From a virus, in the IMG/VR virus record IMGVR_UViG_3300020578_004460, positions 1 through 26,608 of that record: a stretch of DNA of 26,608 nucleotides; one strand, 5' to 3'. Of the stretch, positions 1-26,608 are shown one piece after another. Below the pieces are notes generated by a model. It searched no databases and had not been told where the DNA came from. It saw only the letters and a program-made list of their open reading frames with translations. Positions within the stretch are counted from its first letter, which is position 1. Each line of letters opens with the position of its first letter. Both the position numbers and the translations under genes were made by a program.

Positions 1-8
1 AGCGCACA

Positions 9-449
9 TTGTTACCAACTATGATCGAAAATAAATCACAAAACGCTGAAGATTGCTGCTCGCCTTTCCACGAACCGATGCAATGGTCATCGCAATCGCA
101 ACGGATTAACTTCCTTACACCCGTTGAGGAAGAACTAATTCGTTTGTTGCGTTCTAATTTGGCGTGGCATGCGTTATGGTATGGCGTTTCGTCAGAGGAT
201 GCCATAAAGAAGGTTGCTAGGGTAGTACCAAAAATGGCCCTCGCGACCGTTATGTATGATGTTATTAAAGAGGGTCAAAATATTTCAAAAAGAGTGGTTG
301 ACGATTGTCACAATGGTGACTTCAGTTTGATCAAATCTGATCAATCTGTTGTCGCACCGTGGGCTATTCGAGCACTAAAAAATTGGATTGATAATGATGC
401 CTTGCCCACATTAGACAATGTGGACCAGTCTAAAAATGGAGCCGAGTAA
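9..449 (+). CDS. Unknown phage protein, possibly 5' partial
   Basis: Not recognised. About 146 residues are visible. The reading frame is open to the left edge of the window, so the true start may lie outside it; inside, a TTG at 9 or an ATG at 21 could serve, but neither has a clear ribosome binding site. The first 30 residues look unstructured. The middle (about residues 35-110) is rich in hydrophobic and charged residues and probably alpha-helical. There is no signal peptide or membrane segment. The stop overlaps the next start by one base (TAATG), so it is probably translationally coupled to the SprT-like gene. Its composition is less AT-rich than genes further right, like the neighbouring pyr genes. 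Confidence 0.6.
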   Translation: MLPTMIENKSQNAEDCCSPFHEPMQWSSQSQRINFLTPVEEELIRLLRSNLAWHALWYGVSSEDAIKKVARVVPKMALATVMYDVIKEGQNISKRVVDDCHNGDFSLIKSDQSVVAPWAIRALKNWIDNDALPTLDNVDQSKNGAE

Positions 450-775
450 TGAATAGCTATACGACTACCGTCAGCAAAACAAAAACTTCATTTGCTAAAA
501 TTAGTAGCCAGTTATTTCGTGGCATTCTTGATATCGACGATTTAGAATTAGAAATTGATCCTCTTGATACAGAGGTCGGTTTTTGTATCGAGGACGAAAA
601 TGGAAAAATTATTCTTGGTCTTACTGATAAATTTGAATCAAAGAAACAATTTGAGGATGTCCTTTGTCATGAGATGATCCACTTATGGCAAATTATGAAT
701 TGTTGGAAAGTTCATCATGGTGATTCTTTTCAGGATTATGCAAAAAAGGCTCTTAAATTTGGATACAGTGTTTAA
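449..775 (+). CDS. SprT-like zinc metalloprotease domain protein
   Basis: A 108-residue protein with the SprT-family zinc motif: HEMIH at residues 74-78 followed by a histidine-glycine pair at 90-91 (KVHHGDSF) as the likely third metal ligand. This spacing matches SprT/Spartan-like domains, in which the glutamate of HExxH is catalytic and the two histidines plus the downstream histidine bind zinc. It is a minimal version, shorter than bacterial SprT (about 160 residues), with no C-terminal zinc ribbon. Short SprT-like proteins are common in T4-like phages; their substrate is unknown, and DNA-protein crosslink repair is only suggested by the eukaryotic relative. The start codon overlaps the upstream stop. 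Confidence 0.8.
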   Translation: MNSYTTTVSKTKTSFAKISSQLFRGILDIDDLELEIDPLDTEVGFCIEDENGKIILGLTDKFESKKQFEDVLCHEMIHLWQIMNCWKVHHGDSFQDYAKKALKFGYSV

Positions 776-805
776 AAATAAGCGCGGGCTAATTTAGAAA
801 AGCAC

Positions 806-1939
806 ATGACAAAATATGAATTAGTTGATAATTCTCATAATGATTTTTTGATATTTCCGCATCAGCATCTTCTCAGTATCGAGACGCTGACTGCACCGCA
901 GATTAATCATCTGCTCAATTTATCAAATTATCATGCTATGGTCCATGAGCGCGAAATTGCGCGGCTTAATCGGCAAATTAGATCGATACCAACAAGCAAA
1001 TCTCCATCTTTTACTCTCAGCCGTCGCATGAGCCGCGTCATGACGCGGCGTACACTTAAAGGATATAGCCTGATCCTCCTCTTTTTCGAGACCTCGACGC
1101 GCACGCGCACGTCATTCGAGTTGGCGGGCAAGCGGCTCGGCGCCGACACGGTCAACATTTCGGTCGCGACCAGCGCGATCAAGAAGGGTGAAACGCTCAT
1201 CGATACTGCGATGACTTTGAATGCTATGCACCCGGACGTATTAGTGGTCAGACACCCGGAAGCCGGCGCAGTCAATTTACTTGCACGTCATGTTAACTGC
1301 GCGGTGATCAATGCGGGCGACGGTGGTCATGAACATCCGACACAGGCGCTGATCGATGCTCTTACAATTCAAAAAAGGCGAGGCCAAATTAACGGTCTTA
1401 CGATTGCGATCTGCGGCGACATCCTGCACAGCCGGGTCGCGCGCTCGAACATTCACCTGTTCAACAAGCTCGGCGCGCGCGTGCGCCTGATCGCGCCGCC
1501 GACGCTCCTGCCGACCGCGGTCGAGACCTTCGGCGTCGAGGTGTTCCACGACATGCGTAAGGGTCTGAAGGACGTAGATGTCGTCATGATGCTTCGACTT
1601 CAGCAGGAACGAATGCAAGGCACCTTCGTGCCCTCAACGCGCGAGTATTTCCACCTTTATGGCCTCGATAAAGAAAAGCTTGCCTTCGCCAAGCCCGACG
1701 CGCTGATCATGCACCCGGGTCCAATGAACCGAGGTGTCGAAATCGATTCAACCATAGCTGATGATATTACACGAAGTGTAATTCTTGATCAAGTCGAACT
1801 TGGTGTCGCTGTACGTCAAGCATGTATTTATGCATTGGCACGCAATCGATCAGCCTTTTCATCGTTTGAGTCAAATGTATTAAATGACAATTCTAAAGTG
1901 TTGCCAACAAAAACTGCTGATCAAATAGGTCCATGTTGA
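806..1939 (+). CDS. pyrB: Aspartate carbamoyltransferase catalytic chain
   Basis: Would catalyse carbamoyl phosphate + aspartate to N-carbamoyl-aspartate, the committed step of pyrimidine synthesis. The 377-residue product has the expected family motifs: STRTRTSF at 97-104 (carbamoyl phosphate loop), KKGE at 126-129 (lysine of the 80s loop), HPTQ at 177-180, RLQ at 264-266 (aspartate site) and HPGP at 303-306. All look intact, so it is probably active. The body reads like alphaproteobacterial PyrB. It is longer than the usual 310-340 residues because of extra sequence at about 50-88 before the phosphate loop and a roughly 30-residue tail. No regulatory pyrI follows. It overlaps pyrC by 7 bases, implying coupled translation, and class A ATCases do assemble with dihydroorotase subunits. 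Base composition is patchy: strongly GC-rich blocks (about 1083-1200 and 1393-1570) sit among AT-richer sequence. Confidence 0.95.
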
Positions 1940-3291
1940 TGATACCAACACCCGACCGCTCAGCACCGCGTCGCACCGCCTTTGTAAATGCACGTATAAT
2001 CGATCCAGAAAGTGGTCTAGACACTTTTGGCGCACTCGTGACATCTGGTAAAACAATTGTTGATTTTGGCCCACGGCTTTGGAGATGGAGTTTAAACGAA
2101 GGCGACATTGATATAATTAATTGCGGTGGTCATATACTTTGCCCAGGATTAATTGATATGCATGTCCATCTTCGTGAGCCTGGACATGAACACAAAGAAA
2201 CTATTGCAAGTGGTAGCTACTCGGCGGCGGTTGGTGGTGTCACTACCGTCGCTTGTATGCCTAATACAAATCCGACGATTGATAATGTTGCATTGATTGA
2301 ATTTATTCATCGTCGGGCTCGTGAGACTGGCCATGTCAAGGTTTATCCTTTTGCCGCGATAACTCGTGATCTTGCTGGTAAAGAAATAACTGAAATGGGT
2401 ATGCTGGCAGAGGCCGGCGCGATAGCCTTCACCGATGACGGTCGCCCCGTGGCCGACAGCCTCGTCATGCGCCGCGCGCTCACCTATTCGCGTGCCTTCG
2501 ACATGATGGTGAGCCAGCACGCGGAGGACATGTCGCTTACGGGCTGCGGCTGCATGGCCGAAGGCGAAGTAGCAACGCGACTTGGCCTACCGGGCATACC
2601 CGATGTTTCGGAACTTGTAATCGTCGAGCGAGATATTCGACTGGTAGAATTGACTGGTGGACGCTATCATGTTGCCCATATCTCAACCGCACAAGCAATC
2701 GATGCTGTACGTCAAGCGAAGCGCCGCGGCCTATCTGTCACTTGTGAAGCTACACCGCATCATTTTGCGTTGAATGACAGTGCGGTAGGTGACTACCGTA
2801 CATTCGCCAAGATGTCACCGCCACTTCGTAGCGAAGCGAATCGACTTGCGGTAATTGAAGGTCTAATAGATGGTACGATTGATGCAATCGCCACTGATCA
2901 CGCACCACACGATCAGGAATCTAAAAGAGTGCCAATGGAGCGTGCAGCCAATGGCGTAGTTGGCCTTGAGACAATGTTGCCTATATCGCTTGAACTTTAT
3001 CATGCAGGCAAGATAAGCATTATGGCTCTGATTGCGCTAATGACTCAGCGACCAGCCAATCTGATGAAGCTGCCACAGGGGCGTCTTAAGCGAGGTGCGC
3101 CAGCTGATTTAATCGTGTTTGATCCAAACGCTTGCTGGACCATCGATGCTAAAAAGTTTGTTAGTAAGTCGAAAAACTCACCGTTTGATGAACGTAAAGT
3201 CAAAGGTCGCAATTTGCTTACCATGGTTGATGGTCGGATTGTATATGGATCAGCGGCCGACTTATGTAAAAAAGATGATAAAAATATTTAA
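1933..3291 (+). CDS. pyrC: Dihydroorotase (class I)
   Basis: Would cyclise N-carbamoyl-aspartate to dihydroorotate, directly after the PyrB reaction. It is 452 residues of the amidohydrolase superfamily. Metal and substrate residues are present: DMHVH at 75-79 followed by LREPG, the FTDDG loop at 166-170, QH at 195-196, H249 in AHIST, the EATPHH segment at 272-277 and TDHAPH at 321-326. Because the metal ligands are intact, this looks like a working enzyme and not one of the inactive PyrC-like partners found beside some class A ATCases. It starts inside the last codons of pyrB (ATGTTGA), so the two genes form one operon. A GC-rich block (about 2411-2580) interrupts otherwise AT-richer sequence. 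The last 40 residues are lysine-rich and look phage-adapted. Confidence 0.95.
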
Positions 3292-3299
3292 TTATGTTA

Positions 3300-3328
3300 T
3301 TGACAAATGAGACCAGTTAATTTAGAAT
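3300..3328 (+). promoter_or_regulatory. Sigma-70-type promoter before the tRNA cluster
   Basis: TTGACA at 3300-3305, a 17-base spacer and TAGAAT at 3323-3328 make a near-consensus host promoter just after pyrC. Transcription would begin near 3335 and read into the small gene and the three tRNAs. It overlaps the ATG at 3307, so if it is used the small gene would more likely start at the second in-frame ATG (3337). Sequence evidence only. Confidence 0.45.
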
Positions 3329-3471
3329 ACGAAAGAATGATAAAGAATCCTAGGTTCAGCGAAGCAATAGATAATGTTGAACTTGGTATTTTGTATGAGT
3401 GGGTTAATTGTCATGAATATCTTGAAGCCTTGGTGGAAGACCTCGAGCACGCTCATGTCGATCACCAATAG
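3307..3471 (+). CDS. Small acidic protein, unknown
   Basis: A 54-residue reading frame, acidic and probably all helical, with no membrane segment and no recognised family. It occupies the gap between pyrC and the tRNA cluster. An in-frame ATG at 3337, preceded by GAAAG, would give a 44-residue product and is an equally good start, especially if the promoter at 3300-3328 is active. Supported only by position, by phage-like codon choice and by the lack of any other gene here. Confidence 0.45.
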   Translation: MRPVNLEYERMIKNPRFSEAIDNVELGILYEWVNCHEYLEALVEDLEHAHVDHQ

Positions 3472-3515
3472 CGGCATCCCTACAACAGATTGAAATTGAA
3501 TATAACGAAAAAAAG

Positions 3516-3597
3516 ATGAAAAGAAATAGACCAAAAACGAAAAGATTGCTTGAAGCAGAAAGACAACACGAAAAGTTTTTGAAAAAAATTGGTATAA
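3516..3597 (+). pseudogene. Possible gene remnant cut by the tRNA cluster
   Basis: A plausible N-terminus of 27 residues, basic and starting MKRNRPKTKRLLEAERQHEK, begins at 3516 after an A-rich site and runs straight into the first tRNA at 3598. The frame stays open through all three tRNAs to 4088, but there it translates tRNA sequence, so it is not a credible long protein. From memory, short phage proteins can begin with a similar lysine/arginine-rich, E-A-E-rich helix. I infer either a gene whose 3' part was replaced by the tRNA cluster or a chance frame. Confidence 0.3.
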
Positions 3598-3675
3598 GGT
3601 CCCGTAGCTCAGTTGGATTAGAGCATCAGATTTCTAATCTGAATGTCATACGTTCGAATCGTATCGGGATCACCA
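3598..3675 (+). tRNA. tRNA-Arg (anticodon UCU), CCA encoded
   Basis: A full cloverleaf can be folded: acceptor GGTCCCG with CGGGATC (one G-U pair), D stem GCTC/GAGC, anticodon stem TCAGA/TCTGA with loop TTTCTAA (anticodon TCT), variable loop ATGTC, T stem ATACG/CGTAT with loop TTCGAAT, discriminator A and an encoded CCA at 3673-3675. It reads AGA, a codon frequent in the AT-rich phage genes here and probably rare in a GC-rich host, so it is likely a codon-usage helper. Confidence 0.93.
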
Positions 3676-3682
3676 AAAACAT

Positions 3683-3766
3683 GAGCATAGGTGGTGCTCA
3701 AATGGGCACCGGTGGTGCTCAAACGAGCGTCGGTGATGATCAAATGGGCGTCGGTGTTGGCACACA
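3683..3766 (+). repeat. Four 21-nt tandem units; the last is the 5' end of the next tRNA
   Basis: Four units of 21 bases start at 3683, 3704, 3725 and 3746. Each begins G-(A/G)-G-C, then a GGTG core at positions 8-11, and three of the four end in CAAA plus one base. The fourth unit begins exactly at base 1 of the class II tRNA and covers its acceptor 5' strand and D arm. Unit 2 can fold by itself (GGGCACC with GGTGCTC). The array looks like repeated duplication of the tRNA's first 21 bases. In the long open frame it would encode a seven-residue repeat, but I do not think it is translated. Confidence 0.7.
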
Positions 3767-3837
3767 GGGAGGTCTTATAAACCTTTCAGCGGCAGATAAC
3801 CGTTCTCGAAAAGGTTCGAATCCTTTGGCGCCTACCA
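3746..3837 (+). tRNA. Class II tRNA with UAU anticodon, atypical
   Basis: Acceptor GGGCGTC (3746-3752) pairs with GGCGCCT (3827-3833), followed by A and an encoded CCA at 3835-3837. The T arm is normal (AAAGG, loop TTCGAAT, CCTTT). The anticodon stem GAGGT/ACCTT holds loop CTTATAA, giving anticodon TAT, which would read AUA (Ile). Unlike ordinary tRNA-Ile it has a 24-base variable region with a CGG/CCG stem, the class II shape of Leu, Ser and Tyr tRNAs, and a short D arm (GTGT/ACAC around a four-base loop). The anticodon helix can extend to 7 bp. What amino acid it carries cannot be told from sequence. AUA is common in these AT-rich genes. Confidence 0.7.
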
Positions 3838-3842
3838 AATAT

Positions 3843-3916
3843 CTGGGATTAGCTCAGTCTGGTAGAGCATCTGCTCCGGAAGCAGGTTGTCGGAAGTTCG
3901 AATCTTCCATCCCAGA
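3843..3916 (+). tRNA. tRNA-Pro (anticodon CGG), C33 and A37, no CCA
   Basis: Acceptor CTGGGAT pairs with ATCCCAG, giving the C1-G72 pair typical of bacterial tRNA-Pro. D stem GCTC/GAGC, anticodon stem TCTGC/GCAGG, T stem GGAAG/CTTCC with loop TTCGAAT. The loop TCCGGAA places CGG at 34-36. The arm closely resembles tRNA-Pro(CGG) of alphaproteobacteria, but base 33 is C instead of the nearly invariant U and base 37 is A instead of the G methylated by TrmD. The 3' end reads ACCG, so CCA must be added by the host. An Arg (CCG) reading would need a poorer stem. Confidence 0.75.
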
Positions 3917-3950
3917 CCGTTCTTTAATAGCAAATTCCTATAACTCTTCA

Positions 3951-4088
3951 ATGAGTAAAAAAGAGCCTATGATATATACAGGAACAGAAATCATAGGAAT
4001 TGCACAAATGCATAAGAGCAATGCTGTTCCTATTCGCAGTAAGAAAGATGCTATAGACATATCTAGAATGAGGCGTAATAATGTGTAA
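3951..4088 (+). CDS. Small conserved phage protein, unknown
   Basis: A 45-residue protein starting at the ATG after the tRNA-Pro. It has a pattern I recall from many small phage and prophage proteins: a short lead, then YTGTEIIGIAQMHKSNAVPI, then a charged helix ending in arginines. Function unknown. It is the true coding part of a longer open frame that runs back through the tRNAs. No membrane segment. There is no strong ribosome binding site, so it may be co-transcribed with the tRNAs. Confidence 0.7.
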   Translation: MSKKEPMIYTGTEIIGIAQMHKSNAVPIRSKKDAIDISRMRRNNV

Positions 4089-4129
4089 TTATAATTTTTT
4101 AATGATTGGAGAGTAACATAAATAAAAGA

Positions 4130-4137
4130 TATAAATA
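4130..4137 (+). promoter_or_regulatory. T4-type late promoter box TATAAATA
   Basis: An exact match to the T4 late promoter -10 element, about 50 bases before the start codon at 4189. There is no -35 box, as expected for late promoters. A gp33-like late factor is encoded in this window, so late transcription of T4 type is plausible. In AT-rich DNA an 8-base match can arise by chance. Confidence 0.4.
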
Positions 4138-4188
4138 TTCTGATGAAATCAACATCAGCTAAAATCTTGTAAGGCATTACTATACACA

Positions 4189-5370
4189 ATGGCTAAAGAA
4201 TCAAATACACCAAATATGGGAGATGTATCGGAAATTATTTTAGCGGCTGCCATAGCTGCTAGATTTAAAAAAAGATTGGAAGCTGCTGATTTAAAAAGAA
4301 TGACAAAAGGAGCTCCAATTTCGTTAGGTAATTTACCTCAGGTAACAGTCGGTGACGTAAAAAAAGTTTTGACTAAAATGGTTAAAATCGGAGGTAATGA
4401 TTTTGATTTTAAAGCAAGTTTTAGTGTAAAAGATACTGATAGAAAATCAAAAATAAAGTCTCAAATTACTGATAAAATTGAGGTTACAGCAGCTATTCCA
4501 GAACCAAGTGCAAGATACATTTCTAATGATAAAACTTGGCCTGGAATTAATGATTTATTTCTCTCTTCCGTTGCAAAAGTAAATTCTGACAGTAATATCA
4601 AAAAGAAAGCTATTTTTACTGAGTTTAATTTGCAGGAGGATAAAATTGTTATCGCTAGTGAAGGAACTAAAGATCAAAAAGGAACAAAAGTTGATATTAG
4701 ATTGGATTTATATACCGCTGCGGGAGTTAGAAGGCCTAGAACATCCACTCAAATTTCATTAAAGTATGATGTAGGTCAATTTGCTCAAGCAGTTGGTCTT
4801 GAGTTTAAACAATTTGGAAAGATATTTGAACCATTAGGCATTGAAACAAAAAGTTATGAAGATAAGTTCTTGAAAGCAATTGGTGGTTCAGAACAAACTC
4901 TCTTGGATAAAAGATACAGAGATAGAACAACTGCTGGGAATTCCGCAGAGGTTCGTGCTTTGAAAAAGACGGTGAAAAAAATGTTTAAGGAACATGTAAC
5001 ACCAAAATTAAAAACAAAACTTCAGGATAAAAACTTTAAAAAAAGATTAGCAGAATATTGTAAAACAAAAGCAACACGAAATGAAAGTGGATTAGAACTA
5101 GTAAGTTTTACAAAAGGTGGTGGATTTAAACAACAAGATTTTGGTCCAAGATTTATATCAGCAGTTACTAATACTTCATTTGATGCTCTTTACTTAGAGA
5201 ATTTAGAAGATCCTACCATAATCATATATAAAAAATCATCTGATTATAATGATAAAAAATATAGACTAATACAATTCAGATATAGATTTGATGCAATGGG
5301 TCAAACAACAGGATACAAACTTCAAATGAGAACATATGTTGAAGCTGGTGGATTACTTTATACAATATAG
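4189..5370 (+). CDS. Large conserved phage protein, possibly nuclease-like
   Basis: A soluble, lysine-rich 393-residue protein, not firmly recognised. The N-terminal helix (residues 11-30, GDVSEIILAAAIAARFKKR) has the E-x-x-L-A-A-A look seen at the start of restriction-endonuclease-like folds. A strand-like segment D169-I-R-L-D173 is followed by Q188-I-S-L-K192 and a D-x-x-Q-F-x-Q stretch. I recall this D...S-x-K...QF arrangement from phage proteins suspected to be PD-(D/E)XK nucleases. That is a weak inference; the acidic/lysine pair is not canonical. The C-terminal 80 residues look like a beta-rich domain. A late promoter box lies upstream. A structural or packaging role is the alternative. 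Confidence 0.75.
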   Translation: MAKESNTPNMGDVSEIILAAAIAARFKKRLEAADLKRMTKGAPISLGNLPQVTVGDVKKVLTKMVKIGGNDFDFKASFSVKDTDRKSKIKSQITDKIEVTAAIPEPSARYISNDKTWPGINDLFLSSVAKVNSDSNIKKKAIFTEFNLQEDKIVIASEGTKDQKGTKVDIRLDLYTAAGVRRPRTSTQISLKYDVGQFAQAVGLEFKQFGKIFEPLGIETKSYEDKFLKAIGGSEQTLLDKRYRDRTTAGNSAEVRALKKTVKKMFKEHVTPKLKTKLQDKNFKKRLAEYCKTKATRNESGLELVSFTKGGGFKQQDFGPRFISAVTNTSFDALYLENLEDPTIIIYKKSSDYNDKKYRLIQFRYRFDAMGQTTGYKLQMRTYVEAGGLLYTI

Positions 5371-5399
5371 ACCAAATTAGAGAATTATATTCAATTAAT

Positions 5400-5636
5400 A
5401 TGAAAATTAAATTAAAAACATTTTACAAATACTTTGTATCAGTTTGTCTTGCGATTGGTGGAATTTTATTTTCAACAGCACTTATAAATTTTTCTATGAT
5501 TTATATGACCGATGCGTTTGCTGATGGTCGTGATGATAAATTTTTAATTGCAGCAATTTTGTTATTTCTTTCATTTTTAGGAAGTTTTGGATTTGCTGCA
5601 CTTATAATTCACTTTTTAAAAATAAAAAAATATTAA
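5400..5636 (+). CDS. Small two-helix membrane protein
   Basis: A 78-residue protein with two clear hydrophobic helices (about 12-36 and 49-72), a basic N-terminus and a basic tail, with a short polar turn (DAFADGRDDK) between them. Both ends are probably cytoplasmic. No family recognised. It follows the large 4189-5370 gene by 29 bases and precedes a small basic protein. A holin-like or host-membrane-modifying role is possible, but nothing in the sequence shows it. Confidence 0.65.
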   Translation: MKIKLKTFYKYFVSVCLAIGGILFSTALINFSMIYMTDAFADGRDDKFLIAAILLFLSFLGSFGFAALIIHFLKIKKY

Positions 5637-5660
5637 TGAAAGATTATTTGAGGGTAAAAG

Positions 5661-5966
5661 ATGTCAAAAAAGAAACAACGTAAACATTTAGAATCAAAGG
5701 GCGAACATAAAAGTATGTCTCTTTGGTCAAAAAAAGCTCATAAAAAAGAGTATCGAGCAAACAGTGCCCTGCGCTTGATTAATCAGCAACGCGCTTGGAA
5801 GGCTCGAAAAAATGTTGTACTTACTATTGAAAATCCAAATGAAAATGAAAAAAATAAAAAATTCATTCGCATTAACGCCAAAGATTTATGGGGAGAATTT
5901 GGAGGATATTTACTTATTCGTTCTCATTCTCCTCAAGGCAATGAAAACACACAGACAGAGGAATAA
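5661..5966 (+). CDS. Small basic phage protein, unknown
   Basis: A 101-residue protein preceded by a good ribosome binding site (GAGGG, 8 bases before ATG). Residues 1-55 are very rich in lysine and arginine and probably bind nucleic acid or are disordered. The C-terminal half has beta-like segments (NVVLTIENPN, FGGYLLIRSH). No recognised family. It is separated by 5 bases from the glycosyltransferase and is presumably in the same transcript. Confidence 0.65.
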   Translation: MSKKKQRKHLESKGEHKSMSLWSKKAHKKEYRANSALRLINQQRAWKARKNVVLTIENPNENEKNKKFIRINAKDLWGEFGGYLLIRSHSPQGNENTQTEE

Positions 5967-5971
5967 ATTTA

Positions 5972-6964
5972 ATGAAATTTGTTATTACTGGTTTGAATGA
6001 AGATGATAAATTTAAAGATAATATAGACGAAAATGGAAATGTAATTGGCGCGTTAGGCGGAACTGAAATGATACGCGAGAATCTTCTAAAGCGTATCGAT
6101 CCTAATATATTAAAACATTTTAATATTATTCATTCTCGCGTGCGCAATATAAGTGAAGAAAAGAAAAACATTCTTGTGTTGCACGATACTTGGAATGATC
6201 CTGAAGTGCAACATCTTCGCGAAGAAGAAAAAAGAAAAAGATTTAGTAAACTTGTTTTTGTTTCTAATTATCAATTTCAAACGTATCATCTCGCTCATTC
6301 TATTCCTTACAAAGAAAGTATGGTATTACATAATGCAATTGATCCTATTGAAGATCATGAAAAAAATCGTGAAGGTCCTTTACGTTTAATTTATCATACT
6401 ACTCCACATCGCGGCTTAGAGCTTCTTGTTCCAGCATTTGAAGCTCTTTATGAAAAACATAAAGACAAAATCCATTTAGATGTTTATTCTTCGTTCAAAA
6501 TTTATGGCTGGCCACATCGAGATGAGCCATATCAAAAAGTATTTGATCGTTGCAATGATCATCCCGGCATTACATATCACGGAGTGGTATCTAATGATAA
6601 AATTAGAGAAGCTTTGAAAAATGCTCATATTTTTGCATATCCAAATATTTGGCCAGAAACTTCGTGTATTTCAATGATGGAAGCAATGAGCGCTAAGTGT
6701 TGTGTTATTTGTCCTAATCATGCTGCACTTGCAGAAACTTGCGCCAATTTTGCTGTAATGTATCAATTTCATGAAGATGTTAATATTCATGCAAATCGCT
6801 TTGCACGAATATTAGATGTTGTTATAGACAATTATTGGGAAGACAATCATATGTCAAAACTTAAATTTCAAAAGATATATTCAGATAATTTTTATTCGTG
6901 GGATAGTAGAATTCCTGAATGGGAAGTATTTCTTAAAACATTAATTTCAAATGATCGTAAGTGA
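5972..6964 (+). CDS. Glycosyltransferase, GT-B fold (GT4-like)
   Basis: A 330-residue protein with the ordered features of a short GT-B glycosyltransferase: an N-terminal part ending in a SNYQ...LHNAIDP linker, the start of the C-terminal Rossmann domain at LRLIYHTTPHRGLELLVPAF, and the nucleotide-sugar segment FAYPNIWPETSCISMMEAMS, where the glutamates of E-x-x-x-x-x-x-x-E are the donor-binding pair. A good ribosome binding site (AGAGGAA) precedes the ATG. Phage enzymes of this kind glycosylate modified DNA bases, virion proteins or host surface sugars; there is no base-modification gene next to it here, so the acceptor is unknown. Confidence 0.88.
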   Translation: MKFVITGLNEDDKFKDNIDENGNVIGALGGTEMIRENLLKRIDPNILKHFNIIHSRVRNISEEKKNILVLHDTWNDPEVQHLREEEKRKRFSKLVFVSNYQFQTYHLAHSIPYKESMVLHNAIDPIEDHEKNREGPLRLIYHTTPHRGLELLVPAFEALYEKHKDKIHLDVYSSFKIYGWPHRDEPYQKVFDRCNDHPGITYHGVVSNDKIREALKNAHIFAYPNIWPETSCISMMEAMSAKCCVICPNHAALAETCANFAVMYQFHEDVNIHANRFARILDVVIDNYWEDNHMSKLKFQKIYSDNFYSWDSRIPEWEVFLKTLISNDRK

Positions 6965-7029
6965 TTGATTTTGTTAATAAAAAAAATATAAAAATAATGA
7001 TTGACTATTTTTTAAAATAAGAGTATGAT
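6959..7029 (+). promoter_or_regulatory. Early-type promoter with AT-rich upstream element
   Basis: TTGACT at 7001-7006, a 17-base spacer ending AAAATAAGAG and TATGAT at 7024-7029. The spacer is identical to those at 17717-17745 and 20451-20479. An AT-rich upstream segment starting AAGTGATTGATTTT at 6959 is shared with the copies at 17595 and 17664 and could act as an UP element. It drives the gene at 7066, about 30 bases after the predicted start of transcription. Confidence 0.8.
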
Positions 7030-7065
7030 TAATTCTTTAATTACAGATAGAGATAGGAGTTTATT

Positions 7066-8175
7066 GTGAGAAGGAAAGTTTCGGCTTCTCTTGAGGAAAA
7101 ATACCTAGGATTTGAGCCGACATGGACTGACGAAGTTGCATCAAGTATTCAACTTGATAAAGCGTACAATTGGTATAATTATACATACGGTAAAAAGACA
7201 GCATCCAATCTTCTTTTTGATAATTATCCTGAAAATAGAGATAAAAAAGAAGTTGCATTTCTAAAAAAGATTAACTCTTATAAGATAGATTGTGTGACGT
7301 GTTATAATGCGCGCATGATTTTCATGGGATGCAAACTGCCTGAAAAAGTATTGGAAAAAATGAATGAAAAACTTGACGAATATGTAAAACTCGGCAAGTC
7401 GATTAATAAAGAAGTTACAATAAAAGATAACGAAAATGTAGTTTCCATTCAAGATAGAATTCGTGAAAAAACTAACGAATATATAAGTGAAATGGAAACT
7501 GAATTGGATACATTCTATTTAAATAATTATAAAAATATTTCTAAATTTAATATGTATACATGGTTACAGACAAACAATGTAAAACCTCAGCACGCTATCG
7601 CTATTCATCGCTATTATCAATTAATTTTACAAGAAATGAACGATACGCGGAAAAAGACTGATAGTCAGTTAGTTGAAGCTTATTCAAATCTTACTCCGGC
7701 TCAACTTAATAACTATATCGAATTCCTTGAAAATATTGTGCATGATAGTGGCACATGGAGTAAAAATCAAAAAACAGTTCGTAAGGCTCGAAAAAAGAAG
7801 CCTATTTCTATTGAAAAGCAGTTATCGCATCTTAAATATCTCAAAGAGTCCAAGGAGTATAAAATTGTTAGTGTAAATCCAGCAGATATATTAGGCGCCA
7901 ATCAATTGTGGGCTTTTAATGTAAAATATCGTAAACTCATTCGATATGATGCCCTTGGATCAACTGGATTTTCATTTAAAGGCACCACATTGACGGGTTG
8001 GGATAAAGACAATTCAATAAGTAAGACTGTACGAAAGCCAGAAAAAACGCTTGCAACCATTCTTTCTGGTGGAAAAATTATTTTGAGAAAACTTATGAAT
8101 GAAATAAATAGTAAAGAATGTGCTCCAAATGGCAGGATCAATAAAGATATTATTTTGCTTAAGGTAATCAAATGA
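7066..8175 (+). CDS. Conserved T4-like phage protein, unknown
   Basis: A 369-residue soluble protein starting with GTG, chosen because AGGAG lies 7-8 bases upstream and the promoter ends just before it. I recognise the general pattern as a protein conserved in marine T4-like phages: a central helical, acidic region, then a basic patch (VRKARKKKP, about 250-260), then a C-terminal domain with GWDKDNSISKTVRKPEKTL and a closing NGRINKDIILLKV strand. Function unknown. It overlaps the next gene by four bases (ATGA) and is transcribed from a strong early-type promoter, so it probably acts early. Confidence 0.8.
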   Translation: MRRKVSASLEEKYLGFEPTWTDEVASSIQLDKAYNWYNYTYGKKTASNLLFDNYPENRDKKEVAFLKKINSYKIDCVTCYNARMIFMGCKLPEKVLEKMNEKLDEYVKLGKSINKEVTIKDNENVVSIQDRIREKTNEYISEMETELDTFYLNNYKNISKFNMYTWLQTNNVKPQHAIAIHRYYQLILQEMNDTRKKTDSQLVEAYSNLTPAQLNNYIEFLENIVHDSGTWSKNQKTVRKARKKKPISIEKQLSHLKYLKESKEYKIVSVNPADILGANQLWAFNVKYRKLIRYDALGSTGFSFKGTTLTGWDKDNSISKTVRKPEKTLATILSGGKIILRKLMNEINSKECAPNGRINKDIILLKVIK

Positions 8176-8525
8176 AAAAATTTGAATCAAATAACGTATT
8201 ACAGTTTCCTGTGAATGGAAATATTCATCCACAAACTAGAGAACAATTACTCGAATACTTTATTCAAAACAAAAAAACTTACATCAATCATCTTGTAGCG
8301 CATTATTCTACGCAGCTTATCAATAAGCTTGCATTACATGGATTTAAAATAGATGATGTTAATTTTATCAAAAATTTCACATTTACTGTTGAAAGCCTTA
8401 AATCAACTTTGTATCAAAGTCTTGACATGACCCATCCTCTTAAAGGGCCAATCGATCATTTTATTTCTGAGTTAAGAAAAATAGAAGAAAATGATACTAC
8501 ATCTCCTGATGATAATATAGCATAA
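8172..8525 (+). CDS. Small conserved phage protein, unknown
   Basis: A 117-residue protein starting inside the stop of the upstream gene (ATGA overlap). Mostly helical, no membrane segment, with an acidic disordered tail. The central segment INKLALHGFKIDDVNFIKNF followed by TFTVESLKSTLYQSL resembles short proteins I recall from T4-like marine phages, in which a conserved helix follows F-x-x-T-V-E-x-L. No function known. Coupled to the 7066-8175 gene, so the two products may work together. Confidence 0.7.
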   Translation: MKKFESNNVLQFPVNGNIHPQTREQLLEYFIQNKKTYINHLVAHYSTQLINKLALHGFKIDDVNFIKNFTFTVESLKSTLYQSLDMTHPLKGPIDHFISELRKIEENDTTSPDDNIA

Positions 8526-8532
8526 AAATTTA

Positions 8533-8564
8533 TTGACATTTGAATATGATTAATGCATTATAAT
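8533..8564 (+). promoter_or_regulatory. Promoter before RNase H
   Basis: TTGACA at 8533-8538. Two -10 candidates overlap: CATTAT at 8556-8561 with the usual 17-base spacer, or perfect TATAAT at 8559-8564 with a long 20-base spacer. Either would start transcription about 10-15 bases before the RNase H ATG, giving a very short leader. Confidence 0.5.
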
Positions 8565-8582
8565 TAAAATTTGAGAATAGAT

Positions 8583-9449
8583 ATGATACTTGTTGATTTT
8601 AATCAGATTTGCATTTCTAATTTAATGGTACAAATTAATAACAATTCTATTGTTATCGATGAAGGTATTATTCGTCACACGATACTTAATTCAATGCGTA
8701 TGTATCGTATAAAGTTTGGCCAAAAATATGGCGAACTTGTCATTTGTTGTGACGATAAAAATTATTGGCGTCGTGATATATTTCCTTACTACAAATATAA
8801 TAGAAGAAAAAATCGTGAAACTTCGAAGCTAGATTGGAACTTAATTTTTAATATTCTTAATAATATTCGTGAAGAGTTACGCACGTATTTTCCGTATAAA
8901 GTTCTTCAAATACCTCATGCTGAAGCAGATGATATCATCGCATCAATATGCCATCGTTATGGAGAGCTTGGCATCAATGCTGGTAACAGTATGCCTATTC
9001 TTATCTTATCCTCTGATAAGGACTTTGTACAATTACAGAAATATGCTAATGTAGAACAATATAGTCCCCTTCAGAGAAAATTTATTATATGTTCAAATCC
9101 CGCGCGTTTTATTCAAGAACACATTATGAAAGGTGATGTTGGCGACGGCGTGCCTAATTTCTTGTCTGACGATGATGTATTCGTTTCTGACAAAAGACAA
9201 AAGCCCATCACAACAAAAAAATTAGAAACGTGGAATGGAAAAGAACCAGAAACATTTTGTACTGATGATATGCTAAGAGGATATAAGAGAAATCAACAAC
9301 TCGTTGATTTTGATTTTATTCCAAATAATATTAAAGAACAAACATTAGACTTGTATGATAATGCGATTATCAATAATCGTAGTAATTTACTTAACTATTT
9401 TATTCAAAAGAAACTTAAAAATTTAATGGAATCAATACATGAATTTTAA
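8583..9449 (+). CDS. rnh: T4-type RNase H (5'-3' exonuclease)
   Basis: A flap-endonuclease-family nuclease that in T4 removes RNA primers and short DNA from lagging-strand fragments, together with gp32. It follows T4 RNase H along its whole length: MILVDFNQ (first metal-binding Asp), RHTILNSMRMY, WRRDIFPYYKYNR (basic patch), HAEADDIIA (acidic cluster), LILSSDKDFVQL, the EQYSPLQRK segment, MKGDVGDGVPNF (third acidic site) and the C-terminal NLMESIHEF, like the T4 end. The ATG at 8583 places the metal-binding Asp five residues in, as expected; a TTG at 8571 would add four residues and is less likely. 288 residues, near the T4 length of 305. Confidence 0.95.
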   Translation: MILVDFNQICISNLMVQINNNSIVIDEGIIRHTILNSMRMYRIKFGQKYGELVICCDDKNYWRRDIFPYYKYNRRKNRETSKLDWNLIFNILNNIREELRTYFPYKVLQIPHAEADDIIASICHRYGELGINAGNSMPILILSSDKDFVQLQKYANVEQYSPLQRKFIICSNPARFIQEHIMKGDVGDGVPNFLSDDDVFVSDKRQKPITTKKLETWNGKEPETFCTDDMLRGYKRNQQLVDFDFIPNNIKEQTLDLYDNAIINNRSNLLNYFIQKKLKNLMESIHEF

Positions 9450-9479
9450 TACAATTTAAAATAAAGAAAGAATAAAAAA

Positions 9480-10130
9480 ATGAGTTTTTTAATCGCCAAT
9501 TTGCCACCAATTCAGAGTTATGTTCGAAAAGAATTTTTATATGATTTCGAGCGAGGTTATGGTGAATATGAATATTGTATTTGGATTACACTAAAAAGCA
9601 TACGTAGTCAAGCTTTTAGAATAGAAGCATATCTTCCACGTTATGGTGCCTTGTATGACAAGCTTCCATTACATGCTTTTGTTAGTAGAACAAATAATTT
9701 ACCAGAATCCTTTTTGCCTTTAGATACACTGCAAATTTGGGACTGTTTTGCTTATGATTTTACCGTCCTTCAAAAGACCTTCTTACGTAATATTAGCTGC
9801 CAATTTCTCTCCAAAGACAAACAAATATACTCAGGTAGATATTTGTTTACAGTTGATCATGCTGCACCCGATTTTAATATTATAGACACTACTTATGCAG
9901 AAGTGCCTCAAGAGCATAAAAGCTTTAATTTTATAGAACTAGACAACGGGCAATACGCAGCACAGCCTAATAATCGTTGTTTGTTTTTTGATTCTTCTAG
10001 CAATCCTAAAGAAATGTTAGTTCCAGATTTGAAAGTCTGTACTAAAACATACATAGTTGAAGGTCCTTTGAGTGATCGCACAAACTCTAAATGGAGACTA
10101 GGCGATTCGAGCTTAACAACTTATGAATAA
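9480..10130 (+). CDS. Conserved T4-like phage protein, unknown
   Basis: A 216-residue soluble protein with many aromatic residues. Segments such as LPPIQSYVRKEFLYDFERG, EYCIWITLKS, HAFVSRT, LDTLQIWDCFAYDFTV and QYAAQPNNRCLFFD match a protein I recall from cyanophage and pelagiphage T4-like genomes, which has no assigned function. Probably beta-rich. It follows RNase H by 30 bases with a weak AAAGAAAG ribosome binding site. No signal peptide or membrane helix. Confidence 0.8.
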   Translation: MSFLIANLPPIQSYVRKEFLYDFERGYGEYEYCIWITLKSIRSQAFRIEAYLPRYGALYDKLPLHAFVSRTNNLPESFLPLDTLQIWDCFAYDFTVLQKTFLRNISCQFLSKDKQIYSGRYLFTVDHAAPDFNIIDTTYAEVPQEHKSFNFIELDNGQYAAQPNNRCLFFDSSSNPKEMLVPDLKVCTKTYIVEGPLSDRTNSKWRLGDSSLTTYE

Positions 10131-10180
10131 ATATTTTTTTTCAAAACTTAATAAAGTCAACATAGAATAGGAATTTTAAT

Positions 10181-10624
10181 ATGAAAGAAGGAATCGCAGA
10201 AATTCTAAATAGAATATCGAAATTAAAAACAAAGGAGGAGAAAATTATTGCTCTTCGAAGAGACCATAATATTGTTCTTGAAAACATTATTGATATATGT
10301 TTTAATCCAAATATTGTATTTGATTTGCCCGAAGGTGCTCCTGCATATAAGCCTCAGCCGAAAGCGGCTGATCACCAAGCAACTTTATATGCTAACTTGA
10401 GAAAGTTTGGTGTTTTTCTTAAAAATGGTCCATATCCAACAATGAAAAAACTTCAAAGAGAAATACAATTCATTCAATTTTTAGAATCTCTTGATCCAGA
10501 TGATGCTATATTAGTACTTGCAATTAAAGACAAAAAAATGCCATATAAAGGTATTACACGTAAATTACTAGAAGAGGCATGGCCATCGCTTGCGTCTTCA
10601 TGGAAATTAAAGGAGAAACTATAG
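10181..10624 (+). CDS. DUF6433-like conserved phage protein
   Basis: A 147-residue protein that I match, from memory, to the family called DUF6433, found throughout T4-like phages of marine bacteria. Supporting features: a helical N-terminus, a proline-rich middle (LPEGAPAYKPQP), a helix with LQREIQFIQFLESLDPDDA, and the conserved end VLAIKDKKMPYKGITRKL followed by a W-P motif. Function unknown; no catalytic motif visible. Good ribosome binding site (AGGAA, 9 bases upstream). Followed directly by a small charged protein. Confidence 0.8.
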   Translation: MKEGIAEILNRISKLKTKEEKIIALRRDHNIVLENIIDICFNPNIVFDLPEGAPAYKPQPKAADHQATLYANLRKFGVFLKNGPYPTMKKLQREIQFIQFLESLDPDDAILVLAIKDKKMPYKGITRKLLEEAWPSLASSWKLKEKL

Positions 10625-10626
10625 TT

Positions 10627-10827
10627 ATGAGTAAAACATTTCGTAGGGAAAAACAGTATCCTGATTCAGATAATTACGATGATTATGATTTTAATTCTAT
10701 GAAAAAAAGACGTAGTAAAAACAAGTTCCGCAGGGCATCAAAAGAAGTAAATTTGAGTTTAGATTCATACGATTCATATGATAAGTATAATGACAAACGT
10801 AAAAAAGATAGCGCACATAATAGGTAA
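10627..10827 (+). CDS. Small, highly charged protein, unknown
   Basis: A 66-residue, low-complexity protein with alternating acidic/tyrosine (DNYDDYD, DSYDSYDKYND) and basic (KKRRSKNKFRR) clusters, probably disordered and perhaps nucleic-acid binding. The ATG at 10627 is chosen over an upstream in-frame ATG at 10579 because AAAGGAGAAA sits about 10 bases before it and the upstream start would lie deep inside the DUF6433-like gene. Its 3' end overlaps the next gene. Confidence 0.6.
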   Translation: MSKTFRREKQYPDSDNYDDYDFNSMKKRRSKNKFRRASKEVNLSLDSYDSYDKYNDKRKKDSAHNR

Positions 10828-11434
10828 TGGTACGTCTCGTATAGGTATAAATTTAATTGATTTAAAAAATAAAGGTATTGTTTTTGGCTGCAATGCTCTT
10901 TACAGAGACTTTATTGATAGTGATTTTATTTTACCAGACTATCTTGTTGCTATAGACAAAGCAATTACAGAAGAAATTAAAACTTCTACGTTTCCTTTGG
11001 AACGATTTATAGATCCTCCAGAAGATGAAAAATGGGAACCCGTTGAAGTTCATTGGGGCAACTCAATGTCAGAGGACTGGGATGCGGTAAGACCTAGATC
11101 AAACGCTGGGGCTAATGCTATTTTAGAAGCTATTAAACGTGATTTTACTCAATTATACATTTTTGGCTTTGATTTTCTTATTATAAATAAAAATATGGCT
11201 CTTGATAACATTTATAATGATACTTCTTGTTATAAAAATGAAACTAAAGTAACGCTTAGAGATACAAGAAATAGAATGAAATATATTGGGTGGATTATAG
11301 AAAACAATCCTAATATAAACTTTACTTTTTGTTATCCACGTGATATACTAAATAATGGTGTATACAAGCCGGTTGCAGACAATTGCTCATTTATAGATTT
11401 TAATGAATTGTATTCAAGGATATCCAAATGTTAA
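10790..11434 (+). CDS. Rossmann-like protein with IIGNGTSR motif
   Basis: About 214 residues. The N-terminal strand-loop IIGNGTSRIGINL followed by GIVFGCNALYRDF and DYLVAIDKA looks like a nucleotide- or sugar-nucleotide-binding loop of the kind found in MptE-like (DUF115) and related proteins, which often sit in glycan clusters. A second conserved block is RPRSNAGANAILEAIKRDF followed by LYIFGFDF. Substrate unknown; assignment to the fold is inference. The start could be ATG 10778 or 10790; both overlap the preceding gene. It overlaps the next gene by 7 bases. Its presence near a glycosyltransferase and a nucleotidyltransferase fits sugar metabolism, but loosely. Confidence 0.75.
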   Translation: MTNVKKIAHIIGNGTSRIGINLIDLKNKGIVFGCNALYRDFIDSDFILPDYLVAIDKAITEEIKTSTFPLERFIDPPEDEKWEPVEVHWGNSMSEDWDAVRPRSNAGANAILEAIKRDFTQLYIFGFDFLIINKNMALDNIYNDTSCYKNETKVTLRDTRNRMKYIGWIIENNPNINFTFCYPRDILNNGVYKPVADNCSFIDFNELYSRISKC

Positions 11435-11703
11435 GTTTTAAAGAGTGGTTAATTGAAGCAAAATATCAAGGAAAAGAAGTTGTCTTAAATAAACCGATGC
11501 CTGGTGATGTTAAGAAGTCTAAAGTATTTGTCAAAAATAAACAGGGTAATGTTGTTAAAGTCAATTTTGGTGATAAAAATATGACAATTAAAAAACATAT
11601 TAAAGATCGTCGTAAGTCTTTTCGTGCGCGACATGGCTGTGATGACCCAAGTGTGCCCAAGCCAAAAACAAAGGCAAGATATTGGAGTTGCAAGGCGTGG
11701 TAA
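11428..11703 (+). CDS. Small conserved phage protein with HxCD...RYWSCK end
   Basis: A 91-residue basic protein. Recognisable phage-wide features are the start LSFKEWLIEA, the middle NKPMPGDVKKSKVFVKN and VVKVNFGDKNM, and the end RRKSFRARHGCDDP...KARYWSCKAW. Two cysteines and a histidine near the end could bind metal. I recall this domain at the C-terminus of various phage proteins and alone in T4-like phages, with no proven function. Ribosome binding site AAGGA 8 bases upstream; overlaps the preceding gene by 7 bases. Confidence 0.78.
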   Translation: MLSFKEWLIEAKYQGKEVVLNKPMPGDVKKSKVFVKNKQGNVVKVNFGDKNMTIKKHIKDRRKSFRARHGCDDPSVPKPKTKARYWSCKAW

Positions 11704-11710
11704 TTTTAAT

Positions 11711-11929
11711 ATGACTGATTTAACTATAATTTTAGGTTTAATTACTCTTGTTGGTATAAGTGCGTACACTGGTTATCGATCAATGCGTAATATTATAATT
11801 AGAGATGCAGTCAATAATACAGTTGATAGACTTACTGAAGCTAAAATTATTCGTATGATTAAAAACAATAAAGGCCAATATGAAATTTATAGTGGATCAA
11901 ATACGTATAACACGTATAATGGTGAATAA
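11711..11929 (+). CDS. Small membrane-anchored protein
   Basis: A 72-residue protein starting at 11711, eight bases after the previous stop, with GGCGTGG as a possible ribosome binding site. One N-terminal hydrophobic helix (about residues 3-20, TDLTIILGLITLVGISAYTG) is followed by a polar, charged tail that would lie in the cytoplasm or periplasm. An earlier in-frame ATG at 11624 lies inside the upstream gene and is not used here. No family recognised. Confidence 0.6.
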   Translation: MTDLTIILGLITLVGISAYTGYRSMRNIIIRDAVNNTVDRLTEAKIIRMIKNNKGQYEIYSGSNTYNTYNGE

Positions 11930-11967
11930 CTTTTTCTGTTTTATTAAACTTTTTGTAATGTGGAACA

Positions 11968-12477
11968 ATGAATATTTTTATATTAGATGAAAATCCTGTT
12001 GCAGCAGCTAACATGCTTTGTGATAAACATGTTGTAAAAATGGTGACAGAGTCTGCTCAAATGTTATCAACTGCGCATCGTTTGCTTGATGGTGCTCCAG
12101 AATTATCAGATGAAAGAGAACAAAGTTTAATGAAAGTAGTGCATTCGCATCATCCATGTACATTGTGGACTATGCGGTCTGCATCCAATTATATGTGGCA
12201 TTATGATCATTATAAAGCCATTTCTGATGAATATACTTATAGATATGGTAAACAACATGCATCTTTTTTTAAGAACAACATTGGTGTTATGCTAAAAAAT
12301 CTTCCTAAAAACATTTCAAATATTGGATTTACTCCATATGCGATTGCAATGAAAAATTATCCAGAATGTATCATTCAAGGAAATGCGGTGGAGTCATATC
12401 GAAACTATTACAAAATGGTTAAATCTTCTTTTGCGCAATGGAAAAAAAGAGATGTGCCTAATTGGTATAAGATTTGA
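11968..12477 (+). CDS. Conserved phage/bacterial protein with CDKHVVKM motif
   Basis: A 169-residue soluble protein. It fits a well-conserved family found in many large phages and some bacteria: MNIFILDENP start, CDKHVVKMVTESAQMLSTAH, HPCTLWTMRSASNYMWHYDH, then EYTYRYGKQHA and a closing Y-R-N-Y-Y...W-K-K-R-D-V-P-N-W. The invariant D-K-H, H-P-C and W residues suggest an enzymatic site, but I know of no proven activity. Weak ribosome binding site (GTGGA). Stands alone between a small membrane protein and an HNH endonuclease. Confidence 0.82.
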   Translation: MNIFILDENPVAAANMLCDKHVVKMVTESAQMLSTAHRLLDGAPELSDEREQSLMKVVHSHHPCTLWTMRSASNYMWHYDHYKAISDEYTYRYGKQHASFFKNNIGVMLKNLPKNISNIGFTPYAIAMKNYPECIIQGNAVESYRNYYKMVKSSFAQWKKRDVPNWYKI

Positions 12478-12495
12478 TAAAAACGGAGAAATGAA

Positions 12496-13146
12496 ATGAC
12501 TATGTTTATAAACCCAATGCCACCAAAAGAAGTATTGGAGAAATTGTTTCACTATGATCCAAAGACTGGAACGTTGTATTGGAAGATAAACCAAGGTAAT
12601 CGAAAAGCAGGCACCGAAGCAGGTACCATACGTATTCATCCTGATGGTCGAAAATATAGGAGAATTCAAATTCAAGGAAAGTTTTATTTTGTACATCGAA
12701 TTATTTATCATATGATGAACGGCTATAGTTTACGACAAGATCAACAAATAGATCATAGAGATGGTGATGGACTTAATAATAAACTCGATAACTTAAGACC
12801 TTGTACAAATCAACAAAACTCACAAAATAGACGCGTAAATAAAAATAATAAAACTGGTTATAAAGGTGTTTACGTTAATAAAGGCAACCAAAAATATTGT
12901 ACGTGTATAATGCATAATGGAAAAAACATATGGTTGCGTGACTCGACCGGTAGAATGTATTTTGATACTATCGAAGAGGCTATTAAACTTCGAAAAGCAG
13001 CAGAAGAAGCTTTGAATACTGAATCCAACGCTTTCTTCAATAGCACTAGGCGCGTATCTAAAAATAGTAAACCTGATATAAAAGATGTTAGCTTTGATGA
13101 AGGCAACCAAAAATATAATGTAGTTAACTACATTATACAAGAATAA
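12496..13146 (+). CDS. HNH homing-type endonuclease with AP2-like domain
   Basis: A 216-residue free-standing endonuclease. Residues about 8-75 form the usual lead-in (FHYDPKTGTLYWK, then FVHRIIYHMMNGY), followed by the HNH core IDHRDGDGLNNKLDNLRPCT with the metal-binding His and Asn, then NQQNSQNR and an AP2-type DNA-binding domain (GYKGVYVNKGNQKYCTCIMH). The C-terminus (about residues 186-208) is a degraded second copy of the beginning of the AP2 domain (see repeat). Such genes spread by cutting neighbours that lack them. Ribosome binding site GGAGA. It separates the CDKH-family gene from the FmdB-like gene; no split gene is seen. Confidence 0.92.
   Translation: MTMFINPMPPKEVLEKLFHYDPKTGTLYWKINQGNRKAGTEAGTIRIHPDGRKYRRIQIQGKFYFVHRIIYHMMNGYSLRQDQQIDHRDGDGLNNKLDNLRPCTNQQNSQNRRVNKNNKTGYKGVYVNKGNQKYCTCIMHNGKNIWLRDSTGRMYFDTIEEAIKLRKAAEEALNTESNAFFNSTRRVSKNSKPDIKDVSFDEGNQKYNVVNYIIQE
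12832..13119 (+). repeat. Diverged 69-nt direct repeat in the HNH gene
   Basis: 12832-12900 and 13051-13119 are the same length, begin CGCGTA and share GGCAACCAAAAATAT near their ends, in the same reading frame. The protein copies align without gaps (N-K-N-N-K-T-G-Y-K-G-V against S-K-N-S-K-P-D-I-K-D-V). An internal partial duplication of the AP2-like domain has become the C-terminus. Confidence 0.7.
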
Positions 13147-13181
13147 TGATGAAAAATGAAAACTATAAATAAAAGAGAATA

Positions 13182-13505
13182 ATGATGCCGACATATATTT
13201 TCTATGATGAAATTAAAAATATTAGTTGGGAAGAAATGATGTCTATTCAAGAAAAAGAAGTTTTTCTTTCAAAAAATAAATATATTCGTCAAATTCCTGG
13301 CATATTTCAAGTAGTAGCGTCTGTCATGGGCCAAAAATCCATGAAAAGCGATGATGGCTTCAAAGAAGTTATGTCTAAAATAGCCGAGAGTAATCAGACA
13401 AGCGAACTTGCTAAAACGTATGGTAGCAAATCCATTAAGGATATAAAGAAACGCACTGCTATAGAAAAATGGAGAAAAAGAAGAGCAGCAGACACTTCGA
13501 AGTAA
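13182..13505 (+). CDS. FmdB-like small phage protein without zinc ribbon
   Basis: A 107-residue protein beginning (M)MPTYIFYD, the start typical of FmdB-type putative regulators, followed by a segment like MSIQEKEVFLSKNKYIRQIP. The paired C-x-x-C motifs of FmdB zinc ribbons are absent. The C-terminal half (SDDGFKEVMSKIAESNQTSE and YGSKSIKDIKKRTAIEKWRK) resembles phage versions I recall from T4-like genomes. Function unknown. The start may be ATG 13182 or 13185. A TATAAATA box at 13164-13171 lies so close that a late transcript would have almost no leader, so I do not count it as a promoter. 98 bases without a gene follow. Confidence 0.72.
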   Translation: MMPTYIFYDEIKNISWEEMMSIQEKEVFLSKNKYIRQIPGIFQVVASVMGQKSMKSDDGFKEVMSKIAESNQTSELAKTYGSKSIKDIKKRTAIEKWRKRRAADTSK

Positions 13506-13603
13506 AATAACATCAACATAAAAAACTAGAAAAGAAAGGTAAGTTTTTAATATTATGTTCATCTAAAATAAACCACAACATATGGGGTAATAAAGATAAA
13601 AAA

Positions 13604-14401
13604 ATGAACATAAACTCAAAATTAATATTAGTTGATAAAGACTTTGATGATTATAGAACATTTACGAAGCAAGAAAAAAGACAAAGAAGAAAGGAAAGGC
13701 GAAGGACTAATCAATCTCAAAAAGACATTGAATTATTTTTGAATTTGAAATGCATAGAACCAAAAACTAAAAATCAGGCTAAAACATTTGTTGAATATAA
13801 AAAAGATAAACATTTACTTTTATACGGTATGGCTGGAACGGGTAAAACGTTTATATCATCTTATTTGGCCATAAATGAAATACTTAGAGGCGATACAAAT
13901 AAACAAAAGCTTATAATAATTAGATCCATAGTACCAACAAGAGATATTGGATTTCTTCCTGGCAATCAAAAGGAAAAACAAAGAGCATATGAGCTTCCGT
14001 ATTACAATATTTTCAATGAGCTTTTTGAGCGTAATAATAATAATGTATATGATTATCTCAAAAATAAAGGTGTTATTGATTTTTTATCAACCTCTTTTAT
14101 TCGTGGCATTACTCTTAATAATTGTATTCTTATTGTTGATGAGTGTCAAAATATGACATTTCACGAATTAGATTCAGTAATAACAAGAGTTGGTGATAAT
14201 TGTAAAATTATTTTATGCGGAGATTTTAGACAGAGTGATTTGATTAAGGACAAGGATAGAGAGGGACTACTTAACTTTATGAAAGTGTTACAGAACTTAA
14301 AATACTTTAAATTTGTATCATTTGATGAAGATGATATCGTGCGGTCTGAATTAGTGAAGGATTATATCATTGCTAAACTTGAACAAGGCATTTACATTTG
14401 A
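13604..14401 (+). CDS. phoH: PhoH-like P-loop ATPase
   Basis: A 265-residue protein of the PhoH family, which is common in marine phages. Walker A is GMAGTGKT at 75-82, followed by IIRSIVPTRDIGFLPGNQKE, a segment characteristic of PhoH, then the Walker B LIVDECQNMTFHELDSVITR at about 176-195 and the sensor region KIILCGDFRQSDL. The N-terminal 55 residues are strongly basic. PhoH proteins are predicted RNA- or DNA-dependent ATPases; a role in phosphate stress is traditional but unproven in phages. It opens a run of six close or overlapping genes; the next gene begins inside its last 11 codons. Confidence 0.95.
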   Translation: MNINSKLILVDKDFDDYRTFTKQEKRQRRKERRRTNQSQKDIELFLNLKCIEPKTKNQAKTFVEYKKDKHLLLYGMAGTGKTFISSYLAINEILRGDTNKQKLIIIRSIVPTRDIGFLPGNQKEKQRAYELPYYNIFNELFERNNNNVYDYLKNKGVIDFLSTSFIRGITLNNCILIVDECQNMTFHELDSVITRVGDNCKIILCGDFRQSDLIKDKDREGLLNFMKVLQNLKYFKFVSFDEDDIVRSELVKDYIIAKLEQGIYI

Positions 14402-15077
14402 AAATCGTTTTCCCACTAAGAAATTAGAATCTATTACTCGGGAAGATGGCCGTTGGTATAAGGTGCCGAATATAAATGATTCGACAGAAATTTGGTATGA
14501 ATCAGTTACAACGGCCATTGGAAAGGCTTCGGATAGAAGCCATCTAGAAAAATGGAAAAAGCGTATTGGTGAAAAACAAGCCGCATACATAACTAAACGC
14601 GGCGCGACACGTGGCACTACTATTCATAACATGCTAGAACAGTATATGCTTGATCCAAACAATCCAAATATTACTCTTGGTAAAATGCCTGATATTGTAG
14701 GAATGTATCATCAATTTTGTGAAATTTTACAAAAAAGTGTACAAATTGTATATGCTACTGAGTGCACATTATATAGTCATCAATATCGACTAGCAGGCAC
14801 ATGTGACCTTGTCGCAAAAGTATTTGATAAATTAACACTTATAGATTATAAGACTTCTCGCAGTTTTAAAAAACGTGAAAACATTCATGATTATTTCTTG
14901 CAAATGGCCGCATATTCTTTTATGATAGAAGAGATGTTTGGCGTTAAAATAGAAACAAATATAATTTTAATGTGTATTGAAGATGCACATAAAACTCAAG
15001 TTTTTTTTAGTGATCCTTATAAATATATGATGGATCAGTTTTTCTTAAATAGAAGAAAGGATGCAACGGTGTCATGA
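14370..15077 (+). CDS. PD-(D/E)XK exonuclease (RecB/Cas4-like)
   Basis: A 235-residue nuclease. Motifs in order: RGTTIHNMLEQYM (H86, motif I), AGTCDLVAK (D145), LIDYKTS (D159-Y-K161, the catalytic D-x-K) and FLQMAAYSFMIEE (Q178 and Y182, motif III). This is the RecB-family layout. No cysteine cluster is seen, so it is not an iron-sulphur Cas4. A TTG start at 14370 is chosen because GAAGGA lies 8 bases upstream and no ATG fits before the conserved region; the gene therefore overlaps phoH by 32 bases. It likely processes DNA ends in phage recombination or host DNA breakdown. Confidence 0.9.
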   Translation: MLNLNKAFTFENRFPTKKLESITREDGRWYKVPNINDSTEIWYESVTTAIGKASDRSHLEKWKKRIGEKQAAYITKRGATRGTTIHNMLEQYMLDPNNPNITLGKMPDIVGMYHQFCEILQKSVQIVYATECTLYSHQYRLAGTCDLVAKVFDKLTLIDYKTSRSFKKRENIHDYFLQMAAYSFMIEEMFGVKIETNIILMCIEDAHKTQVFFSDPYKYMMDQFFLNRRKDATVS

Positions 15078-15574
15078 AAAAGATATGTAATCAATATTCA
15101 ATATCATCTGTTTTTTACATATTACTATTTTTGTTAATGACTACAGGATTAATTTTTGTATCACATACATATGCAAAAGCTTCATTAATAAGTAATCATG
15201 AAAATTCTTCAGTACATTTTTATGATAGAAAAATTGCTTGTGGCAATACTGAAGAAATTCTTTCTGACTTAACGAATGAAAAATTCATGAATTATGATAT
15301 ATTAGGTTCAATAAATCCACAAAAATTTCCAGAAAATTTACAAGAAACTCCACAAGTAATATTAATGATATTTAATAACGGTACAAATTTTGTCGTTTTA
15401 GAAATGATTAATAATGGTATTTCGTGCGTGCTAAGTTCTGGAGTATTACCAGATACTAAAATTCAAAAATTACCGCCAGAGACACCAGAGCCAAAACAAT
15501 CAAATCCATCAAATCCGGTTGATCCGAAGGACGATTCGAAGACTCCGTCCGGAGCACCTAAATTTAACTTTTAA
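15074..15574 (+). CDS. Exported or membrane-anchored protein, first gene of envelope cassette
   Basis: 166 residues. One hydrophobic helix (about 13-34) ends in SHTYAKA, which fits a signal peptide with an A-x-A cleavage site, so the mature part should be periplasmic. The mature domain has two cysteines (about 56 and 135) that could form a disulphide, an MIFNNGTNFVVLEMINNG strand pair, and a disordered proline-rich tail (PPETPEPKQSNPSNP). No known family. Its start overlaps the nuclease stop (ATGA) and it is followed 18 bases later by the ExbB-like gene, so it is probably part of the same envelope complex. Confidence 0.8.
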   Translation: MKKICNQYSISSVFYILLFLLMTTGLIFVSHTYAKASLISNHENSSVHFYDRKIACGNTEEILSDLTNEKFMNYDILGSINPQKFPENLQETPQVILMIFNNGTNFVVLEMINNGISCVLSSGVLPDTKIQKLPPETPEPKQSNPSNPVDPKDDSKTPSGAPKFNF

Positions 15575-15592
15575 AAAAATAAAGATAATGAC

Positions 15593-16063
15593 ATGAGCAA
15601 CATAACTAGTTTAGCTTGGTTTGTCCAAATTGCTTTAACAGTATTTGCTTCTGTTTTAATGCATAAATTTGGTTGGTTTGAAATGATGTATCATACTGAT
15701 CAAACAAAAATATCAATAATTATCATTGTACTTTTTATCATATGTTCTGGCACAATTGGTTACTTGAGTTTTAAACCAAGAAATTATAAAATTATTGAAA
15801 AACTATCTAATTATGTATGGTTCGGTTCTGAAACAATGACAACTTTAGGAATGATTGGCACTGTTGCTGGCTTTTTAATTATGTTAGGCACAGCATTTTC
15901 TTCTTTGAATCTTGATAGTAAGACGAACATTCAAGAAGCTATACACTTTATGGCAATAGGTATGAGCACCGCGCTTGTAACCACTCTTGTTGGTCTTGTC
16001 TGTTCAACACTTACAAAAATACAAATGGTAATTTATGAACAACGGTCAAATAATTTAAAATAA
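15593..16063 (+). CDS. MotA/TolQ/ExbB-like proton channel subunit
   Basis: A 156-residue protein with four hydrophobic segments (about 8-24, 40-60, 82-104 and 119-142). The last two carry the family signature: TLGMIGTVAGFLIMLGTAF, then A-I-x-x-M-A-I-G-M-S-T-A-L-V-T-T-L-V-G-L, which corresponds to L-G-L-x-G-T-V-x-G-I and G-I-A-x-A-L-x-T-T-x-x-G-L in ExbB, TolQ and MotA, including the threonines lining the proton path. It lacks a long cytoplasmic loop, so it is a compact version. ExbB-type pentamers surround an ExbD-type dimer; the next gene encodes such a partner. A hydrophobic look-alike is possible but less likely given the paired gene. Confidence 0.82.
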   Translation: MSNITSLAWFVQIALTVFASVLMHKFGWFEMMYHTDQTKISIIIIVLFIICSGTIGYLSFKPRNYKIIEKLSNYVWFGSETMTTLGMIGTVAGFLIMLGTAFSSLNLDSKTNIQEAIHFMAIGMSTALVTTLVGLVCSTLTKIQMVIYEQRSNNLK

Positions 16064-16067
16064 TATT

Positions 16068-16721
16068 ATGACTAATCATCAAAATTTCAAAAATACAATC
16101 GGATTTGTTGATTTGTTATTTAATCTTCTTCTTGGATTTGTATTTTTATTTTTAATTGCATTTATCAGCATAAATCCATTGGCCGAAAAAGAAATATTTG
16201 ATCCTAAGGCAGAATATCTTATTGTTATGAATTGGAACAAAGATAGTGAAAATGATATAGATTTATGGATAAAAGATGATAGAGGAGGTATTGTTAGTTT
16301 TCGTAATAAAGAATTTAATCTAGTCAATCTTGATCGTGATGATCGTGGAAAAAGAAATGATACATTAATAAAAAATGATAATAAACAAGAAGAGATTCTT
16401 ATTAATCGAGAAGTTTTAAGTATTCGCTCAAAATCTCCTCGATCTTTTATAGTAACGGTGCAATTTTATTCTCTAGATATAATGGGTAGTCCTAATCCAA
16501 TGAGTACACAGAACAAAAATACACCTGAAGAAATCACCGTAGAGTTTATACGAGTAAATCCATATGAAATTTTATCAACAAAGACTGTAACACTTGAAAT
16601 GGCCAGACAAGAAAAGAATGTGTTTGCTTTTGATATTAAAGAAGACGGCTCTGTTGAATTTAGAGACAGTGATGAATTAATTGCTACTGATAATAAAGCT
16701 CCAGTAATAGAAATGTTTTAA
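16068..16721 (+). CDS. ExbD/TolR/MotB-like protein with periplasmic beta domain
   Basis: 217 residues. A short cytoplasmic N-terminus leads into one membrane helix (about 12-34, GFVDLLFNLLLGFVFLFLIA) with an aspartate (D15) at its start, exactly where ExbD, TolR and MotB carry the proton-binding aspartate (D-x-x-x-x-L-L). The rest should be periplasmic: a beta-rich domain with DIDLWIKDDRGG, a second acidic stretch LDRDDRGKRND and SFIVTVQFYS. These aspartates may bind calcium. There is no OmpA-type peptidoglycan domain, unlike MotB. It sits 4 bases after the ExbB-like gene. Its family is inferred from the helix, its partner and topology. Confidence 0.78.
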   Translation: MTNHQNFKNTIGFVDLLFNLLLGFVFLFLIAFISINPLAEKEIFDPKAEYLIVMNWNKDSENDIDLWIKDDRGGIVSFRNKEFNLVNLDRDDRGKRNDTLIKNDNKQEEILINREVLSIRSKSPRSFIVTVQFYSLDIMGSPNPMSTQNKNTPEEITVEFIRVNPYEILSTKTVTLEMARQEKNVFAFDIKEDGSVEFRDSDELIATDNKAPVIEMF

Positions 16722-16723
16722 AT

Positions 16724-17194
16724 ATGTTTATGGAATATAATTCTTTAACAATGTTATTGCTATGGTCGTTTGCAGGAATAGTTTGCTTTATGCCTTTACT
16801 CATTAAGTCTGTAATGTTAAAATATATAGTTATACCAATAATACTCATTATAATCTATGCGTCGTTCACGATTAATGATCAGTTCATAGGAAGACCACGA
16901 TACGAAACACCACAATATCAATTTATCTTTAAATCATATTCAACTTCTACGATAAAAGATAAAAAATACATTACAATGTGGATTGTGGACAAAGATGGAG
17001 ATTTGCTTGTTAGATTTCCATGGACAGAGGAAATTTTTAAGGCGCTGGAGAAAGCCAAAAAAAGGTCTGAAGAAGGCTTAACTCAGATTGGAAAATTTAA
17101 TAAAAAGCAAAAACAAGAAAAATATAATGAAGAAGAGCCTGATACTTTAGAGTTTTATGATTTTCCTGTAGAAAAAATATATCCAAAGGAATAA
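16724..17194 (+). CDS. Two-helix membrane protein, last gene of envelope cassette
   Basis: 156 residues: two hydrophobic helices (about 9-27 and 30-49), then a region with KYITMWIVDKDGDLLVRFPW that resembles the L-W-I-K-D-D-R-G-G strand of the ExbD-like neighbour, then a helical, lysine/glutamate-rich segment and an acidic tail. Both starts ATG 16724 and ATG 16730 are possible. It follows the ExbD-like gene by 2 bases, so coupled translation is likely. It ends next to a convergent minus-strand gene. No known family; probably a third component of the same complex. Confidence 0.75.
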   Translation: MFMEYNSLTMLLLWSFAGIVCFMPLLIKSVMLKYIVIPIILIIIYASFTINDQFIGRPRYETPQYQFIFKSYSTSTIKDKKYITMWIVDKDGDLLVRFPWTEEIFKALEKAKKRSEEGLTQIGKFNKKQKQEKYNEEEPDTLEFYDFPVEKIYPKE

Positions 17195-17344
17195 TTAATA
17201 GTCAGTAAGTACATTACTTAAATTTTTATATTTAGACTTACGATTATAAATCCTTTTACTATTTACAATACGAGGCTTGTAAGGACTGTTTTTAATAAAC
17301 AAATCTTTGGCAGTTCTAACCTTTTTTTGTTTACGAATTTTCAT
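17195..17344 (-). CDS. Small basic protein on the minus strand
   Basis: A 49-residue reading frame, M-K-I-R-K-Q-K-K-V-R-T-A-K-D-L-F, then NSPYKPRIVNSKRIYNRKSK and an NVLTDY end. The codons look like those of neighbouring phage genes, and similar short basic proteins (start with a K-D-L-F segment, then Y-x-R-K) are known to me from T4-like phages, without function. An ATG three codons further upstream is also in frame. No clear ribosome binding site. A TATAAT-like box on the minus strand (17378-17383) could serve as a -10. It converges with the envelope cassette, being only one base past its stop. Confidence 0.5.
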   Translation of the reverse strand: MKIRKQKKVRTAKDLFIKNSPYKPRIVNSKRIYNRKSKYKNLSNVLTDY

Positions 17345-17392
17345 GTAATGCATCGTTCAAATACAATTTAAATAATAATTATATTTCATTTT

Positions 17393-17500
17393 GACCGGCG
17401 GCCGCCACGCCCTGCACTCCATGAATTTCCCGATCGGGAAATAGCAGGGCACAATTGGCCCAAACGTCGGGGAAATTTCCCGATCGGGAAATTTCGTCTT
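17393..17500. repeat. GC-rich island with two perfect palindromes and a nested stem
   Basis: A GC-rich block of about 100 bases in a very AT-rich gap. It holds an 18-base perfect palindrome at 17425-17442 and a 24-base perfect palindrome at 17472-17495, both centred on TTTCCCGATCGGGAAA. The first is itself enclosed by a 7-base inverted repeat, GCCCTGC (17409-17415) with GCAGGGC (17444-17450). The second is followed by GTCTTTTT and could end plus-strand transcription. Two identical operator-like centres suggest binding of a dimeric repressor or a replication protein. No regulator gene lies beside it. Function is inference. Confidence 0.75.
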
Positions 17501-17593
17501 TTTAAATTTGTAAATAAAAAAAACAAAATCAATAAATCGCTTATTATTTATTAAAAAATGTAATCAAAAATTGCAGTTTTTTCAAAAATTAAC

Positions 17594-17688
17594 TAAGTGA
17601 TTGATTTTATTGATAAAAATAAATTACTTAATAAAATCAATGACTTACGACTCGGGAATTGTTAAGTGATTGATTTTATTGATAAAAA
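17594..17688. repeat. AT-rich inverted and direct repeats in intergenic region
   Basis: The 18-base arm TAAGTGATTGATTTTATT at 17594-17611 has an inverted copy at 17630-17647 with one mismatch. A direct 25-base copy (AAGTGATTGATTTTATTGAT plus A's) occurs at 17595-17619 and 17664-17688, and a diverged copy lies at 6959-6983 before another promoter. The second copy forms the upstream part of the promoter at 17717. The 17345-17832 stretch holds no other gene that I can support; it could be a promoter array or an origin-like region. Confidence 0.7.
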
Positions 17689-17716
17689 AAATATAAAAAA
17701 ATATAAAAAATAATGG

Positions 17717-17745
17717 TTGACTATTTTTTAAAATAAGAGTACCAT
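17717..17745 (+). promoter_or_regulatory. Early-type promoter before the lipoprotein gene
   Basis: TTGACT at 17717-17722, a 17-base spacer identical to that at 7007-7023, and TACCAT at 17740-17745. Transcription would start near 17752, leaving a leader of about 80 bases before the lipoprotein ATG. A tiny frame of 12 codons at 17789 lies in the leader; I cannot tell whether it matters. Confidence 0.75.
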
Positions 17746-17832
17746 CCATTTTGTAATTGTTAAATGGGTTAACGAAACTGAAGACAAAATGAACTATGAT
17801 ATGGTTAAAACAAGGAGTAAAATCTAAAGGAA

Positions 17833-18309
17833 ATGCACTATACAAAGTTTGCCCTAGTTGGTGTGGCCGCGCTAAGTCTTGGACTAGCCGCATGCCAGCA
17901 ACAGGGTCCAAAACAGTCTCTTGGCACACTTGGTGGTGCTGCAATTGGCGCTTTGGGTGGTTCGCAAATTGGTGATGGTCGTGGCAAACTTGTTGCGGTT
18001 GCTGTAGGCACTCTTCTTGGTGCCGTCATCGGCAATGAAATCGGCTTGTCCTTAGATAAGGCCGATAAACTGTATGCCAATCAAACCGCCAATTATGCGT
18101 TAGAACAAAACCGGTCGGGACAGCAATCGACATGGCAGAACCCGGATTCTGGTAACTATGGTACCATAACGCCAACTCGCACCATTTATAATGATGTTGG
18201 CCAGCCCTGCCGTGAGTACCAGCAGACTATCACGGTTGGTGGTAGGTCTCAATCAGGATACGGCACCGCGTGTCGCGACGCGAACGGCGACTGGCGTATC
18301 TCTAACTAG
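17833..18309 (+). CDS. Glycine-zipper outer membrane lipoprotein (17-kDa antigen-like)
   Basis: 158 residues. A signal peptide (about 1-20) ends in the lipobox LAAC, so the cysteine at 21 should be lipid-modified and the protein anchored in the envelope. Residues about 32-75 form a glycine zipper (GTLGGAAIGALGGSQIGDG and GTLLGAVIGNEIG), as in the rickettsial 17-kDa surface antigen family common in alphaproteobacteria. The C-terminal domain (YGTITPTRTIYNDVGQPCRE to CRDANGDWRI) is also typical of that family, with paired cysteines. Base composition is richer in GC than the neighbours, suggesting capture from a host. It has its own early promoter. Phage lipoproteins often block superinfection; here that is inference. 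Confidence 0.9.
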   Translation: MHYTKFALVGVAALSLGLAACQQQGPKQSLGTLGGAAIGALGGSQIGDGRGKLVAVAVGTLLGAVIGNEIGLSLDKADKLYANQTANYALEQNRSGQQSTWQNPDSGNYGTITPTRTIYNDVGQPCREYQQTITVGGRSQSGYGTACRDANGDWRISN

Positions 18310-18322
18310 TAAAGGATAGATT

Positions 18323-18433
18323 ATGAAGCTTGCTAACATATTCACTGTTGCCAGTGAAGCCTTTGTTTTTGTTCTAGGCATCGCCGCGCTCATCGTAGGC
18401 GGAGTGTTTCTTAGAGCAATTCTTGGCACTTAA
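18323..18433 (+). CDS. 36-residue single-helix membrane protein
   Basis: ATG at 18323 is preceded by AAAGGAT 6 bases upstream and follows the lipoprotein stop by 13 bases. The product is almost entirely one membrane helix (ASEAFVFVLGIAALIVGGVF) with short polar ends. Its GC-richer composition matches the lipoprotein gene, so the two probably arrived and act together. No family recognised. Confidence 0.6.
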   Translation: MKLANIFTVASEAFVFVLGIAALIVGGVFLRAILGT

Positions 18434-18459
18434 TCGTTAACAAATAGGAAGTTTTTATC

Positions 18460-19425
18460 ATGGCACATAAAGTTGAAACAATGGCTTATGCTGGGGAAGT
18501 TCCTTGGCATGGTTTGGGTGTAAAGGTTTCTGAAAATCTTACACCAGATGAAATGCTTGTTAAAGCTGGGCTTAATTGGTCAGTAGATAAGACCAATCTT
18601 TTTTATTCGCATCCTCCTTCCCTCTCTCGCCTGGTCCCGGGTAAAAAGGGCTTAGTTCGTTCTTCTGACGGTGCTTATCTAGACACTGTTGGCGAAGACT
18701 GGAATCCCTTGCAAAATAGTGAAGCGTTTTCGTTTTTTAATGACTTCATTAAGCACGGTGATATGGAAATGCATACAGCCGGCTCTCTTGAAAATGGTCG
18801 CCGCGTTTGGGCTTTGGCAAAGGTCAAAGACGCCTTTGAACTTTTCAAGTCTGATCGTGTTGATCAATATCTTTTGTTTTCCAATCCTCACAAATATGGA
18901 TTGCCTATAGATATTCGAATGACACCGGTCCGAGTGGTGTGTAATAACACCATGTCATTTGCCCTAAACACCGTTTCGGATGTTATGGTCCGTGTCCATC
19001 ATCGTACCACATTTGATCCGAACATTGTCATGAACACTCTAGGCGTTGCTAAAACAATGCTTGATAAGTATAAGGAAGCTGCTGAATTGCTAGCGTCGCG
19101 GCGCTTCAATAAGAACAATGTGGTGGATTTTTTCAGCGCTGTGTTTCCTCAGACTTCTATTAATGCGAACAAGAATAAGAATAAGGAAACCAAGGACGAT
19201 ATTTCTCGGAATGCCACTCATGCGCTTGAAGTCATGAACACTCAACCAGGTGCTGAATTTGGTAAGGGTACATGGTGGCAGGCTTTTAATACTGTCACTT
19301 ATATGACAGACCACATCCTTGGTAGATCCCAAGATACTCGCTTAACTTCAGCTTGGTTTGGTGCTAATCGAAACCGAAAGGCTATGGCCCTTAAAACAGC
19401 AATTGATTTTGCACAAGCTGCATAA
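18460..19425 (+). CDS. DUF932 protein (phage/plasmid-like)
   Basis: A 321-residue soluble protein of the DUF932 family, found on plasmids and phages. Signature parts: MAHKVETMAYAGEVPWHGLG at the N-terminus, YLDTVGEDWNPLQNSEAF, NGRRVWALAKV, LLFSNPHKYGLPIDIRMTPV, RVVCNNTMSFAL, and the C-terminal TWWQAFNTVTYMTDHILGR. Complete, with the usual length for the phage type. Function unknown; it has been noted next to plasmid and phage replication genes. Ribosome binding site AGGAAG about 10 bases upstream. A pair of hairpins follows, so it likely ends the transcript begun at the lipoprotein promoter. Confidence 0.9.
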   Translation: MAHKVETMAYAGEVPWHGLGVKVSENLTPDEMLVKAGLNWSVDKTNLFYSHPPSLSRLVPGKKGLVRSSDGAYLDTVGEDWNPLQNSEAFSFFNDFIKHGDMEMHTAGSLENGRRVWALAKVKDAFELFKSDRVDQYLLFSNPHKYGLPIDIRMTPVRVVCNNTMSFALNTVSDVMVRVHHRTTFDPNIVMNTLGVAKTMLDKYKEAAELLASRRFNKNNVVDFFSAVFPQTSINANKNKNKETKDDISRNATHALEVMNTQPGAEFGKGTWWQAFNTVTYMTDHILGRSQDTRLTSAWFGANRNRKAMALKTAIDFAQAA

Positions 19426-19432
19426 AAAATAA

Positions 19433-19493
19433 CTACTCATCATAGTACCTGATGAGTAGAAAAGTTACACCGTCGCTGGAAACGGCGACGGTG
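19433..19493 (+). terminator. Two consecutive hairpins after the DUF932 gene
   Basis: Hairpin one: CTACTCATCA (19433-19442), 7-base loop, TGATGAGTAG (19450-19459). Hairpin two: CACCGTCGC (19468-19476), 8-base loop, GCGACGGTG (19485-19493). Both stems are perfect. The T-run after the second is poor, so this may be a weak terminator or an mRNA end-protecting structure. Confidence 0.55.
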
Positions 19494-19571
19494 ATTTCGT
19501 TGAAATCATAATTTCAAATGAGAAATAATGCAAATTATTATGTGTCAAACATAATAAAGAAAAATAAAAAA

Positions 19572-20411
19572 ATGACAAAATTATTTTTAATGAGCGATAT
19601 TCATACTGAATTTGGACCGTATCCTTATACGTTTCCCAAATCAGATATTGCTATTTTAGCTGGTGATATTGTAGTAATTGAACAACTATTGCTAGATAAT
19701 ATCTATCAAGCGCAAGTGGCCGAAATGTTAGATGATCTTGCTAAAACCACGAATCATATTTTAGTGATAGCAGGAAATCATGAATATTATAGATATGGTA
19801 CCGTTGAGGAAAGTTTAATTGCTTATAGAAAATTTCTAAAATCTGTAAGCAATAAAATTATTTTTTTGGAAAAAGAACATATTACTCTCAATCAAATTAC
19901 CTTTATTGGGGCAACTTTGTGGACGGATTTTAATAAAGAAGATCCTAGAACAATGATAGCAGTAAGAGATGGATTAAACGACTACCGTTATTCTTTTTCT
20001 ATAAAAAATAAATCTTACATTACTCCCAAGTTCATTTTAAAACAGCATAAGAAAACTTTACAATATTATAATTCTGTAATTTCAGAATTTAAAAATATTG
20101 TGATGATTTCTCACCATGCTCCGACTAAATTAAGTAATCATTCTCGTTATAATAGCGAAAATGATTATTATATAAATGGATCTTATAGTTCTGATTTAAC
20201 ATCTTTCATGCAACCAAATATTAAATACTGGTTTCATGGGCATACTCACGATACTTTTAAGTATGAAATAAATGGCACTCAAGTAAGAAGTAATCCTATG
20301 GGATATTTATTTGGGCATCAGAAGTTGATATCAACTTATTGCAGTAAGTTAACTCATAAAAAATTACACGAGAACGAATTTTTTGATTCTAATTTTATTG
20401 TGAAAATATAA
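19572..20411 (+). CDS. Calcineurin-like metallophosphoesterase
   Basis: About 279 residues from ATG 19572; an in-frame ATG at 19518 would add 18 residues with no family similarity. Metal-binding motifs in order: SDIHTEF (D9, H11), LAGDIV, GNHEYY, SHHAPT and GHTHD, the complete five-motif set of the calcineurin-like superfamily, so an active enzyme is expected. It resembles the small bacterial/phage YfcE-like or DNA-repair-type phosphoesterases; the substrate is not predictable. It lies between hairpins and an early-type promoter, so it may be transcribed alone. Confidence 0.9.
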   Translation: MTKLFLMSDIHTEFGPYPYTFPKSDIAILAGDIVVIEQLLLDNIYQAQVAEMLDDLAKTTNHILVIAGNHEYYRYGTVEESLIAYRKFLKSVSNKIIFLEKEHITLNQITFIGATLWTDFNKEDPRTMIAVRDGLNDYRYSFSIKNKSYITPKFILKQHKKTLQYYNSVISEFKNIVMISHHAPTKLSNHSRYNSENDYYINGSYSSDLTSFMQPNIKYWFHGHTHDTFKYEINGTQVRSNPMGYLFGHQKLISTYCSKLTHKKLHENEFFDSNFIVKI

Positions 20412-20450
20412 TGTCTAGAATTTAAAATAAAAAAAATATGAAAATAATGG

Positions 20451-20479
20451 TTGACTATTTTTTAAAATAAGAGTATCAT
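20451..20479 (+). promoter_or_regulatory. Early-type promoter
   Basis: TTGACT at 20451-20456, the same 17-base spacer ending AAAATAAGAG, and TATCAT at 20474-20479. Upstream 20430-20450 is an A-rich tract shared with the promoter at 7001 (AATATGAAAATAATGG against AATATAAAAATAATGA). It drives the genes 20519-22274. Confidence 0.8.
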
Positions 20480-20518
20480 AAGTTTTATAATCGTTCCATG
20501 TAAAAAGGAAATTTAACT

Positions 20519-20869
20519 ATGAAAACTTTCAATAAATTTGCGGCTCAAGGTGACTTTGTCATCATGCGCGTAGATTCTTTTCCTGATGGTCTTGAACCTA
20601 TAATTCCAGAAAACAATCTTTTGATTATTGCTCATAGTGAAACTGGCCATAATCATGTTATGGTTATGGATCATGTCGAAGCTTATAAAAAGAGCGAAAC
20701 CAAAAATCGTGACCTTTATGAGATTTTTCTTTTAGTTAAAAAGCCCACTGAAATTGTCCATCAACGTTCATTTGATACTCATGAATCAATCATGACGCCG
20801 CCTGGCAATTACATTATTAAACGTCAACGGGAATATATTCCCGAGGGATTTCGTAGGGCTGCGGACTAA
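20519..20869 (+). CDS. Conserved accessory protein (KFAAQGD type)
   Basis: A 116-residue protein starting MKTFNKFAAQGDFVIMRVDS, with AHSETGHNHVM in the middle and SFDTHESIMTPPGNYIIKRQ followed by REYIPEGFRR at the end. I recall this family next to DUF6745 genes in phages, plasmids and alphaproteobacterial islands, which fits the gene two places downstream. It looks beta-rich, and the histidines of G-H-x-H may bind metal. Function unknown. Strong ribosome binding site (AAAAGGA). Confidence 0.82.
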   Translation: MKTFNKFAAQGDFVIMRVDSFPDGLEPIIPENNLLIIAHSETGHNHVMVMDHVEAYKKSETKNRDLYEIFLLVKKPTEIVHQRSFDTHESIMTPPGNYIIKRQREYIPEGFRRAAD

Positions 20870-20870
20870 G

Positions 20871-21344
20871 ATGAATTATTCTAATAAAATTGAACAAAAT
20901 AAGAGTAACCTTGGTGCAATAGGTGAAAGGATTGTAAGTAATTATTTAACAAAACAAGGTGGCAAAGTTGAACTTTCTACCAATCTATACGATAGAAATA
21001 AAGATTTAACTGTCAATAATGAAAGTGTTGAAGTTAAAACTCAAGTTATTTGGATTAAATTTAATGCGCTTACCATTAGTCCAAAACAGTTATCAAAGTG
21101 TCGCTCGGTTAATAAATTATTTTTCGTTACTGTGCCCGCGCCAAATCCAAAACACAAATCCAAATATGACGGTTGTATATTTAGTGTCGATCCTAAAAAT
21201 TTTATTTATGAAGAAATGGAAACAACAACAGACAAACGAAAGATGTTGTTGATTAGAATTAATCAGAAGGCGGTGGATTTTGTAGAGGAAGTTTCAAATG
21301 AAGATTTAAAGGAGCTTAAAAAATATACAACATCCGCTTATTAA
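20871..21344 (+). CDS. PD-(D/E)XK nuclease-like protein
   Basis: A 157-residue protein with the restriction-endonuclease-like core: an N-terminal helix G-x-x-G-E19-R-I-V-S-N-Y-L, then STNLYDRNKD (D45) and VEVKTQ (E54-V-K56), matching E...D...E-x-K. A strand-helix region (KLFFVTVPAP) follows. Small single-domain nucleases of this type act in repair, restriction or as inactive DNA-binding proteins. It starts one base after the preceding stop, between the two partners of the KFAAQGD/DUF6745 pair. Confidence 0.8.
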   Translation: MNYSNKIEQNKSNLGAIGERIVSNYLTKQGGKVELSTNLYDRNKDLTVNNESVEVKTQVIWIKFNALTISPKQLSKCRSVNKLFFVTVPAPNPKHKSKYDGCIFSVDPKNFIYEEMETTTDKRKMLLIRINQKAVDFVEEVSNEDLKELKKYTTSAY

Positions 21345-21410
21345 AAAGAAAATAAAAAAAATAATATAATGAAGGTTGTGTATTGTGAGGTTATTTAAAG
21401 AAAGTTTAAG

Positions 21411-22274
21411 ATGAAGATTAAAGAGCTTACTAAAGAACAGCAAGACCTACTTCCAATTTATCGTGAACGGTGGTCTAAAATAGGCCTTTCTACCGAACCT
21501 CTTAATTTCGAAAAGGCCAAACTTGCTGTTTGTCAAGCTTATGAATCGGCGGGCCTTCAAAAGCCTATTAATTTTTATAAGACTAAAAGTCCTGTAGATG
21601 CTATTCGGCTGATTAAGAAGTTGTTTCCTGAGTATAAGAGAGATGAAATCTTATCGGGTATGCTTTTTGGCAATCATGATGCAAACTGGCTTAGTTTTTA
21701 TGAGTACTTTCGTGACGTTTGCAAAATTAAAATTTGTCATAAGCTTGATGGCTTGATTGACTTAGCGCAACATTGTGGTTGGCTGAATGTTTATAAAGAC
21801 ACAGTTGTTTTTCAGGACAGGCCAGAAATCATTAAGATTGACGAACAAAATCGGTTGCATAATGAGATAGGTCCTGCTATTAAATATCGTGATGGCTTCT
21901 CGATCTATTCATGGCATGGTATATCCATTCCAAAGGAGTGGATTGAAAATAAAGCCGATCTATCTCCGAAAATGGCCTTAACTTGGAAAAATATCGAGCA
22001 GCGCCGAGCCGCTTGTGAAATTGTTGGTTGGTCAAAGATTCTTAATGATCTTGATGCTCATATTATTGATAAAGATGAAGACCCAATGATTGGTGTTCTT
22101 ATTGAAGTTTTTTTACCTGGTGTAGGTAAAGAGAAGTTTCTTAAGGTTCTTTGTGGTACTGGTCGTGAATTTGCTATTCCAGTTCCTCCAAATATGAAAA
22201 CTGCGCTTGAAGCAAATGCCTGGACTTACGGCTTGGATAAAGATATCATTCGTCAACTTGAAGTTCGCACTTAA
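21411..22274 (+). CDS. DUF6745 family protein
   Basis: A 287-residue protein recognised by its conserved centre, RPEIIKIDEQNRLHNEIGPA followed by IKYRDGFSIYSWHGISIPKE, and by the N-terminal L-x-x-Y-R-x-x-W. The HNExGPAxxYxDG-type repeat is typical of DUF6745 and related proteins on phages and plasmids, often next to KFAAQGD-type genes as here. It lacks membrane segments. Function unknown. The C-terminal part (GVGKEKFLKVLCGTGREFAI, then the P-x-x-M-x-T-A-x-E-A-N-A-W helix) is also conserved in the family as I recall it. Confidence 0.85.
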   Translation: MKIKELTKEQQDLLPIYRERWSKIGLSTEPLNFEKAKLAVCQAYESAGLQKPINFYKTKSPVDAIRLIKKLFPEYKRDEILSGMLFGNHDANWLSFYEYFRDVCKIKICHKLDGLIDLAQHCGWLNVYKDTVVFQDRPEIIKIDEQNRLHNEIGPAIKYRDGFSIYSWHGISIPKEWIENKADLSPKMALTWKNIEQRRAACEIVGWSKILNDLDAHIIDKDEDPMIGVLIEVFLPGVGKEKFLKVLCGTGREFAIPVPPNMKTALEANAWTYGLDKDIIRQLEVRT

Positions 22275-22305
22275 AAAAATAATAAAAAAATAATGGAGTG
22301 AAACC

Positions 22306-23265
22306 ATGAATGAAGATTTACTAAGTTGGCCAGATCGATTTTTTGCAAAAAAGTGGGCCCACTATCGATATGTGTATAGCAATAAAATTGTTATTGTAAC
22401 TGGTGGATTTGATCCACTTCACTCTGGTCACATTGAGTATTTTAATGCAGCAAAGGCGCTGGGCGATAAACTTGTTGTAGGCTTAAACTCTGATGCGTGG
22501 TTAACTCGTAAAAGAGGTTTGCCATTTATGCCACTACTTGAACGGTACAAAATTATTAAAGCACTAAAAATAGTAGATTATGTCATTGAGTTTAACGATG
22601 ATGATAATTCTGCAAGAAATGCAATCAAGATTGTAAGAGAAGCATTTCCAAATGCAAAATTGATTTTTGCAAATGGTGGTGACAGAAATATAAATAATAC
22701 AGTTGAACAAGATATACAAGATGATAATTTAAAATTTGTATTTGATGTTGGTGGTAATCATAAAATAAACTCTTCTTCTTGGATTCTTAATAATTATGCT
22801 CAGAACATTTTACATAAAAGCGAACGGTCACTAAAAGAGGAACAGTTATTAGCAAAGAGTTATGAAAATAAAATTAAGCAATGGGGATATTATAGAGTAT
22901 TGTATGAAATGCCTACATTAAAAGTAAAAAAATTAGTTGTTAATCCAGGCGCTTCATTAAGTATGCAAAAACACAATTATCGAAATGAATATTGGCATGT
23001 TATATCTGGAAGAGGTGTGATGTATGAAGAAATACCTAAAGATATAAAATCATATTTTGATGGTGCACCATACGGCGTATGTACAGATGATCAAGACGAT
23101 GAAGATAGAATAATAAAAAAAGAATTATATAAAAATAGCTACATAAATATTCCAATTGGTTCTTGGCATAAATTATCAAATCCGTTTGATGAATTGCTTC
23201 ATATTATTGAAATACAATGGGGGTTAAAATGCATTGAAGAAGATATTGAACGAAAAAACTTTTAA
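22306..23265 (+). CDS. Nucleotidyltransferase-cupin fusion (sugar nucleotide metabolism)
   Basis: 319 residues in two domains. Residues about 26-165: a cytidylyltransferase-like domain with TGGFDPLHSGH (HSGH at 39-42, the nucleotide-binding motif), VGLNSDAWLTRKRG and MPLLERYKII, most like the HldE/RfaE C-terminal type. Residues about 190-310: a cupin like type II mannose-6-phosphate isomerase, with WGYYRVLYE, the metal-binding S-M-Q-K-H...N-E-Y-W-H-V-I-S-G-R-G and IPIGSWHKLSNP. It probably makes or interconverts an activated sugar for capsule, LPS or a phage glycan. Ribosome binding site GGAGTG 8 bases upstream. The glycosyltransferase at 5972 could be a user, though not adjacent. Confidence 0.88.
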   Translation: MNEDLLSWPDRFFAKKWAHYRYVYSNKIVIVTGGFDPLHSGHIEYFNAAKALGDKLVVGLNSDAWLTRKRGLPFMPLLERYKIIKALKIVDYVIEFNDDDNSARNAIKIVREAFPNAKLIFANGGDRNINNTVEQDIQDDNLKFVFDVGGNHKINSSSWILNNYAQNILHKSERSLKEEQLLAKSYENKIKQWGYYRVLYEMPTLKVKKLVVNPGASLSMQKHNYRNEYWHVISGRGVMYEEIPKDIKSYFDGAPYGVCTDDQDDEDRIIKKELYKNSYINIPIGSWHKLSNPFDELLHIIEIQWGLKCIEEDIERKNF

Positions 23266-23294
23266 AAAAAATATTTAATTAAAAACTGTTCTTA

Positions 23295-23302
23295 TATAAA
23301 TA
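23295..23302 (+). promoter_or_regulatory. T4-type late promoter box TATAAATA
   Basis: An exact late-promoter octamer in the 138-base gap before the small membrane protein gene, about 100 bases upstream of its start. The gap is otherwise AT-rich with a short palindrome (ATACATAAATGTAT) and a CTGTT/AACAG hairpin. It could drive late expression of the membrane protein. Confidence 0.4.
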
Positions 23303-23403
23303 TATAAACCATTAAAATAAATACATAAATGTATGTGAAGCTGTTAAAAACAGGGCATTTGTATTAATATTTTAATGTTCTGATAAAAAAAAGGAGAAAT
23401 ACT

Positions 23404-23601
23404 ATGTTTGATTGGCTCAAAACTGTATTTAGTGTTGATTGGGTTAAGGCTCGACTAAGTGAAGTATCATCGCACGAAGGTGCGATTGTTGCTGCTGCTG
23501 CGGGCGTGGCTTTATTCACTCCATGGTTTTCAGTCTTAGAAGTTGTCTTGTTTGCCGTATTTGTTTGGGGTCTTTACAAGATTATGAAAGCCGAGTGGTA
23601 G
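23404..23601 (+). CDS. Small membrane protein, possible holin
   Basis: A 65-residue protein with an excellent ribosome binding site (AAAAGGAGAAAT before ATG). An amphipathic N-terminus (MFDWLKTVFSVDWVKARLSE) leads to a hydrophobic region about 27-60 that could form two short helices or one long one, and ends KIMKAEW. The pattern S-H-E-G-A-I-V-A-A-A-A-G resembles small membrane proteins I recall from cyanophage-like myoviruses. It is followed by a strong terminator and then the endolysin gene, so a holin role is possible but unproven. Confidence 0.75.
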   Translation: MFDWLKTVFSVDWVKARLSEVSSHEGAIVAAAAGVALFTPWFSVLEVVLFAVFVWGLYKIMKAEW

Positions 23602-23619
23602 CACTAGCAAAATCTTTCG

Positions 23620-23654
23620 AAAAAAGGAGAATTGTAAATAATTCTCCTTTTTTT
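23620..23654 (+). terminator. Strong rho-independent terminator
   Basis: An A-rich run and GGAGAATT (23626-23633), a 6-base loop and AATTCTCC (23640-23647), then seven T's. The whole stem can extend by A-T pairs. It ends the transcript of the small membrane protein, 18 bases after its stop. Confidence 0.9.
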
Positions 23655-23655
23655 A

Positions 23656-23684
23656 TTGATATCATTTACAACATAATGTATAGT
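23656..23684 (+). promoter_or_regulatory. Sigma-70-type promoter before the endolysin
   Basis: TTGATA at 23656-23661, a 17-base spacer and TATAGT at 23679-23684. Transcription would start about 23691, giving almost no leader before the ATG at 23693 or 23696. Placed right after a strong terminator, which supports a new transcription unit. Confidence 0.45.
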
Positions 23685-23692
23685 AATAGATT

Positions 23693-24238
23693 ATGATGAA
23701 TAAGAAACTCATAATTTTTATAGGCCTTTTAATTGTACTGTTAGCAATAAATGTTATTTTTTCCATGCACGTTTATAAAACAAAACAGACTTCAGTAGTT
23801 AAAACAGTAGAAACAGTAGAAATTAATCCATATGATTTACATTGTTTATCTCAAAACATATATCATGAAGCTCGTGGTCAATCTTACTTAGGTCAATTGG
23901 CGGTTGGTTTTGTAACATTAAACAGAGTAAAGGATAGTAGATTTCCATCTACTATTTGTGAAGTTGTTTTTCAAGCAAAGAAAACACCCAATGGAAAAAT
24001 AATTAAAAATAAATGTCAATTTAGTTGGTTTTGTGATAGTAAAAGTGACATGATTAATGATGTAAAAACATTTGTTGAAATACACAAAATATCTCACTTG
24101 TTGTTAACAAATCCTCCTTTAGATGTAACTCATGGTGCCACATTTTATCATAGCGTTCGTGTCAAACCTTCGTGGGCTAAACAAAAAGATAAAACTGTAA
24201 GAATTGATGATCATATATTTTACAAATGGAAAGAGTAA
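23693..24238 (+). CDS. SleB-type cell wall hydrolase, membrane-anchored endolysin
   Basis: 181 residues. An N-terminal hydrophobic helix (about 5-26, KLIIFIGLLIVLLAINVIFS) without a clear cleavage site suggests export by the host Sec system as a signal-anchor. The catalytic domain is of the SleB/hydrolase_2 family: LSQNIYHEARGQSYLGQLAV with the likely catalytic glutamate of HEARG, FVTLNRV, a C-Q-F-S-W segment, HGATFYHSVRVKPSWA and an end IDDHIFYKW. It should cleave glycan strands of peptidoglycan in host lysis. The start could be ATG 23693 or 23696; no ribosome binding site is visible. Its stop overlaps the gp33-like start. Confidence 0.92.
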   Translation: MMNKKLIIFIGLLIVLLAINVIFSMHVYKTKQTSVVKTVETVEINPYDLHCLSQNIYHEARGQSYLGQLAVGFVTLNRVKDSRFPSTICEVVFQAKKTPNGKIIKNKCQFSWFCDSKSDMINDVKTFVEIHKISHLLLTNPPLDVTHGATFYHSVRVKPSWAKQKDKTVRIDDHIFYKWKE

Positions 24239-24453
24239 TGATAGATTTAAAAACATTTTCGTCACATATAGAAAAAATTGTAAGTGAAAGTGATATATCA
24301 TATATTAATGCGATTGTGCATTATTGCACAAAACATAATATAGAAATAGAAGCAGTTTCTAAATTAATCACGCCTAAAATTAAAAGCATGATATATGAAG
24401 AAGCAAATAGATTAAATCTTCTTAAAGAAAAGAGTAATAATCTACCAGTGTAA
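24238..24453 (+). CDS. 33: gp33-like late transcription accessory protein
   Basis: A 71-residue helical protein. The sequence FSSHIEKIVSESDISYINAI followed by VHYCTKHNIEIEAVSKLI and NRLNLLKEKSNNLPV matches the short gp33 type annotated in cyanophage-like T4 relatives. gp33 binds the beta-flap of host RNA polymerase and links it to the sliding clamp for late transcription. The order gp33-gp59-gp32 agrees with T4-like synteny. ATG 24238 is chosen because it overlaps the endolysin stop (TAATG) and has GGAAAG close upstream; an in-frame ATG at 24226 adds four residues. Confidence 0.82.
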   Translation: MIDLKTFSSHIEKIVSESDISYINAIVHYCTKHNIEIEAVSKLITPKIKSMIYEEANRLNLLKEKSNNLPV

Positions 24454-24486
24454 GTGACGATTCATTTATTTTTGTAATGAAATTAT

Positions 24487-25110
24487 ATGTACTATGACGT
24501 AACAGAAGGCTTTGAAGCCTACAAAATATACATTGCTGTGAAACAACACTTCACAACAAGTTACGATTATTTTAAATATAATGGCAAGACAAAATATAAA
24601 CTCGATTCTTTTTTAAGACGAAAAGATATATTTTTCTTTCGAAAACTTTCAAGAAAGTATAAACACGACGAACTTGTTGCTTACTTTGTAAGCAACTTTG
24701 TAAAAAATTCAGAATGGATAGGAAATCTTATTGGAGAAGAAGCAGAACGTAATTATATACAATACAGAAAAAAAGTAGAGTCTCTTAACTATACGTTTAA
24801 GAATGACGTATTATTTTTAATAGATTATGCTAATGAGAAACATATAAACATAAACGAGTTGCTACTTATCAAAAATAAAAATCATCCTGTCTTGCTTAAA
24901 TTATTGATTCAAGATAAAATAACTCTTGAAACAGTGATTATCATGGATGATATTCTTAAGTTTATTTGTTATTGGAATACTAAAATGGATGACTTTGTAT
25001 GGGAGGGCCAATCTCTACGAATGATGAAATACAAAAAATTTATGAGGTTTAATGTAGAAGAATACAAAAATATTTTAAAGGAGTGCTTAAAACATGTTGA
25101 CAATATATGA
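24487..25110 (+). CDS. 59: gp59-like helicase loader
   Basis: A 207-residue protein, close to T4 gp59 (217). Matching segments: AYKIYIAVKQHFTTSYDYFK followed by YNGKTK, RRKDIFFFRKLSRKYKHDEL and VAYFVSNFVKNSEWIG in the N-terminal half; LLKLLIQDKITLETVIIMDD followed by ILKFI, and the C-terminal DDFVWEGQSLRMMKYKKFM. The protein is basic and all-helical, as known for gp59, which loads the gp41 helicase on gp32-covered forks and recombination intermediates. It lies directly before gp32, as expected for its partner, and the gp32 promoter overlaps its last codons. Confidence 0.93.
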   Translation: MYYDVTEGFEAYKIYIAVKQHFTTSYDYFKYNGKTKYKLDSFLRRKDIFFFRKLSRKYKHDELVAYFVSNFVKNSEWIGNLIGEEAERNYIQYRKKVESLNYTFKNDVLFLIDYANEKHININELLLIKNKNHPVLLKLLIQDKITLETVIIMDDILKFICYWNTKMDDFVWEGQSLRMMKYKKFMRFNVEEYKNILKECLKHVDNI

Positions 25111-25125
25111 TAAGTAAAGTATCAT
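25097..25125 (+). promoter_or_regulatory. Promoter of gp32
   Basis: TTGACA at 25097-25102, a 17-base spacer and TATCAT at 25120-25125, the same -10 as the early promoter at 20451. It overlaps the end of the gp59 gene and gives gp32 its own transcript with a leader of about 65 bases. The leader could hold the translational control known for T4 gp32, but I see no convincing pseudoknot. Confidence 0.75.
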
Positions 25126-25197
25126 ACATAATGTATTAAAGCTGAGTAAGAGCAAAATACATACGTACACAAACGCAATACACATGGAGTATACAAA

Positions 25198-26103
25198 ATG
25201 AGCAATACATTCGCAGATTTAAAGAAAACACGCAAATCTTTATTTGATAAGCTTAAGGAAGAGGCTAATAAGGTTGGTAATAGTGGCGGTAAGACTTCGG
25301 ACAATAGATTTTGGCAACCAACACTTGATAAAGCTGGTAATGGCTTTGCAATTATTCGATTTCTTCCTTCGCCTAACGGAGAAGACCTTCCATGGGTTAA
25401 ACTCTTTACTCATGGATTTAATGGCCCGGGTGGTTGGTATATCGAAAACTCTTTAACTACTATCGGCAAGCCGGATCCGGTTGGCGAAATGAATTCTGTA
25501 CTATGGAATCGTGGCGACGAAGCTGGTAAAGAACAAGCTCGAAAACAAAAGCGCAAGTTAGGTTTTATTTCTAACATTTATATTGTCAGCGATCCTGCAA
25601 ATCGTAGTAATGAAGGCAAGGTATTTTTATATCGTTACGGTAAGAAAATATATGACAAGATTAGCTATGCGATGCATCCGCCTGAGGAATTCAAGGACGA
25701 AACTCCATTTAATCCATTTGATCTATGGGAAGGTGCTAATTTCAAGCTAAAGATTCGTAAAGTTGAGGGTTATAACAATTATGAACTTTCTTCTTTTGAA
25801 TCAATTACACCTCTTTCAAAAAACGATAGCGAACTTGAAAAAATTTATGGCTGTGTATTTTCACTAAAGGAGTTTATTGATCTAAAGGAATTTAAGCCTT
25901 ACGAAATTTTAAAAGCTAAGTTAAATAGAGTACTCGGTTCTGCTGCTGTGTCCACAACAGCAGAAGAGCATGATGAAGAAATTCCTCCTCCTAGAGCACG
26001 TTCTTCATCTGCTGTTGCCCCAAAGGGAATAGAGTCACAACCTTGGGAAGAATCGTCTGATGACAGTTTAGAATTCTTCAAGAAGCTGGCAGAAGACGAT
26101 TAA
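25198..26103 (+). CDS. 32: gp32 single-stranded DNA-binding protein
   Basis: 301 residues, the size of T4 gp32. The N-terminal basic B-domain (DLKKTRKSLFDKLKEEANK) mediates cooperativity; the core has GGWYIENSLTTIGKPDPVGE and EGKVFLYRYGKKIYDKI followed by DETPFNPFDLWEGANFKLKI, all typical of marine T4-like gp32; the acidic C-terminus (EESSDDSLEFFKKLAEDD) recruits gp59 and other partners. In the zinc region, the T4 cysteines (C77, C87, C90) are replaced (ENSLTTIG, DPVGE), so no zinc site is expected, as I recall also in cyanophage gp32. Good ribosome binding site (GGAG). Followed by hairpin repeats and a terminator. Confidence 0.96.
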   Translation: MSNTFADLKKTRKSLFDKLKEEANKVGNSGGKTSDNRFWQPTLDKAGNGFAIIRFLPSPNGEDLPWVKLFTHGFNGPGGWYIENSLTTIGKPDPVGEMNSVLWNRGDEAGKEQARKQKRKLGFISNIYIVSDPANRSNEGKVFLYRYGKKIYDKISYAMHPPEEFKDETPFNPFDLWEGANFKLKIRKVEGYNNYELSSFESITPLSKNDSELEKIYGCVFSLKEFIDLKEFKPYEILKAKLNRVLGSAAVSTTAEEHDEEIPPPRARSSSAVAPKGIESQPWEESSDDSLEFFKKLAEDD

Positions 26104-26139
26104 AAGCGCAATGCTTTTAAGAAAAGCGCAATGCTTTTA
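26101..26139 (+). repeat. Duplicated small hairpin after gp32
   Basis: AAAAGCGCAATGCTTTTA occurs twice, at 26102-26119 and 26122-26139. Each copy folds as AAAAGC-GCAAT-GCTTTT. The first copy includes the gp32 stop codon. Placed just before the terminator, they may protect the 3' end of an abundant mRNA. Confidence 0.75.
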
Positions 26140-26140
26140 G

Positions 26141-26167
26141 GGGAGGTCCACGGGGCCTCCCTTTTTT
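26141..26167 (+). terminator. Rho-independent terminator of gp32
   Basis: GGGAGGTCC (26141-26149), loop ACG, GGGCCTCCC (26153-26161) with one G-T pair, then six T's. A GC-rich stem with a T-run; works on the plus strand. The minus strand lacks the T-run, so the convergent gene does not share it. Confidence 0.92.
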
Positions 26168-26173
26168 CTTTTA

Positions 26174-26608
26174 TCATACAGTGCGTGGCACATGCGTAGG
26201 TGCCACATTAGTGGCGCCTTTGGGTGGATTGTTGGTGTACGGGGATGGTCGGACCCCCGCCATGAAATTATTAAATACATTTGTCGGATTATTACTTACC
26301 ACATTAACCGATGGCGGCGCTGGCGGCCTTACAGGCGGGGCTTTTAAATCATAAATTTGGTCATTTAATTCTTTCATATTAGCGCCGTCGGTCGCCGTCG
26401 ACGGCGCGAATCTTACCAGACCAAAAGCCGCCTTCTCCGTGGGGTCATACCCAATCGCAGTAGTCGCCTTCGAGGCGGCTAAGTCCTCCACTATGCCGCG
26501 AGTTTCGCGTTCCAATCCCTTACTCACTTTACGATATTCGTCGTTTCTTCTTTTCAGTTCGTCACTCATTCTGTCGAAATTTAATTTCATCAGGCCCAGT
26601 TCATAGTA
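26174..26608 (-). CDS. Unknown minus-strand protein, probably 5' partial
   Basis: A protein of at least 138 residues from ATG at 26590, but the frame stays open for the six codons up to the right edge (Y-Y-E-L-G-L), so the start may lie outside. The first 50 residues are a charged helix, possibly coiled coil (RMSDELKRRNDEYRKVSKGL). The rest is low-complexity, rich in proline, asparagine and alanine (APPVRPPAPPSVNVV), and probably disordered. Base composition is clearly richer in GC than the early genes. On the strand opposite to gp32 and converging with it, it may belong to the virion module. No family recognised. Confidence 0.65.
   Translation of the reverse strand, partial: YYELGLMKLNFDRMSDELKRRNDEYRKVSKGLERETRGIVEDLAASKATTAIGYDPTEKAAFGLVRFAPSTATDGANMKELNDQIYDLKAPPVRPPAPPSVNVVSNNPTNVFNNFMAGVRPSPYTNNPPKGATNVAPTHVPRTV

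Follow-up and report, generated by a model that had tools for sequence, protein, structure and literature searches.

A three-gene set of phages and bacteria that probably represents a new branch within the superfamily of ion-driven motors

Rotary ion-driven motors are known from flagella, the Ton and Tol systems, gliding and the Zorya defence, and the characterised relatives in the MotA/TolQ/ExbB superfamily are ion-driven. In GldLM, the motor of gliding and type 9 secretion, GldL contains two helices and GldM contains four domains, the plan of GldM being a membrane helix followed by a periplasmic beta-sandwich. The membrane Asp of the Ton and Tol motors is thought to be the proton carrier (PMC12215075), and Zorya requires the peptidoglycan-binding domain of ZorB, a structured ZorA tail and effectors (PMC11890865). 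In a 2025 survey of MotAB homologues, many unnamed non-flagellar motors were grouped as generic ion transporters, and phages were named in connection with Zorya (PMC12505986). A search of the open-access full-text literature found no report of a phage-encoded motor of the type described here, or of this branch itself.

In our study, the window (the whole stretch of DNA that was analysed) was a virus record of 26,608 bases, which was found to contain the T4-type replication genes gp32, gp59, T4 RNase H and PhoH. The window was AT-rich, with a G+C content of about 0.30 outside a few stretches. It contained four consecutive ORFs, named A, B, C and D (Table 1), with 18, 4 and 2 bases between them. 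The original prediction, made from the letters of the DNA, had described these four ORFs with the same spacings, together with two motifs of B and the D15 residue of C, and all of these were present, the motifs as GTVAG (residues 89–93) and GMSTALVTTLVGL (residues 123–135). It had also proposed that the four genes likely form one complex; this was not supported, since A was lineage-specific and the conserved unit is B-C-D, which forms a strict module. The same three-gene set was found in hundreds of other phages and in many bacterial chromosomes, so that the rotary-motor family appears to contain a branch that has not been described before. We consider that B-C-D, common to phages and bacteria, most likely represents a new branch within the superfamily of ion-driven motors. 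With a probability of roughly 0.6, the window's set is a phage-borne, shortened version of a 5:2-type ion-driven envelope motor that belongs to an uncharacterised bacterial family.

Table 1. Positions of the four ORFs in the window.
ORF	Description	Position	Strand
A	Small exported protein upstream of B	15074..15574	+
B	156-aa four-helix channel subunit of the MotA/TolQ/ExbB family, almost without cytoplasmic domain	15593..16063	+
C	Single membrane helix with D15, followed by periplasmic beta-sandwich	16068..16721	+
D	Two membrane helices, positive loop, soluble stretch and tail with P..K motif	16724..17194	+

B is a genuine member of the MotA/TolQ/ExbB family because of its Pfam score, its MotA profile match and its first 46 fold neighbours, which were all stators. 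The match to Pfam MotA_ExbB (PF01618) was 29.7 bits against a cut-off of 22.9 (E 6e-7). All of the first relatives of B (11/11) matched the same family at E <= 1, and the copies from large viral records were all above its cut-off (12/12). When a profile of 57 B relatives was compared with solved structures, the best match was MotA 8gqy (3.9e-6) followed by another MotA (0.002), PomA (0.01), a ZorA-type chain (0.05) and TolQ (0.14). The AlphaFold model of B (pLDDT 86.4) contained helices at residues 3–25, 40–60, 65–103 and 110–155, the last two being long, and its first 46 PDB fold matches in Foldseek were all TolQ, ExbB, PomA, ZorA or MotA, each of them weak (E >= 0.08). The D36, S41, G89, G123, T131 and G134 residues were invariant across the 57 relatives, and the G86, G89, T131 and G134 residues of the pore-lining helices were kept in phage as well as genomic relatives. 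The pore Thr (T131) was found in 72/72 phage rows and 61/61 genomic rows. Judged by sequence, B is closer to the four-helix MotA plan (MotA/PomA/ZorA) than to ExbB. The MotA/TolQ/ExbB match on which the original prediction had staked its channel protein was thus obtained. Its wider description, an ExbB/ExbD-like proton-motor cassette, was sustained for the proton-motor type of B and C but not for the ExbB/ExbD identity, because B was nearer to MotA/PomA/ZorA and the periplasmic domain of C was not ExbD-like. A match of B to Cyanophage S-CAM9 (E 3) was located on the strand opposite to the annotated genes and was dropped.

The AlphaFold model of C (pLDDT 88.0) contained a helix at residues 6–35 followed by an all-beta sandwich. 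The membrane Asp (D15) was invariant in 63/63 aligned relatives, and in a wider count it was found in 71/72 phage rows and 62/63 genomic rows. The sole phage row without Asp in the D15 column (L053) contained an Asp a few columns away, and the chromosomal C of L188 (7096–7782, in an 8-Mb genome) contained Val at the position of the membrane Asp. At the L188 locus, D was followed by a phosphoesterase-like and then a kinase-like gene. The soluble domain contained an acidic set, D63, D65, D91, D92 and E115, which was invariant in 63 relatives. The best PDB match of the C model in Foldseek was 2qng (4.7e-3), which we take to be TerD-like, followed by PAD4 and DUF4425 domains, these fold matches being weak. 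Both the acidic set and the type of fold that was matched would suit the binding of a metal, for example calcium, by the beta-sandwich. No TerD sequences for comparison with C were found in the sampled order.

Outside its membrane helix, C is unlike ExbD/TolR. Pfam ExbD (PF02472) was listed at E <= 0.1 for 0/63 C members, and ExbD/TolR chains were absent among the listed fold matches of the C model. In an hhalign comparison with 12 TolR/ExbD sequences, D15 was placed on the TolR/ExbD Asp in a weak alignment (p 0.004, probability 8%). The original prediction had called C an ExbD/TolR/MotB-like protein; the single helix with a conserved Asp bears this out, whereas the lack of a Pfam ExbD match and the different periplasmic fold do not. 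No peptidoglycan-binding domain was found in C, and the C of the window had no Pfam match. One chromosomal C was above the cut-off of DUF2135 (PF09906; 22.3 against 22 bits) and other relatives matched this family weakly, most C members, including that of the window, being below the cut-off; C differs from DUF2135 in its extra membrane helix with Asp. In some relatives the beta domain was matched by phrog_1735; this family, 673 positions long, consists of other proteins and was rejected. Nothing useful came from scanning C and D of the window by themselves against PHROG and Pfam. A tandem pair of C-like genes was found at L206:3018–4254, the second gene being devoid of the usual membrane helix, and B was not found alongside.

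D contained two hydrophobic helices with a charge pattern of -0.7 / +1.6 / 0 around them. Because the two helices are joined by a positively charged loop, the pattern suggests that both ends of D are periplasmic. The K155 residue of the terminal P..K motif was invariant (58/58 rows), and the motif was also present in the bacterial copies. D matched neither a known Pfam family nor a solved structure.

B-C-D resembled MotAB/PomAB in its four-helix channel subunit and in a partner whose single membrane helix carries a presumably critical Asp, and the best solved-structure match of B was found in this group (MotA 8gqy, with PomA further down). It differed from MotAB/PomAB in that B was almost devoid of the cytoplasmic torque domain, the place of the OmpA-like peptidoglycan-binding domain was taken by a beta-sandwich in C, and D was present as a third component. 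With ExbBD-TonB and TolQR-TolA, the set shared a plan of three genes (a channel, an Asp-helix partner and a membrane protein with a periplasmic part) and the weakly aligned TolR Asp. However, C was devoid of the ExbD/TolR periplasmic fold and of a Pfam ExbD match, and D, set against the force transducers TonB and TolA, was embedded in the membrane and predicted to end in a periplasmic tail, with two helices instead of one and no solved relative. C shared with GldM the layout of a helix followed by a periplasmic beta-sandwich, and no match to GldL or GldM was found among the listed profile or fold matches of B and C. The membrane core of B matched the PADLOC ZorA2 models of Zorya (8e-9) and NCBIfam ZorA_4 (5.5e-6). 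However, B, with 156 aa, was devoid of the long ZorA tail and scored 25.5 bits against the NCBIfam ZorA cut-off of 500, and C had no ZorB match and no peptidoglycan-binding domain, its modelled domain being a beta-sandwich. The ZorC, ZorD and ZorE models had no match in A, C or D, and no such gene adjoined the set in the window. Membership of B-C-D in Zorya was ruled out by these cut-offs and missing parts.

A tblastn search with C returned 26 rhizobial phage records (best 1e-19), nearly all annotated as just hypothetical, and in their neighbourhoods B was found before C and D after it. Scans of IMG/VR gave 38 loci through C and 391 contigs through B, and the best 80 of the 391 were kept. The phage loci examined numbered 120 and formed 72 clusters at 95% B identity. 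B followed by C on one strand was found in 120/120 of them, and D after C in 118/120, D being counted among loci that were collected through B or C. The recurrence of the B-C order is far above chance. The four-gene order, which the original prediction had suggested looking for in other phages, was constant for B, C and D but not for A. The carriers were T4-like phages, jumbo phages, Pootjesviridae, 68-kb rhizobial phages and the temperate phage 16-3, with records of up to 342 kb; the set had been ascribed to a lytic phage, and temperate phages were found to carry it as well. The cultured rhizobial phages 16-3 and P10VF both carry B-C-D, the three genes being p038, p040 and p042 in 16-3, so its function is accessible by simple gene removal. 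No neighbour family other than B, C and D was found to be common to all phage lineages (72 clusters). The dN/dS ratio was 0.06–0.33 for B, C and D each in seven closely related pairs, which indicates purifying selection on all three. Because of these ratios and the near-invariant key residues, the phage version is probably functional and not a dead decoy.

With phmmer, a weak relative of gene A was found in L057 (2.4e-5). Upstream of B, the T4-like carriers contained a gene for a small exported protein and the 16-3-type phages one for an exported trypsin-like protease, and other genes were found in this place in the remaining lineages. As the gene 5' of B differs between lineages, A was placed outside the conserved set, and it is probably a lineage-specific neighbour of the T4-like carriers that does not belong to the motor. 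A T4-late-promoter-like box, TATAAATA, was present 48 bases 5' of gene A. The box was not enriched (6 found against 5.1 expected by chance), and a T4-type late promoter before gene A was therefore dropped.

The scan of the genome collection, run with a narrow C alignment, returned prophages of rhizobia together with two loci that were surrounded by metabolic genes. With the C profile, matches were found in 63/385 genomes of the class of Shinella and in 43/369 genomes from the class to which a MAG titled Gammaproteobacteria belongs; when hits with E > 1e-10 were dropped, most of which lay in longer frames, about 58 and 40 genomes remained, respectively, centre genomes included. The carriage of B-C-D was about 10–15% of the sampled genomes in these two proteobacterial classes, and B and D adjoined C in nearly all bacterial loci returned. 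Some of the MAG carriers could be binned phage contigs. Twenty bacterial regions were read, many of them on contigs of 3.4–8.0 Mb. The flanking ORFs, read by eye, were fumarase, aconitase, era, map or sfsA and differed between genomes, and no neighbour gene common to all loci and pointing to a function was found in the phage loci and the bacterial regions read. The chromosomal B was usually about 220–300 aa long, whereas the phage B was about 150 aa long and kept the catalytic core. The tree of C contained two main clades, and as each of them held phage and chromosomal copies, at least two exchanges between cells and phages, in either direction, are needed. The C of the window grouped with aquatic phages (support 100/84 with L066). 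Directly 3' of D, one chromosome contained a FliG-like ORF, read by eye (L193:5740–6825), which may be a coincidence; another contained a VWA-FHA protein (L205:8614–10101), and several other chromosomes contained a DUF3108-like lipoprotein.

A ring of B and an axle of C are expected from homology to the 5:2 motors (PMC9389320; PMC12215075), and by analogy with these motors we infer the 5:2 stoichiometry, the ion flow and the rotation. B would form a ring of membrane helices that conducts ions, and two copies of C would form the axle, whose D15 helix takes the ion. The periplasmic beta-sandwich of C would be a moving, metal-binding head, and D would be their dedicated partner in the membrane, its periplasmic tail passing the motion on or anchoring it. 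Because the phage B is devoid of most of the cytoplasmic part, the output of the motor is probably periplasmic, through the head of C and through D. An active motor is favoured over a decoy because D15 and T131 are kept in essentially all phage copies. With a working copy of its own, the phage would maintain or modify an envelope process in the cell that it has infected once host expression stops, that process being the one which the host's own B-C-D copy would serve. Such upkeep or alteration of an envelope process during infection, from which the phage might also benefit through the exclusion of a second phage, is the most likely use of the motor and the least certain part of the reading. 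On a somewhat wider view, we hold it slightly better than an even chance that B-C-D represents a class of 5:2-type ion-driven envelope motor not described before, whose head is a metal-binding beta-sandwich and which has a dedicated partner with two helices. Such a motor would perform some envelope task in many proteobacteria, and phages would have taken it up at least twice and would deploy it in a minimal working version during infection. If it is a true working motor, phages would energise the envelope of the infected cell with a machine of their own, and an unnamed motor would be present in a sizeable share of Alpha- and Gammaproteobacteria, some very small genomes included.

Next after envelope upkeep or alteration we would guess at superinfection exclusion, in which the motor, working on the envelope of an infected cell or a lysogen, would prevent other phages from adsorbing or from getting their DNA in. 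The presence of B-C-D in temperate phages and prophages as well as in T4-like and jumbo phages, the non-structural nature of its flanking genes and the exported trypsin-like protease directly upstream in rhizobial temperate phages would agree with such a role; however, no sequence feature indicates exclusion and the set is also present in bacterial chromosomes outside prophages, and we regard it as rather unlikely. Less probable again is that the set is no rotary motor and uses the MotA/ExbB fold for an ion channel or a membrane sensor, in which C would be the head that senses calcium or a ligand. The beta-sandwich of C with its invariant acidic set and its weak fold matches (2qng, PAD4 and DUF4425), the peptidoglycan-binding domain that was not found, and the L188 C without the membrane Asp would suit a sensor, but in all other respects the membrane Asp and the pore Thr are conserved and the characterised relatives of the superfamily are ion-driven.

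A tool for lysis, which would open the outer membrane through interference with the host Tol-Pal, is improbable, although B belongs to the TolQ superfamily and the TATAAATA box precedes gene A. The box was no commoner than chance, B-C-D was found among replication or middle genes in several phages, lysis genes were non-adjacent in most loci, and the chromosomal carriers have B-C-D alongside TolB. TolB was present in 16/20 carrier genomes, which does not support B-C-D as a substitute for Tol-Pal, and this reading was rejected. A decoy or inhibitor of the Zorya defence, as the original prediction had offered on the likeness to ZorA/ZorB, is hardly to be expected despite the ZorA2 and ZorA_4 matches of the membrane core of B, because C has no ZorB match, the set is complete and evolves under purifying selection with its catalytic residues kept, it occurs complete in bacterial chromosomes with its own partners, and a decoy would need neither D nor the membrane Asp.

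Other features of the window were also recorded. Two genes that resemble pyrB (aspartate carbamoyltransferase) and pyrC (dihydroorotase) formed a pair at 806–3291 with about 50% G+C, against about 30% in the phage, and are probably a recent acquisition from a host; distant pyrC matches were found in other phage-labelled records, mostly short and unannotated. Three tRNA genes, Arg(tct), Ile(tat) and Pro(cgg), were located at 3598–3918. The gap 3' of gene D contained two exact copies of the palindrome AATTTCCCGATCGGGAAAT (17424–17493), the second of which, with its T-rich tail, looks like a terminator, and an AT-rich noncoding gap contained the 29-base direct repeat TAAGTGATTGATTTTATTGATAAAAATAA with inverted partners (17594–17691). 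A lipoprotein of the 17 kDa surface-antigen/glycine-zipper kind was encoded at 17833–18309 with raised G+C and is likely of host origin. At 22306–23265, a cytidylyltransferase-like domain was found fused to a cupin of the mannose-6-phosphate isomerase type.
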